Assembly: GCA_904420215.1 (NCBI GenBank)
Contig: CAJFUR010000124.1
Coordinates: forward strand, 1-53,653
DNA from: an uncultured Eggerthellaceae bacterium
GTDB lineage: Bacteria > Actinomycetota > Coriobacteriia > Coriobacteriales > Eggerthellaceae
Length of the DNA: 53,653 bases
Reading direction: 5' to 3'
The notes beneath the pieces are model-generated. The model worked only from the letters and a program-made list of their open reading frames with translations. It ran no database searches and was not told the DNA's origin. Below, piece by piece: positions 1 to 53,653 of this stretch (the first letter of the stretch is position 1; each line of letters opens with the position of its first letter). The translations under genes were made by a program, and so were the position numbers.

Positions 1-789
1 GCGGTCTTCGAACTCGCCGCGGTACTTCGCGCCGGCCATCATGGCGCCCAGGTCCAGCGACACGATGTCGCGGTCCTTGAGCGACGAGGGGACGTCGCCG
101 GCCACGATGCGCTGCGCCAGCCCCTCCACGATGGCCGTCTTGCCGGTGCCCGGCTCGCCGATGAGCACGGGGTTGTTCTTCGTGCGACGCGAAAGCACCT
201 GAATGGTGCGGCGGATTTCCTCGGCACGGCCGATCACCGGGTCCAGCTTGCCTTCGCGCGCCTGCTGGGTGAGGTTTTGGCCATATTGTTCCAGTGCCTC
301 GAACTGCGCCTTTTCCTGCGGATCGGTCACGCGCGTGTCGCCGCGCAGCTCCTCGTAGGCCGCCTCGATGTTCTTGCGCGTCACGCCGGCCACGCCAAGC
401 ACCTTGCCTGCCGCGCCCTTGTCCTCGGAAAGCGCGATGAGCAAGTGCTCGCTGGTGGCGTAGCTGTCGCCCAGCTTCTCGGCAATCTTCACCGCGTTGT
501 CGATGAGGTTCATGAGCGCCGGACCGGGGGCGCCGGCCATCATCATGGAGTTGCCCGACACCTTGGGCATACGCTCTATCTCGGCGTCCACGTTCGCGCG
601 CAGCTGGAAGGGGTCGGCGCCGATGCGCTTGATGATGGCCGACAGGTTGTTCTCCTGCGATTCCAGCAGCGCCTTCAACATGTGGATAGGCTCTGCCTGC
701 GACGCCTCGTTCTCCGACGCTATGACTATCGTTTGCTGCAGCGCCTCCTGTGCGGTGAGCGCCAGCTTGTTCAGGTTGCCCATGTTCAT
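1..789 (-). CDS. clpB: ATP-dependent disaggregase ClpB, N-terminal part (cut by window start)
   Basis: This Hsp100 AAA+ chaperone works with DnaK/DnaJ/GrpE in the cytosol to pull apart protein aggregates. The visible 263 residues hold the N-terminal Clp repeat domain (about residues 1-145, with a [11 protein letters not shown]-type helix and the SEHLLIAL segment) and the start of the first AAA module, with DPVIGR and the Walker A GEPGTGKT. The start at 789 has an AAGGAG site about 8 bases upstream; an in-frame ATG at 783 is an alternative. The C-terminal part lies outside the window. It is the last gene of the dnaK operon, 149 bases after hspR, on the same strand, which fits HspR control. Identity is very sure from the motifs and the context. 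Confidence 0.96.
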
Positions 790-938
790 GAGGGATTCTC
801 CTTCGTGCCTTGTGCCTTCGTGCCAGTTTTCGAGTGCCGTTGCCGGAATGCGGCGCGGGCGGCGTGCGGGATGCCGGTGCGCGGGAGTGCCGGTGCGCCG
901 GGGGACGCGGCGCGGGCGAAAGGCCCGACGCCGGCGCC

Positions 939-1328
939 CTACGGCAGCCGCCGCAGAAGCGGGGGCATGTCGGAAGCGCGCACGAGCGAGTTCACGCTCT
1001 CGCGCGTTTCCAGTTCGTGCACGCGGTCGGCCAGGCGCCGCACGCGCTTGTGCAAGTCGTCCAGTTCCTGGTCGCGCTCGTCAAGGCGCCCCTGCAAGTC
1101 GAGGATGCGGATGACCCCCGCCAGGTTGATGCCCTCGCTGGTCAGTTCGTTGATGAGTTCCAGCCGCTCGATGTCGGCCTGCGAGTACATGCGCGTGTTG
1201 CCACTCGTGCGCTGGGGCGTGACCAGCCCTTTCTGCTCGTAGGTGCGCAGCGTTTGCGGGTGGACGCCGGCCAGCTCCGCAGCCACGCTGATCATGTACA
1301 AGGGCCGGTTGCGATCGTTCATTGCCAT
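939..1328 (-). CDS. hspR: Heat-shock repressor HspR (MerR family)
   Basis: About 129 residues. The N-terminal MerR-type winged HTH (residues about 10-75, with [21 protein letters not shown] and [17 protein letters not shown]) is followed by a coiled-coil stretch ([19 protein letters not shown]). HspR represses the dnaK operon and clpB by binding HAIR inverted repeats with DnaK as co-repressor in Streptomyces and Mycobacterium; that role is inferred here from family and position. The gene overlaps the end of dnaJ: with the second ATG (1322) the overlap is the classic ATGA, and with the first ATG (1328) it is ten bases. The ribosome site is weak for both, so translation is probably coupled to dnaJ. 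Confidence 0.93.
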
Positions 1329-2272
1329 GTTCTCACGTCTTCCGTCGTCGCCGCCAGGAAGTCTTCCATCGCCTGACGCTGCCGCTCGTTCATGTCCTTG
1401 GGAACCCGCACGTTGACCTCTATTTTCAGGTCGCCGTTGCCGGAGCCCTTCACGCGCGGGGCGCCCTTGCCGCGCACCGTGAGCACCGTGGCGTCCTGCG
1501 TGCCGGCCGGAACCTTCACGCGCACCTTCGTGCCGTCGGGCGCCGGCACCACGATGCTGGCCCCCAACGCCGCTTCGGCCACGGTCACCGGCAGCGCCAC
1601 GTGCACGTCGGCGCCCTTGCGGGAGTAATGCGGATGCGGGTCTATCTTCGTGGTGATGAGCAGGTCGCCTGCCTCGCCGCCGTTCTCGCCGAGGCCGCCC
1701 TTGCCCTTGAACCGCAGGCGCCCGCCGTCCACGGCGCCGGCCGGAATCTTCACCGTCAGCGTGTCCGACTCCGGCTTTCCGGGGATGCGCACGGTCACGC
1801 GCTTCTCGGTTCCGTTGAACGCCTCGTCGAACGTGACGTTCAACGTCACGTTCATGTCCTGCCCCTTGCGGGCGCGCGGCTGCCGGCCCCCGCCGAAGCC
1901 TCCCAAGTCGCCGAAGTCCCAGTTCGAGCCGAACGCACCCTCGCCGCGGCGAATGCTTTCCAGAATGTCGGACCAACTGTTGAACCCGCCTGCGCCGCCG
2001 AATATGTCCTCGACGTGCACCGAGCCGCCCGCGCCGCCCCATCCGTGGGGGATCTGGTTCTCGTTCGCCGTGCCGTACTGGTCGTACAACTGGCGCTTCT
2101 TGTCGTCGCTCAAGACCTCGTAGGCCTCGTTGATCTCCTTGAACTTCGCCTCGTCGCCGCCCGCATCGGGATGGTGCGTGCGTGCGAGTTTGCGGAACGC
2201 CTTCTTTATTTCGTCGGCCGTGGCGGTACGGGGAACGCCCAGCGTCTTGTAGTAGTCCGGAGTTGCCGCCAT
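1319..2272 (-). CDS. dnaJ: DnaJ/CbpA-type co-chaperone lacking the zinc-finger domain
   Basis: A 317-residue Hsp40 that stimulates DnaK ATPase and delivers substrates. The J domain covers residues 5-70 with the diagnostic HPD at 34-36, then a glycine/phenylalanine-rich linker ([18 protein letters not shown]), then the two beta-barrel substrate domains (about 150-310, with [18 protein letters not shown] and [13 protein letters not shown]). The four CxxCxGxG zinc-finger repeats of classical DnaJ are absent, so by architecture it is CbpA-like, though it sits in the dnaJ position of the operon. The start at 2272 has AGGTGG six bases upstream; a GTG nine bases earlier is in frame but has no good site. 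A gap of 326 bases separates it from grpE and contains a structured repeat. Confidence 0.93.
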
Positions 2273-2446
2273 GTTCGCCACCTCTTTTCGCGCTGTCTCC
2301 TATACGACAAGGGCGGACCCACGCCCGCCCCTCCCGTCAATTGGCTTGCAAGTTCGCCTCGCCGGTTGCCGCATTTCGCCAACCCGTTTCGCCTCGCCGG
2401 TTGCCGTGCTTCGCAGGTTCGCCCGAAGCCGGCGAGGGCGCCCGCG

Positions 2447-2577
2447 GTGCCCGGAATTCGTGGGATTGCGAAGGCGACGCGCACCTCGTCGCACGGGCCT
2501 TCGCAACCCCGCGAAGGCCGAGTGCTGCGAGTGGCCGCAGCGTCGGCGCGTTCCGGCGGCCGCCAGGTCGCCGGAAC
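2447..2577 (-). repeat. Structured dispersed repeat, copy A (between grpE and dnaJ)
   Basis: A 131-base element related to 43809-43961 and 50051-50182, all in the same orientation. Read on the minus strand it begins 21 bases after the grpE stop with a 12-bp hairpin (2550-2577, loop TGGC, one wobble pair), then a GCTGCG/CGCAGC hairpin, then a hairpin closed by GCGAAGGC/GCCTTCGC, and ends with a block resembling ATCCCACGAATTCCGGGCAC. It lies inside the dnaK operon, so it is probably part of the transcript between grpE and dnaJ. The remainder of the 2273-2598 gap is GC-rich sequence with short GTTTCGCCTCGCCGGTTGCCG-like repeats and no gene. Confidence 0.75.
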
Positions 2578-2598
2578 CCTACGCCACCCGCGCCCACC

Positions 2599-3447
2599 CT
2601 ACTCCGCTTCTGCGGGCTTCTCGCGTTTCGGGCCGCCCGTGGTCACTGTCACCATGGCGGGCCGCAGGACCTTCGTTCCCAAGCGGTAACCTTTCTGGTA
2701 CACTTCGGCCACCGTTTCGTCGGGCACGCTGGCATCGTCCACCGTGGCCACGGCCTGCGACTCCAACGCGTCGAACGCCGCGCCTTGGGGGTCGATGACC
2801 TCGAGGCCGTCCTTCTTCAACACGTCGAGCAGCTTCGTGTGCACGGCCTGCACGCCGCCCAGAAGCCCCGTCTCGCCGTTGTTCGTGGCGTAGTCGATGG
2901 TGCGCTCGAAGTCGTCGATCACCGGCAGCAGGCTGGTGACCAGCTTCTCGGCCGCACGGGCCTTCTCGGCCTCGCGCTGCTCGGTGGTGCGGCGGCGGTA
3001 CGTGTCCCATTCCGCATGCAGGCGCATGAATTTGTCCTGCCATTCCGCTGCCTCGGCCTGCGCCGCCACCAGCGCTTCTGCCGCTGCGGCGGCAAGGGCG
3101 TCGGCGTCGATCTCCGCTTCGGCTTCGGCACCGGCACCGGCGGCTGCAGTGCCATCGGCGGCTGCGGCCCCTTCGGCTTCGCCAGGGCCGGGTTCTATCG
3201 CGTCGGCTTCCACAACCTGTTCCTTCTGGCCTGCAGAAGCCTTGCCGTCGGCAGCGCTCTGGGCAGGAGCGCCTTGGGCACCCGCGCCCTGCGTGCCGCC
3301 GGTGGCCGCAGCCGGCCCCGAAGGGCCAGCCGCGGCGGAGGAGTTGGCGCCAGACTCCGGAGAGGAGGGGGTTTTGGCAGAGCCGGCGCCCGGGTTGGTT
3401 TCAGAGGCGGAAGCGTCCGAGACGTGGTCTTTTTCGGGCTTCGCCAT
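2599..3447 (-). CDS. grpE: Nucleotide exchange factor GrpE
   Basis: A 282-residue protein that releases ADP from DnaK. The C-terminal half (from about residue 135) is a standard GrpE: a long helix (WQDKFMRLHAEWDTYRRRT), then LLPVIDDFERTIDYA, and the beta-wing segment VAEVYQKGYRLGTKVLRPAMV. The first 130 residues are an Ala/Gly/Glu-rich low-complexity extension much longer than the 40-60 residues usual in the family. The start at 3447 has GGAAG upstream, located in the 3' end of dnaK; only five bases separate the two genes, so they are co-transcribed and probably translationally coupled. Confidence 0.96.
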   Translation of the reverse strand: MAKPEKDHVSDASASETNPGAGSAKTPSSPESGANSSAAAGPSGPAAATGGTQGAGAQGAPAQSAADGKASAGQKEQVVEADAIEPGPGEAEGAAAADGTAAAGAGAEAEAEIDADALAAAAAEALVAAQAEAAEWQDKFMRLHAEWDTYRRRTTEQREAEKARAAEKLVTSLLPVIDDFERTIDYATNNGETGLLGGVQAVHTKLLDVLKKDGLEVIDPQGAAFDALESQAVATVDDASVPDETVAEVYQKGYRLGTKVLRPAMVTVTTGGPKREKPAEAE

Positions 3448-3452
3448 GGCTG

Positions 3453-5366
3453 CTACTTCCTTTCCTTAGCGTCGCCGTCGTCCTCCACGACCTCGTAGTC
3501 CGCCTCGATGGTGTCGTCGGCCGGAGCGGTCTCGGCGGCTGCGGCGGACGCGCCCGCGGCGGCGCCTTCGGTGGAGTACACCACTTCGGCCAGCTTGTAA
3601 CCGGCGGCCTGCAGCTTCTCGGTGGCAGCCTTGATGGCGTCCATGTCGGTGCCCTCAAGCGCGCTCTTTGCCTCGGCAATGGCTTCCTCCGCCTGCGACT
3701 TCACGTCGGCGGGAGCCTTGTCGCCCAGCTCGGACAACGTTTGCTCGGTGGCGTTCACCAGCGCGTCGGCGTTGTTGCGAACCTCCACTTCCTCCTTGCG
3801 CTTGCGGTCTTCCTCCGCATGCTGCTCGGCGTCCTTCACCATGCGGTCCACTTCCTCGTCGGACAGCGCGGTGGAGCCGGAAATGGTGATCTGCTGCTGC
3901 TTGCCAGTGCCCAAGTCCTTCGCCGACACGTTCACGATGCCGTTGGCGTCGATGTCGAACGTGACCTCGATCTGCGGCACGCCGCGGCGGGCGGCCGGAA
4001 TGCCGGTCAGCTGGAACTTGCCCAGCGTCTTGTTGCCGGACGCCATCTGGCGCTCGCCCTGCAGCACGTGCACTTCCACGCTGGTCTGGTTGTCGGACGC
4101 CGTGGAGTAGATTTCGGTCTTGCGCGTGGGGATGGTGGTGTTGCGCTCGATCATCTTGGTCATGACGCCGCCCATGGTTTCCACGCCCAGCGACAGCGGG
4201 GTCACGTCCAGAAGCAGGATGCCCTCCACGTCGCCGGCCAGCACGCCGCCCTGCACGGCAGCGCCCATGGCCACCACTTCGTCGGGGTTCACCGACATGT
4301 TGGGTTCCTTGCCGGTGAGCTTCTTCACGATCTCCTGCACGGCGGGCATGCGCGTGGAGCCGCCGACCAGGATGACCTCGTCGATGTCGCCCGCCTTGAG
4401 GCCCGCGTCCTTGAGCGCCTGCTCGACGGGCGTCTTCACGCGGTCAAGCAGATCCTTCGTGATGCGCTCGAACTCGGCGCGCGTGAGCGTGTAGTCCAAG
4501 TGCTTCGGGCCGGACGCGTCGGCCGTGATGAACGGCAGGTTGACGTTGGCCTGCGAGGTGGAGGAAAGTTCCATCTTTGCCTTCTCGGCCGCTTCCTTCA
4601 AGCGCTGCAGCGCCATCTTGTCCTGACGCAGGTCGATGCCGTTGTCGGCCTGGAACTTGTCGGCCAGCCAGTCGATGATGCGCTGGTCCCAGTCGTCGCC
4701 GCCCAAGTGGTTGTCGCCCGCAGTGGACGCCACTTCGAACACGCCGTCGCCCAACTCCAGGATAGACACGTCGAACGTGCCGCCGCCCAGGTCGAACACC
4801 AGGATCTTCTCGTCCTTGTTCGTCTTGTCCAAGCCGTAAGCCAGCGCGGCGGCCGTGGGCTCGTTGATGATGCGCAGCACTTCCAAGCCCGCGATCTTGC
4901 CGGCGTCCTTGGTGGCCTGACGCTGCGCGTCGTTGAAGTAGGCCGGAACCGTGATGACGGCCTGCGTCACCGGGCCGCCCAGCTGCTTTTCGGCGTCTGC
5001 CTTCAGCTTCTGCAGAACCATGGCCGAAATCTCTTCGGGCGTGTAGTCCTTGCCGTCGATGTCCACCACCGCGCGGCCGTCCTTGCCCTTCTGCACCTTG
5101 TAGCTGACGGTCTTCTGCTCGTCTTTCGTCTCGTCGAACGAGCGGCCGATGAAGCGCTTGACCGACGACACGGTGTTTTCGGGGTTGGTGACCGCCTGGT
5201 TCTTCGCAGCCTTGCCCACGACGCGCTCGCCGTCCTTGCGGAAGCCCTCCACCGAAGGCGTGGTGCGGTCGCCTTCCGCGTTCACGAGGATTTCAGGCTC
5301 GCTGCCCTCCATGACCGCCATGGCGGAGTTCGTGGTGCCGAGGTCGATACCCAGAATCTTTGACAT
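3453..5366 (-). CDS. dnaK: Molecular chaperone DnaK (Hsp70)
   Basis: A 637-residue Hsp70, full length. The ATPase domain begins [13 protein letters not shown], contains the [14 protein letters not shown]-type phosphate motif (here [13 protein letters not shown]) and [11 protein letters not shown]; the substrate domain begins around residue 385 with [17 protein letters not shown] and ends in a helical lid with an acidic tail. It binds exposed hydrophobic segments in nascent or damaged proteins and cycles with DnaJ and GrpE encoded downstream. The start at 5366 has GAGGAAG upstream. It is the first gene of the operon, 60-odd bases from a strong promoter and below a HAIR-like operator, so heat induction by relief of HspR repression is likely. 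Confidence 0.98.
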
Positions 5367-5431
5367 TATGTGCTTCCTCTCAATCGAAGTTACTTATGCA
5401 AACTCGACTAAACTGCTTTTCGATATTGCGT

Positions 5432-5460
5432 ACTATAAAATCTAAGTGTTCTGTTGTCAA
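5432..5460 (-). promoter_or_regulatory. Sigma-70-type promoter of the dnaK operon
   Basis: On the minus strand TTGACA (5460-5455) and TATAGT (5437-5432) are separated by exactly 17 bases, a near-consensus housekeeping promoter. The predicted transcription start lies near 5425, giving a leader of about 60 bases before dnaK. Confidence 0.8.
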
Positions 5461-5476
5461 GTTTCTTCACGCATAA

Positions 5477-5497
5477 TTGTTCACATTTCTTGAACAA
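5477..5497. promoter_or_regulatory. HAIR-like inverted repeat, candidate HspR operator
   Basis: A perfect inverted repeat TTGTTCA-N7-TGAACAA. The Streptomyces HAIR element is CTTGAGT-N7-ACTCAAG, so arm length and spacing agree exactly while the bases differ. It lies about 17 bases upstream of the -35 box of the dnaK promoter. Assignment to HspR is inferred from geometry and position. Confidence 0.65.
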
Positions 5498-6335
5498 GGG
5501 CAACTATAACCAGCGCAGGGAGTTCGATGGCCCGGAGCCTCCAACCGTTGCACACCCCGCACGCGTTCGTCACGGGACCGAAAAGTGGAGTCCGGCGAAG
5601 GAGGGAGCCCGCGGTTACGGGTACGAACACGGACGCGGGTGCGCGCGGCGCGGGTGCGGGTGCGGGTGCGGGCGCGGCTGTGGGCGCGGCGCGCGCACTT
5701 GCATGCAAAAAGGCACTGGACAGGTAGTCGGCGGTTTCCTTCTTGCCGCGCCACGATCTTCACGTATTTGCACGCGAACGGGCATCCAAAGCGCATCCAC
5801 GACAAGAGGCGGTGCTCCCGGTTCTCTCGCACGCTTGCGTTCGAAAACGGACAACCGTGCGCCAAAGATATGAGCGCGCAACGCATCGTCGTTTTCGCAC
5901 ACTTGCGCATGCGAACGGGTGCGGGTACGCACACGAGCACCGCATCTGCAGGTCGTCGGCGGACTCCAAAACGACCCTTCCGCACGTGCGTCCGAACGGA
6001 TGCAGGCGGCAAACGGGCGCCGAGAGATGCGGCGTGCCGGTTGCTGGCTCGGCGCACGGGCGTCCGGGCAGGCGCGACAGGCGGAGGAAAACGGGGGGAG
6101 ATGGGGGAAGGCGCCAGAGCGCTAAAACAGAGAAACGGGAAGGCAAGGGGACCTTTCGCTGCCACAAATTGCACGATTTCCGACATCCCCCTTCCCAGCA
6201 GGACACCTCGAAAACATGCTGCAGAACAAAAGGCCTGATCAGAATTGCAGGAAAGCAAACTGGACAGCGGTCGCCCGCCTCTATGTGTCAGAAATCGTCC
6301 AATTTGTGGCTTTCACAGGGCGGCAAAACGCAAAA
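5498..6335. other. Noncoding region upstream of dnaK with degenerate repeats
   Basis: No convincing gene. Around 5610-5700 there is GC-rich simple sequence (repeated GCGGGTGCGGG/CGCGGGTGCG). From about 5698 to 6000 a degenerate motif of the form CACxTTGCxxxxGCGAACGG recurs five times near 5698, 5762, 5832, 5900 and 5980, at intervals of roughly 60-85 bases. At 6162-6309 there is an inverted repeat pair. Open frames running through the region differ in composition from the neighbouring genes and have no ribosome sites. Confidence 0.5.
6162..6309. repeat. 24-bp imperfect inverted repeat pair flanking 100 bp
   Basis: 6162-6185 and 6286-6309 are inverted copies agreeing at 22 of 24 positions (core CCACAAATTG-ACGATTTC), separated by exactly 100 bases. 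The layout resembles a small non-autonomous mobile element or a long hairpin; no flanking target duplication is obvious to me. Confidence 0.55.
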
Positions 6336-6373
6336 GCCCCCATGGCGCCTTTGGAAAAGGGCGCCACGGGGGC
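6336..6373 (-). terminator. Rho-independent terminator
   Basis: On the minus strand GCCCCCGTGGCGCCC pairs with GGCGCCATGGGGGC around a short A/T loop and is followed by TTTTGCGTTTTG. It lies about 250 bases after the stop of the flavoprotein reductase and is its likely transcription end. The 6374-6626 stretch in between is CCGCC/CTGCC-rich simple sequence. Confidence 0.7.
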
Positions 6374-6626
6374 AACAACCAAAGGATGCCGTCCGGGAGG
6401 GCGCAGCGGCAACCGGAACGTCGCTGCCCGAAGGGAGAGAGCTGGGCAAGCGGCGGGAGGGGCGGGGCGGCGGTGCCACAGTGGAAGAGACGTTACGCCT
6501 GCGCTTCCCACACCCGCCGCGACCGGCTGCTACCCGCCACCCGCCACCCGCCGCGGCCACCCGCCATCCGCCGTCCGCCGCAGCCGACCGCTTCCCACCA
6601 GCCGCCGCCTGCCGTCTGCCGGCTGC

Positions 6627-8144
6627 CTACAGCGCCGCGAGCGTTTCGCCGACGTAGTAGCCGGTGGCCATGCAGGTGGACACGCTCGCATACGACAGCG
6701 TGGTCACGGCGCCTGCCGCGTACAAACCGGGGATCTCGTTGTCGCTTTCGTCGAGCACCTGATTGTTCGGACCCACCATGAAACCGCCCGACGTCTTGTA
6801 GCGGCACACGTTCAAGCGCAGCGCATGGTACGGCGGCTCGAGCGAGTTCAACCAGGCCTTCTTCTCGAAGTCGGTATCCTCGCCGCTTGCCACCAGCTCG
6901 TCATAGCGGGCAAACGTGGCCTTGAGCGTTTCGGCGGGAACGTCCATGCCGGCGGCAAGCTCGTCAAGCGTATTGGCGGTCACGTAGGCATCCGCATGCG
7001 TTTTGATGTTGCTTTCCACCGACGCCGCGATGCAACGGGCATCGAACGCACGCTGGTCGAAGATCGACCACCACTCGCGGTAGCCCGCCTCCACGGCCGC
7101 GATGGCCGCGTCGTGCGACTGATCCTCCTTGATGAAGCGCTTGCCGTTCGGCAGCACCAAGACCACGGGCGTCCAATAGCCCCACGTGGTGCAGTTGGGA
7201 ATGTCGCCCATGAGGTTGCAGTAGGTGTACGAGGAATCCATGCCGGTGAGCGCAGCGCCGGCCGCCACGCCCAGCTTGTGACCCTCGCCCAGGCAGCCAT
7301 GCACCAGCTGCGCGTAGTTTGCCCAGTCGGGAATGTAGCGCTGGACCATTTCGCCGTTGTCGGCAAAACCGCCGGTGGCGAGCACGGTGGCCGCAGCCTT
7401 GATGTCCGTGATCGTGCCCTTCTCGGTGTCCTCGAAGCGCGCGCCGATGACCGTGCCTTCCGCATCCTTGATGAGGGCTATGGCACGCGCGTTGTAAATG
7501 AACTCGGCTCCCAGTTCCTCCAGTTTCGCGGCAATGGGCGTGAGGATGTTGATGCCGCCCGTACCAATGCCGTCGGCCGGCAGGATGACGCTTGCAGCCA
7601 AACGCGGCAACTCCTCGTCGGTGGCAGGCTGCTGGAACTTCGCGCCGAAGTCGTTGATGGCGGAGTCCACGAACTTCGTGTTGGCGTAGGTCTTGCCTTT
7701 CACCCATTCGGGATACCAGTCGTACTGGTCGAAGCCGGCCGTCTGCTTTTCCTTGACCGATTCCCAGTACTCGTCAATCGTGGTGGAATAGCCCGCATCC
7801 AGCTGCAGCTGCGTGCCGTTGGCAAACATGAAGCAGCACGAACCGGCCGAGTCGCCTCCCATCATCTGCTGCTTTTCGGCGAACACGATCTTCTTGCCCG
7901 CAAGCGCCGGAGCCATGGCCGCAGCCAGACCGGCATAGCCCGTGCCGATGATGAGGATGTCCGTCTCCTGGTCGAAGCTGACCGGCTCGTAGCCCACAAC
8001 GGAAGCTTCGCCCGATCCTTCCGCCGATGCCGCCTTGCCGGATTCGCCGCCGTTCGGGCTGCAACCCGCCAACGCCGCTCCCGCACCCGCAACGAGGCAA
8101 GCCGAGCCGCCCACTTTCAGAAAATCCCTCCGCGAAAGTGCCAT
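6627..8144 (-). CDS. Tat-exported FAD-dependent reductase (fumarate/urocanate reductase-like lipoprotein)
   Basis: A 505-residue flavoprotein of the FAD_binding_2 family. Residues 1-30 carry a twin-arginine signal (SRRDFLK), a hydrophobic segment and a lipobox-like LAGC, so the enzyme is probably exported folded and lipid-anchored. The ADP-binding fold follows at about residue 63 (LIIGTGYAGLAAAMA), and the C-terminal FAD segment is GLYAAGAVTTLSYASVSTCMATGYYVGE. Such enzymes in Eggerthellaceae reduce alkene bonds of fumarate, urocanate-like acids, cardiac glycosides or other dietary molecules; the substrate here cannot be read from sequence. AGGAGG precedes the ATG at 8144; upstream in-frame codons have no site. 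It lies 200 bases after a LuxR-type membrane regulator on the same strand, the usual arrangement for substrate-specific induction. Confidence 0.88.
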   Translation of the reverse strand: MALSRRDFLKVGGSACLVAGAGAALAGCSPNGGESGKAASAEGSGEASVVGYEPVSFDQETDILIIGTGYAGLAAAMAPALAGKKIVFAEKQQMMGGDSAGSCCFMFANGTQLQLDAGYSTTIDEYWESVKEKQTAGFDQYDWYPEWVKGKTYANTKFVDSAINDFGAKFQQPATDEELPRLAASVILPADGIGTGGINILTPIAAKLEELGAEFIYNARAIALIKDAEGTVIGARFEDTEKGTITDIKAAATVLATGGFADNGEMVQRYIPDWANYAQLVHGCLGEGHKLGVAAGAALTGMDSSYTYCNLMGDIPNCTTWGYWTPVVLVLPNGKRFIKEDQSHDAAIAAVEAGYREWWSIFDQRAFDARCIAASVESNIKTHADAYVTANTLDELAAGMDVPAETLKATFARYDELVASGEDTDFEKKAWLNSLEPPYHALRLNVCRYKTSGGFMVGPNNQVLDESDNEIPGLYAAGAVTTLSYASVSTCMATGYYVGETLAAL

Positions 8145-8281
8145 CGTTCCTCCTTTTTCCTTGATCCTGTGGCTGGAAGGCTTCGGCGACTGCGTTCCGC
8201 ATGGCGTTCGAGCGCGCATGGCGCCCAAGCCTTGCCAGCCGATGCGCCTTGCAGCGTATCCGGCTGCGGGGAACTTGCATC

Positions 8282-8296
8282 CCCCAATAATTGGGG
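8282..8296. promoter_or_regulatory. Palindrome between LuxR regulator and reductase, candidate operator
   Basis: CCCCAAT-A-ATTGGGG is a perfect 7-1-7 palindrome, about 138 bases upstream of the reductase start and 50 bases after the regulator stop. Its position suggests a binding site for the neighbouring LuxR regulator; no direct evidence. Confidence 0.4.
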
Positions 8297-8345
8297 AAAA
8301 TGAGAACTGCCTGATGAACGACGAGAAAAAGAGCCGCGAAAAGCG

Positions 8346-9764
8346 TCAGCTTTCGGGGGGTTTCGGCGAGAACAGGTCTATCACCTGCTGTTTGCGGTTC
8401 ACCCCCAGCTTGACGTAGAGCGCTTTGATGTAGCCCTGCACAGTCGAGGTGGAAAGGAACAGGTCCCGGGCAATGCTCGCGGCCGTGTTGCCATGCGCAA
8501 GCCCAACCAGAACATCACGCTCGCGGCTGGTCAGCCCGAACTCTTCGGTCAACTCGTCCGCACGCGCCGCCACCGATTCCTCGAACGTCTCGGGCAGCAG
8601 CACCACTTCCACGCGTTTTTCGCGGGCACTCCGATAACTCCACAGCAGCACGACCATGCCCAACACATACACGCACACCACGCACACGATGGATAGGTGC
8701 ATGAACGTCTCGCCCTCGGACAGGCTGCCGAAATGCCAGCCGAGCAGCAGCCCGACTATCAGGCAAACGCGAACGATTATCGCCGAAAGGGCCGCCATGC
8801 CGTACACGCCGCTGTGCGCATTGCGGCACGCAACGATATAGCAATACGCCGAGAGCATGGAAGTGAACACATAGGCCGAATAGATAACCGTGCTGATGGG
8901 CCTGCTGAGCATGTCGCTGAAGAACGGAAGTATCAAAAACACCGTTATGACCCCGGGAAACACCGCCAAATAGACCACCCGCTGGTTCGGCGCCCTGTTC
9001 GTTGCGAAAACGAACAGGGCAACAAGCACGGCGCAGATTGCCATGCCCTGCGTGGGCGCCTCGGCAACGATGACGAACGACGACGCGCCGTTGTAGGCGT
9101 ACATGTTCACCAACCCGGTGATGAGTTCGAAGAAGGCGCAGGCCAGAATGGGAGTCGAGGAGCTCTTGAACGCCTCGCGGAAAGATGCCTTCCTCTCGGC
9201 CATGCAATAGGGTTCGACACGGCGACGGCACGCCCGCAGCAGCGGAATCACCGCCACGGCGATCAACACGCACAGGGCGTTTCCCACCATGGGGGGAAGG
9301 CCATCCACCGCAAGGGACACCATCGCCGAGAGCAAAGACGAAGCCGCCAGCTGCACAATGAGAACCGTTGGCGAAGCGCCATACGCCAGAAGCTCGATGA
9401 GGGCAATGGTGGCAACCGTCGTGGCAACGCCCCATACCAAACCCAGCGCCACAAGCATGTAAAAATTCCCCATTGCCTGCGGGAACAAGGCAACGATGCA
9501 GTAAGTCAACGCAAGTGTTGCCAAGGGGACGTTGGCCTTGAGCGCATAAGGCTTCAGCATGCCCTTCAGATACAACGCAAGAACGGCCGCGCCAGACGCC
9601 AGATTGCCCACCGAAGCGCCCGCCATGAAGGGAATGGTGGAGACGTACCCCAAGGCATCGGAATACCAGCCGAAGTTCGTAACGTAGCTCGAATACGCCA
9701 CCGAACGGTACAGCGCATAGGTAATCAGCACAAGCGCCGCCGTGGGCGTGAACTGTTGGCGCAT
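8346..9764 (-). CDS. LuxR-family regulator with 12-TM MFS-like sensor domain
   Basis: About 472 residues. The first roughly 390 residues are a run of about twelve hydrophobic helices (VLITYALYRSVAYSS, GNLASGAAVLALYLKG, VLIAVAVIPLLRACRR and others) resembling a major facilitator fold; the C-terminal 65 residues are a LuxR HTH (LTSRERDVLVGLAHGNTA, STSTVQGYIKALYVKLGV). This architecture is abundant in Eggerthella and relatives, next to flavoprotein reductases, and is thought to sense small molecules at the membrane. The start is uncertain: ATG 9764 has a poor site, and a GTG at 9785 follows GGAAAGG and would add seven residues. The reductase lies downstream. Confidence 0.88.
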   Translation of the reverse strand: MRQQFTPTAALVLITYALYRSVAYSSYVTNFGWYSDALGYVSTIPFMAGASVGNLASGAAVLALYLKGMLKPYALKANVPLATLALTYCIVALFPQAMGNFYMLVALGLVWGVATTVATIALIELLAYGASPTVLIVQLAASSLLSAMVSLAVDGLPPMVGNALCVLIAVAVIPLLRACRRRVEPYCMAERKASFREAFKSSSTPILACAFFELITGLVNMYAYNGASSFVIVAEAPTQGMAICAVLVALFVFATNRAPNQRVVYLAVFPGVITVFLILPFFSDMLSRPISTVIYSAYVFTSMLSAYCYIVACRNAHSGVYGMAALSAIIVRVCLIVGLLLGWHFGSLSEGETFMHLSIVCVVCVYVLGMVVLLWSYRSAREKRVEVVLLPETFEESVAARADELTEEFGLTSRERDVLVGLAHGNTAASIARDLFLSTSTVQGYIKALYVKLGVNRKQQVIDLFSPKPPES

Positions 9765-10689
9765 TCTGAGTAGCTTTTCCCTCACGTGCCCTTTCCATTC
9801 CTTGCAGCAGACCACCCCAGAACGGATCCAGGGACGGGCCGAGTTCGAAAGGCCCTGCTTCCGGGAGTATTCCGAAGCCAGTTCATGGGCACGACCCGAC
9901 TGCACTCCTCTGCCCCCTCCAAAGCCAACGTGCCACCCGGGACACCCAATGGCCACGTCACCCGAAGCGCCTGACAGTCACGAACCACCCGAAGCGCCCT
10001 TCGGCGCCATCGCTTCCAATAGCATACCCTATTTGCAAGGCAAGCGCCCCCGCAGGCATGCCCGACGCGCAGCAGCCACAAACCGCAACTCTTGTTTTCT
10101 GGCGGCAATCGGTAGAAACAATCCACAGGCCCGGCAAATCCCTCTGCCCTTTCGCCCTTTCGTGCCTCAGCTCTTGCCCGGTCAAGCGGTTCGGCATAGA
10201 CGCAGCGACGGAAACCGGCGGAGGACTTGTCGCCCTCGCGCGGAGGGCCGTTGCGCTTGTGGAGCGTCATGCGCTTACCGGCCCGGTGATTCGCGCCGGC
10301 CGGCAAAGCAAGACGGAGAAAGGGCCTGCCACCTGCCGCTGCAAGCTTCCGCCGTCGCCACTGCCAGCCGCTGCCTGCCAACCACTGCCTGCCGCGTTCC
10401 AGCTGCCGCCGTCTGCCGCCCGCCGTAACCCACATTCCCAAATAGGAAGGCCGGAGTCACGTGAACTCCGGCCTTCTTTTCTGCAGGCAACAAACCTGCA
10501 GCGTTTTCCTCGTGTGCGCAGGCATGCGTATGGCGGTGCACTCGCAAGCGGCAACTCCGCCGCCATTCCCGCCGCCTCAGATGCGGCAAGCGAACGAAAT
10601 GCGCCGACCTCCCCCAGTTGCATGCGCCTGGGCGCAGGAATCAACTTGGCGCAGCGGAACCGTGGGCCGACAGCGCCCGACCCCAGCTG
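9765..10689. other. Intergenic region between LuxR regulator and ferredoxin
   Basis: No gene is supported. The left part holds a short direct repeat (CACCCGAAGCGCC near 9960 and 9988). Between about 10325 and 10430 there is low-complexity CTGCC/CCGCC sequence like that at 6500-6630. A strong hairpin lies at 10447-10477. The open frames crossing it lack ribosome sites and recognisable domains. Confidence 0.5.
10447..10477. terminator. Hairpin terminator between regulator and ferredoxin regions
   Basis: GAAGGCCGGAGT pairs perfectly with ACTCCGGCCTTC over a short loop. A CTTTTCT run follows on the plus strand and CCTATTT on the minus strand. The only gene that could use it is the minus-strand ferredoxin about 210 bases away. 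Confidence 0.6.
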
Positions 10690-10878
10690 CTAGTCTTCCA
10701 CAACCTCGGGAATCGCACCCATCGGGCACTCTTCGACGCAATCGCCGCAGGCGATGCAGGCGTCCTCGTTGACGACTTCGGCCGTGCCGCCAACCACTTC
10801 CAGAACCTCTTGCGGGCAAGCGTCAACGCAGATTCCGCAACCGATGCACTCATCGGATTCGATGACCGGGTGAGACAT
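10690..10878 (-). CDS. 2[4Fe-4S] ferredoxin
   Basis: A 62-residue bacterial ferredoxin, an electron carrier for anaerobic oxidoreductases. Two complete cluster motifs are present: Cys11, 14, 17 and 21 (CIGCGICVDACP) and Cys41, 44, 47 and 51 (CIACGDCVEECP). Start at 10878 is set by GGAG eight bases upstream. It appears to be a single-gene unit with its own promoter, so its redox partner is not revealed by context. Confidence 0.95.
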   Translation of the reverse strand: MSHPVIESDECIGCGICVDACPQEVLEVVGGTAEVVNEDACIACGDCVEECPMGAIPEVVED

Positions 10879-10944
10879 AGCAACTCCTTCTCGTCTAAAC
10901 CCGCCAACTGCGCGCCAACGGGTCCCCAAAAACTTTCTGCCCGC

Positions 10945-10972
10945 AAGATACCATTGTTCCGCTCTTTTGCAA
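10945..10972 (-). promoter_or_regulatory. Putative ferredoxin promoter
   Basis: On the minus strand TTGCAA (10972-10967) and TATCTT (10950-10945) are 16 bases apart, about 65 bases upstream of the ferredoxin start. Both boxes are moderate matches to the housekeeping consensus. Confidence 0.45.
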
Positions 10973-11071
10973 GGAAAAATCGGGATTTTTCAGGATGCGG
11001 TTAAAAAGACTGGGGAACCGCTTCGGCCGGCTTCGGCCCGCTTCGACCGCTTCCCAATCCGTCGAAGGGCG

Positions 11072-12094
11072 TCAGCAGATGCGGGGAAGTTGCTCGCCTA
11101 CCAGCATGTCCAGAATGCGCGTGCCGCCGAACGCCGTGCGCAGGAACACCTTGGGGCCGCGGTCGGGCTGGGCTTCGCCCACCGTGCCGATGATGGCGGC
11201 GTCGGCACCGTAGCGGTTCGCGCGCATGGCCGCAAGCGCCGCCTCGGCCTCGTCGGCGGCCACGACGCACACCATCTTGCCTTCGTTGGCCACCTGCAGC
11301 ACGTCGTAGCCCAGCATGTCGCAGGCCCCGCGCACGGCATCCTTCACGGGCACGTCGTCCTCTTCCACGGCGATGTCCACCTGCGCCTGCGACGCCAACT
11401 CGTTGAGCGTGGAGGCCAGGCCGCCCCGCGTGGGATCGCGGAAGCAGCGCGTATGGGGCGCCGCCGCCAGCACGTCGGCAATCAGGTGGTTCAGCGGGGC
11501 CGCGTCGCTTTGCAGGTCGGTGGTGAAGCTTAAGCCCTCGCGACAACTCATGATGGTGATGCCATGGTCGCCCAACGTGCCGCTGACCAACACCACGTCG
11601 CCCGGCTGGCACTGCGCGCCGCCCAGTTCGACGCCCTCGGCCAGCGTGCCGATGCCGCTCGTGTTGATGTACACGCCATCGCCATGCCCACGGTTCACCA
11701 CCTTGGTGTCGCCGGTGACCAGCTTCACGCCCGCCTCGCGTGCGCATTCCGCTATGGACGCGCAGATGCGCTTGAGGTCGGCCACAGGAAAGCCTTCTTC
11801 CAACACGAACCCGCAGCTCAGGTAGCGCGGCGTGGCGCCGCTGGTGGCCACGTCGTTCACCGTGCCGCACACGGCCAAGCGCCCGATGTCGCCGCCCGGG
11901 AAGAAATGGGGCGTTACCACGAAGCTGTCGGTGGAAAACGCTAGACGCTCCCCCGGCGCAGGTGCCGGCAGCACGGCGGCGTCGTCGCCCCGCAGCAGCT
12001 CGTCCCCTGCATAGGCGGCGAAGAACACCTCGTCTATGATGCGTTTCATCATGGTTCCGCCGCTGCCGTGCCCCAGCATGACCGTCGTGTCCAT
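11072..12094 (-). CDS. hypE: [NiFe]-hydrogenase maturation protein HypE
   Basis: A 340-residue enzyme that dehydrates a carbamoyl group carried on its C-terminal cysteine (loaded by HypF) to a thiocyanate, the source of the cyanide ligands of the NiFe site. The protein ends in the diagnostic PRIC, with Cys as the last residue. The AIRS-type ATP-binding fold is seen in HGSGGTMMKRII, GDDAAVL, STDSFVVTPHFFPGGDIGRLAVCGTVNDVA and GDTKVV, and DPTRGGLA marks the second domain. ATG 12094 has GGGTGG upstream. It lies 80 bases downstream of nikR in an apparent nickel operon; no other hyp genes or hydrogenase subunits are in the window, so those must lie elsewhere. Confidence 0.96.
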   Translation of the reverse strand: MDTTVMLGHGSGGTMMKRIIDEVFFAAYAGDELLRGDDAAVLPAPAPGERLAFSTDSFVVTPHFFPGGDIGRLAVCGTVNDVATSGATPRYLSCGFVLEEGFPVADLKRICASIAECAREAGVKLVTGDTKVVNRGHGDGVYINTSGIGTLAEGVELGGAQCQPGDVVLVSGTLGDHGITIMSCREGLSFTTDLQSDAAPLNHLIADVLAAAPHTRCFRDPTRGGLASTLNELASQAQVDIAVEEDDVPVKDAVRGACDMLGYDVLQVANEGKMVCVVAADEAEAALAAMRANRYGADAAIIGTVGEAQPDRGPKVFLRTAFGGTRILDMLVGEQLPRIC

Positions 12095-12174
12095 TGCCAC
12101 CCTTTCCGTAACGTATCCGAAAAAGGGAAACGAGCGCCGGATACCCGTCGTCCGCTTCCCGCGTTGCGCGAAGC

Positions 12175-12597
12175 CTAAGCGAGATGCCCGGTCGTGGTGA
12201 CGACGAGGCGGCCATTCTGCACGCCCTTCGTTCCCAGAATGAGGTTCGCTATGTCCTGCACCAACCCCGTTTCCCCACGCAGCACGATCACCTCCAGGCA
12301 CATGTGCTGGTCTAGATGCACGTGCAGGGACGACACGATGAACTCGCAGTAGTCGTGTTGGATGCTGTGCAGCTTTTCCTGCAGGTCGGAAGCGTGGTGG
12401 TCGAACACTATGGTGAGCGTTCCCACCACTTCGGCGCCGGGCGTGGCGCAGTCGTCCTCCACCAAGGCGTCGCGCACCAAGTCGCGCACCACTTCGCTGC
12501 GGTTCTTCGCAAGGCCGCGCCGCGCCACCAGCCGGTCGAACCGCACCAGCAGGTCTTCCGGCATGGCCACCGAAAAGCGCATGAGGTCGTTGCTCAT
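12175..12597 (-). CDS. nikR: Nickel-responsive regulator NikR
   Basis: A 140-residue ribbon-helix-helix repressor. The N-terminal DNA-binding part is MRFSVAMPEDLLVRFD with the helix KNRSEVVRDLVRDAL, and the ACT-like C-terminal domain holds nickel ligands His81, His92, His94 and Cys100 (in HDYCEF and LHVHLDQHMC), whose spacing matches E. coli NikR His76, His87, His89 and Cys95 exactly. It senses nickel and regulates uptake or nickel-enzyme genes. It starts three bases after an unknown 84-residue gene and precedes hypE, so it probably controls this operon as well as distant nickel genes. Confidence 0.95.
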   Translation of the reverse strand: MSNDLMRFSVAMPEDLLVRFDRLVARRGLAKNRSEVVRDLVRDALVEDDCATPGAEVVGTLTIVFDHHASDLQEKLHSIQHDYCEFIVSSLHVHLDQHMCLEVIVLRGETGLVQDIANLILGTKGVQNGRLVVTTTGHLA

Positions 12598-12600
12598 GGG

Positions 12601-12855
12601 CTACACCAGGTTGACCGTAACGCCACTGGCCCCTTCGGCATCTTCCTCGAGCGCGTCTTTGGCCTCGCCCAGCAGGGCGCGCACGTCGTCGAGCAACGCC
12701 TGAGCCGCATGCATCTTCTCGGAAACGGTGGCGAAGCCGGCGTCGCCCGCCATGTGGCCGAGCGTGTGCGCCCAGCGACGCTCCAGCTTGATGTGGTCGT
12801 CTATCTGGTCGATCATCTGCTCGAACTGCCCCGTGTTCACGCCGTTTGTGCACAT
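12601..12855 (-). CDS. Small helical protein of unknown function, first gene of the nikR-hypE operon
   Basis: 84 residues, predicted all-helical, with a His/Met-containing central segment (ERRWAHTLGHMAGDAGF) and an acidic C-terminal helix. I do not recognise a family. AAGGAG precedes the ATG at 12855, and the stop is three bases before nikR, so it is co-transcribed with nikR and hypE. The context suggests a nickel- or hydrogenase-related role (for example metal handling), but nothing in the sequence proves it. Just upstream is an A/T-rich block (12925-12945) that could serve both this operon and the divergent gene. Confidence 0.7.
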   Translation of the reverse strand: MCTNGVNTGQFEQMIDQIDDHIKLERRWAHTLGHMAGDAGFATVSEKMHAAQALLDDVRALLGEAKDALEEDAEGASGVTVNLV

Positions 12856-12974
12856 GTTCGCAACTCCTTGTCTCTTTTGCCGCGCCCGCGCCGCAACCGC
12901 CGCAGGCGCAGGCGTCCGTTTCTTGCTATTATGCTTCTTTGTAGTGCAGATGCGGGGAGAGTTCAAGGAGCGGT

Positions 12975-13658
12975 GTGAAAAAACCTGCAAACAGTAACAT
13001 GTACACTGCAGCCGCCGACCGCGTGTGGCGGGAGTTCGGCGCGCATCTTTTGGGAAACCGGATGGGCCCGTGGTGCGTCGTGAGCGAAAGGCCCTTGGGC
13101 GAGGCGGCACGACAGGCCATTGCGAACTCCGCCGCGGCATTGGGATTCGGCGAAGACGCCTGCACGTTCGCCACGTTGGAAGCCGCCGAGCCGGCGGAGG
13201 CGGCAAGCGTGGCAGGAGCAGATTGCGGGCAGAACGGCGCGGCAAAGAACGGCACGACGGTGGATGGCGCAACGGAGATTGGCACATCAGGCACACCCTG
13301 CGGGCGAGGCGGCACCGCGACGGAGGGCGGCGCCCGCGAGCAGGACGACGTGACGGGCGGCGACGCGGCGAGGACGGCCCGCAGGCAGAACGTCACCGCG
13401 GCGCCCGCCGCCCCGCTGGGCAAGGACGACCTTTTCCTCGTCGTGGAGGGCATCGACCCCTTGCGCGTGGTGGCCGCGGATGCCGCATCCGCAGGCGCCC
13501 TTGCCGCAACGTACCGGCAGGACGTGCCGCTCGATGCGCACTGCCGCCTGTTCGGGCGTGACGCCATTGCGTTTCGCCAGTTCGAAAGCTTGCTTGACGA
13601 CAACGCCCACAAACAGAAGGCGTGGGCGCTCCTGAAGAAGCTCCCACGCCTCGACTAG
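12975..13658 (+). CDS. Conserved-looking protein of unknown function
   Basis: 227 residues with a GTG start preceded by AAGGAG (an ATG at 12999 is the alternative). The N-terminal part (VWREFGAHLLGNRMGPWCVVSERPL) and the C-terminal part (DLFLVVEGIDPLRVVAADAAS through LLDDNAHKQKAWALLKKLPRLD) look like ordered protein, separated by about 85 residues of Gly/Ala/Thr-rich low-complexity sequence. No known domain recognised. It is divergent from the nikR operon. The last codons form an inverted repeat (AGGCGTGGG / CCCACGCCT at about 13618-13652) that may act as a terminator between this gene and the convergent phosphohexomutase. Confidence 0.7.
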   Translation: MKKPANSNMYTAAADRVWREFGAHLLGNRMGPWCVVSERPLGEAARQAIANSAAALGFGEDACTFATLEAAEPAEAASVAGADCGQNGAAKNGTTVDGATEIGTSGTPCGRGGTATEGGAREQDDVTGGDAARTARRQNVTAAPAAPLGKDDLFLVVEGIDPLRVVAADAASAGALAATYRQDVPLDAHCRLFGRDAIAFRQFESLLDDNAHKQKAWALLKKLPRLD

Positions 13659-13792
13659 CCGCGCGCCTTTTCGACCGACGCGTCCGCGCGCTTGAGGAAA
13701 CGCCCTGTGCGGCCTTGCGCCGCAGCGCGCCGTTTTTGCAGCCGCCTCCTTGCGCCTTGGCAACCGCCCCGCCTGCCACGCTCGCGCGGCGG

Positions 13793-15208
13793 CTATTCCC
13801 CGCACACCACCTGCGCGGCGGCGTCCAGCAGCGCCTCCACTTCCTGCTCCGTGGCGGCCTCGGCATACACGCGCACCAAAGGCTCGGTGCCCGAGGGGCG
13901 CATCATCACCCACGCGTCGTCCTCCAACAGGAACTTCACCCCGTCGCGCCGGTCCACGCCCACCACGCTTTTGCCGGCGATGGAATCCGCCTCGTAAGCC
14001 GGCACCGTTTCCGTACGGAAGCGCTCCATCTGGGCGTCCGTCACCGTCAGGCCCCGCCGCGCGAATTCCAGGCGCCCGATTTTCGCGAACATGTCTTCCA
14101 GCAGCTGCCCCAGGCTCATGCCGCGCTGGGCCATGGTTTCCGCCAGCAGAAGGGCCATCAGCAGGCCGTCGCGCTCCTTGACGTGGCCGGGCAGGCCGAT
14201 GCCGCCCGATTCCTCGCCGCCGATCATGACGCCGCCCTTTTCCATTTCGCCGTAGATCCACTTGAATCCCACGGGCGTGGACACCAGTTCCAGCCCCAGC
14301 CGGCGGCACATGCGGTCGAGCATGGCCGACGCCGTGATGGTGCTCACCACGCGCCCGTTCTCGTGCCGATCCTCCACCATGTGCTGCACCAACAGCGTGA
14401 TGACGCGGTGGGGGTTCACGAAATTGCCGTGCTCGTCGCCTGCGGAAATGCGGTCGGCGTCACCATCGTTGATGAACACCGCATCGTAGCCCAGCTCGCG
14501 CACCTTCGCCAAGCCCCGATCGACCCACGGGGGGATGGGCTCGGGATGCAGCCCGTCGAACGTGGGATCGCAGGCGTTGTTGATCTCGCACACCTCCACG
14601 CCCATGTCGCGCAGAAGCCCCGCCAAATGCCCGCGGCCCGCGCCGTACAGCGGATCCACCACCACGCGCAGATGGGCGGCGCGGATGGCCTCCTTGTCCA
14701 CCAAATTCCCGAGCGCGGCCAGATACGCGGTCATGAGATCGACTTCGCGGAAGCTCCCGCGCGCCTGCGTCGGCTGGTCGGGCAGCTGCGCCTCCACGCG
14801 GTCGGTGAATTCCTTGGGGCTGGCGCCGCCGTCGGCCATGCGCAGCTTCACGCCCAGGTATTCGGCAGGGTTGTGGCTGCTAGTGAGCATGATGCCGCCC
14901 ACGGCGTCCTCGTCGTGCGCCACCGACCAGCACAGAGCCGGCGTGGGGCAGTAGTCCTGCGTGAGCTTGACGTCGAAGCCGTGCGCAGCGGCCACCTGCG
15001 CAGCCAGCTGGGCGTAGGCGTGCGCGTCGCGCCGGCAGTCGTGGCCGACGATCAGCGTGCCGGGAGCGTCGGCGGCACGTCCGGCCGCCACCGCGTCTTC
15101 CTTGAACACGCGCGCCGCCGCATCCACGACGCGCACGACGTTGTCGTTCGTGAAGCCTTCGCCGATGATGGCACGCCACCCATCGGTGCCGAAATGTATG
15201 TCTTCCAC
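13793..15208 (-). CDS. Phosphoglucomutase/phosphomannomutase (alpha-D-phosphohexomutase)
   Basis: A 471-residue cytosolic enzyme interconverting hexose 1- and 6-phosphates for glycogen and cell-wall sugar supply. All four signature loops are present: the catalytic serine loop TSSHNP (Ser about 111), the Mg2+ loop DGDADR (about 247-252), the sugar loop GGEESGG and the phosphate loop RPSGTEP near the C-terminus. I chose GTG 15208 because AAGGAG lies just upstream; the more distal ATG 15226 has no ribosome site. Sugar specificity cannot be decided from the motifs. It converges with the gene ending at 13658. Confidence 0.93.
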   Translation of the reverse strand: MEDIHFGTDGWRAIIGEGFTNDNVVRVVDAAARVFKEDAVAAGRAADAPGTLIVGHDCRRDAHAYAQLAAQVAAAHGFDVKLTQDYCPTPALCWSVAHDEDAVGGIMLTSSHNPAEYLGVKLRMADGGASPKEFTDRVEAQLPDQPTQARGSFREVDLMTAYLAALGNLVDKEAIRAAHLRVVVDPLYGAGRGHLAGLLRDMGVEVCEINNACDPTFDGLHPEPIPPWVDRGLAKVRELGYDAVFINDGDADRISAGDEHGNFVNPHRVITLLVQHMVEDRHENGRVVSTITASAMLDRMCRRLGLELVSTPVGFKWIYGEMEKGGVMIGGEESGGIGLPGHVKERDGLLMALLLAETMAQRGMSLGQLLEDMFAKIGRLEFARRGLTVTDAQMERFRTETVPAYEADSIAGKSVVGVDRRDGVKFLLEDDAWVMMRPSGTEPLVRVYAEAATEQEVEALLDAAAQVVCGE

Positions 15209-15906
15209 GAAGCTCCTTTCCGCCATCGCGAAAACAGTTGCCAACCGGGCGATTGCGCCTGCCCGGCGAACGCCTGCGCTTGCCGGGCGCTCCAAGGCGG
15301 TGCGCCGCGCCGGAAGCTGCCTGTGATTATAGTGCAAGGAAGCAAGGAGACGTGCTTTCGACCACACCGTTTCCAGCAAGAAAACGGGAGCCAGAAGCGC
15401 AGCAGCAAGCGAGGCAGGGGGGAAACGCCGCGGAAGCGGGGGCAAGCCGACAAAGCCGGCAGCCCGCGCCTGTTTCGCAGGAACGAACGCTGCCATGACA
15501 GGCGGCAAACCGCGGGGAATGCCCTTGCCGCGCCCCGGCTTCTGGCCCGCCCGCCTGACGCATTTGCCATCCTTGCTCCATTGCCATTTTCTGCCCACCG
15601 GCGATTCGCCATTCCGCGAGCTTTCGCAAACAGCCGCCCTAAGCCCGGTTGAGTTGCGAAGTTAGCGAACCCGCCCGTCCGAAACCACCCGAAACCGTTC
15701 GACCGTCCGAAACCGAAACCGCAACCGCCATCGCTCACCTGGGTGTTCAGCTAACTTTGCAAATTGACCCCAACCGCAACCGGCATGCAATGTTGTGATT
15801 GTTTTGTGATACGGCAAGGAATGTTTGTAATAAGTTTGAGTGCGGAGTATCATTCATTTTTGCAGCTTTTCCTGTTTATTGTTGCAGGCAAAGAGGCGAC
15901 ACAAAG
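15209..15906. other. Intergenic region upstream of tRNA-fMet
   Basis: No gene found. The sequence is GC-rich up to about 15650, then contains repeated CCGAAACC units between two inverted repeats (15654-15670 and 15745-15762), then an A/T-rich stretch (15790-15890) that presumably contains the tRNA promoter, although I cannot fix clear -35/-10 boxes. Confidence 0.5.
15654..15762. repeat. Inverted repeat pair flanking CCGAAACC repeats
   Basis: 15654-15670 (TTGCGAAGTTAGCGAAC) and 15745-15762 are near-perfect inverted copies, differing by one base and one insertion, 74 bases apart. The interior carries at least four CCGAAACC-like repeats. This could be a small MITE-like insertion or a hairpin. 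Confidence 0.5.
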
Positions 15907-15983
15907 TGCGGGGTGGAGCAGTCTGGTAGCTCGCCGGGCTCATAACCCGGAGGTCGTAGGTTCAAATCCTGCCCCCGCGACCA
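15907..15983 (+). tRNA. Initiator tRNA-Met (CAT)
   Basis: A 77-base tRNA with encoded CCA. The D arm has GAGCAG and AGCTC, the anticodon stem is CCGGG/CCCGG around CTCATAA (anticodon CAT), and the T arm is GTAGG/CCTGC. Three consecutive G:C pairs next to the anticodon loop and the absence of a Watson-Crick pair at 1:72 (T1, G72) mark it as the initiator. Its 3' half is the integration site of the downstream element, which reconstitutes it exactly. Confidence 0.96.
15939..15983 (+). other. attL of the integrated element (3' part of tRNA-fMet)
   Basis: 45 bases from the anticodon arm to the CCA end, repeated at 21483-21527 with one mismatch (position 15952 against 21496). This is the standard outcome of tyrosine-integrase insertion in a tRNA gene. 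Confidence 0.95.
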
Positions 15984-15991
15984 GGAAACAA

Positions 15992-16031
15992 AACCGCTGG
16001 CAGATATGCAAATATGCCAGCGGTTATTTTT
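15992..16031 (+). terminator. Terminator after tRNA-fMet, supplied by the element
   Basis: AACCGCTGGCA pairs with TGCCAGCGGTT (16015-16025) and is followed by ATTTTTA. It lies nine bases after the tRNA CCA end, inside the element. Confidence 0.85.
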
Positions 16032-16045
16032 ATGGTATCAGCTCT

Positions 16046-16080
16046 CATGCACCAAGCCCATGCACCAAATATGCACCAAA
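16046..16080. repeat. Left arm-type integrase sites (three TGCACCAA repeats)
   Basis: Three copies of TGCACCAA in 35 bases, with nearly the same spacing and sequence as 21335-21369 at the other end, in direct orientation. Paired short repeats near both att sites are typical of arm-type binding sites for the N-terminal domain of tyrosine integrases. Confidence 0.75.
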
Positions 16081-16170
16081 CGGCGCTTCTTCGGCCCTGA
16101 GGCGCGCACGAGATGAAGGCCTAGGGCGTGAGCAAGGGGCCTCGCCAAGCGCGGTTTCGGGCGTGGTCAG

Positions 16171-16198
16171 TTCTGCCGTGCTTAGCGTGTGCTACAAT
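16171..16198 (+). promoter_or_regulatory. Promoter for the structured RNA candidate
   Basis: TTCTGC (16171-16176) and TACAAT (16193-16198) with 16-base spacing. The predicted start (about 16204-16206) is exactly where the closing helix of the RNA candidate begins. Confidence 0.55.
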
Positions 16199-16203
16199 CG
16201 TCG

Positions 16204-16373
16204 CGAAGGGCCAGCGTGCCGCCCTCTACACCCGGAGGTTTTCGGCGCTGCCCTTCCGCAAGGCAATCCCCGCTGACCTTTTACAGAGGGGCTAGTGCCT
16301 TGGATGGTGGGCTGCGCGGTCAATCCAGCGTTCACCCCACCGCCGCTAAAGGCGCGGCACGCCCAGACCTTCG
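16204..16373 (+). ncRNA. Candidate structured RNA of about 170 nt in the mobile element
   Basis: The ends close on each other: CGAAGG (16204-16209) with CCTTCG (16368-16373) and GCGTGCCGC (16214-16222) with GCGGCACGC (16354-16362), 15 pairs around a small internal loop. Inside are GCCcTT/AAGGC (16250-16264), CCCC/GGGG (16268-16291), GGTGGG-CTG/CAG-CCCACC (16306-16341) and a CGCC/GGCG hairpin. No open frame or ribosome site fits. I see none of the signature sequences of tmRNA, SRP RNA or RNase P RNA. The 3' end is not fixed by a clear terminator. The rest of 15984-16479 holds the arm sites and no gene. Confidence 0.55.
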
Positions 16374-16479
16374 AATCAGGAAACGGTCGCGCTTCTTCAC
16401 GGCTTCCCCAGTCCCGCTGCCGCCTCCCGCCCTATCGCCTGCCGGGGCAACGAATTTCACGAGCAGTCCACTTCATTAC

Positions 16480-17079
16480 CTAGACAAGGCTTCCGGATAC
16501 CGGCACGCCGAATACAGCCCTACGGTTGCTGAAGGTAAGGAAAAGCTCCTGAGCATTGGTGTCGTAGGATTTCATGGCATCGATGTACATGCGGCACTTT
16601 TCACGGGCCATGCCCATAAGCTCCATGTCCTTGCTCGTCACCTCCCCCTCGCGCACAACGACACGAAGCGACTTTTCGCGGCAAATCTCCGCCAGTTCTT
16701 GGCGCACGAGGTAATTCGTGCCGTACTCGTCGTAAATGGCCTGCGCCTCATCGCTGGTAACCCGCTTGCGGCGTGCGAGGGAGGCGAGAAGGCTCGCCGC
16801 CTCGTCGGGTACGGCCGCCGCCATATCGCCCATCGTGTCTCTCTTTGCGTCCGCGATAATCCCGTCCACCTCGTCCATGGCCTTGCGCTTCCGCTCCTCA
16901 AGCCGAATTCGACCATCTGGGGATATAGTGGCGATACTCGGCTCTTTCGGGGCCGTGCCGCCGACTGCGTACCTGCGTTGATGCTCCCAGTCATCCCGAA
17001 CGATGTTGGCGCAGTCAACGGCGTTCTCCTTGATTGCATCGGCCAGCTCTTGGGCGGTCGTTTCCTTGCAATAGCTCAT
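16480..17079 (-). CDS. Mobile-element protein of unknown function
   Basis: 199 residues, charged and mostly helical (for example LEERKRKAMDEVDGIIADAKRDTMGDMAAAVPDE and SKDMELMGMAREKCRMYIDAMKSYD). No family recognised; composition and size resemble small phage accessory proteins. ATG 17079 has GAGGAAG upstream; the longer in-frame extension to 17193 has no such site. It is the last gene of the minus-strand set of the element and the cargo position nearest attL. Confidence 0.75.
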   Translation of the reverse strand: MSYCKETTAQELADAIKENAVDCANIVRDDWEHQRRYAVGGTAPKEPSIATISPDGRIRLEERKRKAMDEVDGIIADAKRDTMGDMAAAVPDEAASLLASLARRKRVTSDEAQAIYDEYGTNYLVRQELAEICREKSLRVVVREGEVTSKDMELMGMAREKCRMYIDAMKSYDTNAQELFLTFSNRRAVFGVPVSGSLV

Positions 17080-17358
17080 GGCTTCCTCTTTCCCGCAGGC
17101 CTGCGCCCGCGATTTTGCGTTTGTTCCGAATCGTTGCCGTCCTGTCGGTAATACCCCCCTGTTGCCGGAAACCATCGGGGGGAAATCGGCCATATCGCCG
17201 CCGGGTAGCCATCGGGAGGAAGGGAGGGGCGCCCCCCCCCCGGCCCCTCTCCGTCGCCAGTCTGATCGTTCAGCACCCTCGCGCCGCTACCACGCCGGCA
17301 CAAGGGTGCTGCCTAACTCAAATGGGTAATCATCTACGCACACGGCCACCACCTCCCT
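17080..17358. other. Gap with a ten-base poly-C tract between element genes
   Basis: A run of ten C (17232-17241) lies between the DnaC-like gene and the 199-residue gene. A frame from about 17276 (GTG) to 17076 overlaps the next ATG as ATGA and crosses the tract in frame, but has no good ribosome site and a Pro/Gly/Arg-rich product, so I do not call it a gene. A short frame after GGGAGG at about 17340 ends after some twenty codons. Confidence 0.4.
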
Positions 17359-18300
17359 TCACGTCTGCCGCCTGTCCGCGCAGTCCAGAACAAGCAGGTT
17401 GTCGGCACACCCCGCAAGCCCGCCCATGGCCCCGGCCACGCGCGATGCTACGGCGTAGGCGGCTTCCCTGTCACCGCCCGCCCGCTCCATGCGGTTGCGG
17501 TAGTCGCTCATTCCGAACTGTGACGTTATGAGGGTTGGGCGAAGCTCGGTGTATCGGCGGTCAATGAGGTCGAAAAGGCAATCGCAAAAAGCCTTGTCCG
17601 TGCGCTCCTCCCCCAGCCCGTCCAGCACCAGAACCGGCGCGGCCTTGTACGGCTCTATGGCCTCGGCCTTGGTCGGCCTCGATGCCGTGCCATACAGTCC
17701 GCCCGCGTCCCATTCTTGCTTCAACATGCGGGCGTTGACGAATCGCGGCCTAGCGCCACGGCGCACCATCGCAAGGCATGCCGCCCCGGCGAGCGTGGTT
17801 TTGCCCGCGCCCGTTCCGCCGCCCACGTAGAACCACGGCGCGGAACCCTTGGCGGCATCCGAGGCCCACGCTTCCAACCTTTCGGGCAGCGCCACGCCCG
17901 AAAGTGCAAGCTCGGCGAACCTCCGGGGCACGCCCGCCGCCGCCATGGCCGCGCGGTCTGCCGCCTCGTCCCTCGGGGCCTCGGGCGCGTCGGGGAAGTC
18001 CCGCGCGTTCATCGCCGCGAGGTCTGCGGCGTCTTCCTCCGTGAGCAGCCGCCCGGATTCGGCGGCGTGCCTTATCCTGCCGTCGCCGTCCTTGACAACG
18101 GGGAACCTGTCGAAGCCCCACCATGAGCGGAACTGAATATCGCCCAACTCAAGCATCCTAGCCCACGTGAGGCCGGGGACGAATGACGGCTCAAATCCCT
18201 CGCGCTCCCAAACCGCAGCGCGCTCGGCGTACTCCCGTGCGGCATCTTCCTCCGCGAGGCTCGGACTTGGCCAACCCGTCGCCGCATAGTCATCGACCAT
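17359..18300 (-). CDS. DnaC/IstB-type replicative helicase loader
   Basis: 313 residues. An AAA+ ATPase core occupies the C-terminal half with Walker A GGGTGAGKTT (about 160-169) and Walker B VLVLDGLGEE (about 223-232), followed by the sensor segment LITSQFG. DnaC-type proteins load the replicative helicase onto element or phage DNA. The N-terminal 140 residues are probably the helicase-interacting part and show no known domain. ATG 18300 has GGAGG eight bases upstream; a GTG at 18327 lacks a site. It follows the 18315-18791 gene by 14 bases, a typical phage replication pair. Confidence 0.85.
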   Translation of the reverse strand: MVDDYAATGWPSPSLAEEDAAREYAERAAVWEREGFEPSFVPGLTWARMLELGDIQFRSWWGFDRFPVVKDGDGRIRHAAESGRLLTEEDAADLAAMNARDFPDAPEAPRDEAADRAAMAAAGVPRRFAELALSGVALPERLEAWASDAAKGSAPWFYVGGGTGAGKTTLAGAACLAMVRRGARPRFVNARMLKQEWDAGGLYGTASRPTKAEAIEPYKAAPVLVLDGLGEERTDKAFCDCLFDLIDRRYTELRPTLITSQFGMSDYRNRMERAGGDREAAYAVASRVAGAMGGLAGCADNLLVLDCADRRQT

Positions 18301-18314
18301 CGGAGCAACCTCCC

Positions 18315-18791
18315 TCACGTCCGCCACGTCTTGCTGAAATACCGCGAAATGAAATCCCCTTCCCCCTCCTTCTCAGGGGGTTCTCCTTCTATAGGTGGGG
18401 GGATTGTATTTACTCCCTTATCTCTATATCTAATATCTGTGGGCACAACCTGTGCAGGTTGATTTGCCGTTTTCGCAGGTAAAACGTCGCTTTTGGTTTC
18501 TCGTTCGGTTTCCGTTTGGCGTTCATTTGGAAACCGTTTAAAATCCGTTTGGTTCTCGTTCGGCGCTCGTTCGGTCGTGGCCTCGAAGTTGGAGCGGGCT
18601 TTCTTTATGCGCCCCTTGAAGCCGGTCATAACCGCCCCACCCCTCACGGAAAGCCCCCGCGGCTCCTCGCCATCGTAGAACAGCGCCAGCGCGGCTAGGC
18701 AAAGTCTCGCGCCCTGTGCCCCCGGCAACTCCCTAGCCGCCTCGTAAAGCTCCCTCGGGAACTTGTAGTAATCGGGCTTTCCCTCGGCCAT
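18315..18791 (-). CDS. Phage-type replication accessory protein (DUF6291-like)
   Basis: 158 residues. The N-terminal segment (DYYKFPRELYEAARELPGAQGARLCLAALALFYDGEEP) resembles the short helical domain found in phage genes just upstream of helicase loaders; the rest is charged and disordered, with alternating Asn/Gln/Glu/Arg-rich repeats (PNENQTDF, PNERQTET). The role as a replisome organiser is inferred mainly from position. The start overlaps the region just after the excisionase-like gene, and the ribosome site is weak, suggesting coupled translation. Confidence 0.6.
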   Translation of the reverse strand: MAEGKPDYYKFPRELYEAARELPGAQGARLCLAALALFYDGEEPRGLSVRGGAVMTGFKGRIKKARSNFEATTERAPNENQTDFKRFPNERQTETERETKSDVLPAKTANQPAQVVPTDIRYRDKGVNTIPPPIEGEPPEKEGEGDFISRYFSKTWRT

Positions 18792-18799
18792 CGTGGCGC

Positions 18800-19003
18800 C
18801 TACTCAATACCGGCGAAAACTAGAACCTTGTCACGGTTGAAGCGCCATTGAAGCCCGACCCGCACGGCGGGCAATCCGCCCTCCTTGGCAAGTCTGACGG
18901 CTTGGCGCTCGCTGATTGAAAGCAACTCCGCAACCTCCTTGCCGTTCAGAAGCAGCGGCAAACCCTCGGCCTGCTCCCTAGTCGTGATTCTCTGCGCTTC
19001 CAT
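18800..19003 (-). CDS. Excisionase-like small HTH DNA-binding protein
   Basis: 67 residues forming a MerR/excisionase-type winged helix: LLLNGKEVAELLSISERQAVRLAKEGGLPAVRVGLQWRFNRDKVL. Such proteins bend DNA at att sites to direct integrase toward excision, or act as regulators. AAGGGGCGG lies upstream of ATG 19003. Starts the replication gene set 18315-17359. A strong hairpin separates it from the HTH regulator further upstream. Confidence 0.8.
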   Translation of the reverse strand: MEAQRITTREQAEGLPLLLNGKEVAELLSISERQAVRLAKEGGLPAVRVGLQWRFNRDKVLVFAGIE

Positions 19004-19136
19004 AGCCGCCCCTTTCTCGTCGTTGTGTCGGCGTTGGCATTGTTGACGGGTTGAGTATCGCACAGCTGAAAATGACACTTTTTTGCAAGTAGAGCGGCAC
19101 GTTAGGCAAGTGGTGGGCTTTTCGAAAAGGGGTATA

Positions 19137-19177
19137 CCGAATGCACCCTTCCCGTTGTGCGGGAAGGGTGCATTCGG
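19137..19177. terminator. Perfect 18-bp hairpin in the element
   Basis: CCGAATGCACCCTTCCCG pairs with its exact complement over a five-base loop (TTGTG). It lies 38 bases after the stop of the HTH regulator and 130 bases before the excisionase-like gene. There is no immediate T run (CCCCTTTTCG comes about ten bases later on the minus strand), so it may be a terminator or a processing/protein-binding site. Confidence 0.6.
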
Positions 19178-19214
19178 TGGATGCGTTTGCGGTTGTATGT
19201 GGTCTGTGGAGTTT

Positions 19215-19778
19215 TCAGCCCCGAATCTTGGATACCGCCACGCGGGCTTCCTCCAAGTCCCGCGCCGTCTCAACGCCTGCCAGCGCCCGCAGCGCGTCAA
19301 TCTCGGGCGCAAGCTCGCCATCGGGCGCAATCGCCGATAGCTCAACCTTCACCCGGCACAGCTCGGCAATGACGGCGTTGAGGATGCGCCCCTGAACCTC
19401 TAGATTCCCGTAGACGGGGCCAGCCTTGAACACCTCGGCAAGGCAAGCGACGGCCACGGGAGCAAGGTCGGCGCTCAAATGCTCCCTCGGCTCCATCATG
19501 TCGAAATAGAACCCCGCCCAGTATGCCATCGGGTCGCTATCGCCCAGCCGCTCGGCCTTGGCCGCGCTGAGCGCCCTTGCTATGGCATTGGCTTCCTTGG
19601 CACGTATGGGGCGGGGGTTGCCCTGCCACCGCCTGACCGTCTCGGGCTTCCTGCCAGTCTCGGCGGATATACGCTCTATCAAAGGCCCCGTTTCGGCCTT
19701 GTGGCCGTCCCTGCGCCCCGCCTTGGCCTCGGCCTGTAGAACCTCCCGGAATCGGGGGAATAGGGGCTTGTCGGGCAT
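19215..19778 (-). CDS. Helix-turn-helix protein, probable element regulator
   Basis: 187 residues. The N-terminal region (residues about 30-70) contains a putative HTH (PLIERISAETGRKPETVRRWQGNPRPIRAKEANAIARAL), followed by a helical domain of about 110 residues without a known signature. Position beside integrase and the excisionase-like gene fits a lysogeny-type regulator. GGAGG lies six bases before ATG 19778, and the ribosome site overlaps the end of the upstream frameshifted gene (TGA at 19782-19780). Confidence 0.7.
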   Translation of the reverse strand: MPDKPLFPRFREVLQAEAKAGRRDGHKAETGPLIERISAETGRKPETVRRWQGNPRPIRAKEANAIARALSAAKAERLGDSDPMAYWAGFYFDMMEPREHLSADLAPVAVACLAEVFKAGPVYGNLEVQGRILNAVIAELCRVKVELSAIAPDGELAPEIDALRALAGVETARDLEEARVAVSKIRG

Positions 19779-19779
19779 T

Positions 19780-20024
19780 TCACACCTCCATGCATTCCAG
19801 AGCCGCCACGCCGTCGGCGTTGGCCTTGTAGAGCAATCCTTCTGCGATCTCGCCCACAGTAGCCGCCACGTCCTGCGAGCAGCCGCGCTCCCCGTCGTTG
19901 GCGGCGTTCACGTAGCCCAGCGCCGCCATGTAAAGCTCCGTGAGGCCTTGCGACTGGACCAGAAACCTCGAAGCGGCCTCCTTATGTCCCCGCGCCCCAT
20001 AAGCTCCAAGTCGTTAAGGCTCAT
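19780..20024 (-). pseudogene. Small element gene, apparently frameshifted near its start
   Basis: From ATG 20024 the frame reads MSLNDLELMGRGD and then stops soon; shifting frame at the GGGGACATAAGG stretch (about 19985) gives a continuous product (KEAASRFLVQSQGLTELY, then MAALGYVNAANDG and so on) that ends with TGA at 19780, overlapping the ribosome site of the next gene. The joined protein would be about 82 residues, helical, of unknown function. Either a real one- or two-base indel or a sequence error explains it; a start at an internal ATG would give only the C-terminal half. Confidence 0.55.
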
Positions 20025-20068
20025 TTCCTGTCATTTCTCTCGTTGAGCGGCGTAGCGCCGCAGGTTGC

Positions 20069-21322
20069 CTAATACGCCGTGCCCGTGGGGGCAAGTTCCA
20101 TGATTCGCGCCGCAGGCTCGCCGCCCGCCATGGCCCTTGCCACGACCTCGGCCCCGCGCCTCTTTGCGTCAGGGTCTGCGTCGGCGTAGATGTTGAGCGT
20201 CATAGCGGCGTTTGCGTGTCCCAGCGAACTAGAGACGGTCTTAACGTCCACGTGCGCCGCTATCGCCGCCGTGGCGTAGGTGTGCCGCAAGTCGTGGAAG
20301 GTGGGACGCTTGCCCTGAGTGCCCATAAGTCCCAGCAAATCCGCCATGACGCGCCACCGCTCCCAAAGGACGTGGGGATTATAGAAACGGTAATCGCCTG
20401 TGGCCTCATCCGTGTCTATGCGCCCCAAAACGAACATGTCAGGCGAGAAGGGCACGCCCGCTTCTAGGCACTGCGTGGAAACCTCGGCACGCCTCGCCCT
20501 CAGCGCCTCGGCCAAAGGTTCGGGGTAGCAGATGGTGCGACGGCTCCCCCCGGTCTTAGGCTCCTTGACGTAATAGCGCCCGTTGTCCTTGCCTATGGCC
20601 TCACGAACGTCCAGCGTCATTGCCTTTAAATCGACATTGCGCCATCGCAGGGCGCATATCTCGCCCTCTCGCATCCCGGTGTAAAGGGCCATCTGCATAG
20701 CCACAACGTCGGGAGTCTGGGATGCCGCAGCGAGCGCAGCCGCAAGCCGCTTCCTCTGGGCCTCAGGTATCGCGTTAGGCTCGGGCTGCTTGCGCTTGGG
20801 GGCTTTAACGCCGTCCGTGGGGTTGCGCTGTAGCCGCCCGTCGTTCACGGCCTGACGCATCGCGGAACGAACCAAGACAAAGGCTTTGGACGTGCTAGCT
20901 GCCGAGTACTTGGCCGCGACCTCGGCGAGCCATGCTCGGAAATCCTCGGGGCCTACCTCTGAAAGCCCCGCCCCCGCAATGGCGAACGGCTCAACCTGCC
21001 GCCGCAGGATGTAGCGGTACCCGTTGACGGTGGACGGCTCGGCGGTCACGGCCACGCCGTCAACGTAGGCCATAAGGTACTCTAGGACGGTCTGAACGGC
21101 TTTCTGCGGGGAGTTCTCGGCGCGGTCGGCTTCTGCCCTCAGCTCGTCCCACCATGCGGCCATCGCCCTCTCAGCCGCCCGCTTGCTCTTTACGCCCTCG
21201 AAAGTCTTCGACTTGGTGCGCCATGCTCCGTCATCGTCCTTGTACTTGACTTGCGCACGCCACGCCTTTTTGCCGCCCTTCTTGGCGTACTCCCTTAGCA
21301 TGGGTTGCTTTCCGTACAGCAT
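20069..21322 (-). CDS. Tyrosine recombinase (integrase) of the element
   Basis: 417 residues. An N-terminal arm-binding-type domain (WRAQVKYKDDDGAWRTKSKTF) is followed by a SAM-like core-binding domain (about 60-170) and the catalytic domain with Arg in YTGMREGEICALRW, the HxxR box in FHDLRHTYAT, GHA at the second His and the nucleophile Tyr in TLNIYADAD. It catalyses integration and excision between the 45-bp att sites. ATG 21322 has AAGGGG upstream; the frame extends further 5' through the arm sites but without a site. It lies next to attR, pointing into the element. Confidence 0.95.
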   Translation of the reverse strand: MLYGKQPMLREYAKKGGKKAWRAQVKYKDDDGAWRTKSKTFEGVKSKRAAERAMAAWWDELRAEADRAENSPQKAVQTVLEYLMAYVDGVAVTAEPSTVNGYRYILRRQVEPFAIAGAGLSEVGPEDFRAWLAEVAAKYSAASTSKAFVLVRSAMRQAVNDGRLQRNPTDGVKAPKRKQPEPNAIPEAQRKRLAAALAAASQTPDVVAMQMALYTGMREGEICALRWRNVDLKAMTLDVREAIGKDNGRYYVKEPKTGGSRRTICYPEPLAEALRARRAEVSTQCLEAGVPFSPDMFVLGRIDTDEATGDYRFYNPHVLWERWRVMADLLGLMGTQGKRPTFHDLRHTYATAAIAAHVDVKTVSSSLGHANAAMTLNIYADADPDAKRRGAEVVARAMAGGEPAARIMELAPTGTAY

Positions 21323-21334
21323 GCCAGCCCCTTT

Positions 21335-21369
21335 CATGCACCAAGCCATGCACCAAATATGCACCAAAT
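21335..21369. repeat. Right arm-type integrase sites (three TGCACCAA repeats)
   Basis: Three TGCACCAA copies directly upstream of the integrase start, matching the cluster at 16046-16080 in order, spacing and orientation. Besides recombination they could let integrase repress its own gene. Confidence 0.75.
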
Positions 21370-21482
21370 GCTCCCGTCTTGATTTTACAACCATGGCGGC
21401 ATTGTCTGCAATAGTGGTATTTTTGCTGATAGAAAGGTTAGTATTTTCCGGCAAAATCCCTGCTGGCTTACTACTATCCACA

Positions 21483-21527
21483 CTCATAACCCGGATGTCG
21501 TAGGTTCAAATCCTGCCCCCGCGACCA
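21483..21527 (+). other. attR of the integrated element
   Basis: 45-bp copy of the 3' half of tRNA-fMet with one mismatch (T at 21496), not a functional tRNA because the 5' half is missing. Confidence 0.95.
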
Positions 21528-21536
21528 TGGAAAACG

Positions 21537-21566
21537 CAGGCCGGACGCCATGCAGCGTCCGGCCTG
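21537..21566 (+). terminator. Original tRNA-fMet terminator, displaced by the element
   Basis: CAGGCCGGACGC pairs with GCGTCCGGCCTG over CATGCA, followed by TCTGTTC. It sits ten bases after attR, as it would have sat after the tRNA before insertion. The remainder of 21567-21750 is GC-rich with no gene. Confidence 0.75.
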
Positions 21567-21750
21567 TCTGTTCAATCGCGGTCCCCCGCCCCCCTGGCGC
21601 CACTCGACGCCGCAACGCAGATGCAGGTGGCCAGCCGCCCGGGCGAAGCCGCCCGAGGGAAGCCGCTCGAACGAGAGCGCCTCCCCTTCGCCCGCCGCAG
21701 TTCAAGCCGCAGGCCGGCCAAGCCGCCCCCTTGGACCTCGGCCCATGGCC

Positions 21751-22020
21751 TCAGACCTTGTACATGTACTGGAACACGTCTTCGCGCTGGATGATCGCCT
21801 GCACGCCCAGGTCCTCGCCCACGGCGGCCAGCCTTTCCTGCACGGTGTTGAAATCGGCCGCCTCGGGATCCAGCGTGACCAGCATCGTCATGGAGAATAT
21901 GTCCTCCAGAATGGTCTGGCTGATGTCGTCGATGTTGGCGTTGCACGCGGCCAGCGTGGTGGACACCGCCGCCACGATGCCGCTGCGGTCTTTGCCCAGA
22001 ACGGAGATGACGCACTTCAT
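21751..22020 (-). CDS. ACT-domain regulatory protein (UPF0237 type)
   Basis: 89 residues forming a single ACT domain of the UPF0237 type: MKCVISVLGKDRSGIVAAVSTTLA, NIDDISQTILEDIFSMTMLV and VQAIIQREDVFQYMYKV. Such proteins bind small ligands, often amino acids, and usually act as modulators; the target is unknown. AAGGAG lies just upstream of ATG 22020. The stop of folE is 15 bases upstream, so the two genes are probably co-transcribed. Confidence 0.9.
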   Translation of the reverse strand: MKCVISVLGKDRSGIVAAVSTTLAACNANIDDISQTILEDIFSMTMLVTLDPEAADFNTVQERLAAVGEDLGVQAIIQREDVFQYMYKV

Positions 22021-22035
22021 GAACGGCTCCTTTCT

Positions 22036-22605
22036 TCAGCTCCTGCGCGCGAAGATGAGCGAGAGCGCTTCGGCACGCGTGGCCTGGCTGCGCTCGAACG
22101 CGCCGCGCACCGCACTGGTGGTGGTGCGCGCGCCCGGCTTCTTCACGCCACGCATGCTCATGCACAGATGCTCGGCCTCCAGCACCACGATGACGCCCTG
22201 CGGATGCAGCCCCTCTATGAGCGTGTCGGCAATCTGCGAGGTTAGGCGCTCTTGCACCTGCGGGCGCTTCGCGAACACGTCAACCAGCCGCGCCAGCTTC
22301 GAAAGGCCGCAGATGCGCCCGTCGGCCGCCGGGATGTACGCCACGTGCGCCATGCCGAAGAACGGCACCAGATGGTGCTCGCACATGGAGTAGAACGGGA
22401 TGTCGCGCACGAGCACCATTTCCTCGTGATGCTCGTCGAACGTCGTCTCGAAGTGCTCGGCCGGATCCTGCACCATGCCGGCAAACACTTCCTCGTACAT
22501 CTTCGCCACGCGCTCGGGCGTCTTGAGCAGTCCCTCGCGGCCGGGGTCTTCCCCAATGCCTTCCAGAACGAGCCGCACGCCCGCTTCTATTTTCGCCCTG
22601 TCCAT
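22036..22605 (-). CDS. folE: GTP cyclohydrolase I
   Basis: A 189-residue enzyme that converts GTP to 7,8-dihydroneopterin triphosphate, the first step of folate or queuosine-type pterin synthesis. Zinc ligands Cys75 and His78 in [10 protein letters not shown] and Cys148 in EHLCMSMRG are present, as are [20 protein letters not shown] and MRGVKKPGA. Length is normal. It precedes the ACT-domain gene with a 15-base gap. No other folate genes are nearby. Confidence 0.97.
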
Positions 22606-22776
22606 CCGCCCGCTTCCTTCGCAGAAACCCCAACGCAGAAAGCAGCATCATACCACGACGCCCCCGCGCGCGCCATGCGGGCGGGACCAGCGGAAGCCAA
22701 CGCCCGGACGACACGCAGGGGGCAAGCGGAGCGCGGAGCGACGCGCAGCGTCACGACGCCGCAAAGCATGCAGGCG

Positions 22777-23805
22777 CTACAGGTCCAGTTCCACCCCCAC
22801 GGGGCAGTGGTCGCTGCCGTGGACTTCGCTGTAGATGCTGGCGGCCTCCACCCGATCGGCCAGCGCGTCGCTCACCAGGAAGTAGTCGATGCGCCATCCC
22901 GCGTTGGTCTGGCGGGCCTTGAAGCGGTAGCTCCACCACGAGTAGGCGCCGGTGACATCGGGGTGCAGGTGGCGGAACGTGTCGGTGAAGCCGGCGTCCA
23001 GCAATTCGGTGAACTTCCCGCGCTCCTCGTCGGAAAAGCCCGCCTTGCCGCGGTTCGGGCCGGGGTTCTTGAGGTCGATCTCCTGATGCGCCACGTTGAA
23101 GTCGCCGCACATGACCACGGGTTTCGGCGTCGCCGTCTCGCCCGCCCCGGTCGTGCCCAACACGTAGGCGAAACCCGGGTCGGTGGAACGCGCGCCCAGC
23201 AACGCCCTGCGCGCGTCGGCATCGGGGGCACCAGCGGCAGCGGCATCGGCACCGGTGACCTCCAAGGCCCCTGTGACCCCTGCGACCTTCGCGTCCCCCA
23301 TGCCGCTCGCACCGGGCACGTCGCCAGCAGGAGGCTCCGCGGCACCCGCATCGCCCACGCCCGCACGGCGCTCCACGGGCACGCCCTCAGGCAGCACACC
23401 GGCTTCCAGCCCCTTGCAGAACTCGCGGAAGGCGTCGTCCCATTCCATGCGGTGCGCGATGCGTGCCAGCTCGCTCTGCGCGTTGGGCGTGTACACGTCC
23501 ACGAACCAGAACTTGGAGAACTCCAGCGCCACGATGCGCCCCTCGGTGTCCAGATACGGGTTTCCCAGCCCGTGCAGCACCTGCAGCGGCGCCTCTTTCG
23601 AGAAGACCGCCGTGCCGGAATAGCCCTTCTTTTCCGCGCAGCTCCAAAACTCGTGATAGCCCGGCACGTCCATGTCCACTTGCCCCATCTGGAGCTTCGT
23701 CTCCTGCAATGCGAACACGTCGGCGTCGAATTCCGCGAAGACCTCGTTGAACCCCTTGCCCAGCACGGCGCGCAACCCATTCACGTTCCACGAGATCAAT
23801 CGCAT
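22777..23805 (-). CDS. xthA: Exodeoxyribonuclease III / AP endonuclease with a low-complexity insertion
   Basis: 342 residues, against about 255-280 usual for the family. The EEP fold begins MRLISWNVNGLRAVLGKGF, with catalytic Glu in LQETKLQMGQ, the tyrosine region GTAVFSK, CGDFNVAH, WWSYR, NAGWRIDYFLVS and the final GSDHCPVG. It incises DNA at abasic sites and trims 3' blocks in base excision repair. About 80 extra residues rich in Ala/Gly/Val (roughly positions 128-210, between the PNAQSELARI helix region and PVVMCGDFN) interrupt the family core. ATG 23805 has AAGGGATG upstream. The insertion should form a surface loop; catalytic residues are intact. Confidence 0.95.
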   Translation of the reverse strand: MRLISWNVNGLRAVLGKGFNEVFAEFDADVFALQETKLQMGQVDMDVPGYHEFWSCAEKKGYSGTAVFSKEAPLQVLHGLGNPYLDTEGRIVALEFSKFWFVDVYTPNAQSELARIAHRMEWDDAFREFCKGLEAGVLPEGVPVERRAGVGDAGAAEPPAGDVPGASGMGDAKVAGVTGALEVTGADAAAAGAPDADARRALLGARSTDPGFAYVLGTTGAGETATPKPVVMCGDFNVAHQEIDLKNPGPNRGKAGFSDEERGKFTELLDAGFTDTFRHLHPDVTGAYSWWSYRFKARQTNAGWRIDYFLVSDALADRVEAASIYSEVHGSDHCPVGVELDL

Positions 23806-24116
23806 GATGCATCCCTTCCGAAAACCAGCCCCGCCAACGGGGAGACAGCCCGTGCCACGCGCGCACGGCACGCCAACCCCGGCAAGGCGTTCATCGTCCA
23901 TTGCCCAGCGCCGCGTTGCCGCGTGTCCACCAGCAGGACAACGCCCTTGCGCCGCCCGTGGCCTGCAACCCACAGCCCGCGTTTGCGCCGCATGCAGCCC
24001 GCGCCTGCACTGCGCACCCGCGCGAATCCAGCGGCGCCTGTGCCCGGGCAAATTCCACACCGCGCACTTTGCGGCACATTTTTTCGCACCGTTTCAAATA
24101 TTATACGAAAACGCTC

Positions 24117-24145
24117 TTGTCAAGTAATAGATATGGTCTTATAAT
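24117..24145 (+). promoter_or_regulatory. Strong plus-strand promoter facing a hairpin
   Basis: TTGTCA (24117-24122) and TATAAT (24140-24145) are exactly 17 bases apart. On the opposite strand an overlapping TTGACA could serve xthA. Transcription to the right would start near 24152 and enter the hairpin at 24167-24210 at once. Confidence 0.6.
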
Positions 24146-24166
24146 CGAGATAGTCTGAAACACAGC

Positions 24167-24210
24167 AGATAAGCCATCCGCCACAACCCCCTAGCGCGGA
24201 TGGCTTATCT
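24167..24210. terminator. 15-bp perfect hairpin, terminator of the giant adhesin gene
   Basis: AGATAAGCCATCCGC (24167-24181) pairs perfectly with 24196-24210 over a 14-base loop, 49 bases after the adhesin stop. GTTTCTT follows on the plus strand. It may end the adhesin mRNA on the minus strand and a very short plus-strand RNA from the promoter at 24117. Confidence 0.7.
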
Positions 24211-24258
24211 GTTTCTTGCGGAAGTCTGCGAAAGCATTGCGTCCGCCTGCGTCCGCCC

Positions 24259-27200
24259 CTACGCCCCGCGCGGACGCTCCCAGCGCCTGCGGAGGCGGCG
24301 CATCGCGCCGGCGCCCGCAGCCGCCGAAAGCGCAGCCGCAACGCCCAGCAGCACGAAGACGGGCCCCTGGCCGTCGCCCGTCTTCGACAGCAGCGTCGCC
24401 GGGGGGATCCTCTCATTGGTTACCTGCAACACCAGTCCGTCGTCCACGATGGCGTAGCCCGCGCCCGCCTCCCCGGCAAGCGTCCCGTCTGGCCTGACCG
24501 TGAAGGTGTAGTCTTTCTCTATGAGCCGGTAGCCGTCGGGAGCCTTCTGCTCCGTGACCGTGTACGACTCTCCCGCAACCAGAGAGGCCAGCGTGGCCGT
24601 GCCGTCCTGCGCGCTCTCAAGCGCCTTTTCGGCCGCGCCGTCGGCGAACGTGCCCACCACCTTGAACTCGGCGCCGGAAAGCGCCTTGCCGTCCTCGGAC
24701 ACCTTGCGCAGCTCAACCTCGATGGCCGCATCCCTCACCGTAACCACCGCGGTTCCGTCCGCCTGATCGACGGACACGGCACCGCGCACGCCCTCCGGCG
24801 TCGCTTCGTCCACCGCCACCGTGCCGTCGTCGTGGACGCGCAACACCACATCGCCTAGAAGCTCGTAGCCGGCAGGAGCCTGCGTTTCCCGAATCAGGTA
24901 GCGCTCCCCCTCCGCGCTTCCCAGAAGCACGTAGTCTTGGAACAGCACGCCCGCATCGTCGGACGAGAACGTTTTTTCCACGTCCCCGTCGGGGAACCGG
25001 CCCTGCACGGCGAACTCGGCGCCCGCAAGCGCATTGCCTGCGGCGTCGCGCTTTATCAGCGAAACCCGAATCAGGTCGTCCTTCACGGAAACTACCGCCG
25101 TGCCGTCGGCGTCCTCCGAGGCCGTGTACAGCCCGCTGCCCTCCTTGCCCGCCACGCTGCCGCCCGCATCGGCTCCGACGAAGGACAGCGTGCCGTCGGC
25201 GTTGACCACAAACGTGGCCGACCCCGCCAGTTCGTGCCCTGCCGGGGCGAACACTTCGGAAATGGTATAGGATGCGCCTGCCACCAGCCAAGCGGCGTCG
25301 ATCTCCACCGCGCCGTCGGAGCCGCTCGTGAACGTTCTGGCTTCGGAGCCGTCGTGGGGAACGATCTCGAACACCGCGCCCGCCAAAGGCTCGCCGTCGC
25401 GGTTGGTCTTCATGATTCTTGCCTTGATGGGCGTGTCGGCCGCCGTCAGCGCAATGGCGCCTCCGTCTGCAATCTGGTATCCCGGCTGGCCGTCGGCCGC
25501 CTCCACGCTGTCGGCCGCCACCGTTATGGTGCCGTCTGCCGCCACCGCGAAGCCAAAGGAACCCGCCACTATTTCATGGCCGTCCGCCGCGCGCGCCTCG
25601 ACGACGGTGTACGTCTCGCCCGCCACCAGCAACGCCTCCAAGTTGACGAGGCCGCCACCGTCCGTGGTCAGGCGCTGCTCGGTGCTGCCGTCGGCGAACG
25701 CGCCCTTCACCACGAATTCGGCGCCCGCAAGCGGCGTTGCGTAATCGTCGGTGCTCACCTTCTGCAGCCCCACGACCACCGGCGTGTCCACGGCCCGCAC
25801 GGTGAACGTGTTGGCGTCGCTTTTCTCGTAGCCGTTCGGCACCACGCCCGTTGCCTCGAGGGCGCCGTCTTCGGCAACCCTGACGGAAAGCGTTCCGGCG
25901 ATGAGCTCGTAGCCTGCGGGCGCCGCCGTCTCCGCGATGGCGTACGTGGCGCCCACGCACAGCTGACCCTCCAGCGAGGCCGTGCCGTCCTCCCCCGTCG
26001 TCAGCCCCCTCGCCCCCGTCGTGCCGTCGGCGAACGCGCCCGCGCCCACAGGCGTCACCGTGAACCGCGCTCCGGGAAGCGGGGTTCCGTCCTCGGCCAC
26101 CTTTTCCACAGCAAGCCGCGTCGGGCTGTCGGCGGCAACCACCGTCACGCCGTCGGTGTCCACGCGGTATCCAACCATGTCCCCGACGGGAACCAGCGTG
26201 CCGTCGGCCCGCACGTCGAACGCAAACGTGCCAGCAATGCGCGTGTACCCGGCCGGCACGCCCGTCTCGGTCACCTGGTAGCGGTTGCCCGCAACCAGAC
26301 CTTCTATCAGAACCGCGCCGTCGGCGCCGGTTTCCACGCTCTTGCTCGCGGCGCCGTCGGCGAAGGCGCCCACCACGTCGAAGGCCACGCCGGACAGCGC
26401 CTTCGTCTCGTCGTTGGCGTCCACCTTCTTGACGAATGCCCGTATGGGCTCGTCGGCAAGGGAGACGGTGGCCGCATTGCCGTTCAGGGACCACGGGGCG
26501 GAAATGCCGTCGGCTGCCGTCAGAGAACCGTCTGCCTGCACCGTCACATGCAGCGTTCCGCCTGCCAACTCGTAGCCTGCGGGCGCCGCCGCCTCCGCGA
26601 TGGCATACGTGGCGCCCACGCACAGCTGGCCCTCCAGCGAGGCCGTGCCGTCCGCCCCCGTCGTCAGTTCCCTCGCGCCCGTCGCGCCGTCGGCGAACGC
26701 GCCCGCGCCCACCGGCGTCACCGTGAACCGCGCTCCGGGAAGGGTCTCCGTCCCGTCTTCGTTGGTTTTGCGCAGCACCAGGCGCGTGGGCTGGTTCTCC
26801 ACATCCTGCAGCACGGCCTCCGCCTCCACGGTGTCACGCGCGACAACGAACGCGGCGCTCGCTGCCGGCTCGTCGCCAACCTGCCCCGCGAAGCCGCCGG
26901 CCGGCGTCGTTTCCACAAAGCGGTACGTGCCCCACGGCAGGCCGGAAACGCGCAGCACGCCCGCCGCCGGCGCGGCGGAGGCGTCTTCTGCGGCGCTTCC
27001 TGCGGCGGCGTCGAACGCATACGCCTTCCCCGTGGCAAGGCCCGTCGCAACGTCCTCCCACGTGGCGTCGACGCGTTGCCGCTGCAGGGCGAACACCGCG
27101 CCGTCAAGCGCCGCGCCGTCGGCGGCGCTCTCCTTCCTGAACGACGCGCTGCCGGTCAGCCGCGTGTTCGCCAATCCCCCGTCCTGATCCACGTCGGCGC

Positions 27201-30200
27201 CTTCCACCACCGCCTCGATGGCGGCACGGTCGCCCGCATCGGCCAGGTCGAACTCCCCGTTGTGGTCTTCGTTTCCCAAGGAGAACGTTGCCTTGAAGCC
27301 CGCGTTCGCCACGTAGCCCTCGTTCGCCGTTTCCACCAGCTCGTAGCTCCCTTTGCCAGACAGCTCCAGAACCAGCATGCCTTCCGCATTCGTGCGCGGC
27401 GCCGCGACTGTGGGCGCGCCGCCGCCGGCCGGCGTGTACGTCAGGCGAAACTCCGTTTCCGAAATGCCCTCGCCCGATTCGGCATCGTACTTGAACAGCG
27501 TCACCGTCGCCTTGAAGGGGTCGTTCAGCAGCACGGAAGCCGGTTGGGAGCCCGGCTCTGCGGCGGCGTTGTCCCGCACCGTCACCGCATGCGCCTCGCC
27601 GTGGTTCGCCACGGCGTCGAGCGTGAAGGCGAACTTCGCCGCGTCGCCGTCGGGCAGATGGGCTGCGTCGGAAGTGCCCACTTCCAACAGGTAGTATGCA
27701 CCCGCCTGCAGGCCGTCCGACAGGACCGCTCGGCGCCCGTCGGTCTGACCCACCAGCGCTATGTCGCTGTCAGCCGAGGCGAACGACCCGTCGGCGCCAC
27801 TCGTCAGGCCCTGCGCCATCAGCTCGTCGCCGCCGCCTGCGGCGGTGCCCACGCGGTACAGGTCGAACGTCGCGCCCTGCACCGGGGAGGCCGCATCGTC
27901 CGCCAAAGCCTTCGCGAACTCGAAGTACCCGCGGAACACCGGATCGACGGCCGTCACGCACGCCACGCCGTCGTCCTGCGACACCGCCCCATCCACGCCC
28001 GAGGACACCGTGCCGTCGGCAGCCAAGGCGAATGGAACGTCGTCGGCCCGCACGTGGTCTTGCGGCACCGCGCCCGTCTCCCGCACCAGATAGTCGCCCG
28101 CCGCGAGCCCGACCACATACGTGGCCGCCCCGCCAGTCATGGGCGTCAGCTTCGCGGTGTCGGCCTGCCCGTTGCCCGTGCCGTTGGGCCACACCTCGCC
28201 CGTGGCCACGCCGGACGGGCTCGCCCACGTGGCCACCCGGCCCTGTGCGTCGCGCTGCCACACGGCGTAGGTGGTCCGCCCGTCGCGCGACATAACGGCC
28301 AACTCTATGCCGTCAAGCCGCTCACCCTGCACGCCCGCGGCGTCGGGGTCGGCATCCCAGTCGTTCACCTTGTCCAGCGTGAAGCGCGTGGCGGTGTTCG
28401 CAATGCCGTCGCCCGTCTGGTTGCCGTCGGCGCCCACCTGCGTGGAGCCGCCTGCGTAAACGGGGTAGAAACCGGGAATGCTGCCGGCGGTTTCGGAGGC
28501 GCGGTAGGTGTACGCGTTGCCGTCGCCGTCGGTTCTGGGCAGCCCGGAGTACGCCCACGTCCACATGCCGGCCGTCCCCTCGCTCCACGCCGGCTGCGGC
28601 ATCGTGCCGTCGGCAGTCCTCGCCTCCTCCCACTGCGCGTTCTGGTCGGCGGGGTCGTCCGTCGTGCGGTGCAGCACCATGGAGGGCGCCCTGTCAACAA
28701 CGCCGTCGCCGTTCTGGTCGAAGGCGGGCGCGAAGCCGGTTCCGTAATCCTCCCATGCCTTCGTGCCGCTCAGGCCTATGGTGTAGAGCGAGTTGACGTA
28801 AACCTGGTGGGCGCCGCCTGCCGCCACGGCCTGGCCGCTGTCGCCCGCCACCAAGGCGTCGCCCTCGTCAAGCGGCGTTTCCGCAAGGGGGTTCTCGACG
28901 TCGTAGCCCCCGGGAACCGCCTCCACTGCGCGGTAGCGGTACGCGTTGCCGTCCGCATCCTGCGCGGGAAGGTTCGCGAAGGTGGCCGCGTTGGAGCCGA
29001 ACGTCGCGTCCTGCGCGTCCATGCTGCCGGTGATGCTGGCCGTGACCACCCGGCCTTCCGCATCGGTCACCCAGTCCCACGTCGCCCCATTGTCCGACGA
29101 GCGCTGCAGCTTGTACGTCACCGACCAGCGCTCGTTGCGGTACTGGTCGTAAACGACGTCGCGCAGGCCCCATTCGTTGCCGTTGTCGTCCCATGCCTTC
29201 CGCACCGTCAGCTCCGTGTCGTCGAGAACATTCGTGATCAGCGTGCTGCTCGATGCGGCCAGCGAAGCGCTGCCCTCGTTGGCGTTCCACGTCGTGTGCT
29301 GCTGCCCGTTGTACGAGGCTGCCGTGTCGTACACAATGGACGCGCCCGTGTCGTTCGCCGGAGCGAACGTCGCCTCGTCGGCTCCCACCTTGGTTTCCAC
29401 CACGCGGTACTCCACTTCGTAGACGGCGCCAGCGGCGTCCTTGACGCGCACGGGCACGCTGTTCCACGTGTGGCTCCACGCGTTGTCTGCGGCAAGCGTC
29501 TGTTCCACGTTTGGAAAGCCGCTCGGCACTCCACCCACCAACCGGGCGAACACGTCGGCGGCAGACGCCCATGCGGAATAGCCGCCCTCCGCGGCGTTCA
29601 GCGCCTTGTAGCGCGCCTGGAGCTGGACTTCGACGCTCGTCGGGCGCAAGCCCCATGCGTCGTCGCCGTCTTCCCACGCCTTCCTCGCGACAACGGATCC
29701 TTTGAGGCGGTTGTTCAGGTTGCCGAACGCGCCTTCGTAGGAGCCTTCCGCTTCCGTGGCCTTGCCGCTGCCCGTTGCCGTGCCCACCTGCGTGCGGTAG
29801 TGCATGGTGCCGTCGGTCAGCGTCTCTGCAATGGTGTAGGTCCAGGCGCTGCCGTCGGGCGCCCACTGCTCCAAATTGGATATCGTGTACGTCCACGAGG
29901 CGACGTCCGCGCCCTTTTGCGTCCATTCCAAATAATTGTCTGCATCCGGATCGTTCGATTGCAGCGAAACGGGCTCTTCCTGGCCGCTGGCCGACGTGCG
30001 CGAGAGCGTCAGCTGGATGTCGCTGGGGCGCACGCCGAAGGCGTTGTTGTAGTCGGTCCACGTCTTGGCACCCGTCAGCTCCAGCGTGTCCGCCTCGTAG
30101 GCGTTCGCGAACGTGACGTCAACGGCCGTGTCGTACACGGGCGTGCCGTCGGCACCGGGCGTTGCCGCAACCACCATCGACGTGCCGTCGTCCTTCATGG

Positions 30201-33200
30201 CAGCCGGCGAGGCCACGCCCTCGTCGCCAACCGCGCCGGCGCCCAGCCCGGCCGCGCCCAGCGTCAGATCTCCCAGGCCCACCTGCGTGGCATAGCCGTC
30301 CATAGACGCCTCCACCACCCAGTAACGCCAGTACGTGCCGTTGGGGGCGTATACCTCCAGCTCCTCGAAGGTGTACGTCGCGTTGCTCCTCTCGGCTTCG
30401 GCCCGCCCGAATTCCTCGGCCGAAATGGTGCCCACCGCCACCCGCTCGGGGCTGCTCGGGCCGGCCTCGCCCTCGTACTGGCGATACAGAACGAATTCCA
30501 CGTCGGGGTACGCGTCGCCCGCATCCCGCCCGTCGAACAGCTTCTTCACCGTCAGCGAGCCTTTGGTTGCGTCGTAGGCGTTGTTGAGGTAGAACGAGCC
30601 GGTCTGCCCGTGGCGGATGCTGTACACCTGGCCCGCGGCGTCCAGGCCGGCGTCCTGCGCGAAGTTCACGCTTCCCACGTCGCTTGATTGCAGGTATCCC
30701 GGCGTGTCCAGCAGGCCCACCATCACCTCGCGCGCGCGGTACTGGTACAGGTTGCCGTGTTCGTCGAACGCCGGCAGCGTCTCGCCGGAGGGGCCATTGG
30801 AGTTGTCGCCCGGAGAGGCGATGGAATACGTGTAGCGGTTGCCGTCGCCCGGCGCCTGTTCCATGCGGGACGTCCACGCCACGGCCCCAACGCTGCCGTC
30901 CGCGTTCTCGGCCGGCACCCACGCGCCCGACGCGTCCCGTTCCACGTACAGGTCGGGCCATTCGTCGTCCGTCGCCAGCTTCCGCTGCAGGAACACCACG
31001 ATTTCGGGGATGTCGGCAGACTGCACGGAGCCCGGCAGGTTCGACCACAGCTTCGTGCCGTTGGCCACAAGGGTGCCCGTCAGCGAGTTGACAAACGTAC
31101 CGCCCGAACGCACGGCATAGGCCGTGCCGGCGCTGTCGTCGATGTTGGCGGCGTTGCCGCTTGCGACTTCGATGAGCTGCGGATCGGCTGGGTCGTGCGA
31201 GCCGGTCATCCGGCTGGCGGAAAACGTCACGTCGCCATAGCCCAGACTGGCACCGTCGTTCATGAACTCCTCAACGGCGTAGTAGGTGATCTCGTCGCCG
31301 TACCTGTCGTACTTCGGCAGGCCGTCGATCGTGCAAGACTGCAGGTACTGCGAGGCATCCAGCGGCGTGGGATTCGAAAGGCCGAAGGCGGATCCCCCTT
31401 CCCCGTCCGTGGCCGCACGCCACAGGTAATGGATGTAGCCGTCCACCGCCACCGGCTTCTCGTTCGTGGCCTTGCTCACCTGATACAGCGTGAGAGCGAT
31501 GTCGGGGCGCTGCAGCGCCTCGTTCACGTAAACGTCGTTCCACTCCTTGTAGAACGTCACTTCCGTCGTGGCCGTGCGCCGGTTGGCAACATGGTAGGTC
31601 TGCGTGTCGTGGAAGTGGATGGGGCCGATGACATAGTCGCCAGTGGTCGAGGATATCACGTAGTCGCCCTGTTCCTGCTGGTTGGCAAAGCGCTCTTCCA
31701 CCGTGTAGTGCACCACTTCGCCGTCGGAGGCTATGCCCTTGTACTTGGGCAGGCCGAAGAAGCCGTAGGTGGAGGTGTCGGAATCGGGGCTTACCGGCAC
31801 CACCAGCGCCATGCCGCCGTCTTCCACACGCGCGGAATCGAGCGGGGCGCCGTCCTGGTCGTACAGGGGTATCTTGTTGCCGCCCGCAAGCTGCGCATAG
31901 GCGTTCCCACCCTCCACGAAGAAGCGGGCCTCCGGGTCGTCCACCCTCAGCACCAGCTCCGCCGCAGGGCGCTCGTCGGGGGCCGCCGACCCGTCGATCC
32001 ATTCCTTTTCCACCGTGAGGTCTATCAGGCCGATGCGGCGGTTGTTCACCGTCAGGGTCTGCTCCCCGAAGGGGCCCGCGGCTTCGGCGGCGTACGTCAC
32101 TTCATATGCGTGCTCATGCGTGGCCACGCGTTCCAAGTCGTTGGTCCAGCCGGCGTTCACCCAGTCCTCGTGGCCCAGCCCCGCCGCCACGGCCTCGTCG
32201 CGCGTGAACACCTCGAAGCTTTCGCTTCCGTCGAGGGCGTCGAGGCGCGTTTCCTCGATGACGATGTCGTCCGTAGTCAGGCCGTCCACGGGAACCACCA
32301 GTTCGTAGAACCATGCGTTGGCTTCGGACAACGCTATGTCCGCCCTGATGACTTCGCCGGCGCGGTAGCGGAGGCTGCCGTCGCGCGCCGTCAGGTCGCG
32401 GGCCGCGCGCACGGTGACGTAGCAGATCAGCCGGTGCGCCGAGTCGTCGCCGTCCGTCCACTCCTTCAGCAGGTGGAAGTCGGTGCCCTCGCCCGGGCCA
32501 TAGGAGTTCGTGATCGTGGTCAGGTGGTTTTCGGCGTCGTAGACGCGGTCGCTGTCCCATCCTGCCGGCTCGCTTTCCACCACGCGGTAAACGTACTTGG
32601 CCCCCGTGGCGGAATACTGCGGCAGACCCGTGATCTCTAGGTAGTACGGGCTCGTTTCCTGCGCGGCGGCAGGCCCCGACCCCCCATTGCCCTGAATGCG
32701 GTCGTCGAACGGCGTCGCTTCGGCATCGGCCTTGCCGTCGAGCACGAATTCCCCCACAAGCGTGGTGTTCTGGTACACGCGCACGGTCACCGTGTCGGTG
32801 CGGGCTTGGTCGGGCTGCTGGCGCGCGTAGGTGCCGTCGGGTTGTTCCCACAGCTTCTCCACGTTCTCGTGCGTCGCATTGTCGAACGAGTTGACAATGG
32901 TGCCGTCCTCGCCCATGAAAGACGTGAAGCGCACCGGCTCGGCCGCGTCGGCCGAACTCTCCCGCGCATGCAAGTACAGCGTGAACTCGGCCGCGTTTGC
33001 CTCCTCGTCGCGTTCGAACTGTGTCTCGTCGGCCCCGCGGCCTTCCTGCACCACGTCCGTCTCCACCCAGCGGTAGGCTATCTCGTATCCGTCGTCGTCG
33101 TATTTAGGATACGTTCCCGCTATCTCCTGCGTGAGCGTTTCGGCATTGAATCCCTCTATGGCCTGCGTGACGGGTGCTCCCTCGGCGTCAAGAGCGGGCG

Positions 33201-35975
33201 TCCACGCGCCGGTTTCCCGGTCGCGGCGCTGGAGCGTGAAGACGCACCGCACGTTTTGCAACTGATCCTGAAACGCGGCCACCGACCAGGTTTTCATCTG
33301 CCTGACCTGCTTCGTTCCCGAAAGGTGGTTTTCCACCGTGCCGCCGTTGTAGGTCAGGTGGTCGTTCGCGGGGCGCGTCCACGCGTCGGCCGTCGAGTTC
33401 GGGTCGCGGTTCTGGTCGGTGTAGCCTATCGTGGCGTCGGCCGCAACGTTGTAGTAGTTGGGAGCCGTGCCGTCGAACTCCACCGTGTAGTTCGCCACTG
33501 CAGTGTCCTCGCGCACGCCGTAGACGAAGGGATAGCCGTCGGAGTCGTATTTGTCCAAGGCGAGGCCGGGATACTGCTCCTTCAGCAGCGCCCCCAAGTC
33601 AACGCGACCGTTCTCGTCGGCGTCTTCGGGAGTGGCAACCAGCGTGATGAAGCTGCCGTCGGCGGCCCGCACCTGCGAGGCGTGATCGACGGAGCCGGGG
33701 GTGGAACCATCGGAGTAGCGCCACAGCGAGAACGACACTTCGGTGCGCAAGGCGGCGTTCTTTCCGTCGAACCACTGCTTGTAAGCCGCGAACTCCGTGG
33801 TGCCCGTGTGCGTGAACACAACGGTGCCGCCCGTGTAGGCGGCATCCACCACTGCGCCATGGTTGACCGATGCGGAATTGTCGTACGCGGCGGCGTAGTA
33901 GTCGTCGTCCGCCACGAAGTCGCGGTACACGATGCGGTACTCGATGGGCTCCCCCGCCACGGTGTAGCGGGGCAGGCTGGCCGAAAGCGTTCCCGAACAC
34001 GAGCCTTCGTCGGGAAGCCAGCCGAACGCCCCGCCGATGCTTGCCTGGGCCTGCCCGTTGCCGCCGCCAACCATGAGGTCGTCGAGGGCATAGGTGGCCT
34101 TGACCTCGTTGTTCACCACAACGTCGATGTACAGGTAGCCGCTCGTGCTGCCGCCCAGCTCCTCCAGCGTGTCGTCGCCCACCTTGCCCACGATGCGAAA
34201 CGACTCCTCGGAGAGCAGCTGCAGATACTGCGTGTCCGGCGCGCCTTCGCCGTAAGACGCGGCGTTGCGCAGGTAGCCGTAGCCGGCATAGTCTGCCATG
34301 TCGGTCATCGACCACTCGATGCGGTAGGAGGCGTCCGTGGAAACGTACACGGGGTTGCCCGTGTCGGGGTCGTAGATCAGCCCGTTGTCGTCCTCGTCCT
34401 GCGCCCACGTGGTCTGCACCACCGTGGCGGGCAAGGCGTCTGCCGTGGAAACGTACGTGTTGACCGCAGTCTGGCGCGTTCCCGCCGAAGGGGCGGCGTC
34501 CATACCCAGGTACTTCTTCACGTTCTCGGGCGTTGCCGGAAGGTCCTTCGCCTCCGTGCCGCCATCGGAAATGATGAGGCCGTCCTCGTCCACGTGCATC
34601 ACGTTGCCGTCGGCGTCGTAGAGCGTGAACGTCAACGTGGGCGAGACGGCGTCCGTCGATGGGCGCGAACCGATGTTGTTGTCCGCCCATTGGGTGACCA
34701 CCTGCTTGGACGTGGACGCCGTGCCGGGCTTGCGCGTGGGCGCGGGAGGCTCGCCCGCACGCGCAGGCGACACGAGCGCGCCCAGCGCCGCAACCAGCTT
34801 GTCCACCCGCGCCTTGTCGGCGGCGTCGGGCGATGCGGCAACGGCATCGGCGCCTTGGGCATCCGAAGGAAGGGCGTTGCCCGAAAGCCCCCAAAGGGCC
34901 AGCACCTCTGCACGCGAGGGCACGCCAAGCACAACCGTGCGCGCCGTGCCGTCTTCGGCCGTCTGCACGACCCAGTCGATCTGGGACGCCTCGTCCTGCA
35001 CCAGCGACGCGTCCAGAAGCACGGGAAGCGATGCCGTCCCAAGGGGCGCGGAAACGGGTGCGGAAGCATCAGAGGCCGCGCGGGCGTTCTCGCCCGATGC
35101 ACCGGCGTCGGAGGCGTCATCGGCAGCAGCGTCGGAGGCGTCGCCGGCGGCAACGCCCTCCCCGGACGCCTGCCTCTGGCGAACGAGGTCCGCGGCGGCA
35201 TCAGTCAGAGTGAATCTGACGCCCCCCCCCCGGCGACTATTTCGGCGTGCGCAACCTGCACGCCCGTGGATGCCTCGCAAACCTCGAAGGAGCCTTCCGC
35301 GCCCGCAGCGGAAACGCCCTCGGGCAACATGACTTGGAAGTAGTCGCCCGCTTGGACGCCCTGCCCTTCGGGAATCGGCCCGAAGTCGAACGACACCTCG
35401 AGATCCGCCGGTATGGCTTCGGGAAGCGCCACGCTCTGGCCGGGCGCGGCGGCTTCGCCGGAAGCAGAGATCGCGGCTTTCGACCCATCGGCAGGAGATG
35501 CGGCCTCCTGCGCTGCCGCGGCGCCCTGCAGCGCAGTGGGGCACTCCGGCGAAATTTCCAGAGATCCGTCGAAGGACAGGGCGTCCACGACGCCCGACCA
35601 GTCCCTTGGCGCGCGTTCGCCTTCCCCACCTTCCCCGTCGGCGGAAGCAGACGGGGAACCGGCCACATCCAACCTCTCAACGGGAAGTTGAGCATCAACC
35701 TCTCCCTGCAGCCCGCTGCCCAAGCCCTGCGCGCCGGAAGCCTTCCCGCCCTCGCCGTCTTGGGAGTAGGTCGGAAGCGCATTGGAGTCCTCTTCCGGCG
35801 AGGGCGCGCACGTGGGCTGCGCAGCGGGCGCCCCGCAAGGATCACCCTCGTCCGAGGAGCTTGCATACGCCGCCACCGAAACGGGCATCATGGTTGCCAC
35901 CAGCATGAACGCCATGAACACATTGAACAGTCGTTCGGACAGCGCATGCGGGGCCACTCGATGTGTTTTCTTCAT
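24259..35975 (-). CDS. Giant Cna_B-repeat sortase-anchored surface adhesin, switched out of frame by a poly-G tract
   Basis: Read with one extra G (or two fewer) in the ten-base tract at 35222-35231, this encodes about 3,905 residues. As sequenced, translation from ATG 35975 (GAGAAGG upstream) stops at 35205 after 256 residues. Order: signal peptide (ERLFNVFMAFMLVATMMPVSVAAYA), acidic disordered segment, SdrG-like head (from about residue 220, VSFDFGPIPEGQGVQAGDYF), then about twelve Cna_B domains starting with K-W strands (VEKEWIDG, VRKAWDDNG, TGAKTWTDY, GTKAWEDYG), then about eleven SpaA-type domains (KVSEDGKALSGAEF, ending in ETQAPAGYEL-like motifs with isopeptide Glu), and a sorting signal LLSKTGD, hydrophobic helix and RRLRRRWERPR tail. 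No sortase gene is adjacent. It likely mediates host or mucus attachment. Confidence 0.88.
25906..26079 (-). repeat. Near-identical internal duplication in the adhesin, copy 1
   Basis: 174 bases matching 26569-26742, offset by exactly 663 bases (221 codons), with roughly ten differences. They encode the LPGARFTVTPVGAGAFADG through YAIAE-AAPAGYEL part of two SpaA-type domains separated by one different domain. Confidence 0.85.
26569..26742 (-). repeat. Near-identical internal duplication in the adhesin, copy 2
   Basis: Partner of 25906-26079. Recombination between the two direct copies would delete or duplicate 663 bases and keep the frame, changing the number of domains by two. Confidence 0.85.
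35222..35231 (-). repeat. Ten-base poly-G tract in the adhesin gene (phase-variation switch candidate)
   Basis: Ten G on the coding strand after the codons for HAEIVA. Eight or eleven G join the signal-peptide frame to the long repeat frame (GGGVRFTLTDAAADLV); ten G leads to a stop within six codons. Confidence 0.85.
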
Positions 35976-36088
35976 AAGACCTTCTCGCTTCCTTGCCGCA
36001 CGCAACGGGCGCCTCATCCGTCCCCTTGCAAAAGACAGTCTCGCCAAAGGCAGCTTATCAATGAGCGCCTGCATCAACTATAGACATC

Positions 36089-36109
36089 TAAAAAGAATAC
36101 CTCTTTTTA
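36089..36109. promoter_or_regulatory. 21-bp palindrome in the A/T-rich region upstream of the adhesin
   Basis: TAAAAAGA-N5-TCTTTTTA is a perfect inverted repeat about 115 bases upstream of the adhesin start, in the only A/T-rich part of the gap. On the minus strand TTGCGA, 18 bases, TATTCT overlaps it and may be the promoter. It is a candidate operator, possibly for the AraC protein encoded just upstream. Confidence 0.5.
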
Positions 36110-36185
36110 ATGTTGTATCGCAAGTAGCAAATATGACACAAGAAGACCCGCTTATTACAGACGCTTCCGCCTGCACACCGAATTC

Positions 36186-37106
36186 CTATGCGTTCCCCGT
36201 TTCGCCCGGTTCACACAAACGCTCCCTCAGCGCCCGCTGGTAGGCGGTCGGCGTCATGCCCAGCGCTTTTTTGAAAGTCCGCGAGAAATGGCTCGAATCG
36301 CTGAACCCGGCACGCGCCGCCACCTGCGCCATCGAAACGTCGGGGTCGCGCAGGAATTCCGTCGCCTTGTCCAGCCGCAGCGATTGCAGGTAGGCGTGCG
36401 GCGTCGTCTGCAGCGTCTCGCGGAAACACCGCAGCAGGGCCGACTCGCTCACGCATGCCGCGCGCGCGATGTCGCACGTTTCTATCGGGTCGGCATAGTG
36501 ACCGCCCATGAAGGCGAGCGCCGCGCGCATGCGCTCCGAAAGCTTCGCCGCCGCCTTGGAAGGCGCGACTGGCTCGGAATTGTCGATGTAGCAACTCCAT
36601 GCGGCACACAGGTACGCGACCATCCGGTAGCGCTTCTCGGGCGTGGCGCTTTCGGCCATGGCCGCGGCGCGCACCTTCGCCAGACAGGCGGCGATCTCGC
36701 CGTGCCACGCTTCCGAACCGTCGAAATGCACCACCGTCTGCATGCGCGCATCGGTGCGGCGCGACACGGCCTGCAACGGCAGGTCGCCGCCGGGAAGCAG
36801 GCCCAGCACGCGCGCCGGGAAGACGAAGCTCGTGTAGACGGAACCTTTCGCACTGGTCACGCGGTGCAGCGCATCGGGCGTGACAAGAAGCGCCGAGCCC
36901 TCCTGACAGGAATAGTGGTTCTCGGGCGTGTCCACGCTGGCCGAGCCTTGCACGAAAATGATAAACTGCACGTCTTCGTGCCAATGCATCTCGTTGTGGC
37001 CCACGCGCGGCGGATAGCTGATGCCATCGCGCACATCGAGCACCAACAAGGGGAAATCGGTTTCGAGCATGGGATTGGGCGCGTGTATTTCCGTCCGCTT
37101 CTCCAT
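36186..37106 (-). CDS. AraC-family transcriptional regulator
   Basis: 306 residues. An N-terminal cupin-like sensor (NEMHWHEDVQFIIFVQGSASV, SCQEGSALLVTPDALHRV) is followed by the C-terminal pair of AraC HTHs (about 205-300: VSESALLRCFRETLQTTPHAYLQSLRLDKATEFL and AARAGFSDSSHFSRTFKKALGMTP). The inducer is unknown. AAAGGCGG precedes ATG 37106; an upstream in-frame start at 37139 has a poorer site. It lies 210 bases upstream of the giant adhesin on the same strand and may regulate it; divergent to the MFS remnant. Confidence 0.93.
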   Translation of the reverse strand: MEKRTEIHAPNPMLETDFPLLVLDVRDGISYPPRVGHNEMHWHEDVQFIIFVQGSASVDTPENHYSCQEGSALLVTPDALHRVTSAKGSVYTSFVFPARVLGLLPGGDLPLQAVSRRTDARMQTVVHFDGSEAWHGEIAACLAKVRAAAMAESATPEKRYRMVAYLCAAWSCYIDNSEPVAPSKAAAKLSERMRAALAFMGGHYADPIETCDIARAACVSESALLRCFRETLQTTPHAYLQSLRLDKATEFLRDPDVSMAQVAARAGFSDSSHFSRTFKKALGMTPTAYQRALRERLCEPGETGNA

Positions 37107-37545
37107 GAACCGCCTTTCGCCCGACCGTCTTCGCACCAACCGCCTGCGTCAAACCCCGGCGTGTCCCAAGCGTCGGCATTCCGCGCGGGGCGCCCGACAG
37201 CCGGCACCCTGTGCCGACGCCCCGCGCCCCCCATGCCGGGCCTCGTTGTGTCCCAACGCCGGCGCCTTTCTTGCCAATCGGCCGGCCCCCACGTCCTTCG
37301 CCCTGCGAGCCAGCGCCTCAGGAGCCAACCTGCCGGCACCCCGCGCCTGCCCGGCGCGCCACCGGTGTGCGCACCCGCCAACGCCCCACGCACGCCGGCG
37401 TCCCACACCCGACGCCCGTTTGACGGTTTTCAACAAATAACTGGCGTTTTTATTCTAGCAAACGCCCCTTGCCGCGGCATAGCATTCTGGTTGAAAACAA
37501 ATTGGATCCGCAAGGAACCCCCTTCCGTCGGAAAGGAACCGCATA
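37107..37545. other. Divergent intergenic region between the AraC gene and the MFS remnant
   Basis: About 440 bases without a supported gene. It is GC-rich with imperfect repeats such as GTGTCCCAAGCGTCGGC and GTGTCCCAACGCCGGCG (near 37158 and 37246), and becomes A/T-richer from about 37425 to 37505 (CAACAAATAACTGGCGTTTTTATT), which probably holds promoters. GGAAAGGAACC before ATG 37546 is an intact ribosome site. Confidence 0.45.
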
Positions 37546-38087
37546 ATGAGCACCGCGCAAGCGCCTGTCGCAAGGTGGGCGCGCACCGGCTTGCCATCGT
37601 CTGCTTCGCCGCGACGGCCGCGTTCATCGTGGCGTTCGCGTTGGGCGGATCGCTGTGGCTGGCGCTGGCCATGGCCATGCTGCTGGCCGTGGCCAGCGAC
37701 CTGTTCTATCCCTCCACCGTCGCGCTGGGCATGAGCTACCTTCCCCGCCATCTGGGAACGGCAAGCGGCCTTTCCTACGGCGTCGCCATTTGCATGGGGG
37801 GAATTGCCGAGCCGTTCCTCGGCATGGCGGGCGACGCGGTGGGCTTGGTTCCCGTGATGCTGGCGCTTGCATGCGTTGCCGCCGTGGGCACGCTGTTGAC
37901 CTGCATTGTTGCCAAGGTGGACACGCCTTCGGGCGCCATGGCCAAACGCGCGGGCGCTGGAGCCAGGCGCATGGCCGCAGCGGCTGCGCCCTCTGTCGTG
38001 CCGGAGGCGCAACCGGCCGCAGTGGCGGGCACGCGGCCCGTTGCACAAGGCACGCGCCCAACTGCGCCCGCATCCGAGGAGGGATGA
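37546..38087 (+). pseudogene. Major facilitator transporter remnant (C-terminal part)
   Basis: A ribosome site and ATG at 37546 lead only to a few sensible residues (MSTAQAPVAR). A different frame then encodes the last part of an MFS transporter: about five hydrophobic helices (LAIVCFAATAAFIVAFALGG, LALAMAMLLAVASDLFYPS, SYLPRHLGTASGLSYGVAICMGGIAEPFLG, LVPVMLALACVAAVGTLLTCIV) to a stop at 38087. About 200 N-terminal residues are missing, so an internal deletion with a frame change is likely. The stop overlaps an ATGA before the Ada-like gene. Confidence 0.75.
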
Positions 38088-38092
38088 ACCGC

Positions 38093-38317
38093 ATGCTGCC
38101 AAGGGAAGAAATGCTGAAAGCGTGCCGCAACCGCGACGAAAGCCACAAGGGGAAGTTTTATGTGGCCGTGAAGACCACGGGCATCGTGTGCAACCCAGGA
38201 TGCCCGGCCAAGCCACTCGAAAAGAACATGGTTTTCTACGAAACGCTGGACAAAGCGCTTGCGGACGGGTACCGTCCTTGCAAGAAGTGCATGAGGGAGT
38301 TTTGGGAGCAAGCCTGA
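38093..38317 (+). CDS. Stand-alone Ada-type zinc-binding domain protein
   Basis: 74 residues corresponding to the N-terminal zinc domain of the Ada methylphosphotriester repair protein: FYVAVKTTGIVCNPGCPAKP and YRPCKKC. Cys33, Cys37, Cys63 and Cys66 match the Ada ligand pattern, in which Cys38 also accepts methyl groups from phosphotriesters. The AraC HTH and methyltransferase parts are absent. GAGGAGG lies ten bases upstream of ATG 38093 (ATG 38084 is too close to it). The O6-methylguanine methyltransferase gene follows 174 bases downstream on the same strand, so the two may share a DNA-alkylation role. Confidence 0.85.
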   Translation: MLPREEMLKACRNRDESHKGKFYVAVKTTGIVCNPGCPAKPLEKNMVFYETLDKALADGYRPCKKCMREFWEQA

Positions 38318-38491
38318 GGACGGCAAGCGGCGCGGCGGAAGGCGCCCTGCGGCATGCCAGCGCGGGAAGATAGGCCGGCGCGGGGCGGCAGGCAAAAGGG
38401 CGCAAACGCGCCACGTGCCGGGAAGCGCAGGACGTCCTGCGGCAAAAGGACAGGGAACAAACGCAAGGCGAGCAAAGATCGGGGTGGTTTC

Positions 38492-39025
38492 ATGCAGTAC
38501 ACAAGCACGTATGCGTCCCCTTTGGGGAACATCCTGCTGGCAGCCGACGGGGAAGGCCTCACGGGGCTGTGGTTCGAGGGGCAGAAGTACTTCGCCCTGT
38601 ACTTGGACAAGGAGCACGAGGAAGGCGACGCGCCCGCCCTGCAAACCGCCAAGGAATGGCTGGACGTCTACTTTTCCGGCCGCGAACCCGACTTCGAAGT
38701 ACCCCTCCACTTCACCGGGACGCCCTTCCAGAACGAGGTGTGGTCCATCTTGTACTCCATCCCCTACGGCCACACCATGACCTACGGCGAAATAGCGAAA
38801 GAGCTGGCGAAACGGCGCGGGCTTGAGCGCATGTCGGCGCAGGCGGTTGGCGGCGCGGTGGGTCACAACGAGATTTCCGTCATCGTGCCGTGCCACCGCG
38901 TGGTGGGATCCAACGGAAGCCTGACCGGCTATGCAGGCGGCATAAACAAGAAGATCGAGCTTCTGAAGTTGGAGGGCGCCTTTCGGGAAGGCTTCTTCGT
39001 CCCCAAGAAAAGCACGGCGCCGTAA
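38492..39025 (+). CDS. ogt: Methylated-DNA--protein-cysteine methyltransferase
   Basis: 177 residues. This suicide enzyme moves O6-alkyl groups from guanine to Cys134 in the conserved IVPCHRVVGS. The N-terminal ribonuclease-like domain (YASPLGNILLAADGEGLTGLWF) and the DNA-binding segment (GTPFQNEVWSILYSIPYGHTMTYGEIA, AVGGAVGHNE) are complete; length is normal. GGGGTGG precedes ATG 38492. It follows a stand-alone Ada zinc-domain gene. A 174-base GC-rich gap between them holds nothing I recognise. Confidence 0.95.
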   Translation: MQYTSTYASPLGNILLAADGEGLTGLWFEGQKYFALYLDKEHEEGDAPALQTAKEWLDVYFSGREPDFEVPLHFTGTPFQNEVWSILYSIPYGHTMTYGEIAKELAKRRGLERMSAQAVGGAVGHNEISVIVPCHRVVGSNGSLTGYAGGINKKIELLKLEGAFREGFFVPKKSTAP

Positions 39026-39063
39026 GGCACGGCGGGGGCGGCGCGGCGCGGCGGCGACGCTTG

Positions 39064-39777
39064 CTACAATCCCAGCGCCTTCTTCAGGGCCGAAACGCGG
39101 CGACGTGACACGGGAATCTTCTCGTCCACGCCGTTCAGCGTGAGAAGCAGCGTGCCGCCCGAAACCGATTCTATCTCGTCCACCATGGACAGGTTCACCA
39201 AGTAGCCGCGGTGCACGCGGAAGAACCCGTGGCCATCCAGGCGCTTTTCCAGTTGCGCCAAGCTGACCGTGGAAAAGTAGCGGTCCGTGTCGGTTTGCAG
39301 GTAGGCATAGTCGTCGCGCGCCATGACGAAGCGGATCTTGTCGATGCTGATGAGGATTTTCTTGCCGCCCTTTTCCACCGGGATGCGCTCGGACTTCTGC
39401 GCCTGCATGTGCAGCGCAACGTGTTCGCGCACGCGCGAGATGGCCTGCGACAAACGCTCCGTCTCCACCGGCTTCACCAGATAATCGACCGCATTGACCT
39501 TGAATGCGTCGAGTGCGAACTCGCTGTACGCCGTCACGAACACCACGGCGGGCGGGAACTTCAGGTGCTGCAGCGCCTCCGCCAGCTGCAGGCCCGTGGC
39601 CTCCGGCATGTTGATGTCCAGAAACATCACGTCGCACGGATATTCCTTCAGCTTCTCTATGGCCTCGCGCACGCTTGCCGCTTCGGCCACGACTTCGGTC
39701 TGACCCAGTTCGTCAAGCAGGAATTTGAGTTCGGAACGCGCAGGTGCCTCGTCGTCAACGATGATCGCTTTTAACAC
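39064..39777 (-). CDS. LytTR-family response regulator
   Basis: 237 residues. Receiver domain residues 1-120 with Asp8/Asp9, phospho-acceptor Asp54 (VMFLDINMPEATG) and Lys in DYLVKPV; LytTR DNA-binding domain from about 135 (DKIRFVMARDDYAYLQT, FFRVHRGYLVNLSMVDEIE). Such regulators control cell-wall, adhesion or sensing genes. GTG 39777 has GGAGG five bases upstream. No histidine kinase gene adjoins it in the window (the next upstream gene is an M20 peptidase), so it is an orphan here. Confidence 0.93.
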   Translation of the reverse strand: MLKAIIVDDEAPARSELKFLLDELGQTEVVAEAASVREAIEKLKEYPCDVMFLDINMPEATGLQLAEALQHLKFPPAVVFVTAYSEFALDAFKVNAVDYLVKPVETERLSQAISRVREHVALHMQAQKSERIPVEKGGKKILISIDKIRFVMARDDYAYLQTDTDRYFSTVSLAQLEKRLDGHGFFRVHRGYLVNLSMVDEIESVSGGTLLLTLNGVDEKIPVSRRRVSALKKALGL

Positions 39778-40097
39778 GGTAGCCTCCAAACCCCCCACTC
39801 GATCTGCCTTCTTGCCGGACCGCTTTCCGGACTGCCTTCTCGCGCCCCATTATAAAGCAAGGCAAGGGGAAAACGGCAAGAAGTCACGAGAATCCCGGCA
39901 GACGACGTGCGGCCTGATCGCACCAAGTTACGCCGGCTGCCGCCAGCTTGCAGCGGCCGCCGCGGCAGCGCGGGCGGGCGGCGAGGCACCGGCGGGCGCG
40001 GGCGGCAGGACCGGCGCACGGGCCGCCGGCTGCCATCCCGTACCCACCTGCGACCGCCCGCCGCCACGCCGCGCCAACACCGCCGCCCAGCGTCAGC
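39778..40097. other. Intergenic region with GC-rich simple sequence
   Basis: About 320 bases without a supported gene. From about 39930 to 40090 the sequence is dominated by GCCGGC/GCGGGC and CGCCGC runs with several overlapping hairpin possibilities; no clear promoter is seen. Confidence 0.4.
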
Positions 40098-41666
40098 CTA
40101 GCGCAAGTCCAGCTCCATGAGCCGCTGGATGGTGAGCGCGTAGATCTTGAACGCCTGCTTCAGCAAATCTTCGCTCATGGCCTCGTCGGGGCCATGCATG
40201 CCGCCCACCCAACTGGGGTTTTCCACCCACGGTTTTTCCGGGCCGAAGCTGGCGCCCGACGTGAACTCGCGCGCATACGTTCCGCCGCCCATGGTGAAAG
40301 GCTTGGCGTCTTCTCCGGTGGCCTCGTTGTAGGCGCCCAGCAGAGCCTGAATGACCGGGCTGTCCGGCTGCATCAGGAACGGCTCCATGACCATGGTCGT
40401 TTCGAACGTGGCGCCCGCCTGTTCCGCCAAGCGCCCCACGCGCTCGGCAATCTGGTCGGGCGTGATGGAGGTGGGAAAGCGACTGTCCAGCGACTGGACG
40501 AAGCGGTCGCCCTTGGTTTCGATGGTGCCGCCCACCACCGTGAGCGGGCCGAAGTGCTCGTCGCACGCCTGGATGCCCAAGCCGCTGCCGTCGGTGTGGC
40601 CGAGCAGCTTCTGGTCGAGTTCCAGGAACGCGCGCTCGTCGGGCGTGCACAGGCCGTGTTCCAGCAGGTAGTCCACAATGAGGCCGATGGCGTTCACCCC
40701 GTCTTCGGGAAGCGACGCGTGCGCGCTCTTGCCCGTGGCGGACAGGCGCGCGCGACCGGGGCCGTCTGCAGACACCGCAATGCAGTCGGTTTCAGGCAGG
40801 TCCTTCGCATCGGCCTTCACCACGGCCTCGGCCATGCCGGGAACCGCATTCGTGGCGGCCCCGCCTTCCAGCCGCACGATCACGCGGTCCGCCTCGGGCA
40901 GCGGCTTGCTTGACAGCAGCCCGTCGAAGCCGCCCTTCTCACCGTAGCATACCGGGAACTCCGCATCGGGCGTGAACAGAAACGCCGGGTCGGCGTAATG
41001 GCGGCGGTAGTACGCCACGTCGCCCATGCCCGATTCCTCGTTCGTGCCGAACAGGAAGCGCAGCGTGTAGGGGAACTGCGGCGCCTCGCCGGCGTCCTGC
41101 AGGTCTTTCCAGAATTTCATGGCGTGCAGCGCCACCACGCTCGGCCCCTTGTCGTCGATGGTGCCGCGGCCGACGAGATAGCCCTCCTTGCGCGTGACCT
41201 CGTAAGGCTCGAACGTCCAGCCGGGGCCGGCCGGCACCACGTCGGTGTGGCCGATGATGCCTATCTGCGTGTCGGACGCCCCCGGGAAGTCGGCGAAGCC
41301 GATGTAGCCTTCCGCATCGTGCGTCTGGAAGCCCATGCGCGCCGCCATGCCGAGTGCCGCGTCGAGCGCCTGCCTGGGGCCGGGGCCGAAGGGCGCGCCT
41401 TCTGCTGCCTTGTCGCCCTCCATGAAGCTGGGAATGCGCACGAGCGCAGCTATGTCGTCCACCATGGCCTCCCAGTTCTCGGCCAGATAGGCGTCCATCT
41501 TTTCCGCAAGCGCCTCTGACGGCACCCCACGAATCGGGCCTGCTGCGCGGGTGGCGCCCGACGAGCTGCCTGCCGCCGCACTCCCACTCGACGTGTTGCC
41601 CGCCGCATTGTCACGCGGCAGGTTGCCCGTCTCCCCGCCGCCGTTCGCAACCGTTACGTTGTCCAT
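40098..41666 (-). CDS. M20-family dipeptidase (Sapep/PepV-like)
   Basis: 522-residue cytosolic metallopeptidase acting on dipeptides, with a two-zinc site: His140 and Asp142 in IGHTDVVP, Asp172 in TIDDKGP, Glu210/Glu211 in GTNEESG and an Asp in LFTPDAEFPV. The dimerisation/lid domain and the closing segment FTMGGGTYAREF are present. The first 45 residues are a Gly/Ser/Ala/Asn-rich extension not typical of the family. AGGAGG lies upstream of ATG 41666. Single-gene unit between the orphan LytTR regulator and tRNA-Leu. Confidence 0.92.
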   Translation of the reverse strand: MDNVTVANGGGETGNLPRDNAAGNTSSGSAAAGSSSGATRAAGPIRGVPSEALAEKMDAYLAENWEAMVDDIAALVRIPSFMEGDKAAEGAPFGPGPRQALDAALGMAARMGFQTHDAEGYIGFADFPGASDTQIGIIGHTDVVPAGPGWTFEPYEVTRKEGYLVGRGTIDDKGPSVVALHAMKFWKDLQDAGEAPQFPYTLRFLFGTNEESGMGDVAYYRRHYADPAFLFTPDAEFPVCYGEKGGFDGLLSSKPLPEADRVIVRLEGGAATNAVPGMAEAVVKADAKDLPETDCIAVSADGPGRARLSATGKSAHASLPEDGVNAIGLIVDYLLEHGLCTPDERAFLELDQKLLGHTDGSGLGIQACDEHFGPLTVVGGTIETKGDRFVQSLDSRFPTSITPDQIAERVGRLAEQAGATFETTMVMEPFLMQPDSPVIQALLGAYNEATGEDAKPFTMGGGTYAREFTSGASFGPEKPWVENPSWVGGMHGPDEAMSEDLLKQAFKIYALTIQRLMELDLR

Positions 41667-41999
41667 GATTGCCTCCTGCCCCGCATGTCGAAATTGCGCC
41701 GCTCACGCCCGGAAGCACCGCCAACGCCGACAGCGCCGCCCGTGCCGTCCGCGTGGGCGCATGCGCACCTACGCGCCACCGGCGCCGATCGCGAATTCGC
41801 TCCCATTATCCCCTTTTGCCGCAAAGCGCGCCAGAGCCCGCGTCACCTGTCACCCGCTTGTGGCAATGCGCCTCCCCATGCGGCGGGCGCGCAACGCCAT
41901 GCGCCAGCACACCAGCTATTCGCCCGCCCACACCAGCATCCCTTCGCGGGAATTCGGTACTCGACGGGAAGGATTGGGTCGGGTATACTTTTCTTCCGT
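41667..41999. other. Intergenic region between the peptidase and tRNA-Leu
   Basis: About 330 bases without a gene. The only recognisable signal is the tRNA promoter at its right end (41961-41989). Confidence 0.5.
41961..41989 (+). promoter_or_regulatory. tRNA-Leu promoter
   Basis: TCGACG (41961-41966), 17 bases, TATACT (41984-41989), eleven bases before the tRNA. The -10 is good, the -35 weak. Confidence 0.55.
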
Positions 42000-42083
42000 G
42001 CCCGAGTGGCGGAATGGCAGACGCGGCGGTCTCAAAAACCGTTGTCTCACGACGTGCGAGTTCGACTCTCGCCTCGGGCACCA
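42000..42083 (+). tRNA. tRNA-Leu (CAA)
   Basis: 84 bases including encoded CCA. The acceptor stem GCCCGAG/CTCGGGC is perfect, the anticodon loop CTCAAAA gives anticodon CAA (reads UUG), a long variable arm is present, and the T arm GCGAG-TTCGACT-CTCGC is complete. Confidence 0.97.
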
Positions 42084-42259
42084 CTTCCTGGCCCATCGCC
42101 ACTTCGCATTTCCTCCCGAACACGGCTTTCCCGGCGACTTCGCGCGTGCGGTTTCGTGCGCCTTGCCCGCCCGACGCCCGGCCTTGCGCCGCGCACCCCC
42201 GCCTCCCCAGCGCGTCCGGCCGGTGCGCCTTGCCTGTCCAGCAACGGGCCAAAGGCACG

Positions 42260-42291
42260 AAAAAGGCCCGCCGCGCGGTGGCGACGGGCCT
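42260..42291 (-). terminator. Terminator of the aldolase gene
   Basis: On the minus strand AGGCCCG pairs with CGGGCCT with an inner GC/GC pair set, followed by TTTTT. It starts about 25 bases after the aldolase stop. Confidence 0.85.
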
Positions 42292-42315
42292 CAAGCGGGT
42301 TGCCTTTCCCAGCGC

Positions 42316-43254
42316 TTACAGCGAGAAGTCGGCCTCGCCGTTGAAGACGGCCAGCGCGTCTTCCACCGAGTAGTCGGCCAGCGTGATGGCGCTGATGGCC
42401 TTCGTGAGGCGCACGGCCTCGTCGAGCGAACGCTGGTGGATGTTGCGACCCGTGGCGTTGCCGCAGGCGCCGCCCACGTGAATCTGGTCGTACAGCTGCG
42501 TCAGGAACGTTTCGGCATCCACCGTCGAGCCGCCCGCGCACACCAGGCCCGTGCGGCCGGCAGCCGCCGTGGCAACCTTCAGCGCCTCGGCCGGAGCCGT
42601 GCCGTCTTCGGGCTTCGGCGGGTTCACCTTCACGAAGTCCGCGCCCAAGCACACGGCCACGCCCGCCGCGCCCGCAATGAGCGACGGCTCCTTCTCGGCC
42701 TTGACGGCCTTGCCGCGCGGGTAGATCCACAAAACGACAATCAGGCCATTCGCATGGGCCTGCGCAATGAGTTCGCCGGCCTCGGCCATCATGGTGGACT
42801 CGTACTCGCTGCCCAGATAGATGGTGTAGCCGATGCCGACCACGTTCACGCCCGCCTCGCGCATGGCAAGCACCGACTCGAGGTCGTACAGCTGCGGGGA
42901 ATAGGGGTCGTCCTGGCTGCCGGGGACGATGTTCGTCTTCGAGTTCATCTTCACGAGGTAGTTGATCTCGGGGTAGTCGGCGGCATACTGCGCAATGAGG
43001 CCACGCTGGCCAGCCAAAACGCCGCACACGCCCTGGCGCCCGATGCGGAACAGATGCTCGGGCTCGGAGTCGGCAATGTCGATGCCCTCGCCGTAGAAGT
43101 CCTTGTTCAGGTGCTCGATCTTCTGGTCGCACGCGAACAGCATGAGCCGGCCCGTGCCACGGGTGGCCTTCATGTAGTTCTCGATGTACTCGTCGCGCGA
43201 TTCCGGCATGACATCGGCCGGAACCCTGACCTGCTCACGAGTGATTTTCGGCAT
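42316..43254 (-). CDS. Class I fructose-bisphosphate aldolase (archaeal/DhnA type)
   Basis: 312-residue TIM-barrel enzyme of the FbaB/DhnA group that cleaves fructose 1,6-bisphosphate to two triose phosphates, and may also act in gluconeogenesis. The Schiff-base lysine is about Lys209 in GADFVKVNPPKP; RLMLFACDQKIEHLN, GVNVVGIGYTIYLGS, LIVVLWIYPRGKAV and LVCAGGSTVDAETF are typical of the family. AGGAGG precedes ATG 43254. Strong terminator follows. Some members of this family act on other sugar phosphates, so the exact substrate is inferred. Confidence 0.9.
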   Translation of the reverse strand: MPKITREQVRVPADVMPESRDEYIENYMKATRGTGRLMLFACDQKIEHLNKDFYGEGIDIADSEPEHLFRIGRQGVCGVLAGQRGLIAQYAADYPEINYLVKMNSKTNIVPGSQDDPYSPQLYDLESVLAMREAGVNVVGIGYTIYLGSEYESTMMAEAGELIAQAHANGLIVVLWIYPRGKAVKAEKEPSLIAGAAGVAVCLGADFVKVNPPKPEDGTAPAEALKVATAAAGRTGLVCAGGSTVDAETFLTQLYDQIHVGGACGNATGRNIHQRSLDEAVRLTKAISAITLADYSVEDALAVFNGEADFSL

Positions 43255-43464
43255 GATTGATCCTCCTTAAGAGACCCTTTCAGCAAAGCAGTACGGCTAT
43301 TCTAGCGAAAAAGCGCGCCTGACCACCGTCTTTCACAGGAAAACCCGCGGAACGCAACCGTCCCGTCGCCCACCTTCCCACCCATGTCCCCCCACGAGAA
43401 AACCGAGCAGAAGGAAGCAAGGGAAACCATGCCGCCAAGCAAGCAAAGGAAAAGCTGCGCGAAA

Positions 43465-43570
43465 GTGGCACCAGATGCGACTCTCGTGGCGCTGAATTGC
43501 GGGTTAGTGGCATCGGATACGGCTCTCGTAACATCGGATTGCGGTTTAGTGGCACCGGATTGCGATTTTC
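43465..43570. repeat. 21-bp degenerate tandem repeat array (five units)
   Basis: Five units beginning GTGGCACCAGATGCG-like at 43465, 43486, 43507, 43528 and 43549, each 21 bases (the last 22), related to GTGGCACCGGATTGCGATTTTC. A further direct partial copy lies at 43654-43680 and an inverted copy at 43696-43719. The 21-base period keeps all three frames open on both strands, but no ribosome site or gene is evident. Confidence 0.75.
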
Positions 43571-43574
43571 GTGC

Positions 43575-43625
43575 AAAAAAAGGGGCTTCGGAGGGCCTCG
43601 AAGGATTCTCTGAGGCTCCGCCCCC
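43575..43625 (-). terminator. Rho-independent terminator downstream of the TM2 gene
   Basis: On the minus strand GGGGGCGGAG pairs with CTCCG-AA-GCCCC across a 22-base loop with further pairing, followed by seven T. It lies between repeat copy B and the 21-bp array and would end the TM2 transcript after the structured repeat. Confidence 0.7.
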
Positions 43626-43808
43626 AAAGTTTTCCCAGTTCGCCGGTTTTGCCAATGGCGCCGGACTGCGATTTTCGTGCATGCGGGTGACCAACATCGC
43701 AATCCGGTGCCACTTTCGCAAGGTATCGCCCTGCAGGCCGGAAATCCCATCCCATAAGTTGAACGATCGCGTACAGGTTGGCGCAACGAATCGACAAGGG
43801 CGCCTGCA

Positions 43809-43961
43809 GCACCCGAGATTCGCAGGGTGGCGAAGGCGACCGCGCTCGACATCGGGACCGTCAAGGACAGCCGCGCGCAAGCCTCCGGCATCGCGCGAAG
43901 GTCGGGTGCCGCAGGCGGCCACAGCGTCGGCTCGTTGCGCCGTTCGGCAGAACGGCGCAAC
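43809..43961 (-). repeat. Structured dispersed repeat, copy B (after the TM2 gene)
   Basis: 153 bases, same family and orientation as 2447-2577 and 50051-50182. On the minus strand it starts 18 bases after the TM2 stop with a perfect 12-bp hairpin (43934-43961, GTTGCGCCGTTC / GAACGGCGCAAC, loop TGCC), then the conserved GCCGACGCTG block and CCTTCGCGCGATGCC, then a longer third stem-loop. The 43255-43979 gap otherwise holds the terminator and the 21-bp array. Confidence 0.8.
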
Positions 43962-43979
43962 ACAGAGGCCGGCGGAGCC

Positions 43980-45428
43980 TCAGAACCACTCGCGTTTGTT
44001 GAAGACGTAGACTTGCTCGAAGTCGGTTTGCGACTTGGTCAGGTAGAGCACGCCTTCGATGATGGCGATGACCCAGATGACCGCGCCTGCAAGGCCGAAC
44101 GTGAACAGGCTGCCCAGTATGGTGACGGCAAGCATGATGAAGCCGGGGGTGTTGTATCCCAAGTAGAACTTGTGAATGCCCAAACAACCCAGGAAGATGG
44201 CCAACAGGCCAGCCGCCACGTGGTCTTTCGACGCCGTCACGGGCGCTTGGTAGGACGGCTGCGCGTAGGCGTAGGGATTCGCCTGTTGATAGGGCTGGTA
44301 GGTATAGGTCGGCTGCTGCGTGGGCTGCGACGGCGGCACCGCGCCCGGCCCCGCATGGGGCGTCTGCGCATACGAGGGCGGCACGTAGCCTGCCGTCGGC
44401 GCGGGGTTGCCGGGTGCGGCCGAAGCCGACGCCGCGCTGCCAGCCATGGGAGGAACCGGAGCGGGACCGCCCGCGGAAACGGGACCGTCCGTCGGCGCGG
44501 GAGTTCCCGCCATAGGCGCGCCGCCACTGCCCGCCGGCGCGGGGCCTCCCGGCGCCGATGCGGGATCCGGCGCCGGCCACGCGGCACCCGCTGACCCGAA
44601 GGGTTGCCCCTGCGGAGTGTAGTGCGAGACCTGCCCATGCGCGAAATACGACCCGGCGGCGCTTTCCGCAGGCTGCGACCAGGAAGCGCCACCCGCAGCG
44701 TAAGGCGCGTCGGACGCCGAAACCGCGTCTGTGCCGCCCGCGCGGACACCCTCCACCGCCGACACCGACTGCGAAGCGGGTTCCTCGCCCGTCGCCGCTT
44801 CCCCCGCATCCGAAAACGGCGTGTACACCGGCTCCCGCCCCGCGTCGGCACCATTGGCATTGGCGGCACCGTCGGCATCGGTGGACGCCGCTTCTTCAGC
44901 GTCCACGCCCGCAGACGAGGCCTCCATCTTCGCCCTGGCGGCTTCATATCTTTCCTGCGCGGCTTTGAGCTGGGCTTCCGCTGCAGCCATTTCGTCAAGC
45001 AGGCGCTGGGGGTCGGTCAGGGGCGCATCCGCGCCACCCGGCAAGTCGGCGTCCTGCGCCTCTGCAGCAGTCACAGCATCTTCGAATGCAACCTTGGCCG
45101 CGACAACGGCATCGGCTTCTTCCTCTGTCCCCACCCCGTCGGCCGACGCGTTTGCGGGGGCGCCGTCATCGAAGAGGGCATCCGCGGCAAAGCTTTCCGT
45201 TGGAGCGTCCTCCGTCTCGCCCGAAACGCGCTCCGGCGCGTCCGAAGCGTCCACCGCCGCCTCGCCGCCGGAAACGTCCGCATCGCCAGCGGGAACTTCC
45301 GCCTGTTCGGCCGCCGCCTCGCCGCACGCGGCGCCTTCGTCGGCTGGTTGCACGTCGATGATGCCGTCCGGAGCCTTTGCGTCCCCGTCCTTTTTCGCAG
45401 CGTCGTTTCCCGACTCGATAGTGATCAT
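43980..45428 (-). CDS. TM2-domain membrane protein with very long disordered N-terminal region
   Basis: 482 residues. About 395 N-terminal residues are Ala/Glu/Asp-rich, then Pro/Gly/Ser/Gln/Tyr-rich (PTQQPTYTYQPYQQANPYAYAQPSY), without known domains. The last 85 residues form a TM2 domain: two helices around GCLGIHKFYLGYNTPG with FGLAGAVIWVIAIIEGVLYL. TM2 proteins are common in bacteria, but their function is not settled. GAGAGGCG precedes ATG 45428. A structured repeat and a terminator follow the stop. Confidence 0.85.
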   Translation of the reverse strand: MITIESGNDAAKKDGDAKAPDGIIDVQPADEGAACGEAAAEQAEVPAGDADVSGGEAAVDASDAPERVSGETEDAPTESFAADALFDDGAPANASADGVGTEEEADAVVAAKVAFEDAVTAAEAQDADLPGGADAPLTDPQRLLDEMAAAEAQLKAAQERYEAARAKMEASSAGVDAEEAASTDADGAANANGADAGREPVYTPFSDAGEAATGEEPASQSVSAVEGVRAGGTDAVSASDAPYAAGGASWSQPAESAAGSYFAHGQVSHYTPQGQPFGSAGAAWPAPDPASAPGGPAPAGSGGAPMAGTPAPTDGPVSAGGPAPVPPMAGSAASASAAPGNPAPTAGYVPPSYAQTPHAGPGAVPPSQPTQQPTYTYQPYQQANPYAYAQPSYQAPVTASKDHVAAGLLAIFLGCLGIHKFYLGYNTPGFIMLAVTILGSLFTFGLAGAVIWVIAIIEGVLYLTKSQTDFEQVYVFNKREWF

Positions 45429-45739
45429 GGTTCGCCTCTCTCGCGATAGAAACAAGCACGGTTATCATATCCACCTGCGCATGCGCCAAAAGAAAACGTC
45501 ACAGTATCGTAAACCACCTGAAGGTTTTGCGAACGTGCCGCGCCGGAGAGCAGGCACTGGAAGGTGAGCCGCCGCCAAGAAACAAGCTGCCGGAAGGGGC
45601 AAGTCGCCGAAAAGCGAGCCGCTGCCGGAGGGCAGATCGCAACCAAGGAGCAACCGCTGCCGGAGGGCGAGCCGCCACCAGCGGCAAACCGCCAGAAGCC
45701 GAACCGCCGGAGGGGCATCCCGAAACCAGCGCACGCGCG
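45429..45739. repeat. Intergenic region with degenerate ~34-bp tandem repeats
   Basis: Between about 45560 and 45715 four to five imperfect units of 32-35 bases recur, sharing GCTGCCGGAGGGC preceded by CAACC/GAGCCGC. The sequence nearest the TM2 gene (45440-45530) is A/T-richer and probably holds its promoter. No gene found. Confidence 0.6.
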
Positions 45740-46702
45740 CTAGTCGTGCTTCTCGTGCGAGTGGCGTTCGAGCATTTTCATGATGCGTTCGCGGAACACG
45801 ATGCCCAGAAGGGCGATGACGGCCGCCACGCCGAAGATGATGGCGCTCTCCATGAAGCGCCCTTCTATCAGCCCATCGGCCGCATAGGTGGAAACCAGGA
45901 TGCCGGGGATGCGCCCGACGTTGGCCAGCATCAGAAACGTGCGCATGTTCATGTCGGTCAGGGGCACCAAGTACGTGAACACGTCTTTCGGCAGGCCCGG
46001 AATGAGGAACAGGATGAACACCACGACGTTGAGCTTGCCGGTTTTCTCGAACGCGCGGAATTTCTCCAGATAGTTCGTGGGCACCATGCTCTGCACGAAC
46101 GGCGCGCCCAACTTGTGCACAATGGCGAAGATGAACGCGCTGGAAATGACGCAGCCCAGCAGGACGATCAAGGCGCCAACCCACGGCCCGTACAGCATGC
46201 CCGCCGCAATTTGCACCACCTCGCCGGGAATGAAAGCCACCACGATCTGCAGGAACTGCACTCCCAACAGGATAAGGAAGCCCACGGGGCCGGCGTCGCG
46301 CACCTCGTCGATGACGCGGTCCACGCCGCCCGGCTCGAACAGCTCGTGCACGTAGGGCCAAACGAGAACGCACACCAGCACCATGATGAGGAAAAAGGCT
46401 ATCAGCCCCGCAAACTTGAAGATGTCGCCCTTTTCGAGCTTGCGGCCGCGAACGCTCACTTCCTCGTGTGCCTTCTCGTGCGCCTTCTCCTTCACGGCCT
46501 CCAGCGACCCCGTGCCCTGCCCGGCATGCCCGTGACGCGCATACCCCTGTCGTTTCGCCTGACCGTGCTGCTTGCTCTCGTTTCCGTGCTCCAAAACCCG
46601 TCCTCGTGTCGTCTCCCGATACCCGTTTCGCGCCCCGCCGCCCTGCCGGTATGTGCGCCGCGCGCCGGCATCGCTGCCGACAGCCCGCACGCCGTCGCGC
46701 AC
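45740..46702 (-). CDS. SNARE-associated/DedA-TVP38 family membrane protein
   Basis: Up to 320 residues. The VTT/DedA domain covers most of the C-terminal 220 residues: FAGLIAFFLIMVLVCVLVWPYV, FLILLGVQFLQIVVAFIPGEVVQIAAGMLYGPW and VFILFLIPGLPKDVFTYL. Members are polytopic proteins linked to lipid scrambling and envelope integrity. The start is uncertain: I give the longest frame (GTG 46702, 13 bases after the PRC gene stop), but the first 60-90 residues look like low-quality sequence, and a TTG near 46597 or a GTG near 46500 may be the real start. Last gene of a YtxH-PRC-DedA set. Confidence 0.82.
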   Translation of the reverse strand: MRDGVRAVGSDAGARRTYRQGGGARNGYRETTRGRVLEHGNESKQHGQAKRQGYARHGHAGQGTGSLEAVKEKAHEKAHEEVSVRGRKLEKGDIFKFAGLIAFFLIMVLVCVLVWPYVHELFEPGGVDRVIDEVRDAGPVGFLILLGVQFLQIVVAFIPGEVVQIAAGMLYGPWVGALIVLLGCVISSAFIFAIVHKLGAPFVQSMVPTNYLEKFRAFEKTGKLNVVVFILFLIPGLPKDVFTYLVPLTDMNMRTFLMLANVGRIPGILVSTYAADGLIEGRFMESAIIFGVAAVIALLGIVFRERIMKMLERHSHEKHD

Positions 46703-46717
46703 TAGGCGCCGGCAGCG

Positions 46718-47827
46718 CTAGTCGTCGCGGCGCGCCTTGTCGTACTCTTCCTTGAACGCGGAAAACATCCCGCCGGCCTTCTTCATGTGCGATCCCACCG
46801 CCTTGCCGATGCTCTCCGACGTGGTGGCCTGCTTCTTCTTGGCGCCCCCCGCGCCAGACGCCTTCGTTCCTGCGGCCGACTTCGCCGCAGCCTTGCCGCC
46901 CACGCCCGTCTTCTCGGCACCGCCGCCTGCGCCTGCCTTCGCAGCCTTGCCGCCGGCAGCCTTGCCCTTGGCCGCAGGCTTCCCGGACGCCTCCCCGTCG
47001 GAAAGCTCCCGCGCAGCCTTCTGCTGCGGCTTCGGCCCGCGGGCCTTATCGTACTCGCTTTTGAAGTCCGAAAACATGGTCTTCGTTTTGGATATCTGCT
47101 TACCGGTGGCGTAGGCTCCTTTGTTGATGGCCTCCCCCGCCTTCCCGGCCGTTTCGCTGACGACCGGCTTCACCTTGTCCACCGCCGCGTGCGCCTTGTC
47201 CATGGCCACCGCCGTGGCCTTGCCGGCCTTTTCCGCCATGCCGCCTTCAACGGGAAGGTCTTTGGCCTCGTCGGCAACGAGGATGGCGCCCAGCTCCACC
47301 GCGTCGCCCTCGCCTGCGCCGGACGCCTGCGAAAGGGCCACGCCCATGCCGCGCTTGAAGCCTGCAATCAGGGAGGCGGGCACCGTGCGCCTGCCCAGAA
47401 GGGCGTTCGCCGTCGCGCCGGAGTTCGTTTCCAGCGAATCCACCGCGCCGGTTTCGCGGTCGAAGGCCACCGACCCCACCATGCCGAAGTTCTGGCCGTC
47501 TTCCGTCATCACGGGCAGCCCCACCCACAGCACGCAGTCGTCCCAGTTGACGCCCAGGCTCTTGCAGGCCGCGCGGTCGGTGGCTTCGGGCACGTCGCGG
47601 ATGACCACCCGGCCGTCCTCGAAGTCGTAGCCCTTGATGGACACGAACTTGTCCTTGCGGCGGAACATCCACAGCAAGTCGGGGCGCTTCACGATGAAGC
47701 CAACGCAGCGCTTTTCCTTGGGATGAAACACGAACGAGCGCACCTTGCCGATGCGCTTCGCGCCGTTCTTGCCGCCCACCACGCGCACGCCGGCAAGCTC
47801 GCTGGTTGTAATGAGTCGTTCTTCCAT
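46718..47827 (-). CDS. PRC-barrel protein with lysine/alanine-rich C-terminal tail
   Basis: 369 residues. Residues about 1-170 contain two PRC-barrel modules (LITTSELAGVRVVGGKNGAKRIGKV, FVFHPKEKRCVGFIVKR, GMVGSVAFDRETGAVDSLET), a fold often found in RNA processing and photosynthetic or envelope proteins. The remaining half is Lys/Ala/Gly-rich, resembling histone H1-like or intrinsically disordered tails, with a repeated motif: MFSDFKSEYDKARG and MFSAFKEEYDKARR at the C-terminus. Function unknown. ATG 47827 follows GGGGCGGGG. Directly upstream of the DedA gene and downstream of the YtxH gene. Confidence 0.8.
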   Translation of the reverse strand: MEERLITTSELAGVRVVGGKNGAKRIGKVRSFVFHPKEKRCVGFIVKRPDLLWMFRRKDKFVSIKGYDFEDGRVVIRDVPEATDRAACKSLGVNWDDCVLWVGLPVMTEDGQNFGMVGSVAFDRETGAVDSLETNSGATANALLGRRTVPASLIAGFKRGMGVALSQASGAGEGDAVELGAILVADEAKDLPVEGGMAEKAGKATAVAMDKAHAAVDKVKPVVSETAGKAGEAINKGAYATGKQISKTKTMFSDFKSEYDKARGPKPQQKAARELSDGEASGKPAAKGKAAGGKAAKAGAGGGAEKTGVGGKAAAKSAAGTKASGAGGAKKKQATTSESIGKAVGSHMKKAGGMFSAFKEEYDKARRDD

Positions 47828-47913
47828 GCCCCGCCCCACCTGCCTTGGTCGCCTGTCCGGCCTCCGCGAAGACGCGGGGTGCAGCCAGACAGCCCCGTCT
47901 CTCGAACACGAAC

Positions 47914-47950
47914 GCGCGCCCGGCAAACGAAGCGTTTGGCCGGGACGCGC
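47914..47950. terminator. Strong hairpin between YtxH and PRC-barrel genes
   Basis: GCGCGCCCGGCAAACG (47914-47929) pairs with CGTTTGGCCGGGACGCGC over a short loop with one bulge and one mismatch. No T run follows on either strand, so it may stabilise or attenuate the transcript rather than end it. Confidence 0.5.
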
Positions 47951-47983
47951 GATTGTCACTGCATTGCTGCGAACGTGCCGGTG

Positions 47984-48595
47984 CTAGCGCTCGTTGGCGC
48001 CGCCATGGCACGGCTGGCCCGCAGGCGCCTCGCACGGTTCGGGCGCTTCGGCGCCGGAAGCCGCTTCATGGGAAGCGATTCTCTCGGCCGCCTGATCCGC
48101 CTTTTCCTTCGCGGTGTCGGCGAAGTCCTGCGCGGCCTCGGCGGCCACGGGAATCTTCTCGCTCACCTTGTCGTGCGCGGCCTCGGCGTTCTTGGCCACC
48201 TGCGCGGCAATGCGCTGGCGCGCCGCCTCTATCTTCTCGCGCAGCTCGTCGTTCTTCTCGGAAAATGCCGGCTTGATGTTTTCCGCAGCCTCTTGCACGC
48301 GGGAAGCCGCCGCGCCATACAGCTCCTGGCCCTTGGCCTGCGCCGCGCTGGCGAACTGCTGGCCCTTTTCGGCGACGCTCTGCGCGATGTCCTGGCCCTT
48401 GGCCGTGGCCTCCTGATACATCTGCTGCGCATTGGCGGAAGCCTGGGCGCCCAGCTCCTGCGCCTCGCCCCATGCGGTGTTCACCTTTTCCGTGACCATG
48501 GCCCGCGTCTCCTTGCCCGAACGCGGCGCATACAGCAGTGCGATAACGGCGCCAGCCAAACCACCTGCCAAAAAAGCTCCGAGTTTGTTGCCCAT
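47984..48595 (-). CDS. YtxH-domain, coiled-coil stress-type protein
   Basis: 203 residues. An N-terminal membrane-spanning GNKLGAFLAGGLAGAVIALLYAPRSGKETR is the YtxH signature (glycine-rich helix then APxSGxxTR), followed by about 140 residues of Ala/Gln/Glu-rich helix with an 11-residue-like periodicity resembling late-embryogenesis proteins. Such proteins are induced by general stress in Bacillus, but their function is not known. AGGAGG lies upstream of ATG 48595. First gene of the YtxH-PRC-DedA cluster. Confidence 0.88.
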   Translation of the reverse strand: MGNKLGAFLAGGLAGAVIALLYAPRSGKETRAMVTEKVNTAWGEAQELGAQASANAQQMYQEATAKGQDIAQSVAEKGQQFASAAQAKGQELYGAAASRVQEAAENIKPAFSEKNDELREKIEAARQRIAAQVAKNAEAAHDKVSEKIPVAAEAAQDFADTAKEKADQAAERIASHEAASGAEAPEPCEAPAGQPCHGGANER

Positions 48596-48955
48596 AACTG
48601 CCTCCTTCTGCGCGTTTGCCTGTTTGCCCATTATAGGGCAGACGCGCGCAGCCAGTTGACCGCGCGCAGGAAAACACCATGGCTCTATGAATCGGTTGCC
48701 TTCCCGTTGAGGGCGCCGGAAGGCGCGGCGGGATGGCGCGTTCGCGGGACGACCGCTCGCGACGAGGCTGCTCTTGCGGCGCGCCGGCCGGGACAGGCGG
48801 ACGCGGGCGGCATCGCACTCGCGGGGCGGCCGGACGGTGCATGGCGTTCTACGGCATCCTCGCCGTGGCCTACGCAATCCTGCGGCTCAACCGGGAACGC
48901 ATCCGCCGCAAGGCAGAGCAAGCGCAGACCGGCGGCCGGCTGGCGGCCTCGCGAG
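48596..48955. other. Gap between ddl and the YtxH gene
   Basis: GC-rich. It presumably contains the YtxH promoter, although no convincing boxes are visible. A plus-strand open frame in its right half (48841-49005) is listed separately. Confidence 0.4.
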
Positions 48956-49005
48956 CTAGCGGGCGTATTGGCTCACCAGACGGTCAAGCACGCCGGCGAG
49001 CGTGA
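48841..49005 (+). CDS. Possible small membrane protein (low confidence)
   Basis: 54 codons: MAFYGILAVAYAILRLNRERIRRKAEQAQTGG followed by lower-quality sequence. The first 30 residues look like a single TM helix with a basic stop-transfer segment and use GC-ending codons as real genes here do. The ribosome site is poor (GGACGG), and the 3' end overlaps the last 50 bases of ddl on the other strand. It may be a remnant or a chance frame. Confidence 0.3.
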   Translation: MAFYGILAVAYAILRLNRERIRRKAEQAQTGGRLAASRASGRIGSPDGQARRRA

Positions 49006-49948
49006 GACCGGCGGCCCTGCAGGCGGCAGGGAACAGCGAGAGGTCGGTCATGCCGGGAGACACGTTGGTTTCGAAGACGCGCGCCTGCGCGCCGTCCCAG
49101 ATGACGTCGATGCGGCCCAAGTCGCGCAGCCCGTATGCACGGTACACCTCCAAGGCGGCGCGCTCGATTTCCGCGCGGATGGCCTGCGCGTCGCCCTCGT
49201 CGGGGGAAAGCGACAGCGGCCTCACGGGCGCGTAGTAGTCCACGGCGCTCGCGTCCAGGCGCGCGGCGGTGTCGTAGAGCCCCTGCTTGGGGACTATCTC
49301 CACCGGCGGCAGGGCATAGGCGTCCCAGCCCGTGCCCAGAATGGACACGGCCATTTCCACGCCTTCCACCCACTGCTCGATGACCACGTGCTCGTCGAAC
49401 GACAGGGCGTCCAGAATGGCCTCCCCCAAGTCGTCTTGGCAATCCACCCGGTGCACGCCCATGGCCGAGCCGCCGTGCGCAGGCTTCACGGCCACGGGAA
49501 ATCCGCCAATCACGCGCTCCTCCACCAAGTCGAGCGCCGTGGCGGCGCCCATGTCCTTGAACGCGTCGCGCGCCACGCAGATGCCCTGCGGCCACGACGC
49601 CACTGGCGGCTCGCCGGTCATGGCGCGGTACGTTGCCATGGTGGTGTGCAGCGAGTCCTTGTTCCACGTGCTGCGGCACACCGAGGCAGGCGAACCCACG
49701 AAGGGGATGTCCAGGAATTCCAGAAGGCTTTGGATGGTGCCGTCCTCGCCGTGCTTGCCATGCAGCGCGATGTAGGCCACGTCGGGGCGTTCGCTGCGCA
49801 GCGTGGGCACCAGGTCGGACGTGGTGTCAAGCGGCACCACCTTGTGCCCGGCCTCTTCCAGCGCCGCGCACACCTGCTTGCCGCTGGCCAGCGAAAACTC
49901 GCGCTCGAAGGAAGCGCCGCCCATCAACACCGCAACTTTGAGCCCCAT
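48956..49948 (-). CDS. ddl: D-alanine--D-alanine ligase
   Basis: 330-residue ATP-grasp enzyme that makes the D-Ala-D-Ala dipeptide of peptidoglycan. Seen: VAVLMGGASFEREFSLASG (N-terminal loop), YIALHGKHGEDGTIQSLLE, PVAVKPAHGGSAMGV (ATP-grasp), and RIDVIWDG with FETNVSPGMTDLSLFPAACRAAG (metal and substrate site). ATG 49948 has AAAGGAAAC upstream. It follows the aminotransferase gene and a structured repeat on the same strand. Some residues in the substrate loop (MTDLS) fit the D-Ala-D-Ala type rather than a D-Ala-D-Lac type, but I cannot prove specificity. Confidence 0.94.
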   Translation of the reverse strand: MGLKVAVLMGGASFEREFSLASGKQVCAALEEAGHKVVPLDTTSDLVPTLRSERPDVAYIALHGKHGEDGTIQSLLEFLDIPFVGSPASVCRSTWNKDSLHTTMATYRAMTGEPPVASWPQGICVARDAFKDMGAATALDLVEERVIGGFPVAVKPAHGGSAMGVHRVDCQDDLGEAILDALSFDEHVVIEQWVEGVEMAVSILGTGWDAYALPPVEIVPKQGLYDTAARLDASAVDYYAPVRPLSLSPDEGDAQAIRAEIERAALEVYRAYGLRDLGRIDVIWDGAQARVFETNVSPGMTDLSLFPAACRAAGLTLAGVLDRLVSQYAR

Positions 49949-50050
49949 GTCGTTTCCTTTCAACAAAAGCGGCCCCGCACGTCCGCATTCGCGTTTTGTT
50001 CCAACACCAACAGCCCCACATTCGCACCAACGTCAGCGAGGGTTTCCGCA

Positions 50051-50182
50051 GTGCCCAAGATTCGTGGGATGGTGAAGGCGAAGCGTACTTCAGGTACGCG
50101 AGCCTTCGGCATCGCGCGAAGGTTGGGTGCTGCGGGAAGCCGCAGCGTCGGCTTGTTTCGCCGGCTGGCAAGCCGACGAAAC
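50051..50182 (-). repeat. Structured dispersed repeat, copy C (overlaps the 3' end of the aminotransferase)
   Basis: 132 bases of the same family as 2447-2577 and 43809-43961. On the minus strand: 12-bp hairpin (50155-50182, GTTTCGTCGGCT / AGCCGGCGAAAC, one mismatch, loop TGCC), hairpin GCTGCGG/CCGCAGC, then GAAGGC-GCGTAC / GTACGC-GCCTTC, ending at GTGCCC (plus-strand sense). The aminotransferase frame reads through the first two hairpins and stops in the third at 50090. Confidence 0.8.
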
Positions 50183-51439
50183 CCCAATGGCACCGGCATC
50201 GATGAAAGCCCGGTACAGCTCCAGCCGTTCGTTGATGACGTTCGCCAGGCGCTTGACGGCCTCGGTGAGGTTTTCGGGGCTTTCGTAGCAAAACGCTATG
50301 CGCATGCAGTTCTTGCCCGCCGTGCCGCCGGGGAAGAAGCCGTCGCCGGGGGTGTAGGTCACCCCGTGCTCCAGCGCCACCGAAAGCATCGACGCCGTGT
50401 CCACGTAATCGGGCAGCGTCACCCACACGAAGAAGCCGCCCTCGGGGCGCGTCCATGTGGCCTCGGCGGGAAAGTACTCGTCGAGCGCCGCCAGCATGGC
50501 GTCGCGACGCGTGCGGTAGGTGCTCACGAACTTCTGTAGCGTCTTCTGCCAAGGCGTGTCCGTGAAGTAGTGCTCCACCACCACTTGGTTGAACGCGCTT
50601 CCGCACAGGTCGGTGCCCTGTTTCACCAAGTTGATGCGCGCCAGAATGCTTTTTGGCGCGACGATCCAGCCCGTGCGCAACCCCGGCGCGAACACCTTCG
50701 ACACCGTGCCCAAATACACCACGTCGTCGGAAAGCGCCTTGAGTGGCAGCACGTGGCCGCCTTCGTAGCGCAAGCGCCCGTACGGGTCGTCCTCCACCAC
50801 GATGAAGCCGTATTCGTCGGCCAGTTCCAAAAGGCGCTTGCGGCGGGCGGGCACCATGGTCACGCCGCCGGGGTTCTGGAAGTTGGGGATGGTGTAGAGG
50901 AACTTGAGGCGCGGGTTGCCCTTGCCGATGCGCCCGAGCTCTTCTTCCAGCAAGTCCATGCGCATGCCCTCGTCGTCGAAGGGAATGCAGCGGATGTCCG
51001 GCTCGTAGGCGGAAAACGCCTGCAGCGCGCCCAAGTACGTGGGGCCTTCCGCCAGCACGATGTCGCCGGGGTTCACGAAGGTTTTCGCCAGAAGGTCAAG
51101 CGCTTCCTGCGCGCCCGTGGTGATCATGACGTTTTCAGGCTTCGCCCGCACGCCGATGTCGCGCATGAGGTCGCAGAAGACCCGCTTCGTTTCCACCCGC
51201 CCGTCGGTGGAACCGTACTGCAGCGCCACCGCGCGCTCGTCGTCGCAGGCCGCGCGCGTGGCCTTGCGGATGGCCGCGTGGGGCAGAAGCGACACGTCGG
51301 GCATGCCGCCGGAAAGCGAGATGATGTTGGGGTTCGAGGCCGCCGAGAACAAGTCGCGCACGGCGGAGGAGCGCATTTTCAAAACGCGCTCGGCAACTTT
51401 GTCGCCCGTCTGGTCGAATATGAGATGCGCCGTTGACAT
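50090..51439 (-). CDS. PLP-dependent aminotransferase (class I/II, LysN/2-aminoadipate type)
   Basis: 449 residues. Typical fold type I aminotransferase: NIISLSGGMPDVSLLP, GAQEALDLLAKTFVNPGD, YTIPNFQNPGGVTM, VVEDDPYGRLRY, the PLP lysine in LGTVSKVFAPGLRTGW, and GFFVWVTLP near the C-terminus. It transfers amino groups between an amino acid (often aromatic or aminoadipate) and 2-oxoglutarate. The last 25-30 residues (PAKQADAAASRSTQPSRDAEGSRT) are encoded inside the structured repeat, so the native C-terminus was probably shorter. The ribosome site at 51439 (AGGAAA) is close to the start. Next gene starts five bases upstream of it. Confidence 0.9.
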   Translation of the reverse strand: MSTAHLIFDQTGDKVAERVLKMRSSAVRDLFSAASNPNIISLSGGMPDVSLLPHAAIRKATRAACDDERAVALQYGSTDGRVETKRVFCDLMRDIGVRAKPENVMITTGAQEALDLLAKTFVNPGDIVLAEGPTYLGALQAFSAYEPDIRCIPFDDEGMRMDLLEEELGRIGKGNPRLKFLYTIPNFQNPGGVTMVPARRKRLLELADEYGFIVVEDDPYGRLRYEGGHVLPLKALSDDVVYLGTVSKVFAPGLRTGWIVAPKSILARINLVKQGTDLCGSAFNQVVVEHYFTDTPWQKTLQKFVSTYRTRRDAMLAALDEYFPAEATWTRPEGGFFVWVTLPDYVDTASMLSVALEHGVTYTPGDGFFPGGTAGKNCMRIAFCYESPENLTEAVKRLANVINERLELYRAFIDAGAIGVSSACQPAKQADAAASRSTQPSRDAEGSRT

Positions 51440-51443
51440 TTTC

Positions 51444-51953
51444 CTAGCTTACCACGGCGGCGTTCAGAAAGCGCGCGGCGTCTCGAAAAGCCCGCAAGGC
51501 GACCAAATCGTCGGTGAAATTCACTTCCACGCGCGCCAGCCCCCGCGCCTCGTCCAGCCACTCGGTGGTGCCCACGAACGCGAAATCATCGGGCGGCGGG
51601 GGCGCGGCGGGGGCGCGGCGCGGCGCGGCGAGCGGCGCGGGGCGCGCGGCGTCCGGCGCGGCGTCCGGCGCGGCGCCGCATGCGCGTTCGCCCTCCCGCT
51701 CCTGCGCGTGCGCGCGCGTCTGCAGGTCTATCACCAGATGCTCCAACACGTGCGGAAGCGGCGTGCACTCCATGACGTCCCCGAACGAGTCGCCCGCATC
51801 GTTCACACATGCATGATGCGCGACCAGGGGAAACTCTCGCCGGAGACGCGCTGCCAACGCAGGGGTTGACATGCGGGCGGAAGGGGCCGCCCTCACGAGG
51901 GCGACCACGCGGTCTGCGCGCACCGTGAGGCGCTCGATGGCAAGGGCGTCCAT
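51444..51953 (-). CDS. Stand-alone protein related to the N-terminal domain of cyanophycin synthetase
   Basis: 169 residues. It begins MDALAIERLTV, has HHACVNDAGDSFGDVMECTPLPHVLEHLVIDLQTRA and ends with a VEVNFTDDLVALRAFRDAARFL segment. The pattern H...C..G..F....T.L.HV.EH...LQ followed by a final beta-strand and helix is that of the CphA N domain, here without the ATP-grasp and Mur-ligase-like domains. His68-x-x-Glu71-His72 is an inverted zinc motif; in CphA a cryptic metal hydrolase site has been described in this domain. A long Ala/Pro/Arg-rich linker (about 82-118) interrupts it. ATG 51953 lies one base before the stop of the preceding gene. Confidence 0.65.
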   Translation of the reverse strand: MDALAIERLTVRADRVVALVRAAPSARMSTPALAARLRREFPLVAHHACVNDAGDSFGDVMECTPLPHVLEHLVIDLQTRAHAQEREGERACGAAPDAAPDAARPAPLAAPRRAPAAPPPPDDFAFVGTTEWLDEARGLARVEVNFTDDLVALRAFRDAARFLNAAVVS

Positions 51954-51954
51954 G

Positions 51955-52782
51955 CTAGGGCGTTTCCGCAGACGCAGGGGCGGCATCGGCGGCAGGAACG
52001 AGGTTGGAAGCGGGGACGCCAGCATTGGACGCTGCGTTGTCGCTATCGGTTCCGGAAACCGGCGCATCGGCATTGGGAACCGGTGCATCGTCGGCCACGT
52101 CGGGTTCGCCCGCGTCGGCAGCCGGCACACCGGCATCGGCCCCAGCGCCGGCGTCGGCACCGGCATCGGCGTCAGCACCGGTGCCGGGGTTGCGCGTCAG
52201 CACGGTCACGTTGTCGCCGGCCGGCAAAGGAGGCTCCGCTCCCTGCACGGCGGCCGCAAGGCCCTGAAACGTCCAGGCCACGTCGTCTGCCAGCGTGGCG
52301 AACCACGAATACGAGCCGTCCTTGATCACAAGGGTCTGCCGATCGAGCGAGAACTGGTAGCAGCCGCCGCCGGCATAGGAGCCGAACGTGAACGAGAGCG
52401 TCTTCGCCCACGGATCCAGCTGGTATGCGTAGGCGACGTCGTCGGTCAGGCGGATGGCCTCGGCATCCACCGACACCGCGGTGGCCGTGCCGGCCACGTA
52501 CCACGTTCCCTGAAAGTCGCGCGCGTCGTCGAAGCGCAGCCAGCGGTGCCACGAGAACACGGCCACTGCCACCAGAACGAGGGCCGCCACCACGCCCACC
52601 GTGACGCGCAGCCACACCCGGCGCTTCTTTGGAGCGCGGCGGACCGTGGCGCCACCGGCGGCGGCGTTGCCCCCCGCCGTCGGCCGCGCGCCCGCCACCC
52701 CGCCGGACGAGCGCCCCCCGTCGGCGCGCTTCCGCCCGGACACCGAGGGGCGCCCGCCCGCAGATCGCTTGGTCGCGCTCAC
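51955..52782 (-). CDS. Single-pass membrane protein with extracytoplasmic domain, unknown function
   Basis: 275 residues. A basic, Gly/Arg/Ser-rich cytoplasmic N-terminus (about 55 residues, with GGRPSVSGRKR) is followed by one TM helix (VWLRVTVGVVAALVLVAVAVFS), a globular beta-rich domain (about 85-180, FQGTWYVAGTATAVSVDAEAIRL, AKTLSFTFGSYAGGGCYQF) and an Ala/Asp/Gly-rich tail with DADAGADAG repeats. The globular part resembles small lipocalin-like or dpy-domain extracytoplasmic domains, but I do not assign it. GTG 52782 has a moderate ribosome site. It precedes the CphA-N-like gene with a one-base gap, so a shared function is possible. Confidence 0.75.
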   Translation of the reverse strand: MSATKRSAGGRPSVSGRKRADGGRSSGGVAGARPTAGGNAAAGGATVRRAPKKRRVWLRVTVGVVAALVLVAVAVFSWHRWLRFDDARDFQGTWYVAGTATAVSVDAEAIRLTDDVAYAYQLDPWAKTLSFTFGSYAGGGCYQFSLDRQTLVIKDGSYSWFATLADDVAWTFQGLAAAVQGAEPPLPAGDNVTVLTRNPGTGADADAGADAGAGADAGVPAADAGEPDVADDAPVPNADAPVSGTDSDNAASNAGVPASNLVPAADAAPASAETP

Positions 52783-52839
52783 CGGATAGACCCCCGCATC
52801 GCCGTTTTCCGCACCGCCCGCACGCCCGCGCAGCAGGCG

Positions 52840-53653
<814 letters not shown>

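Follow-up and report, generated by a model that had tools for sequence, protein, structure and literature searches.

A family of palindromic repeats anchored at stop codons in gut Coriobacteriales, probably a mobile DNA element

Results

Three copies of a structured repeat next to gene ends

The window, as we call the whole stretch of 53,653 nucleotides from an uncultured Eggerthellaceae bacterium analysed here, carries three copies (A, B and C) of a structured repeat. A previous sequence-only reading had described three minus-strand copies with common blocks and a co-varying 12-bp hairpin, all of which are present. Its placement of the copies was right but its bounds were too narrow: matches to the covariance model R1, based on an alignment of 36 copies that resolves into a hairpin 1 and one long hairpin 2, show that each copy is ~19 nt longer than drawn and has, in addition, a tail of ~18 nt. 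In window coordinates, the features are:

2410–2577, minus strand: copy A, full element with tail, between grpE and dnaJ (R1 match 2428–2577, 117 bits; tail from the sequence; grpE and dnaJ by Pfam)
2550–2577, minus strand: hairpin 1 of copy A
2428–2547, minus strand: box 1, hairpin 2 and box 2 of copy A
2599–3447, minus strand: grpE, 5' neighbour of copy A, its stop 21 nt ahead of the element (Pfam GrpE, 8e-41)
43772–43961, minus strand: copy B, full element with tail, 3' of a TM2-domain gene (R1 match 43790–43961, 112.5 bits)
43934–43961, minus strand: hairpin 1 of copy B
43980–45455, minus strand: TM2-domain gene, 5' neighbour of copy B, its stop 18 nt ahead of the element (Pfam TM2, 4e-12)
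50014–50182, minus strand: copy C, full element with tail, joined to the 3' end of an aminotransferase ORF (R1 match 50032–50182, 160.1 bits)
50155–50182, minus strand: hairpin 1 of copy C
50090–51439, minus strand: aminotransferase ORF, its last codons being element sequence (Pfam)

The two stop distances listed here had been read correctly, and copy C is indeed fused to its gene: the aminotransferase ORF stops 93 nt into the element, which lies at the identical place in genomes G001 and G121. By contrast, the three hairpins claimed for each copy reduce to two, since GCGTAC/GTACGC is the apical tip of one long hairpin, a tip that is ~22 nt larger in copy B. Nor is it the local pairing GCTGCGG/CCGCAGC that is conserved: the covariation of the CCGCAG arm is with a distant CTGCGG arm, for example in loci L033 (GGACGGCTGCAG/CTGCAGCCGTCC) and L045 (GAAGCGGCGAGG/CCTCGCCGCTTC).

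Two other features of the window were observed. A 42-bp/21-bp tandem repeat occupies positions 43464–43568, a few hundred bases downstream of copy B, and a minus-strand ORF of 3,761 residues (24259–35544), with seven SpaA prealbumin-like repeats and a Cna_B domain, codes for a giant surface adhesin or pilin-like protein.

Architecture and variants of the element

The element is palindromic, measures ~150–170 bases and, in gene sense, shows the order stop codon, 12-bp hairpin 1, box 1, long imperfect hairpin 2, box 2 and ~18-nt tail. Hairpin 1 has the arms GTTnCGnnGnnn and nnnCnnCGnAAC, starts with GTT and ends with AAC, and its loop starts with T. Box 1, with the invariant GACGCTGCG and given as CCGACGCTGCG, lies ~2 nt after it. 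Hairpin 2, of ~100 nt, contains internal loops and has mostly a CGAA tip, and box 2 (CTCGCTGAC) follows it directly; the tail falls into a few classes, commonly containing ACCTG. Conservation reaches 90–100% in the boxes and averages 82% (G121) and 70% (G186, a complete genome from another family of the order) in the paired columns; in loci L041 and L055 the arms of hairpin 2 are wholly different yet still paired. The alignment has no conserved GTAG beside hairpin 1, and no consistent attC R box could be seen by eye in the tail.

Short forms of ~57 nt lack hairpin 2, and four of them (L236, L241, L243 and L244) are consistent with the product expected of a deletion between CTGCGG repeats. Tandem copies also exist, the first copy ending mostly within the 5' arm of hairpin 2, as do decayed and internally deleted copies. 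In one subtype of hairpin 2, extra small hairpins (e.g. CGCCCGCTCGGGCG) are nested in the tip (L252; L078:442-668; L033 near 2995), which suggests modular insertion into the element itself. In L048 (genome G024; element near locus position 1501–1628) part of the 3' arm of hairpin 1 occurs twice (GACGGCCGACGAAACCGGCCGACGAAAC), which slippage or template switching may have left behind.

Covariation and distribution

The sequence-only reading had proposed a covariance model search and a check for significant covariation, and both support a dispersed structured repeat, with further copies genome-wide and in relatives and a covariation score far above that of shuffles. In the 36-copy alignment, 38 of 48 pairs show compensatory change with pairing kept, and the score is 0.513, against 0.158 ± 0.008 for shuffles and 0.06–0.11 when partners are slid. 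In G186, which took no part in model building, 93.4% of cells are paired, with a score of 0.557 versus 0.150, a figure biased upward because the alignment was fitted to R1. Strong covariation by itself does not prove a functional RNA.

The source draft genome (2.69 Mb, 85% complete) yielded 45 matches by blastn and 91 with R1, part of which are the reverse strand of the same palindrome; the full-length copies found with R1 number ~55. R1 detected 47 copies at >=60 bits in the complete relative G121 and 27 in G186, and ~25–60 copies per genome occur across many gut Coriobacteriales. Many copies are found in the Coriobacteriales families f1, f10 and f4, and two marginal single matches in f13; an even sample of 198 genomes of the phylum gave matches in f1 and f10 only. 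There was no well-supported occurrence outside the three families in the sampled genomes of the phylum, no match to Rfam at gathering or permissive thresholds, and none in phages, in plasmids or, for one exact pattern, in viral contigs, collections that may hold few Coriobacteria. The literature searched on repeats and RNA motifs of Eggerthella or Collinsella held nothing relevant and no description of this element family.

Placement relative to genes

In a census of 109 copies from three genomes, based on a gene model trained on G121, 62 copies start 0–25 nt after a sense stop codon, mostly 0–5 nt, and in 13 the stop of the preceding gene falls within the element. The position relative to stop codons, which had been suggested as a check, shows anchoring: 75 of the 109 begin at most 25 nt after, or contain, a sense stop. 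Another 12 start 26–130 nt after a stop, several with a short element in between, and 13 are read through in frame inside ORFs. For the remaining nine, no gene in sense orientation lies immediately upstream; two of these form the second copy of a tandem, three sit in antisense just ahead of a start codon and four occupy other intergenic positions. G121 has three more lower-scoring antisense copies facing start codons (judged by eye), two of them at genes that we take, by eye, to be hisF and purH. Distances to the downstream gene spread broadly, and separate terminators or RBSs follow the element at several loci.

Housekeeping, leading-strand genes are favoured. Family searches identified grpE, ffh, greA, htpG and genes of central metabolism upstream of the element, and from their C-termini we presume others, recognised by eye, to be pheS, rpoD and GAPDH. 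Along the G121 chromosome, 43 of 47 copies follow the leading strand versus ~74% of sampled genes. In G121 and G186 the strand of the element switches almost exactly at the borders of GC skew and gene direction, so that its orientation marks the direction of replication. Three further explanations of placement were rejected: replication-strand-specific insertion, as the near-perfect strand split in both genomes is mostly due to anchoring to genes that are themselves ~74% leading (G121), the excess being modest; a choice of stop codon, TAG being already the commonest stop; and readthrough of the stop into the element, as the 0–5 nt spacings are mixed and keep no single frame.

In-frame copies and turnover at shared gene ends

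In the leucyl-tRNA synthetase (LeuRS) of the source genome the element accounts for 56 residues (122–177 of the query) that are absent from solved LeuRS and stand directly before the TTRPDT motif. DnaX carries one in-frame copy and HypF two, and further ones occur in ORFs carrying PriA, Mur ligase, RecQ, TsaD and YqeG domains. The two HypF copies are separate (L078, source genome contig C41, ORF 3–2126), the first being made larger by additional nested hairpins and having a GQPAAE-type repeat after it. All 13 in-frame copies of the census are in sense orientation. In the two genomes of family f1, the element is open in antisense frames no less often than in sense frames, so coding tolerance alone does not explain this restriction.

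At the 3' end of a gene that we take, by eye, to be nrdD, 50 loci were searched. Nine have an intact element, among them those of Gordonibacter pamelaeae, Rubneribacter and Aveggerthella; the one in Raoultibacter seems decayed, and many loci have none. The element has entered at two points, one codon after ...RVKH or 4–7 nt past the natural stop; filled and empty sites are too diverged to show target duplication. The congeneric genomes G121 and G137 both carry elements at the 3' ends of certain shared genes, these elements being 60–87% identical, close to the within-genome mean of 79%, whereas the flanking genes are 79–94% identical. Junctions differ between the two genomes at ADH, HtpG and MoaB. 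Vertical inheritance also occurs, as the in-frame YqeG copy is at the same position in both, with 87% identity. A sample of 25 copies from G121, whose most alike pair is 95% identical around a mean of 79%, does not prove a recent burst.

Pairing chemistry

Structured RNAs tolerate G-U much more than A-C pairs. In alignments A3–A5 of the element we counted 101 G-U against 125 A-C, whereas the stems of 15 tRNAs from the same genomes gave 14 against 2 (p 0.001 for the difference). Moreover, in 110 of 113 copies it is the antisense strand that has the better fold, with RNA as well as DNA parameters. The compensatory changes on which the sequence-only reading had based selection on RNA (or DNA) structure are real, but with this G-U to A-C ratio they do not prove selection on RNA. 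The lack of a G-U excess and the better antisense folding speak for upkeep of the palindrome at the DNA level and against selection acting on the transcript in sense, so that the covariation does not identify a sense-strand RNA. Template switching is reported to be able to create, maintain and correct the complementarity of hairpin arms (PMC8794818). Such upkeep leaves the conserved boxes unexplained, and these need a recognising enzyme or a function of each copy.

Discussion

Our analyses favour, with moderate confidence, a family of small non-autonomous mobile palindromic DNA of ~150–170 bp, working like Rickettsia palindromic elements (RPEs) or MITEs. We prefer this reading because dozens of copies are dispersed, some of them in frame in core proteins, and different elements occupy the same gene ends in sister species; because the covariation holds in G186 and the G-U/A-C ratio differs from that of tRNA; and because the nrdD site is found with the element present, decayed or absent. 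A trans-acting enzyme would recognise hairpin 1 and/or the boxes and insert copies, which would survive where they cause least harm, that is, outside the frame at a sense stop, rarely antisense at a start, or in phase within a frame. Their arms would be kept Watson-Crick largely by template switching or gene conversion rather than by selection on the sense mRNA. We found no transposase or autonomous parent for the family and no terminal inverted repeats, hairpin 1 standing at a single end with no repeat seen to match it at the other. The near-invariant boxes (90–100%) in divergent copies fit a function of each copy as well as they fit continuing mobility, and the sense-only orientation of the 13 copies inside ORFs counts against a mobile element shaped by coding tolerance alone. 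More tentatively, and in our opinion rather improbably, insertion itself might be aimed at translation stop sites or at the 3' ends of genes on the transcribed strand, which would account for the 0–5 nt spacing, the sense orientation also inside genes and the differing junctions in sister species; we know of no small mobile element with stop-site targeting.

The main rival to a mobile DNA family is a 3'-UTR RNA functional for the host, whose hairpins would serve in stabilising or processing the 3' end of the mRNA, or would influence termination, re-initiation or the stoichiometry within operons (e.g. grpE-dnaJ). We regard it as possible but doubtful. The anchoring of most copies to a sense stop, with broad downstream distances, agrees with such a role, as do the preference for housekeeping leading-strand genes, the near-invariance of the boxes and the terminators or RBSs of their own that several loci have after the element; the position would also support sense transcription downstream of the gene. 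Nevertheless, this role is difficult to reconcile with a G-U count not above that of A-C, with the better folding of the antisense strand, with copies read in frame within proteins and with frequent loss or replacement at the same gene. A purely 3'-UTR element, as proposed by the sequence-only reading, is contradicted by the 13 of 109 copies in frame within proteins and the few antisense ones at start codons.

A further alternative, which seems quite unlikely, is that the antisense strand is the active molecule, either as an antisense RNA or as a folded single-stranded DNA bound by a protein. Besides its better folding, its C(UUCG)G tip and a conserved internal loop giving tandem G-A pairs would suit such a molecule; however, A-C, equivalent to G-U on the antisense strand, barely exceeds G-U, so there is no clear wobble tolerance there either. 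REPIN-like repeats moved by a RAYT or other Y1 transposase, also put forward before, are highly improbable: the paired hairpins are dispersed outside frames and some relatives encode Y1 transposases, but no Y1_Tnp (PF01797) was found in the 85% complete source genome (G000), in the element-rich complete genomes G121, G117 and G179, or in G001, G028, G021 and G008, while some genomes free of the element, such as G103 and G115, have Y1 genes.

Among known systems, RPEs are dispersed, many-copy long stem-loops of ~105–146 bp, both intergenic and in frame in core genes (PMC2229807). The mobile family proposed here, likened to them by description, shares the many dispersed long stem-loop copies of ~100–170 bp and the in-frame copies (13/109; LeuRS, HypF, DnaX); it differs in being bipartite (two hairpins plus boxes), stop-anchored in one orientation and from another phylum. 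The Caulobacter CIR, with two long stem-loop arms and a linker, has similarly paired stem-loops but has not been found inside genes and carries a GANTC motif (PMC2229807). NEMIS/Correia and ERIC are MITEs of ~107–155 bp, co-transcribed with their neighbours and sometimes read in frame (PMC2229807), which are bounded by terminal inverted repeats and TA target duplications, whereas neither could be recognised in the present element. REPs, of 20–40 bp, bear a GTAG or CGTC tag next to the stem, and the CGTC families, likewise without dedicated transposase, were reported from five other phyla, the main text making no mention of Eggerthella, Slackia, Gordonibacter, Olsenella or Actinobacteria (PMC3733652). 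Like REPs and REPINs, our elements are palindromes outside ORFs, often dimers; unlike them, they reach ~150–170 bp, and their CGTC, on the antisense strand, is separated from the stem of hairpin 1 by a few nt. Integron attC sites fold, carry RYYYAAC/GTTRRRY ends and are served by an integrase; the GTT and AAC of hairpin 1 recall these ends, but by eye the tail shows no consistent R box.

Whatever its origin, the element is an abundant feature across an order of common gut bacteria (Gordonibacter, Rubneribacter, Aveggerthella and others). It adds segments to LeuRS, HypF and DnaX, sits between grpE and dnaJ, and offers a natural test case for telling compensatory change due to RNA selection from that due to DNA template switching.

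Follow-up and report, generated by a model that had tools for sequence, protein, structure and literature searches.

The window, the whole 53,653-nucleotide stretch analysed here, is contig C124 of a draft Eggerthellaceae genome (G000; 2.69 Mb, 185 contigs, 84.7% complete) and carries on its minus strand a giant surface-protein gene divided between two reading frames. Translation and Pfam matches reveal a sortase-type layout consisting of a signal peptide, the start of a Big_8 domain, Cna_B and SpaA repeats, an LSKTGD sorting signal, a hydrophobic segment, and a basic tail, with the signal peptide and the sorting motif, a variant (LSKTG), identified by eye. The gene is flanked by an AraC-like regulator and an exonuclease III-like gene (names by eye). 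No sortase (PF04203) was matched on this contig, so that the dedicated sortase of a Bifidobacterium breve-type pilus cluster is missing from it, and the genome holds two PF04203 matches, on contigs C111 and C20. The window also contains excisionase-like and integrase-like genes (18800-21322; by eye), suggesting a small integrated element.

The two frames meet at a run of ten G, read directly as C10 on the plus strand (Table 1). The signal-peptide frame reaches the run at its codon 248 and stops five codons past it, giving a product of 256 residues on translation, and the body frame 3′ of the run comprises 3,653 open codons. Thus, the G10 run joins two offset frames, and its length sets the reading frame: with ten G the 248-codon and the 3,653-codon frames are out of register, while eight or eleven G would join them into a protein of 3,905 residues. 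The first-pass annotation had described this split, the arithmetic, and both product lengths in the same way, and direct reading and translation bear it out. However, it had placed the tract just behind the signal region, while the run in fact lies in the first recognisable domain. The Big_8 match spans residues 192-250 of the upstream frame (E 0.0006, slightly under the Pfam cut-off) and covers profile positions 8-66 of 103, hence the run is located inside the domain. The OFF state of the gene is as read from one draft assembly.

Table 1 Features of the giant surface-protein gene and its leader in the window
Feature	Coordinates	Strand	Basis
Leader with purine-rich Shine-Dalgarno-like stretch (gcgagaagg) 5′ of the ATG	35976..36000	-	Read directly; similar stretch before the G001 start
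Upstream frame as sequenced (ATG 35975): signal peptide, low-complexity stretch, Big_8 start; 256 residues	35205..35975	-	Translation; Big_8 match; 57% identical to the G001 frame
G10 run (C10 on the plus strand), proposed slippage switch	35222..35231	-	Read directly; G9/G10 at the frame junction in three homologs
Body frame (stop at 24259): Cna_B/SpaA repeats, LSKTGD, hydrophobic segment, basic tail	24259..35214	-	Translation; Pfam; dN/dS ~0.24 vs G001; 53% identity with the G024 homolog (3,623 aligned positions)

Long G or C runs are frequent in this genome, which holds 75 of at least eight bases, and the G10 run taken alone therefore says little. In the window, two runs of ten are seen against about 0.3 runs of at least ten expected per window by a Markov estimate. 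What sets the G10 run beyond chance is its placement at a frame junction together with its recurrence in three homologs. A simple gene caller placed 14 of the 75 runs within genes, and one further in-gene tract, lying on contig C63 within the signal region of another giant surface gene, was added by hand, making 15 in total. Across the 703 kb of sequence fetched, run lengths show a dip at 7-8 and a peak at 10, with counts at lengths of seven or less being on a different scale because these stretches were chosen for holding long runs. The second C10 of the window (17232-17241) is intergenic, as are most of the runs in the genome (around 60 of at least eight bases), many of them 3′ of genes.

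Homologs of the giant surface protein were matched in 12 of the 138 genomes of the family search. The only relative of the same genus among the genomes searched is a sister species (G001), likewise a draft less than 90% complete, in which a G9 run occupies the homologous codon and the signal-peptide frame is also out of register with the body. The two species align around the run without net length change, and the 498 residues behind it are 77% identical. Two genomes of another genus carry runs at other positions, G9 at codon 55 (G024) and G10 at codon 69 (G117), both again out of register. In G024, the body frame meets a stop 4 nt 5′ of the run, which forces the join to be at the run itself. 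Tract lengths in G000, G001, G024, and G117 are thus G10, G9, G9, and G10, with frame classes 2, 2, 2, and 1; the run is kept while its length or register differs, here between species. None of the four copies with a tract is in register, an outcome with a chance of about 0.2 if registers were random. Finding such runs at two separate positions of one gene speaks for selection on switching and against a single accident. In a further genome (G074), a C10 is instead located in the leader region, and two distant homologs (G073 and G021) contain no G/C run of at least seven, with a signal-peptide-like start that is continuous with the body. A scan of named genomes returned only G001, an Enorma homolog, and one remote match in a metagenome-assembled genome, and the stretch of the Enorma homolog examined held no G/C run of at least seven.

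The body is under purifying selection, as a crude Nei-Gojobori count between G000 and G001 gives a dN/dS of about 0.24 over 2,693 codons, and 0.45 over 245 codons of the upstream part. In G001, the body runs to the end of the contig without a stop (2,854 codons as counted), whereas its alternative frames contain 80 and 37 stops. An untranslated frame would not remain selected and free of stops in this manner, which indicates that the body is expressed in some cells.

Taken together, the gene of this giant sortase-type surface protein is probably controlled by a poly-G contingency locus (roughly 85%), in agreement with the phase variation proposed in the first-pass annotation, as four genomes from two genera have a G9 or G10 where the frames meet, in front of a selected body. 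Replication slippage would lengthen or shorten the run by a G. One register out of three would let translation pass from the signal peptide and first domain into the 3,653-residue body, and the full-length product would be exported and then anchored to the wall, while in the other two translation would end soon past the run, as after the 256 residues here, and the body would be absent. Since comparable runs occur in this gene in relatives, a random on/off switch at this run is very probable, judged by sequence comparison. Slippage presumably takes place in living cells, populations may then mix ON and OFF states of the gene, and the protein may act as an adhesin. Solved-structure searches returned no useful match. 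MutS had no match in any of 37 genomes of relatives, G000 included, and NucS had none in G000, G001, or G004. Likewise, all Coriobacteriia analysed in PMC5290159 are without MutS and NucS. In the absence of these proteins, slipped bases in long G runs should often persist.

The best surviving alternative, still an improbable one, is that the run was miscounted in sequencing or assembly and that this population in truth has the gene ON. Counting G homopolymers is difficult, annotations can carry erroneous G-tract lengths, as PMC9187656 warns, and the assembly is a draft in 185 contigs. Yet, the miscount would have to occur in four genomes and in two frame classes, and pure assembly error would not generate a run in all four of them. 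In-gene tracts elsewhere in this genome are in register, which argues against a general counting bias, and even if miscounted, such a run inside the gene would stay prone to slippage. Slightly less probable again is that no DNA switch exists and that out-of-register DNA still gives rise to the complete protein through programmed frameshifting or RNA-polymerase slippage. Both ribosomes and polymerases can slip on G runs, and three of the four adhesin homologs fall in one frame class. The constant class of these first three was considered as a sign of programmed frameshifting and rejected, as the G117 copy is in class 1. Frameshifting in a fixed direction is further disfavoured by two orthologous pairs of LuxR-type regulator genes in G000 and G001, in which the tract sits at the same place but the frame classes differ, by several other in-gene tracts that are in register, and by RNA folding, which predicted no frameshift-stimulating or unusual structure next to the G10 run. 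Finally, pseudogene decay through a disabling frameshift, for which the frame broken as sequenced and the expected ease of mutation of runs in a family without mismatch repair can be cited, is the least credible explanation, mainly because the body has been kept under purifying selection, with zero stops in both species, and also because four genomes from two genera share this type of break. The first-pass annotation had already taken the intactness of the body as an argument against decay.

The switch described here as very probable most closely resembles that of the G-tract pilin genes of Bifidobacterium breve, where switching was shown by experiment, while the present gene is known from sequence comparison. 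In both, a signal-peptide frame and a long LPXTG-type frame are split by an intragenic G tract whose length decides synthesis of the body, and a B. breve pilin gene is likewise out of register in its reference genome. Both hosts are gut bacteria, B. breve a gut actinobacterium and the present host a member of the Coriobacteriia. However, the B. breve gene comes first in a pilus cluster that includes a dedicated sortase, while the present gene stands alone, and the position of the present run, at codon 248 in the first domain, also differs. In Campylobacter, Neisseria, and Bordetella, poly-G and poly-C contingency loci, many per genome, switch genes for surface structures. The likeness lies in long G/C homopolymers whose length changes switch surface genes, but these are distant phyla and other gene families. 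In the related gut bacterium Eggerthella lenta, the surface also varies reversibly, yet capsule phase variation there works by DNA inversion on the megabase scale, with slipped-strand mispairing named only as a general alternative (PMC13174815). A literature search on phase variation or homopolymers with Eggerthella, Gordonibacter, and Coriobacteriaceae found no report of poly-G switching in Coriobacteriia in the portions of the records available. The switch design is already known from B. breve, and what is new, as far as could be found, is its occurrence in this class, the recurrence seen by comparison of homologs, and a pattern in regulator genes.

This pattern concerns LuxR-type regulators. 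Eight of the 15 in-gene tracts of the genome, of G or C, lie in genes for membrane regulators of this type (L068, L076, two in L084, L092, L102, L106, and L115), each with a PF00196 match, some tracts being in register and some not. The genome has 47 PF00196 matches, and if LuxR genes make up about 3% of coding length, which is our estimate, the chance of 8 in 16 would be about 1e-8. Seven of the eight tract-bearing regulators have a molybdopterin-oxidoreductase-like gene no more than about three genes away, one of these enzymes having been checked against family models and the others called from N-terminal motifs by eye. Transmembrane LuxR proteins of a like kind control catechol dehydroxylases in E. 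lenta (PMC9734109), and a term search of that paper met no mention of frameshifts or homopolymers. The pattern may be limited to the present genus, since a pattern search of the complete genome G004, from another genus, found no LuxR gene with an in-gene tract. It could be speculated that a lineage lacking known mismatch repair uses poly-G slippage widely, in giant surface proteins and in membrane LuxR regulators beside catechol-dehydroxylase-like molybdopterin enzymes, although we consider this wider proposal evenly poised between true and false.

With the giant surface gene, a switch design shown in Bifidobacterium gains an example from the Coriobacteriia that has comparative support in two genera. 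The prediction is that such bacteria form mixed gut populations of cells with and without the giant surface protein and that single reference genomes often show switch genes as broken. If the wider use of poly-G slippage is true, individual cells would vary randomly in the diet compounds that they can transform, and the LuxR/molybdopterin tracts would allow sequencing to test directly for such variation in polyphenol metabolism between cells.

Tracts were also seen in other genes. The second giant surface protein, with VWA and FctA domains and more than 2,500 residues, has a G11 just 5′ of the signal-peptide core and is out of register (L087 7600-7610, contig C63). In G004, two paralogous sorting-signal proteins carry a G10 in the signal-peptide region, in register (L243 2062 and 3898). 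Further G/C tracts (L082 3920 on C28, L099 6033 on C107, L121 8961 on C176, and L071 3921 on C6) lie in genes for three PucR-like regulators and one MFS-like transporter (names by eye).
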